64,000 nucleotides of DNA, taken from NCBI RefSeq assembly GCF_000149955.1, contig NC_030995.1, positions 496,001 to 560,000 on the forward strand, given 5' to 3'. This stretch comes from Fusarium oxysporum f. sp. lycopersici 4287. Lineage: Eukaryota; Ascomycota; Sordariomycetes; Hypocreales; Nectriaceae. Numbering within the stretch: the stretch's first letter is position 1; each line of letters starts with the position of its first letter. Position numbers and translations under genes: made by a program. The notes under the pieces were generated by a model. It had not been told where the DNA came from. It was given only the letters and a program-made list of their open reading frames with translations, and did not search any database. Shown here piece after piece: positions 1 through 64,000 of the stretch.

Positions 1-75
1 GGAACCGTCCTGCTGGAAATTGGCGAGATGACGCAGAATGTAAAACCGCATGGTCCTGATCGTGGTCTTTGCCAT
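1..75 (-). CDS. N-terminal fragment of a gene running off the left edge
   Basis: A reverse-strand ATG at 75 opens a frame that stays open for 25 codons to position 1, where the window ends. It begins MAKTTIRTMRFYILRHLANF. A second in-frame Met follows at codon 9, so the true start could be there. I do not recognise the family from so few residues. The frame is open and free of low complexity, which suits a real N-terminus, but 25 codons can be open by chance. The sequence upstream (76 to about 2264) would be its promoter. Confidence 0.3.
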   Translation of the reverse strand, partial: MAKTTIRTMRFYILRHLANFQQDGS

Positions 76-2264
76 CAAGAGACACCTAGATTCTTCTCCC
101 TGTGAGACAAAAAACGTGCTCTCTTTCAGGGCCTATGCTCAAAATATGACAGGGGTGTGTTGAACGCAAAAAGGGAGGACAAGATGGGGATCCTGACATT
201 TCTGTCGCACATGCCACTTCAGGAAAAGAAGGGTCCAGAATGCTGTGAGATATTTTCACTTTGGAAGAGGGATTGAGTTGAGTTGGGCATCAAGATCTCC
301 AGAGGTATATCCACTGCTAAATCCCAAGGCAATGGACATCTGTGGGACTTGGCCTGGATCGAAAAGAGTTTACCCATTACCAAGCCGTTGGGTGAAAGCT
401 TAATTTCATTCGTTCTATTACCGTGATGTTATTAATTATTTCTTTGCCCTTGCGTTTCACGAGATTTGTTGCTCGGCTTGGCTTGAGTCGCTTGACTAAG
501 TCACTAAGAGAGAGAGCCGGCGTGATGTGGGATGGCTCGCGGCTGTGCCGTTCTCGGCGTCGGGGTCTAGGAACGTTCCGTGTAGCGAAAATGCGTCCCT
601 TGCTTATGAAGACTTCCAATGGGGTTTGATATCGAGGGTACGGCCTACGGATGGATGCACAGCTACGCAGGTAACAGAGTAGACCTGCAGTGGAGAAATA
701 TCCCGTGATGACGACTCAGTGGGGGGCGTGTATCTGTTACAGCTCAGGTCAGTCTATTATTTGCCGGCGGAAGGATTCATTCATTCATTCGCCGTCTGTC
801 CACTTGTCAGATTCGATAGGGACGGAAAGCCAGGAGTAGAAGGTTTTAGGTTAAGTTATACTACTTACGTGCATGGAAATGAATGCACGTCTTGATAAGT
901 GCATCTCGGGTCAGATGTTCCGAGGATGGCTTGGGTAGTGTCGTGAGAATCATACCTCTTTTTGGAGTGGGATAAACATCGTGAACGGTAAGTCTCTGGG
1001 CCAATAACGCGTTAAAGTCATAGCGCTCTTTCACTGGCGTGAGGTGAGGTGAGGTGAGTTGAGTTCAGATTCATAGACGGCCTTCTCGTACTTGTACCCC
1101 TGTCACATCGTGCAGGTTGGCGATCAAACCTTCCAAGGATGGTAACGGCATTCCTATTCCATCTCAACCATTTGCTTTGCTATGTATATGCACACACTGT
1201 CATAGCGATGTCGATTATCGACCACAGAACAAGGCCTGTTTCATCGCTCGTTAATTGGAGGCGTCACCAAGACACGGGTTGAGAGGGAGAGTCGAGTCGT
1301 AAACTCAAAATAGACAGGGTGTGTACTGTTAGAGTTTGCAGGGGACACTCAAACGGGTATTACTGGCGATACTACGGAGTACTGGGCGTAGCGTCGGCAC
1401 ATCCCTCACCCAAACACCTGTCTCCAAGGAGCCTTCTAGAGCTTCGGTTCCAATCATATACCGCTGAGGACCTCTGTGGCATTGTGTCGGATGCATCGTT
1501 GGCTTCCCCTAGCGGGCGCGTTTGATGCCGGCAGACTCGAGGACCTCGTGTGTTCCACTGGGTACAGTAGCCAGCTGCCCTGGCCCTGCCAGGCCCTGCC
1601 AGGCCTTGCGATAGTTGCAGTTACAGTTACTCTAGTTAAACGAGACGTGGGGAGGGTTGCAATTGCGAGGTTCGGTCATATGCGAGGCTTTGATGAGAGT
1701 CAGTCCCTCTTGTTGTCTCTTTTCTCGTCGCGATGCGGATCGCCAATGAAAGACTTCGGAGGCCACGCCGCGCGGGAATAGAGGCTAGTAGCTAGGGATT
1801 TTCAGGGCCCTGAGGATCAAATTCCTGTCTGGGAAATCCGAAGATGAGCGGCATATGATTCACGCTGTTCCAGATCTCTGGGTCAGTTGGGCATGAATTG
1901 GGCTTCAAGTTCGACGATGAAAAGATTGCCACCTTGAGAAAATGGGAATTGTTGGGTAGAATAGAGGATTTTGATGGGAGACGATGAAAGCTTGATGTTT
2001 TGTGAATGTGCTTGTGAAGTTTCTGTGTCATTGCCCCTGAATTCGTAGAGTTGAAGCTTGGTATGCTCGTAAGCCTCCTTACCGACTCTCGACGCTTGGT
2101 GATGTGAGCTTGTCTCTGTGAAAACGATGGTATGTATTAGTGAATTGCTTCTTGAGGCCTCCTCCATCTTCAAACAGAACAGTTGAAGCCCCTATACCGA
2201 TACTGCATCCATCCCCAGCCCAGTTCCCTACCCAACTCGTGCTCTCTCCTCAGGTCACTGCCCC
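76..2264. other. intergenic region, about 2.2 kb
   Basis: I see no convincing coding sequence. It holds short tandem repeats: CATT repeated near 775-791, GGTGA-type repeats near 1041-1063 and a duplicated GCCCTGCCAG block near 1580-1605. It probably contains the promoter of the partial gene at the left edge and the 3' region of the Zn2Cys6 gene on the right. Confidence 0.5.
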
Positions 2265-3790
2265 CTATGAATCTATCAAAGGCTCTATCTCACTCCGCAA
2301 CTCAACCAGATGCTTCGCCAAAGCCTCCTCGCGATCCCGAAACGCCTGAAAAGACACATCCACAACTCCCGCAAACACAGACGCTGCGTTCCCAGCCCCT
2401 GACCACCGCGCCGTCGAACCTCTCAGACGAGATAAGAACTCCTCTGCTAGCTGGATCGTGAGAGACATCTGCAGAAATGGAGACGACTCTACAGCGAAGG
2501 ATCCTACCGTCACGGCGGGTAGTTTCCAGAAGCTGAAGGTCGTACCTGTGTCTGTCTGTGTTGCTAGCTCTGTGTGTACGAGGCTGAAGACTCGTTGATA
2601 CATGTCGAGCAGACGCACGTATGTTGACAAGATGAACATGACATTGCCGGGATCACTTCCATCAATGGTAGAGTGATGTATCTTACTCCCATCATTGTTG
2701 GATGGTGGTTTTTCAAGAATATCAGCAACACGTCGCGTGAGCTTGAACATATCCTCGATGGGAAACCCCTGACTTCTAAACCTCTCATCAACAGGACGAC
2801 CCATCAGCGGTCCATCCTGGGGAGAAGGCAAAGCGGACGCTAGGTCCAGCAGCCGGGCGTTTATGTCAGACAACTGCGCCATCCAGTGAATCGGGGGAAC
2901 CTCGTGCTGCTGCAGCGGCGACAAGTCAGCGTCGTGGCGGAGCGTGATCTGTCTGGGCCTAGGTATATTCCTCCTCTGCTGCTGCTTCGACTGCGTGCGT
3001 GGCGCGCGCTTGTCAGAGGTGCTGCTGTGCTCAGGTGCACAGCTCAGGGGCACGACGTGCTGCTGGTGATAAGAGTGTTCAGGTGGCTGCTGGTGCTGGT
3101 GCTGGTAGAGAGGTGCAGGTTCCCAAAACACAGGACGAGTTCCGGGGAACTCAGAGTGAGATAAATACTGAGGATTTGTGAAGAAGGCGAGCTGTTGGTC
3201 GAATGTGAAGGCAAAGTCGGTGCTGTCGACTACGGGATCGGGTGAGACAGGGACAGGGACGGAGACGGGGAGGATATGACTCTTAGACGTCAGGCTGAGG
3301 CTGTTGTCTGTGTCCGTGTGTGTATGGGTATGAGTATTGGTATTGTTATTGGGTATTATTGACACCGTTGCTTCTCCTTGACTCGGCTGTGAGTCGGTTG
3401 CATCCAAGACAGAAGAAATAAGAGGGTGATAAAGCAGCAGGAGGGAGGGCACGTACCCGTGTCGGGTGAGACAAGACTCGGATCCTCCTGACTATCTGTC
3501 CGTCGTCGTTTCGGCGAGCGGCGTCCACTCGAAGTAGCAGTAAGAGAAGAGGTCGTCCCGTTATTAACAAACTGTTGCTGTTGCTGCTGCTGACTCTCCG
3601 CAAGCTGCTGCTGCTGGTTCTTCCTATACCGTAGCGACGGACTAGACTTGCACTCCGTCTTGAGTCTGACGCACCGCTCGCACGCCTCGTCGTTATATCG
3701 TTTGCAGCTGAGTTTCTGCGCGTGACAGCGATCACAAGCCTTCCGATGGACCGTCTCTGCCATGACATCAACTTTTTTTCGAAAGGACAT
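2265..3790 (-). CDS. Zn(II)2Cys6 transcription factor (two exons)
   Basis: This is a nuclear DNA-binding regulator of the fungal zinc-cluster class; its targets are unknown. Exon 1 is 3790-3457. It carries the binuclear cluster near residues 20-50: CDRC, then C after six residues, then CERC, then a last C after six (CX2CX6CX7CX2CX6C). A glutamine-rich stretch and a basic RRSPKRRR segment (likely nuclear signal) follow. A GTACGT donor lies at 3456. The frame closes with an acceptor at 3377, giving about 481 residues; a nearby acceptor is possible because a closer CACAG is out of phase. Exon 2 has a Thr-His repeat, His/Gln-rich stretches and a C-terminal half rich in helices, reminiscent of AflR-type regulators. 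That likeness is weak evidence only. A start at the second Met (10 codons in, MAETVHRKACDRC) is equally plausible. Confidence 0.85.
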
Positions 3791-5256
3791 AGAAGAAATA
3801 AGGAGAACAAAGATGGGCGGTTTATAGAAAGAAGGGAGAGAAGAATTGAGTGATGCTGTATTTTGTTTTTGGTGGCACAGTAACAGTTTCTCTCACACTT
3901 TGTGAACTAGGAGGAGGAGATGGGAGGAAAAGAGGCTCATGCATGGACTCGCCTACGGAGCGTGTCGTGCTGCATCGAGGATCCTGTATCTTTTGCCAGT
4001 GAGGCGGTTCCGATGCTGTCGGTATCCTCGTCGTGAGACCTTGTCAGGGGTATCCGATCCAATGGATCGGCGTCGACGAGCAAGATGAGGCATATGAGAA
4101 TCTGCTATGTATGTCTCGATGCCATATCTTGAGATATCATCAAGTGTAAGATACTGAATTCATTACTATGATTCAAGCTGCCATATCAACTCAGAATCAA
4201 TTCCATTCCCCATGATCATTCAAGTCTCTCATCAATCTCAACAAGCGGTGGCGTCTCTTCCCTTCTCTCCAATGCATCACAACAGCACGTCTTGTGCTCC
4301 TCGACCATGTGGTGTAACACGAGGCACGCCTTTCCCTGCTAGCCCTGTCCTTACAGAAAGCCTCGTTTGGGTCTTTCTTTTTTCTTCACCGCAGATTCGA
4401 GAAAGAGGCTTGATTGATATATTGATTCGACAGTGTTCTTCATTGGAGGGTCGTTCGGCGAGCTGCAGTTGCGGGGAGGCGAGGAAGACGAAAGCGATTT
4501 GTTATTGAGTTGAGTCAATTATTGCAATTGTGGTCAGTCACTGGTTTGAACGGCAACAGTAGTCTGCTTTGGCTGATGCATTCGTATAAGTTCTATGCTG
4601 TATGGTCCCCTCCTCTCTAATATCAAACTGCATACAACCACACCACGTCTTGTGATCACCTCTCATGACATCTCCCATCTTATCACCTCAGATCATCCCC
4701 ATTCTCCACCCAAAACTAATACGTAATACCTCCCCGAACTCAATCTCGATCGGTTAATCATCCGATCTCATCCCCACAGACAAGGGTATCAATATTTACT
4801 TTTTTCTCCCCCATCATCGTTTAAAGTGACTGCATACAACGTTGTCCACAGACAGGCGAGACATTGGACGGTGGCGTCCAGTCGTAACTCAAGCCTTGCC
4901 TGGGAAGATAAAACACTCACACACACGCTGTTGCTATTGTCTCTCGTTACTTTTACTCGTGGCTCGTCTCACTGTACTACATGTGATACTTATACGTCGG
5001 CTACTTACCAAGACACACGCTCACGTTCTTTACATTTGATGGTATTGAGATAGAAGCGAAGATAGGTTGAATGATTCTTTTTGTTTTCGAGGGTGGTATC
5101 TAGTATCTAGTATCTAGTATATGCACTCTTTCTTCGATCTGAGCAAACAAAACATCCCGCTGCAAAAAGACGACAGCAGATCCTCAACGCCCTCGACATG
5201 CCAGACAATAAACCGATTAAATAGAAGGAAATCCATCATATGCAGCGCATCACTTT
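3791..5256. other. intergenic region, about 1.5 kb
   Basis: No convincing gene is seen. It covers the promoter of the Zn2Cys6 gene (pointing left) and the 3' region of the flavohemoglobin gene. A 7-bp unit TATCTAG is repeated three to four times at about 5096-5122. Confidence 0.5.
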
Positions 5257-6504
5257 TTAAATATCACCAGTCTTGAATAGCTCAAGGTGCTGGCGCTCAC
5301 GAGGAACACCGTTCTCCTCGAGGAATGCCCTGACATTAACCATCCAGTCCTCAGGTCCGCAGATGTAGTACTCAGCATCAGCATTGTCGAGCTGGAGAAG
5401 CTGTTCCTTCTGGAGCTTGGCAAGGTCGATCTCGCCCTTAAAGTCGTACTGGTCACCCTCCTTGACATCCTCAAGGAAGATCTTGGCGGTGATGTTCTCG
5501 TGCTTCTTAGCAGAGTCGAGAACATGGGGAACGAAGCAGGTAGAGCCAGAGTAGCGAGCACCGTGGATCCAGGTGATGGGCCGCGAGGCGGTTGGGGATT
5601 GGAGAACTGAGTCGAGAATGGAGACAAGAGGAGTGGCGCCAACACCAGCGGAGAGAAGAACAAGAGGCTTCTTGGCAGCAGAAGTGTCGGCAGGGTCGAG
5701 GGAGAACTCTCCAGCAGGAGGGCTCAGCTCAAGCTCGTCACCGACGTTATAACGGTTGTGAAGTCTTGTGGAGAGAAGACCAGCAATCTTGCCAGCAGCG
5801 AGATCCTCAACAGCAGGCTCCTCAGTGGGACCCTGAAGCTTGACACTGATGCGGTAGTGGTTGGTGCCAGGGGCCTCGCTCAGACTGAACTGCCGGCTCT
5901 GAAGAAGACCATCAAGCTCAGGGATGGGAATCTGCACGCTGACGTATTGTCCGGGAAGGAACTTGGGCAGAGGCTTGCCATCAGTAGGCTCAAGGTAGAA
6001 GCTAGTAACAGAGTCGTTCTCAGCCTCCTTCTTGACAATCTTGAACTTGCGCCACGAGTTCCATTCGCCAGCAGCCTCGTACATCTGACCCTCGCGCTGG
6101 ATGAAGATATCAGCGAGCTGGCCATAAGCAGCAACCCAAGCGTCCTTGATCTCAGTCGTCAAAGCAGAACCGAGAACCTCGCCAATGGCACCGATGAGAT
6201 GTGTGCCAACGATGGGGTAGTGCTCTGGCTTGATGAAGAGAGAAACGTGCTTGTGAGCAATGCGCTCAACGGCGTGGGAAAGCTTGCCAAGGTCGTCGAT
6301 ATATGTGGCGTAGGCGAGGACAGAGTTGGCGAGAGCAGCTTGTTGAGCTCCGGTCTGCTGGTTTCGCAGAGAGAAGTAGTTCTTGAGCTCAGGATGGGCG
6401 CCGAGCATGTTGCGGTAGAAAGTGGTGGTGATAGTCTTGCCATGCTCCTTCAGGATGGGAGCAGTTGACTTCACAATTGCTACTTGTGCTGCGGTGAGAG
6501 CCAT
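5257..6504 (-). CDS. YHB1: flavohemoglobin (nitric oxide dioxygenase)
   Basis: This 415-residue intronless gene encodes the cytosolic enzyme that oxidises NO to nitrate using O2 and NAD(P)H, protecting against nitrosative stress. Residues 1-145 are the globin domain, with Tyr30 (B10), a distal Gln near 54, proximal His86 in the KHVSLFIKPEHY segment and Tyr96. Residues 150-265 are the ferredoxin-reductase FAD domain, with the RQFS motif at 204-207. The NAD domain follows with GVGATP at about 287-292 and a YYICGPEDWM segment near the end. Length and domain order match E. coli Hmp and yeast Yhb1. The ATG is the first Met of the globin frame, and a TATA box lies about 120 bp upstream. The symbol is the yeast orthologue's name; many filamentous fungi carry two paralogues and I cannot say which this is. 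Confidence 0.95.
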   Translation of the reverse strand: MALTAAQVAIVKSTAPILKEHGKTITTTFYRNMLGAHPELKNYFSLRNQQTGAQQAALANSVLAYATYIDDLGKLSHAVERIAHKHVSLFIKPEHYPIVGTHLIGAIGEVLGSALTTEIKDAWVAAYGQLADIFIQREGQMYEAAGEWNSWRKFKIVKKEAENDSVTSFYLEPTDGKPLPKFLPGQYVSVQIPIPELDGLLQSRQFSLSEAPGTNHYRISVKLQGPTEEPAVEDLAAGKIAGLLSTRLHNRYNVGDELELSPPAGEFSLDPADTSAAKKPLVLLSAGVGATPLVSILDSVLQSPTASRPITWIHGARYSGSTCFVPHVLDSAKKHENITAKIFLEDVKEGDQYDFKGEIDLAKLQKEQLLQLDNADAEYYICGPEDWMVNVRAFLEENGVPRERQHLELFKTGDI

Positions 6505-6620
6505 TGTGTACTGTTTGTTTGGTGTTGAAGAGATGCGAGGAGGAGTTGAGAGGTTGTTGTGGTGTTGATATACTAGATGATGCCGAGAATAATGTCGTCA
6601 AACTGGCCAACCTTTAGACT

Positions 6621-6630
6621 CTTTATATAC
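6621..6630 (-). promoter_or_regulatory. TATA box of the flavohemoglobin gene
   Basis: Reverse-strand GTATATAAAG lies about 117 bp before the flavohemoglobin ATG, the expected distance for a strongly inducible fungal promoter. The assignment is by position and motif only. Confidence 0.5.
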
Positions 6631-7784
6631 CAGGCCGGAGAACCAGTCATGGCGCGGAGAAAGAACATTACGCTCTCCATGACTCTCAAATCCAGGCATC
6701 ATGCCATGCGAAAAGAATAGCTCATGGACCCGAATACAGCGCCGTTCGCCGTGTGGGTTCCTGGATCACCGACCGATCTTGATAGTGGTCTGATGGTTTT
6801 GGTTAGAGCATCTCCGCGGGGTGAGCGGCACGTCACCGGGATTGGCGCTGGAGCTTCTTTTTTTGGATCCCGTTTTTTATTACTACATTTGTTAATATGT
6901 TTCGTCGGATCCAGACTGATGGAAATGCAGGGCCCAACTATATCCCCAGGCTTGACGTTCCTTCATGCGAATGCCCCGCCGTCTTGCGTGTAAGTTTGGG
7001 AGAGGCAGGGTAGAGCAGAGACGATCAAATACCCTTGTGTCATGGTTTTGCATACGTTGCATTGAGTTGCCTGACAGTCAATGGCTCAAACAGGTCAGTT
7101 ATTTCGTGCTGAAAGGCCTCAATTGCTCAGCGAAAACTCTTGCACTTCGCGGAGATGCGGAAATACCCAGCTCTTGACCTTAAATTTTTGATGCCACGAG
7201 CTTAGAATATTGAAACCTGTGACAAAGAGTGGGCTGACACCTGTAAATAAGCTTCGGATCACCCCGGGTTCTCGAAGATAGATCGGAACGGCTCTTGCGG
7301 CTGCAACGGGTCGAGACTGTAAATTCCTAGCATCGACAAAACATCTGACTTTTGTCGTCAATCCAGAGTCGCACTCGCAGGGGGCGGAATACCACCGCGC
7401 GAATCATTGCTGCAAGATTGATAAGCACCACCCGGGAATACTGCCTTGACAGCTGGATCTTGGTGGAGTAACACGTAGAGCTTCCTCAATTTGTGTCTCC
7501 TTGTGACTTGTAAGGCATGTCAGGTCTGTCTATTCCATCCCACGTCATGACCTTGATACATATCTTGGCATGAAAGCTGAAAAAGGGTTGTTCAGACAAA
7601 GGAACTATTCCGCCCTGCTTGACAATTGCTCGTCTCTCGTTGGTCAATGGATCGCCTCAATTCATCCCTCACTCATGATACCCACTGCAACGGCACAACC
7701 CACAAACATGTCGGCTCTACTGTAACAACTCCACCATGATTCCAAGCAGGGCTCATAAATCTTTTTCTCATGAAAATTCCCATC
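6631..7784. other. intergenic region, about 1.1 kb
   Basis: No gene is recognised. Short open frames here have no protein-like features. The right end flanks the tRNA gene. Confidence 0.5.
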
Positions 7785-7930
7785 GGCCGCGTGGCCTAAT
7801 GGCTAAGGCGCTAGATTTCGGTTCCAGATCTCCCGAACTCTCTAGAGATTCCAGGTAGGCTCTCATTCAAACGAGCTTCTCCGCATCCAGGCACTAACAT
7901 CTCCAAAAGGTTCGACTCCTGGCGTGGTCG
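7785..7930 (+). tRNA. tRNA-Arg (anticodon TCG) with an anticodon-loop intron and a 55-bp T-arm insertion
   Basis: The acceptor stem is GGCCGCG (7785-7791) pairing with CGTGGTC (7923-7929); the discriminator is G7930. The D arm is 7794-7809. The anticodon stem CTAGA (7811-7815) pairs with TCTAG (7841-7845), with anticodon TCG at 7818-7820. A canonical intron (7822-7839, 18 bp) follows position 37; its CCGAA pairs with the anticodon-region TTCGG, as in normal tRNA introns. The T stem is interrupted. CCAG (7851-7854) is separated from GTTCGACTCCTGG (7910-7922) by 55 bp (7855-7909) that start GTAGGC, contain ACTAAC and end AAAAG. Removing both insertions gives a standard 73-base cloverleaf. The A box (near 7792-7802) and B box (GGTTCGACTCC from 7909) are intact. 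A T5 run at 7952-7956 can end Pol III transcription. Whether the T-arm insertion is removed is unknown; if it is not, this is a pseudogene. Confidence 0.85.
7855..7909 (+). other. spliceosomal-intron-like insertion inside the tRNA T stem
   Basis: The 55-bp segment begins GTAGGC, has a perfect ACTAAC branch-site element about 12 nt before its AAAAG end, and contains no T4 run that would stop Pol III. Size and signals match the protein-gene introns in this window (45-60 bp, CTAAC branch). The junctions are ambiguous by up to three bases because AGG ends both flanks, so the GT-AG boundary is one permitted reading. Confidence 0.75.
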
Positions 7931-7951
7931 TATGATCTGATCAATTTCATA

Positions 7952-7956
7952 TTTTT
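7952..7956 (+). terminator. RNA polymerase III terminator of tRNA-Arg
   Basis: Five consecutive T residues lie 22 bp after the tRNA end on the coding strand, the first run of four or more T after the gene. Confidence 0.6.
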
Positions 7957-8204
7957 GGCCAATTTTTAATGTTGGCTTCTTGCATTAGCCCTGAACATCA
8001 CTGCCTTCTTGGATTCGCTAATGAATGCGTCGGGTATTATTGTCAGAGTTGTCTAATCGCTCAATTCACTGCTAGCCGGCAAACATCTTCCGTGAAGGCC
8101 GAAGCGTCGGCCATTCTTCTCTTTTGCAACCGATGGGAACGCTGTAACTAACGTAAAAAAACGACGAGATCCCGTCATCGCGGCCGAATGGCTTTGAAAC
8201 GAGG

Positions 8205-9910
8205 TTATACCTTGCGAGGTCTGCGGTTCCTCCAATAACTATCAGCGGGATGTTGTACTGTCTCGATTGAACGGCATCCGGGGTGCCAATGGTCTTCTTC
8301 GGTTCCAAACGGCCACATAGCAATCGTGTTGACCTCATCTGGTTGACAGGGCTGTGGCTTCTTCCAGGTTGACCAACCGAGATCGCTCATCAGTGCCCGA
8401 ATCACTGCTCGACCACTACTGATCGCCTTTTCCATTTCAGTATCGTTTTCGTTGTCAAGTCTGATCCTATAATCGTCCAAATCCGAGCCGGATGCTTCGA
8501 GCAAGCGATTGCGGACCAAAAACAATGTTTGACAGATAGTGCCCAATACTGTATTGAGAGATGTGTAGATCAACTCATCTTCGAAACTCCATTGTTGCCT
8601 GGCTTTGAGGGCTGGCCGGAGGTAGTGTAGCCGGCATTGCTCAATAGCATCGGAAGTCTTATTGACCTCTCTTTGGTCTACCATGGAATTATCATCGGGT
8701 GATGGCGGTGCGTTGTACCAGGTCAACGTAGCAGCCTCGACCTCATCGATAAAATAGTGCGACTGCAACGGTTCGTGCACCATAAGTGCCAGTCTCTTAC
8801 TGTAACGAGCGATGACAAGGTCCGCCACGCCTTGCCAATCCACGATGAACCTCCGAGGCTGACGCAACACGTTGGCCAAGTACGCCTTGACATCTTTGAG
8901 CTCCTCCAGCGTCGCCAGAGACCAAGTCTCTTCAGATCTGGGCGCCCTACGACAGTACTGGAGATGTTGATGGGAAAGAAGAGGCCGGACACCATTGACG
9001 AGAAATCGATCCGAAGTCGATTAGCTCCGACGCCATCGTATCGCTCGCCAACCGCTCTCACAAATTGGAACGTTGCCAAGCCGGCTTTCCCCATGATACG
9101 GTCCATCAGCTCTGTACGCATCATGCTGACTAGATCTAAGCTGTCCGCAAAGTCGCACTTGATAATTTCGATACCGATCTCAATTCGAACAAAGCCATCG
9201 AAGCCCCATTCAGATGCCAGTTTGCACAAATCACGAGCTCGGTGCCATTCGTCCATACTTCCCCTATCGGTGTTGTTCTCGCGAAGGACCAGATCTTGGG
9301 AATCGAGTGTGCCCATGTCGGTTTTTCCAGCACTCATACCATCAATCAACAGAACTTTGAGGTCACGATTTGTCTGGTACGTGTGAAAGTAACCCCTCAT
9401 GACAACAGGATCATCATCCCCTTTTGGGTCAGCAACCTTATCCAACGGATCATTGCCATTGCCGGTCTTTATGTACTCGCTGCGGCGTCGTAGTTCCTGG
9501 CGGTCTTCTTCTTCTCCAGTCTGTCCCTTATCCTCATCTGGCTTCTTTTTGCCAGGGGGAGGTATTGGGGCTACAGGGCGTCTTCCACCAGGCCTATACT
9601 TGAAAGATCGTGCGAAGTTTTCGGCGTGTTCGATATCAAAAGCCAACCACTCGGGCCCAGTCGGTGTTACGTTTTGTCGAGAGCCGTGGTAAAGCATGGT
9701 GCCTTCGGGCACAGTAGCCGGAAAGAAGCCAAAGCCATTATGGTACAGGGCAGAACCCCATTCTCGACCTGCGGAGTGGATTGCATTGAAAACCATATGC
9801 GCCCTCTCTTTGGCATACTCGTGTCCTGGCTGGATTCGTTCATGGCCATTCGCGACACCAAGAGCGAGCGCTAAAACGCTCAAAACACCAAACGAAGCCT
9901 TTGGAACCAT
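8205..9910 (-). CDS. secreted protein of unknown function, probably frameshifted
   Basis: The first frame runs from ATG 9910 with a clear signal peptide (about 22 residues, hydrophobic, ending VANG). It then has an LYHGS motif near residue 74, a proline/lysine-rich linker, and segments such as YFHTY and DEWHRARDLCKLASEWGFDGF. I recall similar hypothetical secreted proteins in plant-associated Fusarium and Colletotrichum, with no assigned activity. Around 8920-8927 the coding signal moves to another frame, which continues to the stop at 8205 (LATLEELKDVKAYLANVL onward). One missing base there explains it, because residues just before still look like family sequence. An alternative is a 104-bp intron (9061-8958, donor GTGAGA, acceptor CTCCAG), which also restores the frame, giving 533 residues, but it would remove family-like sequence. 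Gene reality is fairly sure; integrity is doubtful. Confidence 0.65.
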
Positions 9911-10419
9911 TCTAAAGCGCTGAAATCCTGAATATTGTTTCCTGTAAAATGAGTATTACATGACTCCAATGTCAGGATGCCTCACATCAGCTAACATTAA
10001 AAAACGTCGGGAACACGTCTTCAGCCGCGCGGCCAGTCACATCGCAGATCCCGATTAGCCGGTTGCTGCTAACCCATTCCTGCGATCAATGGTCGGAGAC
10101 CGATCTTATCTGTGTGGAGATAGTTGCAACATCGCCAGATTGATAAGAAACGGCTTGCATCGGAGAAATAGGCCCGCGATTGACTAAGTGATCGGTGGAA
10201 AGCATTTTGACTGACAAAATGACCCAAGTTAGCATTCTTTGGCCACTTGAATGATCCCGTTTCTCTTCATGACTACTCACATGATAGCACCGTAGGTGAT
10301 TGTCAGCTTTTATAGGCAAAACGCATGCTTGTGAAGAAAAGTCTCAAATGCGAAAGTTGACGCATCGTAGAAATCGAGCTCGTTTCGTTGGTTGTGATGG
10401 TGATGAAACGTCCATGAGG
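9911..10419. other. intergenic region
   Basis: Upstream region of the secreted-protein gene on the left. No gene or strong motif is seen. Confidence 0.4.
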
Positions 10420-10791
10420 TTACTTGGTTCCATACGATAGTTCTTGGCCGCGTGTGCTCATGCCATCGATAAATTTTATCAGGGACCTCAAGGACCACGG
10501 GCCGTCTTCATCCATGATGACTTTGAAGCATGAGGGCATGGGGTTATGTGTTACCACACTCATTGAGCAAGGGTTGCACTGAGCTTGACGGTACAGGTAC
10601 ATGCAGTACTTGCATCGTGGGTTCCACCGCTCTATGTTCTGCCGCCTTTTCTGTGAAACTCGAGAATTGAAGCACATGTAATCTCTGCACGGCGCCCGGA
10701 AGCTCACCCGTCCGCTTTGGATCTGTTGGGGGACCTTGTCCGACACATCCAGGACAAAAGTAGATCCAATGAAGATGTTGCTGAGGCACAT
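10420..10791 (-). CDS. possible orphan small Cys-rich protein
   Basis: An ATG at 10791 opens 123 codons. The middle has cysteines spaced CX2C-X8-CX2C (CKYCMYLYRQAQCNPC), which could bind zinc, preceded by an APCRDYMC segment. I recognise no family, and no intron or promoter supports it. It may be an orphan gene or the relic of a larger one. Confidence 0.25.
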   Translation of the reverse strand: MCLSNIFIGSTFVLDVSDKVPQQIQSGRVSFRAPCRDYMCFNSRVSQKRRQNIERWNPRCKYCMYLYRQAQCNPCSMSVVTHNPMPSCFKVIMDEDGPWSLRSLIKFIDGMSTRGQELSYGTK

Positions 10792-13539
10792 GCGTACTGC
10801 CGGTAGTGGGATGATTGGCACCTCTACAACCCATTAAGCTCACCGCCGGTCAGCGATCAAGGATGTTAAGGCTCGATAGTGATAGTTCCTATCATGAAGC
10901 TTTGCATTGAACAATTCATATCTCGGTAAAGGTTCAGCCACAGGCTCAAGATGCCTGGAAGGTCATCATACGATTGGGAGGGCAGGTGACCGAAAATTGA
11001 GACGGTGAACAAATGAGCAAGCCACGATCTGTAATAAGGTCGTACGAAATGCAGCACGTATTCGGCGAGGTAACTCGTTCTGGTGTCGTTCTTCAAGGAA
11101 GTCAGCGCTCGGTGTCAACTTGAGTGGGAGTTGTCTTGGAGGGATGTTGAGGCTGAGTTACGAGTTGGAGACCCTGCAGCATGTGTTTGGAACATTTGTG
11201 AAATCTTTGTCAAACATGTTGATTCAAATTGTATGCCCATTAATTGAAGCGGCCAGAGACGCTAGATTGACTTTGAACCACGCCAAGTTCAAGCTGCACC
11301 CGCATGCTTGGAACTGACCTACATAAGTTGGTATTCAGGCTGAAGCTAAGGTAGATAGGGATAGAGATAACAAGGAAGAGACAAGTCCCTTGCATAATCG
11401 CCTGAGAGGTCCATTGTTCTATGATGCATCGAGATGGTTGAGGATCCATTATTAAGGTCGAATAGGTGCCCTGGAGGATAGCTTCCCCGGGCCCTGAAGA
11501 CTGGCCTGGCCTAGCCGGCGGGGGATTCACCAGAGGGTCGGGGGGCTTGTTTCCGCCCGCACCTCCTGTGGAACACGTCCCCGGACACTTGCCTTGTGGA
11601 ACGATGCCCAATCCAGGCCTGGCAGCTCACGCAATTGACAGAACCCACCGACAGCGCGGGGTTCGGCAGCGCTACTTCGTTTTAGGGCCCGTTAACACGT
11701 ACAGTAGTGTACTTTCTAGGTGACGGCCCAGGAGTTGACAGCTGAAGCAACAGACCAATAAACTTACCCTAGATTTCCAAAAGAAGATATAGAGTTGATC
11801 TGATGCCAGCCGAGTGCCAAGGTGCAGCATTCTTGGTGGGCTACAATAAAACCCCACAGAATAGAATAGATACAATTCGGAGGTCACCTGCGTTACTGTA
11901 TTGCAACTCTCCGATGTAATTCGGGTAATATATGCAGAAACTTAGAGAATGATCTCTCATATCTCACTGCCTTTGGTGATTTTGAGAGCTACCGTAACAA
12001 GCAATGCTCTGAGAGTCCTGCAACAATATTCCTTCCTGTGCAATGTTTATCACCAAGCCCGCCTGTCTAACCAGTAACTGGCTAGCCTGGAGCGGGACAG
12101 CATTACACTTTGAAGCTCATTACACAACAGCAACTCAATGGACAGTAACAAGGATGAGTGATGCTGTGGCTGCACCCTTGGGGGGCTCACAAACCTCACC
12201 GAGTCCCTCTTTTCCTTCTTTATGCGGTGCTCAGAATGTCACCCGTCGCATCTCATCTTCCCACACTTTCCTCTTCTCCTCACTTTGTCCCCTTCATCCA
12301 AACTTACCAACAGCATCTGAATGCGACGCCGTACCTGCAGCAAGCACGTTGGCGGCGCTTAGATTTTTCAATTTTGTGTCTCTAAGAAAGTCGTGATTCA
12401 TAACGACTTTTTCTTCTACCATTCAGAACCAGAATCAAGGTCCACGATCCAATTCACCCAATCCGGTGATCTCATAGCGCATATCAGACCACGTCCTCAT
12501 TACCTCACTTGGCCCTGCAGCTCTCGTTCTCCTGACCCCCCCTTCTGTGATCCCCGGCTCTTCGGCTTTGATAATTTGTTTCGATTTCGTGTTTATAGTT
12601 GGTAACGAGAAAATCGTTGCCTTAAGTTTGAGCTTCCAAGATAAGATACTGGGCAGAACCCGTTGTCAACTGACACGCAGACGGGCCATCGCAGAAGGAG
12701 TAGGTGCCACCTGCAGTCTTCCTACGCCCGCTCCTACTTCCATCCATCCCGTGGCTTCGCAACTCACAAAGGCGGCGAGGGCAAGGCCTCATTCAATTTT
12801 TCTTCCCTTGCCTCCTCAACCAAACACGAGTCAACGTGATATCACGAGGCATTGTCCAAGCTTTTCCTCGTCTTCCATTCCCTGACACCACTCGTCTCCT
12901 CACCTTGAAGAATCATCACCTGCTCGAGTTGCTCACCTTGTTTCCTCAAACGTAACTGGCTCTTCACCCCACGCCCAGTCTCATAACCCTTCCCCGCCCC
13001 CAGTCGGCTTCCTTGTCTGTTTGTCTCACACGAGGCCGTCAAGTACAGTACATACATCACCACCCTCGTCAACCTCCTGCAGAGACCCGCGCTGACGGGG
13101 CCTCCTCCATTGTCCAGGTACCTCAACCAAGCTTGACCTTGTCTTCCATTCTGCAGATTGCCTGCCTTCCCTGCTCGGTCACTGCCAGCACGAATCTCTC
13201 AGGGCCCTCGATCCCTCATACTCTACCATCTCACCCGGGGTGTCCACGTTTAAGCTGTTGCTATAGCTCCACTACTCTTTCGATCCCGACCTCCTACTCA
13301 CGACCGCCTTTTTGTCTGCCTGTCTGACCTGATCAAGGAGGTGTACCAAGACTATATCTTGCCGCCCAGCCGCAGTCTTGTTCATCCTCCTCACTCCCTT
13401 CACATTCATCCGTAGTTGTTTCACTTGAGCTCTCTTTCTCTTCACTTCACAGAGAGAGCATATTCTTTTTTATTCAGCACCAAATTGCTACCCCGCCTTT
13501 ACAACCAATACCCCGCCAATTGCTGCAATTGCTGCCATC
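10792..13539. other. intergenic region and long leader of ccg-9
   Basis: From 10.8 to 12.1 kb I see no gene. From about 12.2 kb to 13.5 kb the + strand becomes strongly C/T-rich and purine-poor, with many CTC, TCC and CCTC runs. This is usual for the promoter and long 5' leader of a highly expressed fungal gene, here the ccg-9 gene starting at 13540. Several short upstream reading frames lie in it. Confidence 0.5.
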
Positions 13540-16059
13540 ATGAGTTCCAACAAGCCTACCCGCAAGTTTTCCACGGGCGCTACGTCGCACCGCAAGAGGC
13601 AGATGAGCCTTCTTGTCGAGAAGGATGGTCACGTCAATGCTCCTCTCCAGGTAAGTTTGCTCTTAATCTCCCGTACTTCCCGTTTTTATCGTATCATGTA
13701 TCCCTCATGACAACTTGCGTCATAGCAATTGGAGCTCTTAGTACCCCTGCATTATGGAGACCGAGGTCGATCTCATCTTTAGCACATGAAGCGACTAACA
13801 CAGCTCAATCGTAGACTCTGTACCTTGGAATCTCTGCCGTTTTCGCCGATGACCATACCGCCGTGATTGCACTTGCTATCCACGACACCGTCTATCTCAA
13901 TGATTTCTCCATCAAGCACATCTCCCTCGATGAGGATATGCGTGAGGGCCAGGATCTCATTGCTGATCACATCATCAACGAGGTTGAGACTTATGAGCAT
14001 GAGAACTTTGTCAAGTTCATTGGAGCTGGTCTCCCCGTCACGCTCAAGTACATGAGTCCTTCTCTGTGCTCCCGCCTGTGGCTTGACCTCGATATTGTAC
14101 CTGTTGTGCTCCGACCCGACCACGAAGCCAAGGAGAAGAACTTCTGGGATGTCAAGCGCGTCGATGAGCAAGCAGATTCCATGGCCCGAAAGTGTATTCT
14201 GTAGGTGAAGGTGAAAACGAATATTCGCATGAATCGCGACTGACGAATTTACTTCAGTAACTTTGGTCCCTCTCTCGTCCCTCATCTGCAGGTCGGCTAC
14301 CGCGGCATTGTTCAGACAGACGCCGGTTTCCGTGTTCATCTCACCAACCTCCAAAACCACAAGGACACCTGCTCCAGTGCGACATGGGGTGCCATGCAGT
14401 TCTATGCCAACAAGCTCCGCGAGAAGAAGACGAAGATTGCATTCTTCAGTGCTACTCCCCAGGGTGGTGGTGTTGCTCTCATGCGTCACGCTCTTGTCCG
14501 TCTCAGCCGTCTCTTGGGTGTTGATGTGACCTGGTATGGTATGTTACGACACTCTAAAAACGGCAGCTACTACACAATTCTAACTCGATTCTAGTCCCCA
14601 AGCCACGACCTGGCGTTTTCCGAATCACGAAGAATCAGCACAACATTCTCCAGGGCGTCAGTCACCCTGACCAGCGCATTTCGGACGCGGAGAAGGCTGC
14701 TATCACCGACTGGATTGAGGACAATGCCAAGCGATACTGGCTCTCTGAGGGTGGTCCTCTCCGTCCCCCGGAGGAGGGTGGTGCCGATGTCATCATTGTA
14801 GGTCAATTGTTCCATATGGTTAGGATCATGCAAGTTAACAACTGGTGTAGATCGATGACCCCCAGATGCCCGGCCTCGTCCCCATGATCAAGAGACTCAC
14901 ACCTGATCGCCCTGTTCTGTACCGGTCTCACATCCAGATCCGAAGCGACCTCGTGGCCAACGAGGGTTCTCCCCAGAATGACATCTGGAACTATCTCTGG
15001 AGCAACATCAAAGATACCGATCTGTTCATCAGCCACCCTATCCCCAAATTTGTTCCTCACACGGTTCCCAAGGAGAAGGTTGTTTACCTGCCCGCTACTA
15101 CCGACTGGATTGACGGCCTCAACAAGCACATGAACAAGTGGGATACCGGCTACTACGCTCATATCTATAACCAACAGTGCCGAAACCAGCGAATGACTGA
15201 GCTCGATTGGCCCAACCGTAAGATAACCTCTCATCAGTTAATAGCAAACAACTAACGCCGATCTACAGGCAAATACATTGCTCAAGTTGCTCGGTTCGAC
15301 CCTGCCAAGGGTATTCCCACTGTCATCGACTCATATGCTGAGTTCCGTCGCCGTTGTGACGAGGCCAACATTTCTGATGTTCCCCAGCTCGTCGTGTAAG
15401 TCAATGAGGTCAATTCAAGGATAGTTGCTAACTTCTGCAGCTGCGGTAACGGATCCATTGATGACCCAGATGGTGCAATCATCTTTGACCAGACTATGGC
15501 CCAACTTGAAGATCATTACCCTCACCTCCTTGACGATGTCAGCGTCATGCGCCTGGACGCCAATGACCAGCTTCTCAACATGGTCATCGCCAATGCCCAC
15601 GTTATTCTCCAGCTGTCCACTCGTGAGGGATTCGAAATCAAGGTCTCTGAGGCTCTTCACGCCGGAGTTCCTGTGATTGTCTCCAATGAAGGCGGTATCC
15701 CTCTTCAGGTCAAGGACAAGGTCAATGGCTACCTCGTTACCCCTGGCGACTACAAGACCGTTGCTGGACATCTCATGGACCTGTACACCGATCATGAGCT
15801 CCATTCCAGGATGTCTCGTGAGGCTAGGAACGGTGTCAGTGACGAGGTCGGCACTGTCGGAAACGCCCTTGGCTGGTTCTACTTAGCTGCTAAGTGCCAG
15901 GAGCTGGGTTGCAACCCTGGTCTCAAAGGTGATGAGAAGTGGGTAAACGATATGGCTCGTGAAGAGGCTGGTTTTCCTTACACTGACGGCGAGAATCGTC
16001 TTCCTCGTCACTACACGCAGCGAAAGGAAGAGCAGACGGTCCAGGAAAACGGCGAGTAA
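13540..16059 (+). CDS. ccg-9: trehalose phosphorylase/synthase (clock-controlled gene 9 type), seven exons
   Basis: This is a GT4-family retaining enzyme that interconverts trehalose plus phosphate and glucose plus glucose-1-phosphate. Neurospora ccg-9 is its known clock-controlled relative. Exons are 13540-13650, 13815-14200, 14258-14538, 14595-14797, 14851-15217, 15269-15395 and 15441-16059. They join in frame to 697 residues, the usual length. The N-terminal Rossmann half carries AFFSATPQGGGVALMRHAL. The C-terminal half has the substrate segment ARFDPAKGIPTVID, a CGNG loop, LQLSTREGFEIKVSEALHAGVPVI (the GT4 E-X7-E motif) and SNEGGIPLQV. Intron 5 and intron 6 contain CTAAC branch sites; intron 6 is only 45 bp. 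The start is the first ATG after the pyrimidine-rich leader. Confidence 0.95.
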
Positions 16060-17016
16060 TGTTCTAAGCACCGTTGCTCCTTGTGTTAGATTCCATTTTA
16101 TCCAAAAATGTCTGGGGTAAGAAAAAAGAACGAGGATAGAGGCTTATTTGTTTGAGGTCAAAGGATTGTTAGAAATGTTGTTCATGACTACGACGGGCTT
16201 ATTTATGAAATGTCGGACCACATGGTCGGGAACGAATTCTACTTATATTCAGTATCAGATTTATGTTGAGCTTATGAAATACCATTGTCTTATGTGTATA
16301 AGCATTGACCGGTACCGTTATCTCTCGACTTTATGGTGAGTGCGAAGGCATATATACCTTTAAGATGTAAACTCTTGCCAACCCTTTGACGGTCTGCTGA
16401 CTGTGACAGTCTGCACAGCATCACACACCATTCCATTATTTCCGTTAATTACTGGATGATCATATAGGAGATGGATGCCCAATCTATGCTACAGTTCCAT
16501 GCGTTGGCGTGGTCTTTTCTATCATATTCAACCAACATCACACAAGGTCGGTACTTGGTAGGTAATCGGGCACAGCCATACATACCCTTTGGCTTTCATT
16601 ACCTAACCACGAATCCTAATTACAATGATTCAGAAGCAATTCATTCACTTGAATTTAAATTATGGGCTTTCCTGTGTTTGATTGGGTGCCTCAGGAACTG
16701 GGGACACTGGCGCAGTTATTCAGTCGCCAGTGCCAGTGCCAGGCAGGTGCGAGGCAGTTGCGTTTGCGACTCACCTCAAAGGAAGGGGCCTTCAGATGAC
16801 GATACCAACCTGAAATGTTTTCTTTTGTTTACCTCTCATCATTCTCGAGTTTCTTTTCCCTTTCTTTTCCCCGTTTGTCATGCACAAATACAATCCTGTG
16901 CTACGATTGAAATCAGCTCTTGATGGTCTTTGGCCATCTCTATCTGCTTCTGGAACCACTTACTCCTTACAGATCTTTCTGCAGTCTGGAAATCTCTTCG
17001 ACTAACTTGACTGATC
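16060..17016. other. intergenic region, about 1 kb
   Basis: It holds the ccg-9 3' region and the promoter of the next gene. A 7-bp inverted repeat (ACTGGCG/CGCCAGT, 12-base loop) sits near 16707-16732, followed by CAGTGCCAGTGCCAG. A 150-codon open frame here (16471-16923) is not protein-like. Confidence 0.4.
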
Positions 17017-18239
17017 ATGTCTGCCCCAGGTTCGGGTCCTTCCGTTCCACCCGCGCCTGATGTGACTGCGATGAATCCTGAGCGGGTTCGGATGCTCTCT
17101 GAGGCTCCTCGAGAGAAATCTCCCAAGCCGGCACCTGTGGTCAAGAGAGAGGAGTCTTTAGTTCCTTTCAGGGTCACAGGCGCCAATAGAGATGCCTTGG
17201 GTGACTGGTCTAACCGTTCCTCCCGGGGCTCTCAGAAATCTGATGGAGGCTCCATCAAGCGGTCCATCAGCGAGCTCATGACGGAGGCCAAGGAGAAACG
17301 TGCGCAGCAGGAGAAGAAGCCAAAAATCGCTCCCGTCAAAAAGTACTACACCGATATTCAGCCCCTTGGTCATGGTAAGCAAGAATGCAAGTGGTTGCAC
17401 GTTCAAGAGCACTGATTGATTGCGTAGCTCCTCTGCCAGACGACTCCACCCATTACCTTACTTCACTCTTGCGAAACCGCAATTTGAACCTCTGCTTGCA
17501 GGCCGCTCCCAACAAGAAGAATGGTGCGCCTGGAAAACCCAAGACATATACCTTTCTCATCTCCAATGCTGGAATGGTCCAGCATGAGAAGCTGTCCATG
17601 CTGGGCCATACTCGAGTTCTCCCTCTATCCCTTCATGATCAGGACATTTCTTCTTCAGACGGTGCCATCACCCGCACCGTGATTGGCGAGTTGCTCGAGG
17701 ATGTCTGGCCTAGACTCACAAAGAGTGACAAGTATTCGTACGCCAGGCAACTCCGCAACCTCCTCCACAAGATGCGGAATGAGAGCAAGCAGGGACCAAA
17801 TTATCCCCTAGGGTCTATCGAGTCAGGAACATACAGTTTGCTTCAAGACAAGCATCCTGACCATACCTACTATGCAATTCGTCCAAGCCCCAGCCAGAAG
17901 CAGTTCATGGCACTTCTCATGTCAACTTTGTATGAGTCGGTGCCGAAAGCTGTGGCCAAGGCCTTGATCACTCAATTTCGCAATGATTATCCTTCGGTTC
18001 TCACCCATGGGGCCCTGTGCCCCAAGAACATTGTTGTCTCCAACAACACCATCAGCTGGATCCTTGGCTGGGACTGCGCAGGACAGTATCCAGTTTGGTG
18101 GGAGTACGCGCGGTTCTTCGAGGCGAGAACTACCGAGGCGAACAGTGACTGGTATAGTTACGCAGCTGAGATTTTTGAAGATGAGTTCCCGGCTGAGTTG
18201 GCGGCCTACCAGGGAATTGCGAGATGTCAGCAGCCCTGA
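17017..18239 (+). CDS. APH-fold phosphotransferase-like protein, probable pseudokinase
   Basis: Two exons (17017-17374 and 17428-18239) give 389 residues. The first ~120 are polar and disordered, rich in Pro, Lys and Arg, ending in KKYYTDIQPLGH. The rest resembles the aminoglycoside/choline phosphotransferase fold seen in many fungal proteins. Its C-lobe has LTHGALCPKNIVV at about 311-323 and ISWILGWDCAGQYPVWWEY after it. In active members the first motif is HGDxxxxN and the second is (I)IDWE. Here the catalytic Asp is Ala (HGAL) and the metal-binding Asp position is Gly (ILGWD). I infer a catalytically dead relative with a binding or scaffold role. Intron 17375-17427 has donor GTAAGC and acceptor GCGTAG. 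ATG 17017 is the first in this frame. Confidence 0.8.
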
Positions 18240-18841
18240 TCTTGAGACTTGTGACATGGCGATTTTGTTTGCGCAAGCTGAGGCAACATTTTGTGTGTCA
18301 CTAGCGTCGGGTGGACGTAACACGCGACCGAACTCAGAAGGAATCGATGTAGCTTCCAGCAAATGGCAAAGTTTTATATCTTGAAGATGCACGGGCTGAT
18401 TGATCAGGGTTATCGGAAAGAGTCACGACTCCTGGTTTGGAGAATCCCTATGGGATGCGATGGTGGAAAGACAGGATCATGGATGGCGGTATCGGATGTT
18501 GTAAGCCCCGGTTGAAGGCTCATCAGGGAGCTAGGAAGCTTCTGATATTTAATAAAAGTGTTGAAAGATAACTGGCCTGAAGTCTTCCTTAGTTATACTA
18601 AGCTTACCTGAGGCTTCATTACTAAGAATATAGGTCTCAAGTTTCCTTGCCTCCTGGAGACTGCGCATGTCTACTCTTTTCAAGTTCTCTTATTGAACCT
18701 CAAAGTACTATACACCCGGTATCTTGACAAACAAACAGATGACGCATGGTCACGAAACGTCGACCTTGGTTGCGTACACGTTATCGCTATTTTTTCCCTT
18801 CAACTCTTTCGAGCTTTACAATTTCGCTAACACGAACATAT
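18240..18841. other. convergent intergenic region
   Basis: It contains the 3' ends of the pseudokinase gene (+) and the MnSOD gene (-). An A/T-rich AATAAAA near 18550 could serve polyadenylation of the pseudokinase transcript. No gene is seen. Confidence 0.4.
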
Positions 18842-19586
18842 TCACTTCTCGAATCGCTTGGAAACAGTGCCCCAGTTAATGACCTCCCAGATGGCGCTGA
18901 AGTACTCAGCCTTGCGGTTCTGGTACTGGAGGTAATAAGCGTGCTCCCAAGCATCAATACCAAGGAGAGGCTCAAGAGTGCCAGTGACGGGGTCCTGGTT
19001 GGGTCGGGTGACAATGGACAGAGTGCCAGAGTTCTTGTCCTTGACGAGCCAGGCCCAGCCGGAGCCCTGGATGCCAGCGAGGGTAGCGTTGGTCTGCTTC
19101 TTGAAAGAGTCGAAGGAGCCAAAGTCCTCCTTGATAGCATTCAGAAGCTTGCCCTCGGGCTCACCACCACCGCCCTTGCCATTGGGAGCAAGGTTCTCCC
19201 AGAAAAGAGAGTGGTTAACATGACCACCGCCGTGGAAGTTGATCAGAGGAGCTTGGGCAGCAGCGGCCTTGGCGTCGTTCTTGTGCTGAGCCTCGGCGAG
19301 GGCGTCGGTAGCGTTGTTGAAGCCGGTGACGTAGGTCTGGTGGTGCTTGGAGTGGTGAAGCTCCATGATCTGGCCGGAGATGTAAGGCTCAAGAGCGCCA
19401 TAGTCGTCTAGGCTTTGTTAGTTGCGAGGACTGATGATTGTGAGAATGGGGGGTTGTACAGGGAAGGTCGGGAAGGGTGGCCTTGTTGCGGACGAAGCTG
19501 GTCGTGGCCATGGCGGCGAGGGGAGTTGAGCGGGCGCGCAGACCGGCGCGGAGAGCGGGAGTTGAACGGAGGAGAGCGGAAGCCAT
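18842..19586 (-). CDS. sod2: Mn superoxide dismutase, mitochondrial
   Basis: It converts superoxide to hydrogen peroxide and O2 in the mitochondrial matrix. Exon 1 (19586-19460) and exon 2 (19407-18842) join in frame to 230 residues; the 52-bp intron has donor GTACAA and acceptor CCTAG. The first ~35 residues are Arg/Ser/Ala-rich with no acidic residues, a typical mitochondrial presequence. The mature part opens ATLPDLPYDYGALEPYISG. Manganese ligands are His60 in MELHHSKHH, His in GGGHVNHSLFW, and Asp and His in GIDAWEHAYY. GGGGEP and GSGWAWLV support the Mn type. The Asp-x-x-His motif and length are complete. A second intron probably lies in the 5' leader. Confidence 0.97.
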
Positions 19587-19593
19587 TTTGAAG

Positions 19594-19713
19594 CTGTTGA
19601 TGTTAGCAATGAATCAATTGATTGAGTTTGGAGACAAGAGTGGAACAACGAGAACAAAGTGGTTTTCTTGGAAAGTGCTTGATAGATAGTGAAGCCATTA
19701 ATAAGGAACTTAC
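19594..19713 (-). other. predicted 5'-UTR intron of the MnSOD gene
   Basis: On the reverse strand a GTAAGT donor at 19713-19708 is followed by a CTAAC branch site and an AACAG acceptor ending at 19594, 7 bases before the ATG. The 120-bp segment has all signals of a leader intron. No transcript evidence is available to me. Confidence 0.55.
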
Positions 19714-20531
19714 AGGATTATAGACAAGCTTGTGATAGTGCAATTGACGGTGATGTCAAAAAAAGTCGAGAGTTGAGCGGAGGGAGGGGTTGGTTAAAGA
19801 GCTGATCGGGACGGCAATGTCGGGTCTGCCGAATGGGAGCTTGGATCAATCTGTCGTCATACTTGGGAGAGCTTGACTTGATCTGAGGCTTGGCTTCAGT
19901 GGCTAATGCTGTGGCTTTATACAGAGATCAGGATGGAACATGTTGGGTTACAGTCTGTATGCTTCTGGATATTTCCTTTTCAATCTCATGGAATGATCTG
20001 ATGATCTATTGCTTGGGTTCTTGTTTCTTTTTCATTCTCATGCCCCAAATGATATCCTTTGCTGTATGCAACCCGTGTAGCTCGACTAACATGACCATCA
20101 TAATCATGAACTTCAGGTTACTCAGCTCGGTCTTCGCCAAACACCGAACAGCGACATCAACAACCAAAATTTGATTCCATCCTTCCCTTCCTCAAAGCAA
20201 TATCCCGAGTATTCCAGTGTCAATCTCCCATTTCTCCGAGATCGCCGATCTCGGACTCCCGAGCTCTGAGATGCGGATGACGCAAAAGAGGACCTCGTGA
20301 GTTAGCGGGCCATGCATGCAACGTCGGCTAAGTATGGAATCAATCGTGATATTTCTATTCTAGACCAATGGATGAGAAGCCGTTGGTTATTTGTTCTTGG
20401 TGAAGATGTTATTCCTTATGGTGCAGGGTAGTCAAGTTGACGATTATGTCATCGGCGCGTCGATGTAATTATCACCAATCCACTCTACGCGTCTCCCTCA
20501 AGCATACACCAAGAGTTTAGACATAGTAAAG
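19714..20531. other. divergent promoter region between MnSOD and psf3
   Basis: The two genes point away from each other, so this about 0.8 kb is likely a shared upstream region. No coding sequence or clear TATA box is seen. Confidence 0.45.
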
Positions 20532-21124
20532 ATGTCGTACTACGACATTGACGCCATCCTCGCGGATGCAGAGGTATTACCTCTAAATCACATACACAAG
20601 AGCCATGAAGCAGAGCTAACAATCTACAGAAAGTCCCATGCCACTTCGAAATCGACGTTCGTGACCTCGGCCATCTCGACAACTCCCCCCACGGCCTCAA
20701 AGCCCAAACACCCCTAACCCTCCCCCTCTGGCTCGCCGAAATGCTCGCCCTCGCCTCAACACCCAACTCCTCGGCGCCCCTAACCCTCAACCTCCCACCA
20801 TGCCTCTCAACAACCGTTCTCGCCGCTCTAAAAGCAGATCCCCGCGCCGTTCCCCTCCGCGACCAAAGTCCTCACTTCTACGGTGTCGGCGTTAAAATGC
20901 TAGAGTTGTTCGATGAGAAGGAGATAGCGGAGGTTTTGAGAAAGACGTTTGTTGTGAGGGCGGGTGAGGTTGGTCTTCATGCGAGAAAGGCGGATGAGGC
21001 GGTGGGGGGGAATGGGGAGGAGTTTTTGAGGGGACTGGAGGAGTGGGAGAGGGGGTTGTTTAGGAGAGGACATGAGGGTGTCAAGGGAGCGAAGGAGTGG
21101 ACTGATAAGGTTAAGAAGACATGA
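20532..21124 (+). CDS. psf3: GINS complex subunit Psf3
   Basis: Psf3 is one of four GINS subunits that join Cdc45 and Mcm2-7 in the replicative helicase at DNA replication forks in the nucleus. Exon 1 (20532-20573) encodes MSYYDIDAILADAE. A 56-bp intron (donor GTATTA, branch GCTAAC, acceptor TACAG) leads into exon 2 (20630-21124), giving 178 residues. The N-terminal YYDIDAILADAEKVPC segment followed by LGHLD is diagnostic of Psf3, as is the later SPHFYGVGVKML stretch. Length fits the family. A Gly-rich loop near the C-terminus (AVGGNGEEF) is usual for fungal members. Confidence 0.93.
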
Positions 21125-22281
21125 GTTGGAGGATTTAAGATACCCATGAGATGCCGTGAGGCACTACGCGTCTACGAACACAAATACAAAGGCATGAACC
21201 ATGATCTTCAGTCAAGTCACAAGAGGCTTCGCAGTTGAGAGAATATTCAGGGATAAAAGCGTGCATTTCCAGCACGGTCTATTACTGACTCCGACTCCTA
21301 CGCCTTGAAGCCAGCCGAGGTTCTCCTATCCGTAGGCAAACGGTACTAATCCATCCAACCGCTCAGTAATGTTCCAACCGAACGGAACGACAAGCCCGGC
21401 ATTTCCCAGCATGCCCTTTAGATTCTACAAAAACCCCAATAATAGCTATAGTTATCTCCCTGAACACCATTTCCCAACCCTTCTAAGAACCCAAGAACGC
21501 AACGCTGAGCGCTAGCAATTCCCGATGAAAACGCCATGCTCGGAAGCTCCCTCATCCTTTGTCATGTACAGGATAGGAAAAAGTGATAAAAATGCAACCG
21601 ACTCCTCTTTTTCCTCTCCTGGGAAAATCTCCCACCAGTTACCGTACCCGGTCCAGTATGTATCGTAGCCACGCGACGAAGCACTTTCGATCGCGTCGAG
21701 AATAAACGTATAGGTGTCGCACCGCTCAAGCGGTCGAACCTCGTTTGGCCGCCCATCTAGGGACACAGCCAAGTTTGAAACGTATCCACCAGTTTAGTCT
21801 GCCAAGGGACTCGCTGAAAATAAACCAGAGAAAAGGTTGTAAACATCGACGCCGTGACGGTAAAGAAAAAGGAAGTTGAAGAAAAGAGTAAAAAGTCGAA
21901 AGAAAAAAAAGAAAAGAAACAGCAATCATGAAATGGGCTCTCCTGAAAATCATTATGTGTGAGAAGGCAAGTCGAAACATAAGCAAGAGGATCCTTGCTA
22001 TGGAAATCTTTGTGCGTGTTCACCAGAACAGCACACCGAGCGGAGGTAACAGTCTGATGAGCTATTATCGTATCGACTCATCTTGGGCTCGGGCTCGGAC
22101 GCGTGGATTTTTTTTGGGGGGTGGGGTTCTTCTTTATGCAACCCTCATCCCTTGTGGCGCGAGGTGCTAAGAAACGACTCGACTTTGAGATCGATATCGG
22201 TAGAGCACGTCAACCGGTGGAGCAGGGACAACAGCGATGCAAGAAGTCGACCTTCATCATCGTTGCTCATGCTCTAAAGAT
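21125..22281. other. convergent intergenic region, about 1.1 kb
   Basis: It holds the 3' ends of psf3 (+) and the C2H2 gene (-). A poly-purine tract lies near 21895-21925. No gene is recognised. Confidence 0.45.
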
Positions 22282-24340
22282 TCAAGCTGCCCAGAGGGCA
22301 TTGTCAGTCATACTCATGTGAGACATGTCCTGAAAGTTGGCAGGGGTGATGGTGTTGGTAGATGAGAGATTGGAGCCGTAGGCCGAAGTGGCATGCTCGG
22401 AGAAGGCATAGTTGTCAGCAAGGCCAATGGGAGACCCATTGAAGGGGGAGTAACCAAAGTTACCAGAGGCAGATGAGATGGGAGCGGGAATGCCAAGTTC
22501 GCCATTGACACTAGCCATCATGGCAGGGTCAGCAGCGCCGTCGACGGCAAGATCATAGCCAGTCTCCATGTTGAAGGGTGCCATGCTGCTACCAATGCCC
22601 TGGAACATGTCCATCTGAGGAGGCATGCCAGAACCGTCCATGTTGTCGTCGCCCATCTCATCAACATCGTCCTGCTCAGGCATGGGAGAGTCATTCAGGT
22701 CAACTTTGACCTTCTTCTCGACGAACCAAGCCTTGAGATCATTCATGGGAGGCCAGTCACCACCGCCCTTACCGCCTCGCTTCTCATCGCCGTTAGCACC
22801 CTTCTTGCCACGGGGAGTCTTGGGCTTGAAATGGGTGCGTCGAAGATGAGCAGCGGCGTTGTAGTAAGCACCATACTCCTTGCCAGAGACGCATGCCTTG
22901 CACTTGGACAACGGGTTGACGGCTTTGACGTTGCTCTCAATGCCGACAGTAGCAGGGTCACGGCAGACAAACTTCTTGACGGTGCCCTCATGCTTGGCGT
23001 TGACGTGTCGGCGAAGCTCATGATCACCTCGGAAGCCATCGGGATGCTCAGTGCACTGGGTGCAGTAGACCTTGGGATGCTTGGGTCGCTGGTAGTTGCT
23101 CTTGTTGACAGGAATCTTGGCCTCCTTGTTGGCAGCGGCAACAGCTTCAGCCTTGGCCACCTCCTCCTTGGGCTTTGGGGCGAGTTGGATAGTCTTGCCT
23201 GAGTGAAGAACACGCTCACGAGCTTCCTTAGCGCGTCGCTCGAGGTTGGAAGCATTTGATCGAACACTAGACATGCTGGTGTTGGAGCAAGATCGCTCCA
23301 TGTCGGTGGACTCTGGCGATGTCATCAGGGTGTTGCCGTTGGAGTCGGTGTACTGCATGTTGACAGCGGAGAGGTTGGCACCGAGACCGAAGAGGTCTTG
23401 TTCAGAGTTGTACTGCTTGCCAGTGGGGTACATGTTGGCAGAGCTGGGAGACAGATCAGGAGCAAAGAAGGCATCGGCTTGGGACTGGGATGATTCTAGG
23501 CGCTCCATACCAACGCCATAGCTGTCAAAAGAGCTATTCTGGCGGGTCAAAGGGCTAGCAGCCTCGGCAGCAGAGGGACCAGAAATCATTGACGGGCAAG
23601 CGGAGGACATGGGATAGCTTGACGGAATATTTGACGAGAGGTTGTTGAATGAGTTGTCGGGCACCATGTTATATGGAAGTCCAGAGTATGATGCGTCGTA
23701 GTGTTGAGGGACTTGAGCTGTCTCTGGCCACTGTTTTAGAAACTCATCGGGGTCCATGCCGATGTTGAGTAGAGGCTGGTTCTCCTGGACGCTGGGCAGC
23801 CGATCCGAAACACCCTCGAGAGGGAGATTGTTTGATTCATTTTGAGGAGAGTTGAATCGATCCATGGAAGCGCTTAATGGAGCTATCCTGTTGCCGGTCT
23901 GTGAGAAAGGCATGTGAGATTCAGAACGATTTGAGACACTGCGGCTCATGGGGAGAGCGGAGCCAGACTGTTGAGAGAAAGCTCTCCTCTCACGCTTATG
24001 AGCCTGAAGGCCATTATGTCGTTCCTATTGAGATTATCAGAAAGATGGAGATGGCACAAGGCTTAGGATGTATTACCGTGATGGCAGACTTTACTTGGGT
24101 GGGATATGTAATTGTAGACTTGCTACGAGAGAGACCACTACTTCGTGCACTTGAGAGGCCATGGCTAGGGATTTGGAAACCGGGCTGAGCCAGAGACAAA
24201 TTTTGTGCGACTTGATTTAAGACTGTAGGATCTCCTCTGAACTGACTTTGCACGAACTGCTCGAGCTGTGAATTCCGCGCGTTGGCGGCTTCTAGCTGAC
24301 GTTGTAGCTCCTGAACAGTATTGGCGTTTTCTAAATTCAT
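22282..24340 (-). CDS. two-finger C2H2 transcription factor
   Basis: Exon 1 (24340-24077) and exon 2 (24024-22282) join in frame to 668 residues; the 52-bp intron has donor GTAATA and acceptor AATAG. Residues 1-35 (VQELQRQLEAANARNSQLEQFV) form a short coiled coil. A long Ser/Asn/Gln-rich region follows, with a basic-acidic helix (ERRAKEARERV) near 350. An atypical first finger is at about 409-433 (CTQC...HELRRHVNAKH) and a second at about 463-486 (CKAC...HLRRTH). The intervening FVCRD segment and the following KPKTPRGKKGANGDEKR basic stretch look like DNA-binding extensions. The C-terminus is acidic and Ser/Asn/Met-rich, fitting activation. I recall this finger pair as widely conserved in Pezizomycotina but cannot name an orthologue. 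An in-frame Met farther upstream (24556) would add a basic, low-quality extension; I prefer 24340. Confidence 0.88.
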
Positions 24341-27300
24341 TCTTTTGAACGGAATAGTAGATGTTGCGATAGTGCTTTTTTTTTTTTTTTTGTTTCTGGC
24401 GAGGCGAGGCGAGATATTCGAAGACGGAATAGCCTTGATACGATGAGATGTTCTGGTGTAAGTAAGGCGGGCGGGTTTTGGATGCTGGAGAATAGAACTG
24501 GAGCGAGGCGAGCTTATTGAATGGTTGAGGGAGGACAAGTTAAAACGGCTTGCCACAGGCGAAAGATTAAAAAAGTGGGATAGTATCGAGTAGTCGAGGA
24601 TAGACGACGAGACGAAGAAAAGAAGGTGAATGAGATGCGGATGGGATGGAGGATTAATAGTGAGCCAGGATCGAGAGAAGAGGCGGCCAGTCGTTCAGGA
24701 TGAGGCTTCCAATCCCCACTCAGACTGGACAGGGATCTTGGCAGGGATCTTGGAAGGATATTCAAGGGTGTTGCGCTGCGGTGTGTGTAAGGTTAAGGAA
24801 GAAACCCATCTGTCCTGTCCCTCTGTCTGTGGGTGGATGGTCTAATTAGGCTTGGCCTGGCTCTGGCTGAAAATGCAGTGCAGTGCATACACCGGCATGC
24901 ATGGGTGTGTGATGATGATGATGTAGCGTGCGTCTTTGGTGGTGTGTTTCAACAGTCAATCAATCAATCAACCAAGACAATATGGGTTGTGTTAGGCAGA
25001 CCTCTATCAAGTATGTGATTGTGCCCGAGTGGTCTGATCAGACATTGAGATGAGAGGATGAAAAGAGACAATATTCAACATCAATGACATTCAGATGATA
25101 TTAGACTTGTCGCAGAAAGGAAGCTTGTGGAGATGACGATGATGGGTGCTTCTTCAACAGATGCCGTTGTTGAGATTGAAACAAACATGAAAATGGGATA
25201 CGATGTGGACCAAGCCAGTATCAGAAGGGAATGGTGGAAGGCACAAAGGCACGCGTGACGACACTGACACCTCCCAGCTCCAGCGCGTGGGCATCTCCTT
25301 ACAGCGGCGGCCCCCACTGGCCAGTCACCAACGGTCACTGCAGAACGACAAACCACCCACTAACGGAATGCTCGGTGGCCGCTGAAGAAGAGCCCGCGCC
25401 CCCATCGGATCTCCTTGGTCCATGGATGGTGCTAATAAAACAACCCCCGGCGTAGCGTCTTATGCCAAAAAAAAGAAGAGAGCCAAAAGAAGCCAAGTCG
25501 ACTCGATGATCCCTGTCGCTGACACGCCCGGTGGATGTGAAAGTTGTTAGAATCGCTGCGATTGGCAGCTCAGAACACTCTCTGCCCAGGTCTGGCTTGC
25601 TGCGACCACTACCAGCGGCGTTTCTGGTTGCGCGTACAACTCATCTATGCCATGCCATGCTATGCTATGCCGTCCACGAGATGCGTTGAAACGAGGCATC
25701 TTTTATCGCAAGCAAGAGGCTCAGCTGCATCAAAAGTGGTGGGCTGTGTCTATGTTGTCTACTCGGGCATTTACGTACGGTACTTGGATCTGTGCTTGAT
25801 TCCAATAATCTAGGACTTTTCCACCTACAAGTCAGACAGACGGCAAGCCGCATATCTTCTGACATCTCACCTCTATTTTTCAGTTTCCGACCGCCGTCTC
25901 TCAAGAAGTCTACGTAATTAGCGGCACAGCATCATCATGACAGCGAGAAAACAGAAAGAAAAAGAATTGAAATCTCGCGAGCAAGGAGAAAAGAAGAAGC
26001 AACGTGATACAAGACCCCAACTTCAAGCTTCAACGCCATGACGGCATCCCTTCAATCCTGGCTGGCTACAGGGTACGCACAACGAATATAGGAAAAAGCA
26101 AAAATATGACCAAAGTGCCTACTGAGATGTCATGGCGCATCCTCCAGAAAAACGACAGTGACAACGTTCATACCGAGCGGGCACCATGGGGAGGGCGGAT
26201 CTGATCCGACACGAGAAGCGCAAAATAATTCCAAACCGGGCAACTCAATTCGTCTATCTTTTCACTCACTCACACTCACTCAGCACTCAAAGTTACAGCA
26301 CAACAAGCGCGGTGTGAAAAACATGTCATGCGCTAACCCGCTAGATTCGCTGACCGGCTGCACGCTTCTGCTGTCAGTTCCCGGAGAGGACACGGACAGA
26401 ATCAAAGTTTGTGTCGGCTCTTGTTCTGTTTTAGCTCGTTTGAAGATATTCCCGACGAGGGAGGTAATGTAAGTTTGATGAACATTACACGAAACGTGAT
26501 GCCCATGGTACATACATGAAATGAAGTTGCTATTTTCAGCCCTGTTCGAGACAGCAGAACACACAGACGGGAGATTAATGAGATTATCTCGTAGGCGAGA
26601 TCATCATCTCGATTTCTACGGTATTGCGCAGAAGCTAATTCCAAGAGCCGGCTGGCAGCGGCGGGACGCTGATCACCAATTTTCCCTGCTTCTCAAACTG
26701 GGCGTTCCACCAGGAACAATAATGTGCCGCCGACGTACGTGTTGACAAAAACTCAGCTGAGGAAAAAAAAACCCTTGATCTGACAAAAACATGGGGTTGA
26801 AGATAGAAAATGTTATCGATTTCTTCAGGTCCTCAGGGGTCCCTTCAATCGTGACGACGATATTCCTGATATGATTTATTTTCATCCCTATACAACTGAG
26901 CTCTCACAAAAAGGATGCCATCACCAGCAATGTTCCAAACGGGCTTGGTTTCATTCTCCAACGGGTAGAATCCCTGTAGAAATAAGCCCACACTCCATCT
27001 CCTTTCGCAACCCACCACTTGACGCAAAACGAGGCAATCAATCGCTGAGACGGGGCACTCATCGATTGGCTGTCGAGCGTGGTCAGGCACACCCACTACC
27101 CATCTCGATTGGCTCCCGCGGTCGCATAGAGTGAGGCGGACGGCGCCACCCATCGGTTTGCTAACGTTGGACTGTACGGGTTAGAGATAATCCTTTTTCG
27201 CAGTGACCAGAGCCAGATCAAGGACACCATCTCTTTGGGTTTGGTGCGGTTTTGCGTCTCGGTTTCTGTCTCTGACTACGAAATAACCTCAATGCAACAT

Positions 27301-29590
27301 ACCAGGTGCCCTTGCTCCAGCGATGATGATGATCTTCTTCGGATGCTAACACCACCGCAGTCTAGACCTAATGATCTTCATCACCCAGCATCTGAGAAGT
27401 TAGCAGCTGTCTCCGTTTGGTTGGGGAATCGCCCGAGCATTGTGTGTCATGCAGGCATTCTGATTCTTCTGACTCGAACCTCAAAAGCTTGGCGTCATCT
27501 ACATGCTGCCGTGCTCTAACAAAAACAAAAAGGGAACCGTAGCAATTGGTGCTCGTCCATAAGTTCCGTGCTATAGTTTGCAACCCATCACGAAATTTGT
27601 ATCTGCACGGAACCGTCTTCCGGCTTCAATAGCTCCATGCCATAGTCTCAACCTTCGTAGCATATTGTCCGAGATACCCTCAGAACCCTCAGGTTTCCAC
27701 TAACTAAAATGTCTTTGCTCAGTTGTTTTCCTTGCGTTGATCATGCAGGCTCAACCCCCGTCTCAACTTGAAATTTCGTAGATCATTGATGGAAACGTTC
27801 CATTGATAGCTTCATGACCGTGCGAGCGAAGGCGCACGTGCAAAACAATGTCCCCATCGCAGACTCATTTGATGCGTTGTCACTTCTTGTTGATCTGACA
27901 CGCATGCACTGTGCACGTGCGAGTTCATGTGCAATCTCACGTTATTTCAGTCAATGTGCGAGATGAAGAGGCTGAAAATGCAGTTTAGATAGACACAGAA
28001 ACTTCAACTGCCATTACAAGCACTTCGCTAACAGCAGCACGAAACCTGGTTAATGACCATGCTAAACTCAATTTCCCCGGTCTAACGGTTATAGAGAGTT
28101 CAATAGCGTGTGATAAGAACTTCATTCCCGAGTCTATATTGTGATTGTACTCAAATCCCGACTGGCGTTGGATCTTTTGTTTCAACTACCCTGCATCATC
28201 ACATACAGATTCATAACCCGCGTATTGCGCGTACCTGATGCCAAAGCGTTGATACTAACCCAAAGTACTAGGCCAATGACATTATAACCAGGAGTTCCCA
28301 TGCTTGAGACATTCATTCAACATCAAACCCGTCCCTAGGCGCATGAATAAGTCCGTCAACAAACACTAAACAAGCGTATACTAGGGCTGATGCATTGCGA
28401 CGAACCGTTCTCCATACTACTACGCAAACTCCTGCCGGTAGTCGTCAGTTTGTGAGCCAACTCAACTCGGCACTCAAGCGAGACATAAAACTGGGATCTT
28501 CAACAGACCAAAGCTCAATATCATGCCATGATGAACATTTAGCGCTATCCCACAGTAAAAACCTACGTCAGAAGAGACTAAGTATGAGGAGCGGCAATTT
28601 CTCCTCGCTGGGTATTCGCTGTCAAAGCGGTGCTCTAGCGGTCCGACAACTCACAGATCGAGAGATGAATCTCGTGAATCTCGTGGAGAAGTAAGACCCT
28701 TGAGTAGATTCCCACCGTTTGAGCTAGCAGGCCATGGAGGAAAGAATTTCCACTCGACACGTGTTCAGGTCACGGGAGTTTCTCCTGAACGCCGGTTCTG
28801 CTCCGAAGCGAGGATGTTCCCAGGAGAGGCACGTGTTGACGAGTCTGTGGTGTTGATCATTGATGGCATTGCGATGCCATCCTTGAGAATTTGTAAGGCT
28901 CAAGATTGTATCTTGGATAAGGTTAGATTGTAATTCGAATTTCGAGGAATTGTTAGCCTGTAGCTAGACCAAACTCTGCTGCTTCGTCCATATCAACAGA
29001 GTCTGATGAAGACTCTATAGGATGGCGTTGATCATTGCTGTAACGTAACAATGAACCTCGATTTATGCTTATGCTTGTGCTTCTGCACAGATTGAAAATT
29101 GAACCTCATCATCTCACCGTCTCATTGACAGTAATTTTGTAATGTAATTCTCAGGAGACGAAGAGAAATGAGCTGTGATGTAATTGTCAGCCGCTGTCAT
29201 CAACGGAGATATTATTAATAGTTCCAAAACACAAACAAGCACTGAGCTCATTCTCGCGGCGGCACCGATACGCGGCCCCTCTTCGTCTCCTGAGCTCCGG
29301 AGTTTTCAGACCGTGAAAATGTCCCTGCTTCACCGTATCCGGAAGAAAGTTGTCGGAGAACAACTGGATCCTCCCCGTTCGCGGTCTCTCACCTTTATCT
29401 GATACCGGTAAAATATCGGCTTAGTCATGACAGACTTGGGCTAAACTCCACAGCTCGGCTCATCATGACACCTCTCCCACTAACGCTTGGCAACCAGTAG
29501 AGCGGCATTGCTGTTACTGCTTTGACGCTTCATTTCTGCGCTGGCACCTTTTGAGCTCTATGTGAGCTGTCGCCGACTTATCACGGCATA
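24341..29590. other. gene-poor region, about 5.2 kb
   Basis: I find no supported gene in this stretch. Open frames are short (60-104 codons) with no domain, and several are mutual shadows. The left end, with a T15-type run near 24377-24391, is probably the promoter and leader of the C2H2 regulator. Four CACGTG palindromes lie between 27.8 and 28.9 kb, and a TCACTCACTCACACTCACTCA repeat lies near 26260-26283. It may hide a non-coding RNA or a long regulatory region, but the sequence alone does not show one. Confidence 0.45.
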
Positions 29591-31198
29591 ATGCGCCGCT
29601 TCAATTTATTCTTGCTGGCGACTGTCCAGCTTGCTGGAGCTCGTTCACCGGGTTTCAGCATCCACGAGGACTTGTTGACGTACCCTCAGGTAAGCTACCT
29701 ACCCCTCGTCGACTACCTTGTATTGAAGCTCAACGTTTTGCAGTTTGAAGTAGTTTTTGACAGTCAATACATTTCCGAAAAGGACGCACATTCTCTGCTC
29801 GACAGCCAACATCCTACATACTCTGCCGACTTTGCGCAATCAACACTTGATCAAGCTCGGGAAGCTGACGAGCGCGACAATGAAGGCGACAACCAGGGCC
29901 AAAATGGTCCGTCGCATACATACGAACTTATGAAACTACCTCCCCACGAATACCTCTGCTCTATCCCTATTATACAACCCCCCGAACCCGAGAACAAGAC
30001 CGCAAATGAGCTGGCCAAGGCCGAAGAAGCGCGCGAGCTTACTCGCGCGACAGCAAGCGGATGGGAACTTCTCTCACAACTTGAAGATTCTTGCCTATAC
30101 TTTATGTCAGGATGGTGGAGCTACAGTTTCTGCAACAACCGCGAGATCGTCCAGTTCCACGCCCTCCCATCTATACCAAATGGCCAGCCTCCCAAGCGCG
30201 ACCCCAACACCATGGACTTTACGCTTGGCAAAGTCCCCGCGATTCCCGCCAACGCTGCGCATCAGGCAAAGTTGAACGGTATCGAAAACCCACCACCGGC
30301 GGAGCTGCAGGTCAAGGGAGATCAACGATATCTGGTACAGAGGCTAGAAGGCGGAACGATCTGCGATTTGACCGGTAGGGAACGGACAATCGAAGTTCAG
30401 TATCATTGTGTGCCTGGCATGAAGACTGACAGGATCGGATGGATCAAGGAGGTCACCATCTGTGCATATCTCATGGTGGTCAACACACCACGTCTCTGCA
30501 ATGACGTTGCTTTCTTGCCTCCTGAGGAGACTAGAGCGAACCCCATTTCGTGCAAGCTCATCGTCGGTGAGAATGACCAGACTCCTTTACTGGACCAGAC
30601 GATACCTGTGAAGGAAGCTGAGGCGCAGGAGCCCCTGAAGCAAGAGGGCGAAGAGGCCAAACCCGAAGAGGCCAAGCCGCAAGATGCAGCAAAGGAGCCT
30701 GTCAATATCGGTGGTGTTATCGTAGGCGCCCGTAATGTCCTCTCTGGTGCCGACGAAGCAGGCAAACCACCCGCCAAGCTCTCTCCTCCACGAAGCTACT
30801 TCTCCAACACCGACACCGACGGCGAGCGCTTTATCGAAGTCGTCGCCTCTGGTAAGAGCAAAGAAGACGGCGCCGAAGTAAAGCTCCTCAGCACCGAAGA
30901 ACTAGAACGCCTCGATCTCAAGCCCTCCACAGTGAAGGACATGACAGAGCGCATGAAGAAACTCGCAGGGAAGTACGGATGGAAACTCGAGCTCGTGGAG
31001 CTTCCTGGTGGTGAGAAGGAGTTGAGGGGGTATATCGATGCAGATGAGGATGAGCTTGCGAAGAACAAGGCCAAGTTGAAGAAGGAGAAAGAAGCGCTGG
31101 ATAAGGCCAAGGCGGAGAAGAAGAAGGCTGGAAAGGAGGGTGAGGAGGAGACGGAGGGGAGTCAGGAGGAGTTCTTTAAGAAGAAAGATGAACTGTAA
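29591..31198 (+). CDS. yos9: Yos9/OS-9 lectin of ER quality control
   Basis: This ER-lumen lectin recognises trimmed mannose glycans on misfolded glycoproteins and hands them to the Hrd1 ubiquitin ligase for degradation. Exon 1 (29591-29689) encodes a signal peptide (MRRFNLFLLATVQLAGARS). After a 54-bp intron, exon 2 is 29744-31198, giving 517 residues. The mannose-6-phosphate receptor homology domain spans about 145-295: a Cys, then the double-Trp GWWSYSFC motif at about 156-163, GGTICDLTGRERTIEVQYHC, and the VTICAYLMVVNTPRLC end. The C-terminal third is acidic and Lys-rich. The last four residues are KDEL, an ER-retrieval signal, as expected for this family. The intron length is a multiple of three and free of stops, so retention would add 18 residues. 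Confidence 0.95.
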   Translation: MRRFNLFLLATVQLAGARSPGFSIHEDLLTYPQVSYLPLVDYLVLKLNVLQFEVVFDSQYISEKDAHSLLDSQHPTYSADFAQSTLDQAREADERDNEGDNQGQNGPSHTYELMKLPPHEYLCSIPIIQPPEPENKTANELAKAEEARELTRATASGWELLSQLEDSCLYFMSGWWSYSFCNNREIVQFHALPSIPNGQPPKRDPNTMDFTLGKVPAIPANAAHQAKLNGIENPPPAELQVKGDQRYLVQRLEGGTICDLTGRERTIEVQYHCVPGMKTDRIGWIKEVTICAYLMVVNTPRLCNDVAFLPPEETRANPISCKLIVGENDQTPLLDQTIPVKEAEAQEPLKQEGEEAKPEEAKPQDAAKEPVNIGGVIVGARNVLSGADEAGKPPAKLSPPRSYFSNTDTDGERFIEVVASGKSKEDGAEVKLLSTEELERLDLKPSTVKDMTERMKKLAGKYGWKLELVELPGGEKELRGYIDADEDELAKNKAKLKKEKEALDKAKAEKKKAGKEGEEETEGSQEEFFKKKDEL

Positions 31199-31306
31199 GA
31201 TGATGATTAGAAAGATACACGGCGTTTTGGGAGATGATTTGCTGTCTCGAGAATCTATAAGCGTTACAAGCTTTGCTTTATCTATTTCTGACTGGAGTTT
31301 GATGTG

Positions 31307-31546
31307 ATGTTCTTGCTGGACTTAGAGATGTCTGGCCAACCCTTTGAATGCTACCTGTCATGTGAACGTGGCAGTTATGTGATAAAGGTGCCTGACTTGC
31401 CTGATATCTATTGGGACAACATTCATGATTATGCTGAATATGGACATTGCTATTTCGGGGTAGTTGCTGAGAAGATTGTGATTCGAATAAAGAAGAATGC
31501 ATCTCCTCCAAGAGATGAGATAAAGACTACCCTAAATCGTGTCTAG
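31307..31546 (+). CDS. possible small orphan protein (79 aa)
   Basis: An ATG at 31307 opens 79 codons with a composition like a folded protein (ECYLSCERGSYVIKVPD, EYGHCYFGVVAEKIVIRI). It starts about 110 bp after the yos9 stop on the same strand, so it may lie within the yos9 3' UTR. No family is recognised and chance is a real alternative. Confidence 0.2.
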   Translation: MFLLDLEMSGQPFECYLSCERGSYVIKVPDLPDIYWDNIHDYAEYGHCYFGVVAEKIVIRIKKNASPPRDEIKTTLNRV

Positions 31547-34500
31547 TAAATCTGACCAAGACAGCGTTGATCTGGTCTTGGGATTTTGCTGCATCGAATG
31601 GCACCTGCAGTCACCTAACGTCTAAAGCTGGTTGAGTGATCGATCTTGGATTCGCTGTGGTGACTCTATTAACCCTATATCTTCTCTTGGGATTCACTAC
31701 CGTTTTCTACCTTGATGGAGGAGTTGAGAGCTACTCTCAAGACAAAAACGGATATTTGAAGGTAGTTGATCACCATCTATTGCCTTTATGGCATGTTCCA
31801 TGCCAGAGACGGATCATTAATCATCTGCAACTTTACGCACTCCCTTGACGTCCATGTCAACTTCATTCAGCCAGTACCAAGAACCGAATACTCGAATCAG
31901 TATCATTTTGGCTCACGGTTATAAATAAGGGAAGTGAAAGACAAGAGTGAGGAAAGAAATTCCCCTCGTTGCCGTATGCTACGCGAAAATAACCTCTTCT
32001 CTTCATGAAAAAATACTTTGCTTTGGCATGCTCCTCAATTACAAATACTGCTTCAAGACGACTCTTGGAAGAGAGACTCTTAAATCTTGAAGGTCGCTAT
32101 GCTCTCCTCGCTTGCATCCGTTGAGATACCCGGGAAAGCATACTTGGTAAGTGATGGTGTGCCAGGATGATCTGAGAGCTATATCTACATCGAGGCATAC
32201 CGTCATGAACTACGACCTTCGGCAAGCGCATTCGCGCCCATTGATTTTGAGTACCTGGACTGCTATGCTGTGATTGAGAATCTATCACATTCGATTGTCT
32301 TCACACCCTCAATTTCCTATGCGCCCTCTGTGGCAAAGTAAAGACCCAAATGTCTGCGTCAAGTCCTTTGAGTGAATGTGATAAGTGTGATGATCCCCCG
32401 CTCAGCCCCCAAGAGTGAACTACCGTGTTTGAGATAAACGAGAAGCGTGGGACAATGTCTCGGTAGTCCTAGACAAAGTAATCAGAGGCCTCTCTGTCCC
32501 CTCATTCTTTATTGCGATGGAGGTTGGGTACGATACGATCACGTCCCAAGGTGAAAAGTACATGATCACTTGCAATTCGTTCTACCCACAAGACACGGCA
32601 AGTTGCCGAAGTCAAAAGAATTGTCATGGTGACGACGATGCTTGCGGCCGGGTATTTGCAGTAAGCTGGACACACAATTGCGTGGCAAGGGATGTGGAAT
32701 GCCAAAGTAGTCATATAAGTCTGGCGCCATGCCGTTGAACAAAGAGCAGTGCGTAGATGGTCAGTTATTTAGTTCATGGCTGAACACCTTGGGCGTAGTT
32801 TGCGGTCTAGATCTGATGTAAGGTACAGGGCGAGACACGATCGGCCAGACCAGGAATATCTTAGCCGCGATTGACCGCTTGAAAATGTTTGCTCTTAATT
32901 GCACCACTCGTCGTTCGAGATTGTACGATTGAGTTGCGGCCAGCCAACAGGCGGTATGCAGACCTCAGCCGGTAAGCTAGGGTTCCACTTGGCGCAGATA
33001 TAAACGAGAAGACACGGTGTAGAAGAACTCTCTTGAGATCCAAGAGTTTCCGTCTGTTGAATGCGGTTGATACTCTAAAGTCTGAGCGTCTTAAGTCTCA
33101 CGTCAATGGACGGCAACAGCGGGAATGGCTTGAGTGAGACGGCCTGCGGCAATCGGAGCAAGAAAACTTGTCTAGATCCTGAACTAATTCCGTCCAAGGT
33201 TTAAATCCAGTCCACAACTTTGAGTTTGGAAGGGCTTGGGTCGCGACGGGACGGATTTTTTCCCTTTATAGCCTGAAGCTAGCAAACATTCTAAGCGGAC
33301 CGATGCATACGGATCCAAGACGGCTTCAAGACGGCTTGTTTCATGGTGCAAGAGTCTCGCAAGAGTCAATACGAGATGGACCTTAACAATTGGGTGATAT
33401 AGTTCTTGTGAGTGATAATCGATGCGGGTAAGACTAATAACCCTTGAGGGGGGTTCAGTTGATGCTGGTTCAATGGCTGATGTCTAGGACAACTTGAAAC
33501 AAACACATTGGAGGGATTAATGAGTGAACCGTTTGCTCCCTGCTGCATGTTTGTTCTCTCTTATCAAGCCACATCCGATAACCTTGATCATTTAAGGAAA
33601 AACGTCCTCCCACAAAAGCAAAGCAATTGGTCACATGAGTTTCTCAATCACAATCACAGTAGACGAAGGAAGCGCCTGAAGAGAAAAGAAGAAAAGTGAC
33701 GACATGGGTGAGTTTCTCCCCTGCTCGGAGCACGGCCCGCCCGCCGGGACCCGGGGGTCCATGCTCCCCAGGCCGGTGGAACTGTTTATGATTGGTGACA
33801 GAGGAAGTGAGGGAGGTGACGGGCGGGGATGGAGAGGTTGTTAGTGGTGTGAGAGTTCTGAAGTGGTTGGTTCTGAATAAGATTGAGAGAGAATCTGACA
33901 CTGAAGGTTAACAAAGACGATTGATTCAATGGCATGAGAGAGAGATGAAAGTCGAGATTAGATGACATGTTTGCTCTGGTAACCATATTGTAAATAAACA
34001 GCACAGGCCAGAATCGGGCTTTAGATTGGTTCACGCTGTGAAGAATGCAATGTCGATTAAAAACAAGGCTCGTAAGCATTTCAGTCCCCCACTCTTCAGC
34101 CGGTAATACCGTAAACGATCCCTGACCATCGCGTTATGTCTCTTGCAACACACGTCGACACGTTAAAGACACGTCCAAGGATCTGTAATTAAGACGCGCC
34201 CTTTCACTGCCACTGTAACTCAACTCGGCAGAAGTGAATCTAGCGTTTTATGTCAAGGGCTAGCTCGCAATACCACCCAAGACTTCCCGGCACTAACACG
34301 CTAATTCTGGTGCCTGACTTTTTGCTATGGCGCTAATGCGGGGGGTACCCTTAGACCCAACTCTCTCAGCGGGTGGTGTCCACTGTGGCATTGCCTGGAA
34401 TGAATGAATCGATTTGGCTGAGCAGAAGCAAAAAGTTGAGGGTGCCAAATAAGACCATTCTCAGACATACCCTTATACAAACCAATTTCTCTCCTGTTTG

Positions 34501-35284
34501 TTCCTCTTCGTGATCTTCACACATCCGCGTCTTGTCTTTTTTCGCCCTTGCTTGTAAACCTAGAAATCGCGAGATTGGATCGACATATACTCCGTGCGTT
34601 ATCTTTGACCCTTACGCATTACGTACCCGACGTGCCTTTCTCCCTTGCATCAACAACCTCCTGTCCCTTACTCCCCACCAAGAGCACGGGAAATCCGAAT
34701 CAACACGATCCCGACGATTGCCATTTTCCCCCTCTTTACATCTTTACTCTCTGATCATCGACCTTGAATCTGTTTGTCCAACATCACGTCACCTAAGACG
34801 CTCTCTATCGTCTTCGGTTGTCATACCTCCTAACGTAAACGAACCGATATTGTACATACTCCTTTGCGACAATTGTCTTTGTTGGAAAGGCATTGAAAGC
34901 AGAGCCTGAACGTACTCTATAGGTCATCTGCAACCGACCGACCACAAACTCGAGACAAACTACGCCAATCATCGTTAAACCAGCATCTTACGTATCTAAT
35001 TCGCTTCCTGCGACAATACCCGAAAGCTGTTGGGCACAATCCGCGATGAAGTGAATCAAGCTTGCTCATCGTGATCTAAACCCAAGACACGCGATCAATT
35101 CGATATGCCATAGACGTCTCGAACTGTGTCCGATCACCCTTTGTATATCTAATATCTGTTTGCGAAACTGAGCTTGCCCTTTGAGGTTCAAGCTGGAGTG
35201 TTCCTCAGCGTTTGGCTACGCTCCCTACGACTTCGATACCCAATCCCTTCTGATTAGTACCTAATACCCTCACATCGTCCCGCG
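31547..35284. other. gene-poor region, about 3.7 kb
   Basis: No supported gene is present. A very GC-rich patch lies at 33725-33785. The right end (34.5-35.28 kb) is C/T-rich and looks like the promoter and long leader of the Cnn_1N gene. Confidence 0.45.
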
Positions 35285-37979
35285 ATGGAACGACCTCCTT
35301 CGCGGTCTTCTTATGGGAGAACCGCTTCTCGATCCTCAACAAGCACTACCAATACCAGAGCTACAATGCATACCGCCCATAGCGCTTTGTCTTCGTCTCA
35401 AGCTCCTGGGTCCCCCAATCTATCTCAATCACAACACTCACATCGACTGTACCATGCGACTTGTCAAAGACCAACCAGTACCATTCCCCGAACAACAACA
35501 CGGACGCCGCGCTTGACTCGAGAAGCTAGCAGCGAGTCAACACGACAAACCGTCATATCATCATTCCTTCAAGAGAAGCTTCAGCAGTCGCGCATGGCCG
35601 AGAGCGACCGATCGACGACATGGTCGCGCAGCACTGATGTGAACTCTTCAGGCGAATTTAGTCGTAGTCTCGGCTCTCCCATTAAGAATTTGGAGGCTGA
35701 TGGACATCGACCAAATTCTGCCGCTGGTAGTGAATCCAATAAAAAGAAGGGACTGGGGGTAAAGGATATGGAACAGGTAGGATAATCAATATGGCATACT
35801 GTTGGAGCTGGCTAACATGAAGCAGGTCATATCATCACTTCACAAGAAGAACTTTGACCTCAAACTAGAACTGTACCACCGCCGGGAACGACAGACGGCA
35901 TTAGAAGACAAGGTCGAAGCCCTTGAAGTGGAAAAGTCACGAGCTGAAGAGATGAACGACCACCTTTCGCAAGAGTTAGAGAAGCGCGATAAGGCAATTG
36001 AGGAGGCGGTCGCTATGATTGTGACTCTTGAAGCCAGACTTGAGCAATACGCCAAAGAACGTTCCATCATCGAGCAGATCGAAGCCGAAGGCCAATACGC
36101 CGCACCCACTTTCGACCCATGCTACGAAGATCCCAGACCCGCTACTCAATCGCCGGATATGATGAAGCAAATGGGAAGTGGCAAGGCCATTAATCGCATG
36201 CCGAGTTTCCTCTCCGACCACAGTGAGACAACCGAGAACCTGCGAAATGTCTATCTTGGCACCAGGGGTAGTATTCTCAGTCTTGCGCAAGTCCCTGAAG
36301 GCTCCAATGAAGCTGATAACGACCGGAACACAGCCCTGGGCAGTCCAAGCCTGAGCGTTTTGAGCGAGAGCTCTTTTGTCAGCGTGTATGGATCCAAAGA
36401 ACACGATAGCAGCGGCATGCAAGATGTGGACGAGCCTCTTGCTCTTGATGGTGCTGATAGTCTTCCAGCTAAAGCTAGTACTATCAATAGGCCAAAGACG
36501 GCCTTTGTCAAGTCGCATGCCTCACCTAACAGATCAACTCGATCGAACTCTCTCTCGACTCGTCAAGCGCAGTTTGATTCGATCAATAACGTAATCGAGT
36601 ACAACTCTCCTGCGCGAAAGAGTGACCGAAGCTACGCTTCGAAGAAGGTGGAAGAACGACCTCAAGGTCGGGATAAGGATGGAGCCGATGTGTTCACTGG
36701 CCGTTCTGCCATGTCTGTTAACCATCGACGCACGAAGGAGGAGAAGCGTGAATCGCTTCGAAGAGTCATCACGGATGCTCCTGGTGGTGTCAGGCTACAT
36801 GATCAAAATCTGCCACCAACGCCAGACACCATTTCTACGTCTACCTTGCGACGGTTCCAGAATTCCAGCGACACGTTGTCCAAGCATCCCACAATGCAAC
36901 GGAGCCACGGTGCTCTTTCGGAGACATCTGAAAATGAAGGAAGTATGGGAATGCACTCGGGTGTTCAACTACAGGAACCCATGCGTGCAGTCAAGGCTTC
37001 GGCTCATATCATCGATCTGAACAACAGAGCTTACGCCGAGAACCGGGGAAGGTCTATCCAGCGTCCCCGGTCCGCTGACGAAACTACCATATCGAACCGA
37101 CGAGGAAATGATTGGGATACCGACACCGACGATTCAGACGTGGATTCCCTAGATTCGAGCCTCGATATCTGGATGCGCGAAAGCGCCAAGCCTAACAAGA
37201 ACGGTGGACGAACCTCGCCTGATCTGTTCAGCTTTCCTTCAAGCGCGACTAAGGGCGGCTGGTCGATGGAAGCCATGTACGGCGCTGGAGGTGCAAGCAT
37301 AGGCACCGATTCTGAAATGATTAGAAACCTGTTCCCTGTCCAGCAGGAACTCTTCTCGGCCTCACTACCTCCACCACCTCCCAATAGGCGATCGAGTCTG
37401 AATGCTCAGACAGTAGCACAGCTTAAGATCTCGAACCCGAGTCGTCCACCTGCCAATCCGAAAGCCTCTAAACCAGGCCGTAAGAAGGGACATCAGAGGA
37501 GGAACAGCGACGACATCCAGATGAGAGCAGAAATGCAGGCTCAAGCACCGCCTGCCGGGGAACAGAAAAAGAACCATTATCCACCCATTTCAGGCCAGCC
37601 AGCTCAGAACAAGTTCGCAAAGTTCTTCCGCCGATCGTCAACTACTGCCCCATCCCCCACTCCAACGTCGGAGACTGGACCTACTGAACCACCAAGCAAT
37701 GGACTCTCAAGCGTTAATGGCGCATCAGGACTTCCACCATGGATCAGCCGAACAGGCGTGGCAGACGAGGATCGCGACAGTGCGACACCACCACCAATCA
37801 TGCGAAGCTCTCGCCATGGTCGACATGCATCGGTCGACGTGGGTGACGACTCGATCATGAGCCAGGAGCCAGGTACCCCAGGTACACCAAGGATGGACAG
37901 GGATACTTCAGAGCAAGTAGATAGCCCAAGAGCGGGAGGCAAGAGAAGGTGGTTCGGTCTTAAAAATAAACAAGGCTAG
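35285..37979 (+). CDS. Cnn_1N (centrosomin motif 1) microtubule-organising-centre protein
   Basis: Exon 1 (35285-35776) and exon 2 (35826-37979) join to 881 residues; the 49-bp intron has branch GGCTAAC and acceptor AAGCAG. Residues 1-158 are Ser/Thr/Arg-rich and disordered. The centrosomin N-terminal motif follows at about 159-185 (KDMEQVISSLHKKNFDLKLELYHRRE), the segment that binds and activates gamma-tubulin ring complexes in Mto1/centrosomin relatives. A coiled coil continues to about 250. The rest is long, disordered and Ser-rich, with PPPPP and basic patches. By family it should act at spindle-pole bodies or septal microtubule-organising centres. It lacks the very long coiled coils of large centrosomins. 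ApsB/Mto1 kinship is likely but not settled. Confidence 0.88.
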
Positions 37980-38493
37980 GAGATTTGGATTTATCATGGC
38001 ATTCAATTTGCATACACTGGATTTCTTAGCGGGGCGTCAGAATGCTCACACGCACCACAGCCGAGTGTTGGTATGGAGTATCACAGGCACAACACAACCA
38101 GGCGTTGGATTTTCTTTCTCGTAACATGGGCACTGCGGTTTGTTTTCTTTGGCGGATGGATTGGGTGGCTCAGGCAATGGATAAGGGGCGTATCTCGGCA
38201 TTAGCTAAATCATGATAGCTTGGGAGCATCAAAGCGAGTTTAGCATAGATTGACAGAATCAATTCACACATTCAATGAAGGCGGCGCATGTCACATGTTA
38301 TGAGGAGCAAAGATTGAGTTAACCGAACAGTATTGAGTTCGTTCCGTTTCGCCTTGCTAATGCTAGCAGTTCATCATTCGTGTCTCCGTCAGAATGCCTC
38401 CCTTATGTTCGGCCGTGGTAAAACTTGTGTACGAGAAGAGAAAGTCGTTGAGTCGTCCCAAAAGTCGTGATCTCATGAAAAGAGTGTTGGTAT
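37980..38493. other. convergent intergenic region
   Basis: It contains the 3' ends of the Cnn_1N gene (+) and the small secreted protein gene (-). No other feature is seen. Confidence 0.4.
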
Positions 38494-38897
38494 TTAAGCG
38501 AAAACCCAAGTTCCCTTGCCGCGTCCAATGTCCTTGGGTCCGATAGCCTGCTCAAAGGCAGCAGGTGAGACGTCGAGGTCGGTGTCCTTGCAGGCCTCGC
38601 AGCGGCTGTACCACACATGTCAGTAGAGTTCTTGAAGAGGGAATTGGGGGGAGAAACTTACTCGACGACAGTGAGGGTCACGGTACCAGCATCGCCCTGG
38701 AGGGTGATGGTCTTGCCGCAGACATCCTGAGTGTCGTAGAGGTTGGCACCAACGGCAGCGACCATGTCGTCGACGCCGTGGGTTCCAGCGCAGGCGCCCT
38801 TGCCGGGGGTGTAGAAGGTGATGTCGCCCTCGGTGCGCTTGACAGCTGGAGCTGCGAAGACGAGGGGAAGAGCGAAGAGGAAGAGCTTGGAGAACAT
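38494..38897 (-). CDS. small secreted double-psi beta-barrel (RlpA/expansin-like) protein
   Basis: Exon 1 (38897-38662) and exon 2 (38605-38494) join in frame to 115 residues; the 56-bp intron has donor GTAAGT and acceptor GTACAG. Residues 1-16 are a signal peptide (MFSKLFLFALPLVFAA), followed by a likely KR processing site. The rest is one RlpA-like barrel: GDITFYTPGKGACAG, then GANLYDTQDVCGKTITL, TVTLTVVDRCEACKDTDLDVSPAAFEQ and a GTWVF ending. Four cysteines can form two disulfides. The catalytic-type Asp of the family is seen in DLDVS. Such proteins are secreted to the wall or host apoplast, with roles in wall loosening or protease inhibition known for some relatives. The substrate here is unknown. 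A TATA box precedes it. Confidence 0.88.
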
Positions 38898-39033
38898 CTT
38901 GAAAAGAGTGTTGAGCTTGTGGTTTGTTGTAGTGTAGAGAGTGTGATGTGTGCTAAGGGAATGTAATGTGCTTGAAGGAGTGGAAGTTGTTGATGATGAG
39001 GGAGAAGGGAAAGTCAGCAGAGGAACGAGAGAG

Positions 39034-39046
39034 GTCTTATATAGTT
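39034..39046 (-). promoter_or_regulatory. TATA box of the small secreted protein gene
   Basis: Reverse-strand ACTATATAAGAC lies about 140-150 bp upstream of ATG 38897, a plausible distance once the leader is counted. Assigned by motif and position. Confidence 0.45.
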
Positions 39047-41197
39047 GGAGATTTGGTGGAGAGACAGTGATTCACTGCCCTCCCCTCTCTATTGTGTTGG
39101 TAGAGGAACAATAGCAATTTCTTCACATACCGCAGCGCGCGGTGGTTCATTCGAACAACTGGCAGTGATTCACTGCAGCAGATTTAGTCTACGGAGGGAG
39201 TTATGCGTGCAATTGGATTGTGAGTTTCTGGGGAAGTGTTTCACATTGTGGTTGTGGGGATGCGTCAATGTGATGCTGTGTTACGGTGTTGACGTTGACG
39301 TGTGGGGAGGTTTGTGATGAAGAGGGGATGGAGAGGAAAGAAGATGATCGGGGTTTGTGATTTGTGAATGGGGATAAGAGTGCTGTAATGTGAGTTGGCT
39401 TTGGAGTGGCGATGTTGTGATGCTGATGTTTGTGAGAGTGATGCTACTCTAGCTGTGTTTCTCAGACTGGAGGCTGAACCACTTCGTATTATGGACGGAG
39501 AAATTGCAGTGCTACATTGAATAGAGCTTTGGATTCATGAAGCAGAGTACATACAAACTTCTCAATGCTCCAAAAGCTATCTTTCGCCATCAGACGATTG
39601 GTCCAATCCCTCTTCTGCCACCAAGTCCCGATCCGAGTTCCTAGCTACACTGCTATACATCAAAAGGCCACTTGGACGTAGTGGTGGTAGGTAAGACTCC
39701 CTTATTCAACTTCACCGTGAAGAATACGACACGATTGACGCGCGGACAGGTGACAGCAACACTCATCGACGAAGTCATTATACGAAGCGAGCAGTAGCTC
39801 CAGGTGATGACCACAATGCCTCCGACTTCTGGGGCGACTTCCACAGCATATACTCTGCCAGAGACAGCAGAGCTTACTGTTGGTGATTGCAGTCGCGGTG
39901 CTGCGTTGAACAAAGGGACTTGGAAAGCTGTTCGAGCCTTATTTGCGGATTGAAATGTGGTGCGAGAAAGGACTTGATATTGTCTGACAGAGGGAGAAAA
40001 GGGTCACTCGAAAAGACCTGAGGGAACGTGGGAACGATCGAAGGCTTGTTCGGGGTAGTGTGTGTGTTGAGATGTTCCAGATCCTTGTAAAAGCACACTC
40101 CTTGACTTCTCATTTTGAGATACTGGGGAAACTGATATAACAATAGCTCATGGCTTGCCACGCTTTCTACTATTGCATTCACACATCTCGAAGAGCTTCC
40201 CCTTCGTGTTGGCTGGATACTCTAAATTGGGCCTCGGTCCCTGGCATTAGATCCTCGCACAAGAAAGCTGTGTAACACTACTGCTTGCTCGCTCAGCTAA
40301 TCAGATCAGAGAAACAAGGAAGTTATTTTAACCACGAAAACGGGATGCAGATGGACTCGAGCTGAGTATACATGCGTGAAACGAGAATAGACAACCCAGT
40401 GACACAACTGTGAATGCTTGGAAGTGCCAGAAGGCTCTACATCTCTACGTTGAGGGTGAGAATGCACTCATAAACGAGCCTGCAATGTTCAAACAAATAT
40501 TCCTTCTAATGAGTCCTGGAATTTTGAGTTCTCTATTGTCTTCTAAATGCCATAAAGTGAGAAGTAGGGAGAGAACGTGGTCTGAGTTGTCTCAGGAGAG
40601 AAGACGGGAAGTGTTGGTGGTACAATTGCTGACACGCGTGGTTGTGCTACACGAAACTGGGGTTGGTGTCGCTGTATTGGAGGGCCTCAGGGGGCAATCG
40701 GAGCATCGCGGTACGCGTTGTTTGTTTCTTTTTACGGAAACAGAGAGCTCGAGATATGCTAGCACAGTGTGATTCACGCAATTTAAGTCTTGAGTTGACA
40801 GAGTATGTTGTCGACGGTGAGGTTTGTTTGTATGCTTTTGAGGGGTGATTGCCATCAATGTCAATGGTGATATTGGATCCCAATCTGAATACTGCAGTGG
40901 TGAGGTCCTGAAGACCCTTTCGAGCCGTTTGGGGAAAACCGTGTACTTGAAACATACTTAACCCCGGCGCAGAGCTCTTGAACTCCTTGCAATCGCATCC
41001 CGTTATGCATGGATCATTTCCGTTTCCACCTCGTAAAGAAGCAGCCTCAACATGCTCAGACCATGCGAAACGGCCGAGAATGAGACATCTCGGGTTCTCA
41101 ACAACGGTCAACAGCTAAACCTCCGAGCTTATAAGGCCCTCGACCTCCCTATGGAAGATGTCTCAATGGCAGAGCTCATCAGCTTCATCTTCTCGCC
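39047..41197. other. intergenic region, about 2.1 kb
   Basis: No intact gene is supported. On the + strand at 39666-39953 a protein-like frame of 95 codons carries one internal TAG (39795) and ends TGA; it may be a gene relic. Upstream of 41198 lies the promoter of the FAD-linked oxidase. Confidence 0.4.
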
Positions 41198-42788
41198 ATG
41201 ATGGTGTCCTTCCTCCTCATCTGCCTCCAGGCAGCTCTTGCTCTTGCAGCCTCCACTTCACCGGCCAACACATCAACTGCTCTGAACAACTGTCTCGCCT
41301 CCAAGAAAGTTCCTTACATCCGCCCTAACTCACCCCAATGGACCCAAGAAGTCAGACCTTACAACCTTCGTCTGGCCTACACTCCTGCTGCAATTGCCCT
41401 CCCTACTACTGTTGATCATGTCCAAGATGCCGTCAAGTGCGGTAATCAGTACCAGGTGCGAGTCAGCGCCAAGAGTGGCGGCCATAGCTATGGCTCTTTC
41501 GGCTACGGAGGCGAGAATGGCCACCTAGTTATCGTGCTGGATTCTATGGACCAGGTTACGTTGAACAAGTACATGAGTTGTAACATCCAGGCTGGTGCTC
41601 GGCTTGGACATGTTGCTTCGGAGTTGTATAAGCTTGGTCAGAGAGCTATACCCCATGGAAGCTGCCCAGGGTACGAAACGCACCTTCATCAAGCACGCCC
41701 ACAGACTAACAGAGATAGTGTTGGTATTGCAGGTCATGCCCTTCACGGAGGCTATGGATTCGCCTCACGAACCTACGGTCTCACACTCGACACTTTTATC
41801 GGCGCAACCGTGATTCTTGCCAACGAACACGAACATACGCTGCAGATGGTGAAGGGGGAGATAACCAACTCATGTGGGCTCTTCGCGGCGCGGGATCTTC
41901 TTACGGGATCGTGGTTGAACTCGATTTCCAAACGATCAAAGCACCTGACACAGTTACGCCGTTCAGCATCGAACTGGACTGGAATGAGAATCAAGCTGTC
42001 GAGGGACTGATTGCGTTCCAGAAGTTTGCTGTGACCGCACCAAAGCAGCTGAATATGCAGATCTACATTGGACCATCAGGGCTCACTATTCAGGGTGTTT
42101 ACTATGGAACTAGGGCGGCTTTGAATACTGCGCTTAAGCCTTTTCTTGGAGATATAAAAGCACAGATTTCTGCCTCGAGCACTGGGGGCTGGATTGAGGG
42201 ATTGAAGGCCTATGCTAACGGCCAGAACCTCGATCAGAGACGTCCATACAGCCAGGTCAGTATTTGCACTTATACTCACCAGGTTCAGCACTAACAGTCT
42301 CATAGCACAGTACATTCTACAGCACAAGTCTCATGACTAAAGCCCTCACCCGATCTCAAGTCAAGTCCTTCGTCAGAGCGCTCCTCGACAACATCAAGGA
42401 CTCCGACGCCCGGCACTCATGGTACATCCTCATCGATCTCTTCGGCGGTCCCAAATCCGCCATAACAACAGCCGGCTCCACCAACAGCGCATTCCCCCAT
42501 CGCGACAAACTTCTCCTCTTCCAGTTCTCCGACCACGGAAACTACGCTTCTCATGCAAACAACGGCTTCACGTTGCTGAAGAGATTCAGAGAGAGTATCA
42601 CCAAGACCATGGATGATTCAGATTGGGGAATGTATGCGAATTACTTGGATACTCAGTTGGAGAATCAGGAGGCGGTTGAGCAGTACTATGAGTTGAGCTT
42701 GGGAAGATTGAGGGAGCTTAAGAGAGCGTATGACCGGAATGATATGTTCTGGAACCCGCAGGGTATTCGACCTGCAACGAGAGGCTGA
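41198..42788 (+). CDS. secreted FAD-linked (berberine-bridge-type) oxidase, frame broken near 41824
   Basis: Exons are 41198-41670, 41719-42255 and 42306-42788, with introns of 48 and 50 bp (branch sites GACTAAC and CACTAAC). A signal peptide (MMVSFLLICLQAALALAAS) starts it. The FAD_binding_4 domain has GGHSYG (His96) and HGSCPGVGIAGHALHGGYG (Cys156), the two residues that bind FAD covalently in berberine-bridge enzymes. The BBE tail ends near FWNPQGIRP, as expected. The exon lengths add to 1493 bases, one short of a multiple of three. The frame shifts at about 41821-41826, just after TVILAN; the downstream frame then reads LMWALRGAGSSYGIV. A missing G there would make about 497 residues. This is therefore a recent pseudogene, a strain-specific null or a base-call error. 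The substrate is unknown; such enzymes oxidise sugars or secondary metabolites. Confidence 0.8.
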
Positions 42789-43530
42789 GAAGATCACGGG
42801 CGTAGTGTAGTGTAGTGTCGTGGAGGAGACCGGCATTACCATTCTTTTGTATATAGCTTCATCTCTACTTAGTCAAATAGCCAGAAAAGTACCGCATTGG
42901 ACCCAGTATCAGATGTGGATGGATGTTCTTGCTGCAGCAGTACTTCTTGAGATGAGCACCGCATTGGCGATTGGTGGCACTGAATTCGATGCAGTAAGGT
43001 AGACGCTCTTCTAGACGCATGTCGCTCGTAACTGAGCTTCGGCCCTGATACAGACTTTCAGGGGTAGTATAGGGGAAGTTTGCATGGTCTCTCACCAATG
43101 CCTTCTCATTCGAGGCACTCGAGACAACTTCCCCCACATCCATGGTCTAACGAGAATTAGGAGTCCAATCCTAGGTATCTCAGTCAAGACCTCAAGGCCT
43201 ATTTGATCGAGAAGATACTCCAAAGTCAGAACTGCCGCCAACGTTCTGCGACCTTTGAAGCGCATCATGAACCTTCTTCAACGTTTGCCACATGGCGGCC
43301 CTACCCCTTCCGAAAAAGGTTCACAGGATATCTACTTTTCTTATAGAACTTGAAAAGAGCCATATTGTTCAATAGAGTTAAATTTTAGGTCCATTGTGTT
43401 GTAATCGACTGAGATGGAACTGCTTACAGGGAGTGAGACGAACTCCATGGCTTTCGCCTGGCGAATTCCCATTTCTGTCATGTGAGATCTCCAAGATCAA
43501 CCCACAGGGACTCTACCTTGATGTCTTATA

Positions 43531-43573
<43 letters not shown>

Positions 43574-43574
43574 G
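43531..43574. repeat. (TTG)n microsatellite
   Basis: Forty-four bases of uninterrupted TGT/TTG triplet, nearly 15 units. A triplet period is usual for repeats tolerated in coding sequence, but no supported gene covers it. Confidence 0.9.
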
Positions 43575-43587
43575 GTGTTGTTGCACC

Positions 43588-43629
43588 TGAAGCAACAGAA
43601 GCAACAGAAGCAACAGAAGCAACAGAAGC
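43588..43629. repeat. 9-bp tandem repeat (GAAGCAACA)
   Basis: Four to five copies of GAAGCAACA follow the TTG tract almost directly, then interrupted CAG and TTG triplets to about 43712. The whole block has a triplet period on both strands. Confidence 0.85.
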
Positions 43630-44833
43630 TTTTGGCATGGCAGTAGTGTTGGTGCAGCAGCAGCAGTTATTGCTGTTGTTGCTTCTGCTGGTGTTGGTGT
43701 TGTTGTTGCTGCTTCCTTAGAGGCTATAGACACAGTTGCCGTAGGGTGCAAGAAGATCGCCAGAAAGGGCATCGGGAGGAACAACACATTTAGCAAACGG
43801 GCTCTTGCCCGCCTTGCTTTTCTCATAGGCCATGTCTTCAGCGCCTCGAATGATCGGGAGTCGACTGTCAACTTGCACGACATGCAACATGTTGGGTTGA
43901 GCATGCGAGGCATCTTTTTGGCTAGGACAGCGAGACCAAGCCCACGACGAAGAGACCGTGAAAGGCCAGAGGTTTACCTGTAGTTGCCCGACGGATAAAT
44001 GATGGTTGAGCTGTCCAGGCTGATGAACCAAAGGAAGATGACCCAGGCAGTGTCCCTTCCTCACGTTGTCAACAAAACACAAAGCACCACAACAACACAA
44101 TATCGTGAAAACACCAAACAAGGGCACAGAGGATCCCAGCGCAGAACGTATACGAAAGGGCAAAGTGGTCACGTAATCAGGCACAAGGGATCTCTACCCA
44201 GCTACTCAATCACTTGTTTACAGACTGCGGATCTATCACAAATTGATGTAAACGCCGTCTCAAGAATCATCTCTGGCTATTAGACCACGCCAAAGCTCAT
44301 GAAACCTCTTCCGTACGGTATCTCGCAGTATATGATTGTCTAAACGCCTGTCTGGCCTAGGTTATGCTCCTTGCAGAACGGCGAAGTAAAGGTTGGAGCG
44401 CTTTCAATGAACAAATTCACCACCGACCTGTTACACTGGTTGATCTACAAAGGGCATCTGCTGTGTTATTACTCACGTCTACCACCATCGGGTATGAGTG
44501 TGCGACCTTGTATACAACAAGGCTTGGAGTCATTTAGTGAACTGACTATTGCTCAGGCGCCCGTTCAATCGAGTTCTGGGGGGGTTGGTACTTTGCGCTT
44601 ATGCTGGGCAGTTCTGAGTTGACAGCGACGTTGCAAGACCTAAGCAGAATGACAGAATGCCTCTGGTGACCAGTCTGCTCACCACTGCATTTCAACGTAT
44701 TTGCATTCGTAATTGACAGCTGCGTAGCGGTATCAACATCACACCAACATCACAAACTCGACTTCAATCATTCCACATCTTCTATTACACATCTATCATA
44801 AACAAGTACACATAATTCATCTCGTATATACAT

Positions 44834-47800
44834 CTAGTTATTTTCAATCATCGTCTTCAACTCGGCAAACTTGACCGGCTTCGGCAGAAACAGGTCCACG
44901 CCCGCCGACATGGCATCCAGCCTCGCATCCGCGCTCGCCAGCCCCGTCAGCGCAAACACCGTCGTCCGCGGAACCTTGTACTCCGCCTCGAGCTTGCGGA
45001 TCCTCTTTGTAGCCTCGACGCCGTTCATGACAGGCATGCTGATGTCCATTAGTATGTAGTCGAAGTGCTTCTTGACGAGTGTCCCCGGTTCTGCGTCGCC
45101 GATTGTCGATTTTTTAAACGTCTCGACCGCTTCTTCTCCGTTCTCGGCTTCTTCGTAGGAGAAGCCGCATTTCTTCATGAACATTGTTAGAAGGTTGAGG
45201 TTGATCTTGTTGTCGTCGACGAGTAGAACGTGTGCCTTGCTTGGCATTTCTGGTTTCTTTTGTTTTCGTGTGTCTTGTGAAGACTTATTGTTCACCTCCT
45301 TCCTGAAGTCTTCATTACTCTCCTTCTTTTCGTTATTCTGGCCATTGTTTCGACTGTCGTGTTTGGTTCGGCCTTGTTCTTCTTTTCCTTGTGGTAATGG
45401 TGAAGTGGTAGTTTCCGACCAATCCGGCTTATTGCCTTTATCTTGGTGCAATTTCGAGTTCATCTGTTCTGTTGCGTCCGCTCTGTCTGGAGTATCCTGC
45501 TCTGTTGGCGTTTTGCCGTCTGTCTGCGCACTCTGGATCAGGTTTCTGTTATCATCGTCATCTCTGGCTTCCTCAATCCTGTTTAAGCATCGACTGAATA
45601 CTTGTGCGAGTTTTCTGGGGCCACATCTAAGAACGCGTTAGTATCCGTGTAGAATTGCGCGCGGGCATGACTTACGGTTGTGGAATAACTTCAACCACAT
45701 CTGATAATCTGGCCAAGGCCTTAGTCTGAGCTCTCGATATTTTTGCCGCTTCCTCTTCATTCAGACTGATGATGATGATGGGTGCTTTCTTATTGCGACG
45801 GCCGTCTATCGCAGTCTCCTCAAAACGCTTTTCGAGAGTTTTCGCGGATGGTGGTTCACAATAGAGATAGAAATCGGCATTGGGAACATCCGTGTCTACC
45901 TCTCTTGCAGCCTTCATGTTGAACCAACTTGAGAAGATTTCCATCAAGGCTTCGTTGCGCACCTCGACTTGTTTAGTAATGGTTTTCGAATGGAAGTCCT
46001 CGCTCGCTTCCAAGAGCACCAAAGACCTTCCCCGAAGTTGTTCGACCATGGAAGCCATAGGCTCTTCCGGTTTAGGGTTCTCTTCAGGAACCGGCTCGAG
46101 ACGGAGTCGGACTTCAATTTCAGTACCCTTATCCTGTTCCGACTTAACCTCGAGCGTTCCTCCAAGTGAATCCACAATCTGTTTAACAATGCTCAAGCCC
46201 AGACCGGTGCCAGGTTGGAAGGAATCTTCCTGGCTGAAAGGAACAAATAGGCGGTTCTGTTGAAAGTCCTCCGACATTCCCTTTCCAGTATCCGTGACTC
46301 GAATCAGGACATCTATTCTAGAATCGCCACTGATCTCTTGCGCCCGCACCGAGACAAGTACGAAACCCAGCGCTGTGTACTTGAGAGCGTTACCGAACAG
46401 ATTCATGACAATCCTTCGAAGGGCGCCAGGCTGTGTCTTGACCATCCATGATGCCCTCGGGCTAATATCCAGAAGGATCGATACAGGATGATCGGTTCCT
46501 GGCTCTGGGGCTCCTTGGCTATCTTTGCCGCCCAATACTGCATCATCTTGACTCAGTTGCTTTCTGGGGAGCTTTTTAAAGTTGTGACCAGTTGCCACAG
46601 CGTCGACAACTTCTTCGACAAGAACGGACAGGTCTACTGACGCTGTCATGTTTAGACTCTCCATCGAATCAGAAGAGAGACTAATGATCTTGTTGTGCTT
46701 TGCGCCCTTTCTCAACTGTCCGCTGCCGAGATTGTTTATCTTGCTGAAGTCAAGAACGTGGTTCAAAGTATCGAGGAGTGTCTTGCCACAAGTTGCGATC
46801 GAATTGACAAGGCCGACTTCATACGAGTCGGTTACTGCATCTTTGAGGAACTCAGCGGCACCCAAGATACCATGTAGCGGACTTCGTAACTCGTGACTCA
46901 TGCTTGCGATGAATGTGGTCTTTGCTGCTTCGTTCTTTCGTGTGTTTATTCGCCCGACTTGACTTGTAATACTGTTGCCGAAGGCTCGTAGATAGGAAAG
47001 GTCCTCGTCCAAGTTCATCATGCGACCTGGCACTGAGGTCCAAAGAAAACACCCACCAACGAGCTTATCTTCGACATAATCGAACAATGGTAGGAAGACA
47101 ACCGCCTTTGCCCCAGGAATCTTCTTAAGGAGTTCTTTGTGGTCAATCTTTTCTTTACGTCGCTTGCTTTTTCCTCCAGCGGGAGCAGGGCTACCATCAC
47201 TCGCACTATCGTCATCGGAAGAAAGACCGGCTCCTTCTTCTGTAAACGTAAACGTCTTTCCTTTTGGAAATAGGGAGAAGTATCTCTCCAGAGTTCCAAT
47301 AGAGAACGATGGGCCCTGCTCGAGGTCCAAGGGCTTGCTCTTGTCGGCTAACGAGTAAGCAAGAAGTTTGCATGGCCTTGACAGCGGTGATGTCTCGGAA
47401 TCAGAGCTCTCTGTGCTGAAGGCATCGGGCTCTGCAGCGATTTGCGTCGGCAGTCCATCAGCGTTCGTGGCACCACCCTGTTCTATCTGTACCGCTCGGG
47501 TTAGGTGCTGAACGTTGGAGGCTGTGGCGCCGAAGAGCACAACTCCATCAGCGAGGATTGCAGATCGTAGGTTATCGGCCGCTCGGTGGTACATCCTTGA
47601 TAAACCGTCCGTCTGTGGCTTGTGCTTGCGAGGCGGCGATGTAGGTTTTTGAGCTCGTTGATTGGAGTCAGGATCGACCTTGCGCATAGTGTTGTGCAAG
47701 GAGGAACGTCTAGTCGCCGTGATAGTCATGCCTGGTGGTCGTTTAATCGAGGGTCTTTGGGGCTGATCCTCCTTTGACAGTATCGGGTCGTCACTTGAGC

Positions 47801-48640
47801 AGCCTTCGATGAAGGTCGCCAATCCGCGAACGATGCGTTCGCCTTTGAACCTGTCAACACGGTCGCGCGCCCATTCTAAGTGTTCAGTGATAGCTTGCGC
47901 AACACTCTGCATAAACTTCACATCCTCGATCGATAGTCCATCGCGCGGTCGTTCGTCTGAAACAGCATACGCTCCGACCTTGTATCCTTTTCGTGAGAAG
48001 ATGGGTACGCCAGCGTAGAAGCGCACACCTGGTTCGGATTGGACATATACGCGCGATTTGAAGCGATCATCGAGGCGACAGTCCGGAACGATAAGGCCAG
48101 AGGCCGAGTATGTTTTGCCATCGGGGTCGCGACCGATGCATGTATTGTGTAGGCAGTGCTCGCAAACGGCTTCTGGGCGGGAGAGAATGGATGTTCCCAC
48201 TGCAAGTAATTAGCCATGAACACAAGGAAGGAGCTGTGTATGTCTCAACTATAGAGATCGTCCAACCTACACCACAAATCACTGTTATATTCAGCTATTT
48301 CGGGATCTTTTTTGTCGCCGGTCTTTTTTGCACTAGATTCTTCTTCAAGCGACCCTAATCGCAGATTTCGCGTGGCTTCGGCGAGAATGTATTGATGAGA
48401 AGAATCGATGAGCGAGACCATGCAACGCTTCACGTCAAGCCGAAAGACAGCCAGTTGCGCAAAGGCCGAGAGCGCTTTGTCGGAAGAGGGCTGAGGCGCG
48501 TGTGCGTCATTGACCTGAGATGGAGCGTTGATGCTGTCGACACTTCTGGCGACCTTGAGAGAGGAACCTTGCGCTATCTGCCAGCTCTGGAAGTAACCCT
48601 GCACCTCGCGTTCGCGTTGCAGCTCTGCAGAGCTTGACAT
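44834..48640 (-). CDS. GAF-domain hybrid histidine kinase
   Basis: Three exons (48640-48271, 48199-45676, 45626-44834) join in frame to 1228 residues; introns are 71 and 49 bp. It is a soluble two-component sensor with no membrane segment. A GAF-like sensor spans about 60-240 and contains CEHCLHNTCIG. A second, looser sensor region follows. The phosphoacceptor is His559 in ASMSHELRSPLHG. The HATPase domain has an N box near 719-732, DTGKGM at 760 and GTGLGLS at 787-793. Residues about 845-970 look like a receiver fold without the phosphorylated Asp. A true receiver at about 1097-1228 has HVLLVDDNK, Asp1159 in ILMDISMPVMNG and the Lys of FLPKPVKF. Phosphate would pass to an HPt protein and on to Ssk1/Skn7-type regulators. 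The signal is unknown. Confidence 0.93.
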
Positions 48641-49693
48641 TGTATCGTGGTATGAGAAGTCATGTCATGTCTTGGTTGGTTTATTCGTGGGGATGTTGCT
48701 GGAGAGCGGACAGGGACTGGAGGTAGGTGGTAGCCGCAAAATTTGGGTGGTCCCCCTCTGTGGCATTGCGTCATAGTTGCCTCCAACGTCACCTGGAAAC
48801 GGTCCGTGAGCTGGGGGATCTAGGGCGATTCTAGAATAGTCACATCGCCCCAGAAATCGAGAATTCGCCTTCTTGTTTGGTCAGTGCTTTTCATTTGGGC
48901 CCGAAAATGAGGTCACGCCAGGCACCGTCACCGAAACAACAAGGTTTGAGATCGATTAGCGGTGACCAAGAGATTTCCGAATGTGATTCAGCCATCTTTT
49001 CTTTCCCACAAAGTTACAGTCCCACGTGCTCATGGTCTCTGGGCCTCGATTGAGCTTTTCCCTGTTTGTTCAACTCATGCATTCCTTGCCGAGTCAAGCT
49101 TTGCCAAGAGACAGGCTGGCTGGTTGCGGGGAAGAGGTCTTATTCAACTAGGTATGAACAAGGAGAAGAAGAAGAAGAAGAAGAAGAAGAAGAAGAAGAA
49201 GAAGCCATATTTATGATAAATGCATAAGTGTGACGATATGTATTGTAGGAGCTAAGATTAGGGTCTAAGACATACATATCTTAACAGTTTATGCTTCAAT
49301 AAAGATAGAAACCCAATCGATATCGTGGAAATAATAAGACCGGCAAAGTTTTGATCCGTCCGCTACCAACAATTCATCGCAGTTGGCAATCGCTTACTCC
49401 GAAATCTCCCGCCCCCAGTTGCCAATTCAGGAAACTACATCAAACTCCTTGGGGAATACTCCTTGGAGAATCCTCCTCAGATAGCAATAAGCCATCTCCA
49501 TTTGATGACAACCCAGCATGTAACCCAATGTTCTTAAGTCAGATGAGTTCCAGTTAGTAAGCACTCTGTTCGCAAAACAAATAAATACACCGCAAGACCT
49601 CGCATTGTGTTTCTGCTTTCTATAAGCAATTCTTCATCTCCCAACCAAGCATTTCATTCAAAAGACTCATCATCATTTCAACTACATCACAAC
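48641..49693. other. intergenic region, about 1 kb
   Basis: Divergent promoters: the histidine kinase reads left and the SnoaL-like gene reads right. It holds the (GAA)n repeat at 49157-49203. No gene is seen. Confidence 0.45.
49157..49203. repeat. (GAA)n microsatellite
   Basis: About 47 bases of uninterrupted GAA/AAG triplet between two divergent genes. It could vary in length between strains and affect either promoter. Confidence 0.9.
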
Positions 49694-50149
49694 ATGGCGT
49701 TCTCTACAAAGCACACTGCGCGATCAATTCTCGATGCATTCTATGAGGCTGAGCGCACCTTCATGGCCTCACCACCCGACCAACGCGACTTCAGCGCCAT
49801 GGCAGCAACTCTATCCCAAGAAGTTATTCTCAAAGAAACTTCTGGACTGCCCTTCGCTGGCGAATACACCGGACATGATGGCTTCCTGCAATGGGCAAAG
49901 TCTATGCCCGAGTACTTTGACGAAGTCCATGTCCAGAACCCCGAAATATTTGAAAAGGAGGGCTCAAACCGCATCATCTCTCTCGGGTATTTGCACCTAA
50001 AGGTTCGCAAGACGGGAGAACAGCTGAAGTACCCATTGTGCCAGGTCATTCAGGTTGACCTGGAGGCTGGGGTTATAAAGAGTATCATGCCGTTTTACTG
50101 GGATGTGCATCATTTGAACAAGGCTATTGGATATACGCCGGACCTGTAG
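49694..50149 (+). CDS. SnoaL/NTF2-like fold protein
   Basis: An intronless gene of 151 residues. The fold is suggested by an N-terminal helix (ARSILDAFYEAERTFMA), a PFAGEYTGHDGFLQWAKSM segment and paired C-terminal strands (LKYPLCQVIQVDLEAGVIKSI, PFYWDVHHLN). SnoaL-like domains are small alpha+beta barrels found in polyketide cyclases, dehydratases and many unassigned fungal proteins. No catalytic residues can be fixed. An in-frame Met lies 29 codons upstream but would add a Ser/Asn-rich extension in what looks like the leader, so ATG 49694 is preferred. Neighbours are not a biosynthetic cluster, so a catalytic partner cannot be named. Confidence 0.8.
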   Translation: MAFSTKHTARSILDAFYEAERTFMASPPDQRDFSAMAATLSQEVILKETSGLPFAGEYTGHDGFLQWAKSMPEYFDEVHVQNPEIFEKEGSNRIISLGYLHLKVRKTGEQLKYPLCQVIQVDLEAGVIKSIMPFYWDVHHLNKAIGYTPDL

Positions 50150-50368
50150 AGGTCAACATAGCAGTGATGGACTCAGTATTGGGACCCTCTCAACTCTCAG
50201 AATAACATAGAGAATTATAAAATTACGAGTTTGCCTCGTGGAGTCTGTTGACTTTGCTACAAGTCTCTCTCTTTGGCATAAGATCTGTTCCCCCAGGGGT
50301 ATTGGGCCATATGATGCCAAACAAGTCCGTTGAAGTATAAAGCATGAATTTCAGTAACAAAGGGGTGT
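50150..50368. other. convergent 3' spacer
   Basis: A short spacer between the SnoaL-like gene (+) and the SDR gene (-). AATAACATAG and ATTATAAAATT near 50200-50222 may serve 3'-end formation. Confidence 0.35.
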
Positions 50369-51340
50369 CTACCGATAGTCCGCAATAATCTTATCACAAT
50401 ACTCCACAAAATCCGCAGCAGTCCCCGTTCCTCCCTGCTCTTTCGACTTGAGGTTCTCCAACAAATCGGGCCTCGGGTTCGGATGAAAACGCCCCCAAGG
50501 CAAGATAAACCTCCCTCCATCCTCAATCTGTAAGCCCGGCGAAAGACCAGACCATAGGTTGGTATAAGCACCGAACTTTGCATGATAAAGCAGCGGCGAA
50601 ACGATATAACCGATAATCGACGGCATGTGGCGAAGCAGGTTGCTGTGGAGATTTCCAGGATTATGACAAACACTCAGGACACCATGAGATCCAATCTGAT
50701 GTGCGAGCAAGCTGGCGAGGTACCAGTTTCCTGTCTTTGAATTCGTGTAGTTGACTTGCTGGTCTTTCGAGGGATTGATGACTTCTTCCATCTTGACTCC
50801 GCCCTTTGGGACGGAGAGGTCTGTGACGATGGAGGCCGTCCAGACTACCCGAACTGAAGCTGGGGGCTGGCTCTTTGCAGTTTCTTTCAGAATTGATACG
50901 AGAAGCTGCGTGAAATACCAAGGCCCGATGGCGTTTGTTGCCATACTCAGTTCATATCCCTGAGCTGAGACTGAACCAGCTGGAGGGTTAGATACTCCTG
51001 CATTGTTGAACAGGACATCAAGTCTTGATTCTCTCGACTTGAAATCTTCCGCCGCTACTTTTATGGAATCCAGGTCATCGAGGGCTATCTTGAGAAAGCT
51101 CAGGCTGCCGCTTGCATCGGGATATTGTTCCTTGAGTTGTTTGATAGCTGATTCTGCTTTCTCTTGCGATCTTCCAGCGATGTAAACGGATCCGCCAGCT
51201 TGATAGAGCATACGACTCAACTCGAAACCTACGCCGGAGTAGCCGCCTGTGACGATGAAGACGCGTCCATTCTGCGCGGTGAGGTCCTCCTCAGTAAACT
51301 GTGGACTTGGGGGAAAGAATAAAGAATATGTATTACCCAT
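50369..51340 (-). CDS. short-chain dehydrogenase/reductase (retinol-dehydrogenase-like)
   Basis: An intronless gene of 323 residues, the usual size for the wider retinol-dehydrogenase-like branch of classical SDRs. The Rossmann cofactor motif TGGYSGVG is at 31-38. AGRSQEKAE after strand 2, with an Arg at the cofactor position, suggests NADPH. NNAG is at 112-115. The catalytic set is Ser170 (WTAS) and Tyr198-x3-Lys202 (YTNSK). The C-terminal LWSGLSPGLQIEDGGRFILPWGR segment recurs in fungal relatives. The first residues (MGNTYSLFFPPSP) are hydrophobic but too short for a clear membrane anchor. The substrate is unknown. Confidence 0.9.
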   Translation of the reverse strand: MGNTYSLFFPPSPQFTEEDLTAQNGRVFIVTGGYSGVGFELSRMLYQAGGSVYIAGRSQEKAESAIKQLKEQYPDASGSLSFLKIALDDLDSIKVAAEDFKSRESRLDVLFNNAGVSNPPAGSVSAQGYELSMATNAIGPWYFTQLLVSILKETAKSQPPASVRVVWTASIVTDLSVPKGGVKMEEVINPSKDQQVNYTNSKTGNWYLASLLAHQIGSHGVLSVCHNPGNLHSNLLRHMPSIIGYIVSPLLYHAKFGAYTNLWSGLSPGLQIEDGGRFILPWGRFHPNPRPDLLENLKSKEQGGTGTAADFVEYCDKIIADYR

Positions 51341-51683
51341 CGCGATTATTCGTCTTAAATGATAGTTGTTAGTGAGTAATGGTCTTGGCGGTGTCGATGA
51401 AAGAGCGGGGATAGTTGTGACGTGCCCGAACTTGGGGGCGTTGGTCGAGGTGACGAATGCTCTGCGGATGCGGCCCTATCAACGTCAACCTGTGCCTTGC
51501 CTCTCACACTCTGATACAGGTCTAGCGTCCATAGTGTAACTTTTGAATGTCAATTTCCCATGCATTGATAACTATTTTATGCAGCGCATATTTCTCTACC
51601 TTCACTTTCTATCGTGTCCTATTTATGTATGTTAGCAGTCTAAAGTCTAACCTTATGGCCAGTAATTAGCTACGTAGCTACCT
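51341..51683. other. intergenic spacer
   Basis: Promoter side of the SDR gene and 3' side of the arginase-fold gene; both lie on the reverse strand. Nothing else is seen. Confidence 0.35.
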
Positions 51684-52646
51684 TCACTTTCGTGCGGCCA
51701 ACATCTCCACGATATGAGAAGTCAATCTCTCAGTCATCTTCAGTCCAGGATCATGATCTGGGTTAACCTCCGCAACAGTGAGACCTCCAACCTTTTCACT
51801 TCCAAGCAGCACTTTGAGCGCTCTCATCATATTCTCAAACTCCACACCAGTAAAGTTTGGAACGTTTGCCAAGGGAAATGTCCCAGGGTCAATCGAGTCA
51901 ACATCCAAGTGAACCATAATGATATCAACCTTGTCTTGCAGAAACTCAAGTGTTTCTCTTGCACGCTGCTCAGGATCTTTCGCCACGGATGCTGAGCTGA
52001 CGACTTTGAAGTTATTGTCGAAAAGATACTTGAAGTGCTCTGGTTTGTTTCCAGGAAGAGACATGTTCGTGCCAAAGAAGACAGTGTTCGAAGCATCACA
52101 GACAGGTTCGCCTGATGAACGAGAGAACTGCCCCATGCGTGGAAGCGCACCGGACAACCGAACCAGATGTGCCATGTTCATCCCAGCAAAAGTGCCAATA
52201 GAGCTTGGATCTGTAGGAGAGGTAAGGTCGGTATCGGCGTCGATATAAATCAGACCAACACGTTTAGGCTGAGACTGTGAGTCGGCATGTTTCCAGAATG
52301 CTGAGAGGATAGCTGGTAGCATACAGCACTCCCCGCCGAGAACGAGCTGGAATTCAGGTTGTTTGCTAGAGGATTTGAAGTTTTTGCTGATGGTCCGCTC
52401 AACGTCTTCGCAGACCGAAATATTGATGTTTTCGTTGCGTGCACCGCCTGCGCTGAACGTCGTAGCTGAGAAAGTAGCTGGCGCCTTTAAAGCATGGTGC
52501 TCCGAGACAGATGGCACAGCGGCATCTCTTAATTTGCTAACGATACCAACGTCTCTGAATGCTTGAGGCGCTTTGGATTTGCCTGGAATAATAGATCCAC
52601 AGTCCGCAGGGACATAAGTGATTGAGACTGATCGCGATGCTGCCAT
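51684..52646 (-). CDS. arginase/agmatinase-fold protein with altered metal site
   Basis: An intronless gene of 320 residues, near the usual arginase length, with the ureohydrolase fold. The three signature blocks are present but changed. GGDHS is GGECC (104-108), so the His that binds one Mn is Cys107. DAHxD is DADTD (136-140), so the second metal-bridging His is Asp138. The third block (HLDVDSIDP, Asp248 and Asp250) is intact. The later VAEVNPDHDPG segment keeps the family's EVNP motif. Standard arginase or agmatinase activity therefore looks unlikely in the usual Mn2 form. It could use another metal or substrate or be a non-catalytic relative. I recall such GGECC variants in other fungi, so this need not be decay. 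Confidence 0.85.
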   Translation of the reverse strand: MAASRSVSITYVPADCGSIIPGKSKAPQAFRDVGIVSKLRDAAVPSVSEHHALKAPATFSATTFSAGGARNENINISVCEDVERTISKNFKSSSKQPEFQLVLGGECCMLPAILSAFWKHADSQSQPKRVGLIYIDADTDLTSPTDPSSIGTFAGMNMAHLVRLSGALPRMGQFSRSSGEPVCDASNTVFFGTNMSLPGNKPEHFKYLFDNNFKVVSSASVAKDPEQRARETLEFLQDKVDIIMVHLDVDSIDPGTFPLANVPNFTGVEFENMMRALKVLLGSEKVGGLTVAEVNPDHDPGLKMTERLTSHIVEMLAARK

Positions 52647-53229
52647 GGTGTATCAAGTGTCGTTCGTAGATTGCTGTGTTGATGTTGCCTTGCAAAATGT
52701 TCACGATTTTATGACCGCTTGATTGATGTCAATGGAAAGGCGCAAGACAGACCGAGTTAGTTTTATCATGGAAAGACTTTCCGTTTGAGCTTCATTTTAC
52801 CCCATTCTGATGTGACGTAGGTTTTGTCAGCTACAGGGCGTAAACCAAGAAATTTTTCAACCCTGATGACAGACGCCAATCAGCACTAAGTGATATGAGG
52901 AATCTGAAAGGGAAACATATATCTTTTCGAATCTCACAATTATCCGATGAGTAGATAGATCAGCCAATCATTTGCTTCACACGTGTATTGTGTTTACTCG
53001 CAAATCGGTTAGTGGTGCCTCACAAGAGATAGGTGCGACAGTGTAACATCGTGAACTTTTGTTGGTAAGAGTAATTATATACAAAGAAGACCATTGGCCA
53101 TAGACATTAACCCAAGATGCCTCCCCCGTAATATCATAATTATGAATTAAGTTCATGTAGCTATCGGCCTATCCGAAAGGTTTTGTGCTCATAGTATGCT
53201 TAATGTAGCTGAACCCAGGAGGAAGCCAT
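52647..53229. other. intergenic spacer
   Basis: Promoter of the arginase-fold gene (left) and 3' region of the hydrophobic secreted protein gene (right). No gene is seen. Confidence 0.4.
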
Positions 53230-53984
53230 TTAAACAGCAAGGCTAGCAAGGAGGCCAGTGATGGGAAGGAGGACAGGAGCCAGAACGCCGTTGCCGAGAC
53301 CAGCAAGGAGAGGAGTAAGACCGGCAACCAGACCAGGAACAATGGCGGAAACGAGGCCAATGACGAGGACGAGAACCTTGGTGAGGATCTGGAAGACAGA
53401 GTGGAGGATAGAGATGAGCTGAGGTCGGAGGCCGGTAACAGTGACGATGGTCTTGACAGCAGTGAGAACCTCAGAGACAAGGACGACAACGAGGTTAAGG
53501 ACAGTGTCGACATCAGAGTCAGCAACATCGAGACCAGCAGCACCAGTAAGCTTGGTGACGATCTCAGTAAGCTCGAAGTGAACGGACTCGAAGCCAGGAA
53601 TGGCCTTGGTAGCACCGGCGTCCTTGGTAAGATCACCAGCCTTGACCTTCTCAGCAATAGAGTCTAAACCCATTAGTACTAACCCAAATATCAAACTCCA
53701 AGATGTAACTTACTCAGACCAGTGGTCTTCTTGTTGATGTTGCTAACACCGCTCTTGAGAACAGTGATGAGCTCCTGAGGGTTGGAGATAGCAGCACGCT
53801 TAGCAGGAGATTTGGTAGCCTCATCGACGATCTGCTTAACGCCGACCTTGGAAACGATGTTCTCAGCGCTGTGAATAGCACCGTTGACCTGCTCAACAGA
53901 GCGGGTGTCCTTCTGAATCTCAGGAACAGGAGAGGCGATGGCCGAGATGGCGAGGGCGAAAACGGAGAAGAAAGTGGCCTTCAT
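53230..53984 (-). CDS. secreted hydrophobic protein of unknown function
   Basis: Exon 1 (53984-53714) and exon 2 (53663-53230) join in frame to 234 residues; the 50-bp intron has donor GTAAGT, an ACTAAT branch and acceptor TTTAG. Residues 1-17 are a signal peptide (MKATFFSVFALAISAIA). The mature part begins polar, with a KR processing site near 68. The last ~110 residues alternate Val/Leu/Ile-rich amphipathic segments with Gly/Pro turns (VLVLVIGLVSAIVPGLVAGLTPLLAGLG, then LPITGLLASLAV). There are no cysteines, so it is not a hydrophobin. It may coat the wall or self-assemble; this is inference. I recall nothing with a named function. A frame start 14 codons upstream exists but would place the signal peptide internally. 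A TATA box lies about 115 bp upstream. Confidence 0.85.
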
Positions 53985-54097
53985 TTTGAATGTGGTTGAG
54001 AAGAAAACTAAAAGAATGTTTTTCAAAGGAGTGTGGTGTAGAGAAGAGTTGGGATGATGTGATGATGAGAATAGGTTTGACGTGGTGAAGAGAGGTC

Positions 54098-54107
54098 CTT
54101 ATATAGA
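54098..54107 (-). promoter_or_regulatory. TATA box of the hydrophobic secreted protein gene
   Basis: Reverse-strand TATATAAGG lies about 115-120 bp before ATG 53984. The same TATATAAG core, at a similar distance, precedes the small secreted barrel protein gene near 39.04 kb. Confidence 0.5.
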
Positions 54108-56011
54108 GGTTTCTTACCAAGGGAGTATCTTGAAAAAGAGATTGACGATGTCACTAGAAGTCGGTAGTCTTGTCGATCACTCTGGTAGAATGGAGTCGTG
54201 ATAGTTAGTGTGGTGTTGAGCCCACCGGGAGCTGGCGGCATCATGAGTCTCAGGTAAGATCCACGCCTTATGGGGCTCTGAGCGATTTCAACACTTGTAT
54301 CGCAATGGAAAAGTAGAAGTTACCCTGAACCTTGATATTATCATGATTTTACAGCTCCTCATCCTTCCTGTATGTGTTTGGAATTCCGAATATCTTCACA
54401 TCTGATAGCGACCTTCTATTAATACAAGACGCTACTAAACGTCACACAAATGACAGCAAAATGCGATCATCGCCTCTCAAACACACCATCTCAGCCATCA
54501 TTTCTCAACCTCTCTACATCACTTCCCCCTTACAGTCCCTATTTTTCGGAAATTTTGTCTAGTCCAACTGTGGGGAGCTGGACCTACCAGGTTCCTAGCC
54601 TTACGCAGCCCAGTAGTGTCGATCTTAGCCGCACTGAGCAAAGCAAGCCCCTCCCTTTATGTTTTGATCTGCATCACTGACTTGTGCTGGTGAAATTGCA
54701 GCATTTCGGTTCAGTGGAATCGAAGATCTTTGACTCTTTCTGTACGATCTAATGGCCGCTACTGCAGGAGTCTCAACAACTTTGCTTATGCGATTTACTG
54801 CTTCATGGCTGTGATTTGGTAGAGCAGTATGTGGATCAGGGAGAGCTGGGAATGGAGCACGTTTTGGTACCAGGCTAATGGTTCATGGATTCCTGCTTGG
54901 AGAGACAGGTCAGAAACATACCACTATCCTCGCGTTGTCGCGAATCATGCCAAGCCTCCCTATACTCCTACTTTGTATGCCTTTCCACTTCTTGGCCGCA
55001 GCTTCAGTAGGCCTCCCAGTGATCTACCGAAAGCCAGATTTGGCCCCACGTGCCCTTGGCTGATCGGCACTTGGTAGATCGTGACCGGGAGCTTGGTTGG
55101 ACTGGAATGGGGAATAGGAGATAAGCTCTACCATACTCTGGGTATAGTCCCCGCTGATCTTATTCTGAAGATGCCGCTCCCACTTTTCCTTACGATATGA
55201 ATCGGAAAAGGAGGACACTGCCCAGTTGCAATGGGTCTTGGTCATGACGACAGTTGCATTACAGGTTGCTACCAAGGAACTGAATGCCGGAACTGAGATT
55301 GCCGAGGCAGGATTCATGCGAGGCTTGCGTGAGTTAAGGTGAGGGCCAAGTTCCGCTAATTCCGACTCAAGCGCAGCGGTTCAGCCAGCCACTTTGTTGT
55401 AACTAGGTATGCATAATCTATAGCAATCATATATATACTTCGTCTCCAAGTTTCTGATATGTTTGTACGTAAGCTTTTGGGTATGTTGTACAACTCCTAA
55501 ATATACCTATATAAAAGTACAGCTTGACGCATCTGTGGCCCAAAAACATATCCTGAGGCGATAGGTGGAACAATTCGATGTTGTTCCAACTGGAAGATTC
55601 TGCCAGGCCAAGGCACCATATTCTCTAGGTGAACACGTTCAAGAGACGAGGCTAGAAGTCTCATGGACTTGCACAAAACACAATGACCCACGATACGTCC
55701 TTGGCATGTGGAGTTTGTTCCTCCTGGACCACTGTAAATTTGTGCAAAGTCAGACTATTCAAATACCAATCCATTGGATGTTAGTAGTAGTCACACAGAG
55801 CTTCTAGATGGCTAAGACCACTCTCTAGGATGTGGCTTCAGGTTGTTATTCGACGAAGAACATGAAGTCTGTTGCTTATCGTGATGAGGCGAGACGTAAT
55901 CACAGGATGTAAACAGAGAAAAGACGATAGAGGACTTTTATGTACTTGAACCCCACGCATGGAAAGAAAAAGCCGAACAAAGTGGTAATCTAAGTTGACA
56001 AATCTCAGCCC
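54108..56011. other. intergenic region, about 1.9 kb
   Basis: No supported gene. Open frames of 60-97 codons are unconvincing, and AT-rich patches occur near 55430-55510. Confidence 0.45.
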
Positions 56012-56499
56012 TTAAGTCGAGTACTGGGAAAGTCTGTGAACAGTCAGCAAATTTTCACAAAATAGCCATTTCGACCAAAATTTCAGACTTACTCAATCAA
56101 ATTCCCGTCAGGGTCACGAACATAAATACTCCTAATCCCTCCCATAGCCCCCGTTCTCCCAACAACCTCCCCCCCTTCCAGAACCTTTATACCCTCCTTC
56201 TCAAACCCCTCAATCAAGCCCTGCAGATCTGTCCCATCCTCAATAATAAAGCACAAATCAGCGGTACCAGGCAAGGCAGTTCTAGCCTTGGGCTCAAACT
56301 CTTTGCCGCGCTGATGAAGATTGATCTTGTGAGTGCCGAATTTCAAGGCGCTGCGAGGTGGAGACGATGGGTCGGTTGCTGATGTGAAGGTCTCGGACTT
56401 CATGCCGAGATATTTGATGTACCACTCTATGGTGGCGGGGATGTCATTGCATGTTAGGACGAGGTGGTCGATGTCTTTTACTACGGCGAAGGAGGACAT
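56012..56499 (-). CDS. glyoxalase/dioxygenase (VOC) fold protein
   Basis: Exon 1 (56499-56093) and a tiny exon 2 (56033-56012, 22 bases) join to 142 residues; the 59-bp intron has donor GTAAGT and acceptor TTCACAG. The split matters: without splicing the protein ends at GNLIE, while with it the usual family ending GNLIELSQY is restored. The two beta-alpha-beta-beta-beta halves are visible: DIDHLVLTCNDIPATIEWYIKYLG, then DLCFIIEDGTDLQGLIEGFEKEGI. His16 and Glu near the end of RDPDGNLIE are in the positions of VOC metal ligands. Fungal homologues are often called virulence protein or bleomycin-resistance-like, without proven substrate. An in-frame Met 18 codons upstream is less likely. Confidence 0.88.
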
Positions 56500-56726
56500 T
56501 GTGAAGGTTGATGTTGATTGTTTGGAGGTTGGAAGTGCTTGATCATTACGCAATGCCTTTTATGAATGTGGGGTACGGCGTTGTGTTAGAGAGACCGAGA
56601 TGCCTCGGGGATGGTTGAGAACTGGCCGATGGAAGTGAACCACTGATGAAAGAAATAGATTTTCAGTCCATCTTCGTCAACCCTTACTAAGAATGGTTCA
56701 AATTAAATGTGACAAGTCCTCAGTTT

Positions 56727-58153
56727 TCAAACCTTGGCTAGTACAGTATCCCACTTCGCCTTTGGTTCTGCATCTTCATCTTTGTCCTCGTCCATATCCT
56801 CCTCCTCCTCCTCTTCATCCTCATACGCCGCATTCCAAGGGCACCAATCCACAGATCCAGATTGTCTATCAAAAAAGCACCACTTTCCCCGTCTCGCTTC
56901 ACACTCGACCCCACGGTCCTTCAGAAATTGCATAAACTTGCCCGCAGGGAAATCCAAAAACGGCGTACCATCTTCTTCTAAACCAGCGACTATACCATAT
57001 AGGTATACCCGCTCAAGCATAGCTGGCTCGTCTCAGAAGACATAACTGTTTCCACCATCTCAAGAAGTATCTCACTTGCATGAGACCATGCCCTTTCGTC
57101 CATCCACATGTCTTCGCTGTAACCATCACCTTCGATATAATCAGCCGCTGGTCTTTGCTCCAGAACGAGTGTCTCAAGTGTTTTCATAGAAGCCTCTAGA
57201 ATTCTAAGCCAATCGTCGTAGCAAGCTGACTCGGCGCGTTTTGACCAACTATATGTTGCGAAATCGTTGGTGTAGCATGACTCTGCCGGCTGGCCAAGAA
57301 ACAAATGCTTTAGTTTCGGTAAATTCAACTTGTAGTCACCATAGTCTGTGAAAGTGTTCCCCAGGGGTCGAGGGATGATCATGTCGTCGGCCAGACTTCC
57401 GTAGTCTGACTCGGAAACACTTCCATCATCCGTATTTATCTTCTCGCATGGAAGGGGAGTAAAATGAGGATCATTCGATAGATATGTTGAGATGGGACGG
57501 TCCAACATATCGAGTTCCAGGCGTTCTAGAGTAGCTCCTGCTTTAAGAAGCCATACTGGCACTTCTGGCGGCATGTAACCCGAGAGCTTGAGGAATCGAA
57601 GTTTGGGAGGAGATCCAAGAATTTCAGAAACTTGCTCCTCGGCTTCTTGAGAATAATAGTAGTCTCCGTATAGTTCCAAAGTTTCCAAGTTGGAGAAATA
57701 TGGCAAAAGATGCCAGACTTGAATGGCCTCAGTATCCACAGAGTCATTATCCTTATCCACGGGCCTCCACGAGGGATCAATCACGGAACAAAAAAGCCTT
57801 ACACGCTGGGTGATTTGCTGCAAACGATTCGGGTTCTCTTTATGCATTATTTGCAGTATCTCGAAGAACTGAGCAGCTTTCATACGCGCACCTTGCCCGT
57901 TTCCCCATTCCTGCTTGGAATGATAAGGCCGGCGCGCTGGATCTCGCGCTGGAGGAGGAACTTTGAGCTCGTGCCTGGACTCATGGTAGCCATCCTCGTG
58001 GAGTTCAATGTCAGTCCAAAGAAGCGGTGTTGCAATTTCGTTGAGGCGCTTTGAGGTTCGAGCAATGGTGCTAAGGTCATGGGCTGTGATCTGCGAAAAG
58101 ATCTGGAGTTGGATCTCACTGGGAAGAGTATTTAGTGTTCGGTGTGAAGACAT
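56727..58153 (-). CDS. F-box protein with a frame break near 57031
   Basis: The F-box is at about 6-45 (LNTLPSEIQLQIFSQITAHDLSTIARTSKRLNEIATPLLW). This motif recruits Skp1 in SCF ubiquitin ligases; leucine-rich segments (LETLELYGDYYYSQEAEEQ, LRFLKLSGYM, LPKLKHLFLG) would bind the target. The frame from ATG 58153 stops at 56990, but another frame from about 57030 to 56727 continues as family-like sequence (MLERVYLYGI, GRFMQFLKDRGVECEARRGKWCFFDRQ type) with an acidic ending. The break sits at GAGA (57031-57034 on the reverse strand); a two-base GA gain explains it. A 44-bp intron (donor GTGAGA) also fits the frame but would be short and lacks a good branch site. Total would be about 470 residues. 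Confidence 0.75.
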
Positions 58154-59010
58154 AGTAATTGAGAGAAGTTTAGCCAGAAAGCCACGTCGATTTTGACAGC
58201 TCTTCGCGGTTTAAATGAGTCGTTCTGCTCACCAACTTCGCCTAGCGCTTATGGAGCTGCCTCGTGAAGTGGATAACTATCCTGGTCCGGCTCCCGCTCA
58301 TGATCGTGAGTGGTGAAGTGCATAGGCAGCATGGCTTGGCGTTTTGGTGAGTATTGGGCATACTTACCAGAAAGTCGGGCTGAAGTTCTCTGACTAGTCC
58401 AACAATTGTTGGTTTATCGTAAGGCTCAGCGACCCTGTTGCAAGTTGCCAAGATACGGATTGAGGCAGATGTTTATGCTTAATTAGCCTCGTCGCTTACC
58501 ATGCCCAAGTTATGATGCAGCGCGTATATGTAGTTGTTATATTTAAGCTTGTTTTATTATTGCTTTATTGCCTAAATCCGAGCCTAAGCCCTATATTCGA
58601 CCATATGCAGGTATGACGACGCGAATGTAAACATACCACCGCAGCAAATCCCTAATTTGGCAATGCCCCTCCGAGATTCCGAGCAGAACCAACATCATCA
58701 GACGATAAAGAAGCAACTTCCGAGGGGTACCTTCCGAGAAAAGCAAGACTTTCCATTCAGCAGTGGAGTGTATTACTTGTCTGGAACACGAAGACATTAA
58801 CCGCATGAATCACCAGCGAAATACAAAGTCGATGATTCGGCAGGAAACGGGCTGCATATGCACGGTGATACGATTCTTGTCAGACTCCAAGATTAGCCCC
58901 TCAATATGATGTGTGTTGACTGAATAGGAATGCATGTGAAACATATATCTGACATTTCCTGCTGCTGGTTTCTTTGTGTCCTTTTCATCGTTTGTTGAAG
59001 TACCGTGATC
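58154..59010. other. divergent intergenic region
   Basis: Promoter region shared by the F-box gene (-) and the P450 relic (+). It is AT-rich near 58520-58570. No gene is seen. Confidence 0.4.
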
Positions 59011-60920
59011 ATGTTTGAGATATCGACCTTCTTTTCGGGGGTTGCCCTTGGATTTCTTCTTTATATCAGTATTGGAGTGATCCGAAATGGCTCAAAGAGG
59101 CCTCCCCTTCCTCCGGGGCCGAAAGGTCTTCCTTTGTTAGGAAATCTGAGCCATCTTCCGCCGCCTGGCGTGTTTGAAGCGCATCACTGGTTGAAGTTCA
59201 AGGACCTCTATGGTACGACCTCCAGTAAAAATAGAGTACACAGCGAGCCATCTGCTGACAACGACCAGGACCTATCAGCTCTATCACGGTAATGGGGCAG
59301 ACGATCATCATCATAAACAACTGGAAACTTGCATCACAGCTGCTGGATAAAAGATCCGCAAAACATTCCTCCAGACCCAAGATCATGATGGCGGGCGAAA
59401 TGTGAGTGATGATTAACTTTGTGATAGAGTAGTACGGCTGATGTATATAGGGTCGGCTGGGAAAACTCACTTGGTTTCTCGCCATATAACGATCGCTTCA
59501 GAACGTATCGGAAGAACATGGCCCGCATTATCGGATCGAAAAGGGCCGCAGCAAAGTATGATAGGCTGCAAGAAGCTGAAGTTGCTCACTTCCTACTGCA
59601 TGTCTTAGACGACCCAGAGAGGTTCATGGACCATATCAGGAAGTCGGTTTGCTCAGCTCTCAGTGAAGTTGGGGGACTACGCTAACATTGCTAAGGGAAG
59701 CGGGCTCGGTTATTCTGAAAATCGCTTACGGATATACAGCTGAGCCTTCCAAAGAAGACATTCTCATCAAAATGGCGGGCCAGGCCATGGACGATGTAAC
59801 AGCAGCTGGTGTGCCGGGTGCATTTCTAGTTGATATACTGCCCCTATGTAAGCTGCCTTAAACACAACCCCTGCCTGTGCAAACCACTGACGCTCTCAGT
59901 ACGATACGTACCAGACTGGGTTCCGGGCGCGAACTTCAAGAGACTTGCCAAGAAATGGTCTTCAGAGCTGGACGATCTTACTGAAAAGCCTTATGCTTTT
60001 GTCAAGCATCAGCACGCATCGGGCAAGCAAGACAACTCATTTGTCTCACGGCTTCTTGAAGTGGGAGATTCGACTGAGGAAGCGAGGTTTACGACCAAGT
60101 GGTCGGCCTTGTCACTGTACGCTGCCGGGGCTGATACGGTACGTTGCTGGGCGTATATTATGAGGAACATTCGCTGACGTGGCAGACTGTCTCTTCCATT
60201 TCTCTTTTCTTTCTAGCAATGATATTGTATCCTGATGTCCAGAAGAAGGCCCAAGAGGAGATTGACGGCGTAATCGGCAACGAGAGACTACCTAATTGTT
60301 CAGATCGGCAAAGTCTTCCTTATGTCAATGCGATAGTCAAGGAGGTTCTTCGATGGCATCCAGTCGCCCCTATGGGGCTGCCTCATACAAGCACTGTAGA
60401 TGATGTGTTTGAAGGATACTTTGTTCCCAAAGACGCACTGATCATGCCCAATATCTGGTGAGTACTTCTTGTCGGCATCTGGCCTTGACTTAGCAGTGCG
60501 TAGGTACTTTGCCCATGACCCTGAGGTCCACCACGAGCCAATGCGCTTTAACCCAGAACGGTTCTTGTCTACCGACGGCAATCAACCTGAACAAGATCCG
60601 CACATGTACACGTTCGTCTTTAGGCGTCCGCGTATGCCCAGGTGCGTGTCTATAGCCGATATGCATTGTTTCTACAACATCGATCCAGTCACTCGCTGTA
60701 TAGCATATCAGAAAAGACGAGAATGATGCTCAACCCTGAACTCCCTATTTACTCTCGGGATGATCAGCCACCCCGAGCCGTTCAAAGCCGCTATTACGCC
60801 AAGATCGCCACACCACGAACGATTAATCCGGTCAGTGGAGCAAGAGTACCCCTGGGAACAGAGCGACGGCCATATCATAGAGAACATGCAGCGCCAAGCA
60901 TCGTGAACCCCAAAAACAGC
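59011..60920 (+). pseudogene. cytochrome P450 (O-methylsterigmatocystin-oxidoreductase-like), heme region destroyed
   Basis: Exons 59011-59212, 59269-59401, 59451-59642, 59696-59847, 59900-60138, 60186-60457 and 60504-~60620 all join in frame. The N-terminus has a membrane anchor, then PPLPPGPKGLPLLGN. The I-helix motif AGADTT spans the exon 5/6 junction. ExxR is in KEVLRWHP, and the PERF-type FNPERFLS is present. After MYTFVF the frame breaks. The heme-Cys sequence (VRVCPG) appears in another frame with a TAG shortly after, and the C-terminal LYSISEKTR segment lies in a third frame near 60642-60830. At least two frame changes and stops are needed, so this is a pseudogene, not a splicing question. 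The style is of fungal CYP64-like enzymes from secondary metabolism. The 3' boundary is approximate. Confidence 0.85.
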
Positions 60921-62718
60921 TGTCATTGCAAGGATCCAAGTCGATCAGAGACGATGCAAAATCTCGGTGTTACTCAACTTGGCATAAGCAAACCTAACAT
61001 GTATGCTTAAAGTTTGCCACTAAATTCCCCCCTCAGCTCAGAGGCCACTTGGTGCCCAAGGCTCCTCCCGGAAGCATCGCCCGGTGAGATTCGCGCCCCG
61101 GGGAGATCATGGAAACGAACGATACTGAATGGGGAAAGTAATATCGTCCCTTGCAGATGTGCTACACATGAGCTGTCAGGCAGGTGATTTGATTGAAGCG
61201 GATTTCGTATATTGGGGGGTCTAATTTTGAGGCGGAGGGCAATAGCTCGCGGTTGGAAATTGGTAGGCTGCTTTGCTGCTTTGACTGTAACAGGGGGCGG
61301 GGCTGGAGCTGAGCTGGCGGGTTTAGGCATTAAAGAAAAAAGTGGCAGTGAAATCTGACAAGTTTATCCTAACCCAAAGCTTAATTCTTCATTCTGTATC
61401 CGTATCTGTCAGCAAAAGCGGGATAAGAAATTGCCTCAATTCTGCATTGAAGAAACAAAGAGTCTTGGCCTCGGTAGTTCCGTTCCGTGCGACGGAACTC
61501 GGTACTCCTACCCTTGCAAGTGCTGAGAGGCGTTCTGTGATGGACTCCCAATTGAGACAGCACTTACCATTGCGTAATCTACAACAACGAGAGCATAAAA
61601 TTGACGTCGCATTGATTGACAATGCATCTCGATCAATCATCACTGGCGGGCATGGAATTTTCCGAGGGCTCCAAGCTACGGGCGCTGCGCTGTGACCTAC
61701 GCTTAATTCATGCATATCGCGAGTCATTCGCCTCGACTCTTGCTTCATGACAGTCACTTTTTACTGCTCTAACTCGAGGCGATTGACTGTGACATGTATC
61801 TGACTGTTTAAACTCTACGCCTGAAATTTGAAACATGAATTACTGGTAAAGTTGCAGCAGTCTCGACGTTTGCAGGCTGAGACTGTCACTCAAGGATATT
61901 TCGTGGTTTTGCATGTAAACTCTAAATACTGGTCCCCTTGTCATTCATCCTTGCAGCATTTCTCCTGATGACATTGTCCTCTCCCGATGACCTCTCCCAG
62001 CTTCCGGACTCGAACTGGCAGAATGTCACAACTTGACAGCTCACATACTTGGCAGAGCCGTGGACAAGAGGTTATATTAAGATATTTCATGGGGGTTGAG
62101 GGAGTTTTTTACCCAACGCGGTTGGCGCGTCGATAGACCCTCATGCCTCGTCCCTCCCCCTGGTTAAACTTTTACCGGCCCAACGGATGGGTGTGTCCGT
62201 GTCTTGTTTCATTGGCAAATCACCCCATGCCAATTGGACAGTTGAGGCTTGGGACTGACCGAGTTTTACGTGCTCGTTCTTCGTTTAACCCAACCATTGC
62301 TCGTTGCTAACCTTGTTCAAGCCACGAGCACATGTTTGATGGCTGAGACATGAATGACTGGGCTAACAATAACGTCTGCGGGCCTTGAATCATGTCCAGG
62401 TTTACGCTTGAGCTTTTAGCGGTTACATCCTTGAAGCATCAATTTTAGGTCCGTTCGCATGCCCCCATGCAGGGGGGGGAAGCTGATGACGATTGACTGA
62501 ACAGGTTATTCGTATTAATGAATGAAAGAGCGGCCACACAAAAGATGACGCGCCAGATCGACACGGGGAGCCATCCATATTAACGTAGCACCCAACCTCT
62601 TTGTCTTTCTTCTTCTTCCCTTTCGCCAAGAGCTGCCAACTGTTCACGATGCACCCGTACCAACTTCAATCTACCTTTCCTTAATGACCGTCGTACGTCC
62701 GTCGGAACCGCCGAAACC
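60921..62718. other. intergenic region, about 1.8 kb
   Basis: No gene is supported. A 117-codon frame at 61342-61695 has no protein-like features. The right end is the promoter of the membrane-protein gene. Confidence 0.45.
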
Positions 62719-63730
62719 ATGGCCGCTGAGTCTGGGGAGACAGGCCAGACGGGGCCAATTGTCGCGTCGTTGCTGGTCAACATGGTCATCGCGGGCCTCT
62801 TCGCCATAGCTTGCTACAACTGTCTCGAGATCATCATCTCGCTACTGAATCGCTTCAAACGGCACGATGGTCTTTATTTCTGGAGCATGGTGGTAGCGAC
62901 CCTTGGGATATTACTGCACAGTATCGTGGTCATATTGAGGTACTACAGCTTGGGGCCCAACTTTTTGCTCTGCGTTTTGACGTGCGTGGGCTGGTATGGT
63001 ATGGTCACCGGTCAATCTGTCGTGCTGTATTCTCGACTACATCTCATCGTTGAGGATAAGTCGAAGACGCGATGGGTTTTATACATGATCATCATCAACT
63101 TCTTCATACTACATGTTCCGACGACAGTCCTCTTCCTCGGAAGCAACACCAAACACTCGGCCCACTTCATCGGAGCCTTCAACGTCTACGAGCGCATTCA
63201 ACTGGCCGGCTTCTGCATCCAAGAAACAATCATCTCAGGCCTATACATCTGGGAACGTCGCGGGGCCTCAAACCGATCTTCGCCGTGGGCAAGAAATGGA
63301 GCGCAAGATCATGCGATACCTCATCATCGTCAACATCCTCGTCATCCTCCTCGACATCAGCCTCATCCTCACGCAGTACATGAGCCACTTCAACATCCAA
63401 ACAACCTACAAGCCCGTCGTGTACAGCATAAAACTAAAGATGGAGTTCGTGGTGCTGAATAAATTGTTGCTACTCGTCCAGCACAGCGACTGCAATTGCA
63501 TGCACGTAGTCGGCGAACCCGAAACCCCACCGCCAGACCCTTCACACATCGAATGTCAATCCATCGAACGAAATTCCTCTACACGAACAGGAAGCGACGT
63601 TCCCATTCAAATGAACGTCGCTCCAATTCAGATGAACCACGTACAACAATACGATACCAACGCATCGTCGCAGTCGGGAGGCCGTCACCAAAAGGCCAAC
63701 CCTCTACACTTTCTCGACTACTGTAAGTAA
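62719..63730 (+). CDS. fungal multi-span membrane protein (DUF7703-like), frame broken at a G run
   Basis: From ATG 62719 the protein shows about six membrane segments (near 15-35, 52-72, 83-103, 119-141, 158-175 and one after the break). Between them are GLYFWSMVVATLGILLHS and WYGMVTGQSVVLYSRLHLIV, which resemble a fungal family I know as DUF7703. At 63262-63265 (GGGG) the frame turns into RRGASNRSS, unlike family sequence. The next frame over reads MERKIMRYLIIVNILVILLDISLI, then FNIQTTYKPVVYSIKLKMEFVVLNKL, which is typical. One extra G explains this, and no GT-AG intron restores the phase. The tail is polar, ending at TAA 63728-63730. A GTAAGT at 63724 overlaps the stop, so an alternative spliced end further right is possible. 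Confidence 0.72.
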
Positions 63731-64000
63731 CCCTCCCTTATCTCGCCCTTCAATTCTAACGCATCGCAGAACAATTACTCACACGCCACATAGACAGCTC
63801 ATAACTACAACGCCTCCGTAAGCTCTTCAAACAGCCACTGAAGCACGACCCTCACCGCTGCTATGAGTTCCCCAACTGCAAATGCCGAAGCCATCACCCG
63901 ACACTGAGGCTTCCGTAAGCTAATAGCGCCACAAAGCCACCTCGGCAATAAATAACTTTAGCCGCGTCGTTTCACTCATCTCGCCATTCGTCATACGGCG
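63731..64000. other. right window edge
   Basis: This is the 3' region of the membrane-protein gene, perhaps with an alternative last exon after the acceptor near 63797. Nothing else is seen. Confidence 0.3.

Follow-up and report, generated by a model that had tools for sequence, protein, structure and literature searches.

Introns are cut by two separate machineries: the spliceosome, which acts on mRNA and in some fungi also on U6, U3 and rRNA, and the tRNA endonuclease. The locus described here raises the question whether a tRNA gene can carry an intron of the spliceosomal kind. Within the window, by which we mean the whole 64,000-nucleotide stretch of DNA analysed, a tRNA-Arg(TCG) gene has a 55-bp insert in its T stem in addition to the usual intron in the anticodon loop, and an initial annotation of the same DNA had read this insert as a spliceosomal-type intron. 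Judging from sequence, we consider it somewhat better than an even bet (probability about 0.55) that the insert is a genuine, spliced U2-type spliceosomal intron in one of eight tRNA-Arg(TCG) genes. If this is true, the tRNA pathway is open to the spliceosome, and the timing of splicing relative to the trimming of tRNA ends, folding and export becomes directly testable.

Anatomy of the interrupted gene and its paralogs

The Rfam tRNA model RF00005 matched positions 7785-7930 on the + strand over its full length with 34.2 bits (cut-off 29), the T-arm insert being modelled as an insertion. At its standard setting ARAGORN found zero tRNA genes in the window, which, if the insert is spliced, would illustrate how such genes can be overlooked by annotation programs. 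With introns allowed, it miscalled the unspliced gene as Gly(CCC), and Arg(TCG) was called only with 7855-7909 removed. The gene has the following parts (positions in the window; paralogs are the seven other tRNA-Arg(TCG) genes of the genome):

7785-7930, + strand: tRNA-Arg(TCG) gene, matched end to end by RF00005
7785-7821, + strand: exon 1, from the 5' strand of the acceptor stem up to position 37; 37 nt identical in 7/7 paralogs, matched by RF00005
7792-7802, + strand: A box TGGCCTAATGG, from sequence
7822-7839, + strand: canonical anticodon-loop intron, 18 bp, between positions 37 and 38; same site as the 17-/21-bp introns of the paralogs
7840-7854, + strand: exon 2, positions 38-52, ending CCAG; identical in 7/7 paralogs
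7855-7909, + strand: putative spliceosomal-type intron of 55 bp, interrupting the T stem at 52/53; GT-AG, branch site, missing in 7/7 paralogs
7855-7860, + strand: candidate 5' splice site GTAGGC, score 5.79
7887-7891, + strand: decoy CCAGG within the insert, predicted to pair with the 3' T strand CCTGG when unspliced
7893-7898, + strand: candidate branch site ACTAAC (CTRAY) with branch A 7897; the 12-mer at 7892-7903 is common to the intron of the U6-1 gene
7907-7909, + strand: candidate 3' splice site AAG, of the RAG class; AAG also ends the first intron of the U6-2 gene
7909-7919, + strand: B box GGTTCGACTCC, whose first G is the last base of the insert
7910-7930, + strand: exon 3, position 53 to 73; identical in 5/7 paralogs
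7952-7956, + strand: first downstream T run TTTTT, probable Pol III terminator, 22 nt past the gene (range for the seven paralogs, 2-24 nt)

The sequence, RF00005 and ARAGORN together place the 18-bp anticodon intron and the 55-bp insert at 52/53 where the initial annotation had put them. Its account of the signals can likewise be read directly from the DNA: the A and B boxes are intact, the insert begins with GTAGGC and carries ACTAAC, the branch A of which lies 12 nt from the insert's end, and T4 is absent, both from the insert and from the gene as a whole. The distance from A-box to B-box start is 117 bp, compared with 61 in L034, the only paralog measured. As far as sequence tells, the host gene thus has Pol III promoter elements and a terminator, namely its two boxes and the T5 at 7952, and the pairing of the anticodon intron is kept in the computed fold. 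Apart from the insert, the gene carries no visible damage.

A whole-gene search of the genome, which like our other genome searches covered the 61.2-Mb, 71-contig assembly, scored 8/8 candidates and found eight tRNA-Arg(TCG) genes, the window copy and seven others. The insert is missing in all seven paralogs, each of which keeps a 17- or 21-bp anticodon intron. Exons 1 and 2 are identical in all eight copies, while exon 3 is the same in five of the seven paralogs and has a C to A change in the T loop in the other two; cutting out 7855-7909 yields the tRNA sequence of those five. The window copy does differ from the paralogs in its 18-nt anticodon intron and in its 5' leader and 3' trailer. The initial annotation had named other intact genes, combined with an absence of RNA joined at 7854/7910, as grounds for calling this copy a disrupted pseudogene, and the seven genes that lack the insert supply the first of these two parts. 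Given seven intact copies, the window copy is dispensable and its loss tolerable, and the undamaged exons may merely reflect a young insertion. With one gene interrupted and seven not within one genome, intron gain in a Pol III gene becomes testable.

Several other origins of the insert were considered and rejected. An introner-like element or repeat was dismissed because no second copy of the insert was found in the genome, a 65-bp query matching only itself at E up to 10. A tandem duplication of tRNA sequence was set aside too, the longest words shared by insert and gene having 6 letters (TCCAGG, also in the T stem, and ATCTCC, also in the anticodon intron). As to self-splicing group I or II introns, tRNA was the sole Rfam model that matched the window at gathering scores, and introns of these groups have a conserved catalytic core far above 55 nt in size. 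No word of at least 13 bp is shared between the insert and the rest of the window, and a search for a genomic region paralogous to the flanks found none, matches being limited to tRNA parts. Exact tRNA patterns gave 0 matches in viral_contigs and genome_contigs, two collections without Fusarium relatives.

Candidate splicing signals and predicted fold of the insert

The insert contains a single GT, at its very start, and reading on from the branch site the first AG met is the one at its end. From branch A to final G the distance is 12 nt, within the 9-16 nt seen in ten CTAAC intron candidates of the same genome. According to PMC5677156, 91% of Fusarium introns (n=2022) have a CTRAY branch site and the median intron length is 57 nt, close to the 55 nt of the insert. 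The same source gives G at donor position +4, as in the insert, for 4% of Fusarium introns, and RAG acceptors for 5.69%, YAG being preferred; the insert ends AAG. Scored with the published Fusarium frequencies, the donor GTAGGC reaches 5.79, a value not exceeded by about 22% of donors sampled from these same frequencies. The window has 7217 GT sites, of which 4.4% score at least as high as this donor, and 111 CAGGT sites, of which 18% do. On sequence, the branch site and length of the insert are therefore typical of Fusarium introns, and its donor and acceptor are weak though attested.

The ends of the insert call for caution. AGGT stands on both of its flanks, which makes the junction ambiguous: five cuts are equivalent, and one of them is GT-AG. 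Any insertion that duplicates AGGT yields a GT and an AG, so that both ends are weaker evidence, largely given by the target. The spliceosomal signals named by the initial annotation are thus present, and the weight it laid on GT and AG has to be reduced. The AGGT hit by the insert is the only one in the gene, and the independent evidence for an intron consists of the well-placed branch site, the length and this hit on the gene's only AGGT. Even if the insert is unspliced, the locus shows neatly how an insertion can conform to intron rules by landing at AG|GT.

How often chance would produce such a structure was estimated by simulation, with seven lengths of target duplication and 60,000 random 55-bp insertions at each. 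Across the seven lengths, a GT-AG cut exactly undid 0.7-8.1% of the insertions. Insertions that combined the GT-AG fit with a CTRAY in range made up 0.018-0.34%, and those that had a GTRNG donor as well 0.005-0.023%. In natural sequence, among the 504 GT...AG 55-mers on both strands of the window, the insert counted, CTAAC was in range in 7 and CTRAY in 24, CTRAY occurred together with a GTRNG donor in 5, and CTAAC together with GTRNG in a single one, the insert.

Removal of the insert would matter for the fold. In the predicted structure of the unspliced precursor, the decoy CCAGG pairs with the 3' T strand with a probability of 0.7-0.9, and the true T stem has 0.01; for the sequence lacking the insert, the T-stem probability rises to 0.8-0.97. 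Since the decoy helix holds the 3' T strand, a normal T arm is not expected unless the insert is removed. The earlier claim that its removal restores a CCAGG/CCTGG stem agrees with these predictions, and with the identity of the resulting sequence to that of 5/7 paralogs.

We searched the genome for further cases with CTAAC, CTGAC, CTAAT and CTGAT patterns ahead of AGGTTCRANYC, a design that covers inserts before the B box only. The four patterns matched 11, 10, 5 and 7 places (33 in total), compared with 12, 15, 13 and 10 for the reversed controls. The window gene and two uninterrupted Arg paralogs (L084 and L085) were among the 33; at the other 30 loci, Rfam at E up to 1 recognised one tRNA, an ordinary Lys gene that overlapped the match by chance. 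The separate tRNA family search of the genome scored the best 63 of 2201 candidates and is not a full tRNA census.

U6 snRNA introns of the same genome

The initial annotation had invoked the introns in U6 snRNA of some fungi as a precedent, and this precedent is found in the same genome. A family search, which scored the best 47 of 3779 candidates (further U6 copies may exist), found two U6 genes with three GT-AG introns between them:

G000:C4:3413432-3413598, - strand: U6-1 (L089), the best U6 match, 61.6 bits
G000:C7:3890933-3891136, + strand: U6-2 (L090:1454-1657), 36.6 bits as found, cut-off 44

The intron of U6-1 is 57 nt long, lies between ACAGAGAAGAU and UAGCAUGG and reads GTAGGT...CACTAACATCTCTATAG. 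U6-2 has two introns, of 49 and 51 nt, the first of which ends AAG; they are probably the reason why this gene falls below the Rfam cut-off. A reading of L090 as a processed U6 fragment proved wrong, the locus being this second gene with its two introns. After joining, U6-1 and U6-2 agree over the conserved U6 core and both end in a T run, and the 5' stem of U6-1 is unlike that of U6-2. All three are GT-AG introns, 49-57 nt in length, whose CTRAY places the branch A 11-12 nt before the intron end. A TTTT in the first U6-2 intron might act as a weak stop for Pol III. B-box-like sequences occur in the U6-1 intron (CGTTCGAGCAC) and in the first U6-2 intron (AGTTCGACTTC), where 9/11 positions match, compared with at most 7/11 in the tRNA insert; a weak internal match is expected there because the tRNA has its own B box.

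We infer that the introns of both U6 genes are spliced, since U6 is essential and fungal U6 introns are known; the latter are reportedly the subject of a dedicated paper. With three GT-AG introns in its U6 genes, this organism would presumably have Pol III transcripts that are spliced by the spliceosome. The G at +4 in U6-1 and the AAG in U6-2 mean that both weak features of the tRNA insert have counterparts among the Pol III introns of this genome, the rare AAG end being common to the insert and the first U6-2 intron.

The U6-1 intron resembles the insert further, in that both start with GTAGG and contain the 12-mer CACTAACATCTC. We compared 294 distinct CTAAC contexts from the DNA examined, and the longest identity to the U6-1 branch region, U6-1 itself aside, was that of the insert: 7 letters beyond CTAAC are matched by U6-1 and the insert alone, and two contexts reach 6, one of which had been fetched for the motif. 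In global alignment to the U6-1 intron the insert ranked 1st of 23, the others being 22 mRNA-type intron candidates, with a score of 10.0 that was not above signal-fixed shuffles (p 0.14 and 0.17). Two of the 22 candidates aligned with the insert better than U6-1 did, namely one in L024 (14.5, p 0.001 uncorrected for 25 comparisons) and one in L060 (13.0, p 0.036). The comparison set is biased and holds candidates only, having been picked by open reading frames and a consensus-leaning score, loci fetched for CTAAC or CTGAC included. The L024 candidate (L024:699-745) adjoins a tRNA-Asp gene, and its alignment may reflect chance or an incorrect intron call. Because U6-1 does no better than shuffles and two of the 22 candidates do better than U6-1, we claim no parent for the insert.

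The 12-mer CACTAACATCTC occurs at 18 places in the genome, its context having been read for the insert and U6-1, and the reversed control at 8; the excess is possibly an extended branch-site flavour of other introns. The pattern GTAGGN{25,55}CTAACATCTC matched 8 places, representing 5 distinct sites, against none for its control. U6-1 and the tRNA gene are two of these sites; at the remaining three (L091, L096 and L097) Rfam matched nothing at E up to 0.5. Among the short pattern matches, L078, L079 and L081 on the one hand and L091, L092 and L094 on the other form two triplets of identical sequence, probably repeats.

The likeness of the insert to the U6-1 intron is thus confined to signals; common descent is possible and not established, and the comparison was made post hoc. 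In fission yeast, the position of the U6 intron near catalytic nucleotides has led to reverse splicing being thought its source (PMC10484740). A fuller scenario for the present gene would be a tRNA that needs both the spliceosome, for its T arm, and the tRNA endonuclease, for its anticodon loop, the second intron having been reverse-spliced from a U6 lariat with donor and branch sequences still shared. We regard this combination as improbable.

Precedents and competing explanations

The initial annotation knew of no eukaryotic tRNA gene with such an intron. In the open-access literature that we searched, no report of a spliceosomal intron in a tRNA gene was found, which is weak evidence of absence, and the word stem 'spliceosom' is absent from the available portion of PMC4033280. 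The statement of the initial annotation needs a qualifier, since some eukaryotes do have ectopic tRNA introns at positions other than 37/38: they occur in Cyanidioschyzon merolae and in the nucleomorph of Guillardia theta, and are discussed in connection with bulge-helix-bulge (BHB) motifs and the tRNA endonuclease (PMC3978253). The description of tRNAscan-SE 2.0 allows a eukaryotic tRNA gene no more than one intron (PMC8450103), whereas C. merolae is said to have multiple tRNA introns (PMC3978253). The introns of C. merolae, the G. theta nucleomorph and Archaea resemble the present case as second introns outside 37/38; they are discussed as BHB/endonuclease type (PMC3978253), whereas a convincing BHB was not found in the insert. 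From the canonical 37/38 intron, present in the window gene and the seven paralogs, the insert differs in position and signals.

According to PMC5832005, no small structured RNAs other than U3 and U6 are known in which interruption by an intron is frequent. Fungal U6 introns share with the tRNA insert the setting of a small structured Pol III RNA, GT-AG ends and CTRAY, but U6 is a component of the spliceosome, whereas a tRNA lies outside it and must also pass the tRNA endonuclease. The introns of fungal U3 snoRNA are likewise normal spliceosomal introns in a small structured RNA, although those surveyed end YAG in all but one case (PMC5832005) and the insert ends AAG. A lichen rDNA intron of 57 bp, transcribed by Pol I, is removed by the spliceosome of yeast after transfer to that host (PMC8527467); it is, as the insert would be, a spliceosomal intron in a structured RNA not made by Pol II, but the RNA in its case is a large one and a product of Pol I.

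If the insert is spliced, a U2-type intron would have entered one tRNA-Arg(TCG) copy at the AG|GT of its T stem (CCAG|GTTCG). Relying on the A and B boxes, which are intact, RNA polymerase III would transcribe the gene as far as the T5 at 7952, and the spliceosome would remove 7855-7909, with U1 at GTAGGC, U2 at ACTAAC and the exons joined at AAG|G. The true T stem CCAGG/CCTGG could form once the insert is gone, and the tRNA endonuclease would excise the 18-nt anticodon intron, as expected for the paralogs; we infer the order of these two splicing steps. This account is favoured because the combination of GT-AG, CTRAY and GTRNG is rare in random insertions, and because of the typical length, the CTRAY itself, exons that match 5/7 paralogs, the lack of T4 and the terminator. 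The three comparable U6 introns of the same genome and the published precedents of fission-yeast U6 and lichen rRNA add to it. What weakens it are the weak donor and acceptor, the ends given by AGGT, the seven intact copies and the decoy helix.

The same weaknesses feed the main rival, a spare copy inactivated by insertion, which we hold to be a real if doubtful possibility. In that case 51 bp of DNA would have landed in the T stem and duplicated the 4-bp AGGT, or a break there would have been repaired with filler sequence; the insert's likeness to an intron would stem partly from the AGGT target and partly from chance, and the tRNA would not be made or would be degraded. Seven intact copies, AGGT on both flanks, poor donor and acceptor and a T stem blocked in the predicted precursor all fit this explanation, but it leaves to coincidence the branch-site distance, the intron-like length, a single GT and first AG exactly at the ends and signals in common with U6 introns of the same genome, and the exons and the pairing of the anticodon intron are undamaged. 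That the insert is instead an intron of a Pol II transcript crossing the locus, a long non-coding RNA or an untranslated region whose splicing does not serve the tRNA, appears very unlikely. Spliceosomal introns do normally sit in Pol II transcripts, and a plus-strand transcript is conceivable here; against this, the insert sits where its removal gives back the tRNA exactly, base for base, and no plus-strand reading frame of at least 200 aa overlaps 6469-8702, in a search confined to uninterrupted frames of that length.

Less probable again is an ectopic intron of the red-algal or archaeal kind, which the tRNA splicing endonuclease would cut. C. merolae and the G. theta nucleomorph do have ectopic tRNA introns, and in the nucleomorph many of them lack a defined BHB (PMC3978253). 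The insert lies at T-stem position 52/53 rather than at the endonuclease position 37/38, and at its five equivalent junctions the central helix of a BHB reaches at most 3/4 pairs, all three of them G-T by inspection, with spliceosomal signals present instead. The test is crude, and since the genuine anticodon intron also scores 3/4, it speaks only weakly against the endonuclease. An assembly artefact we consider the most remote of these explanations: a single assembly is the basis of the analysis, but the insert is non-repetitive and has exact intron ends, and neither a second copy nor paralogous flanks that could have been mis-joined were found.

Next to the tRNA gene lies a flavohemoglobin (nitric oxide dioxygenase) gene at 5257-6504 of the window on the - strand. 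Together with the genome size, this one protein points to Fusarium and probably to the F. oxysporum complex. In a database clustered at 90% identity, which leaves near species unseparated, the next matches of its product were a JGI protein at 92% and named Fusarium proteins at 86-87%, and its best match, 100% identical over the full length, was the displayed protein of a cluster bearing the name of Fusarium odoratissimum.
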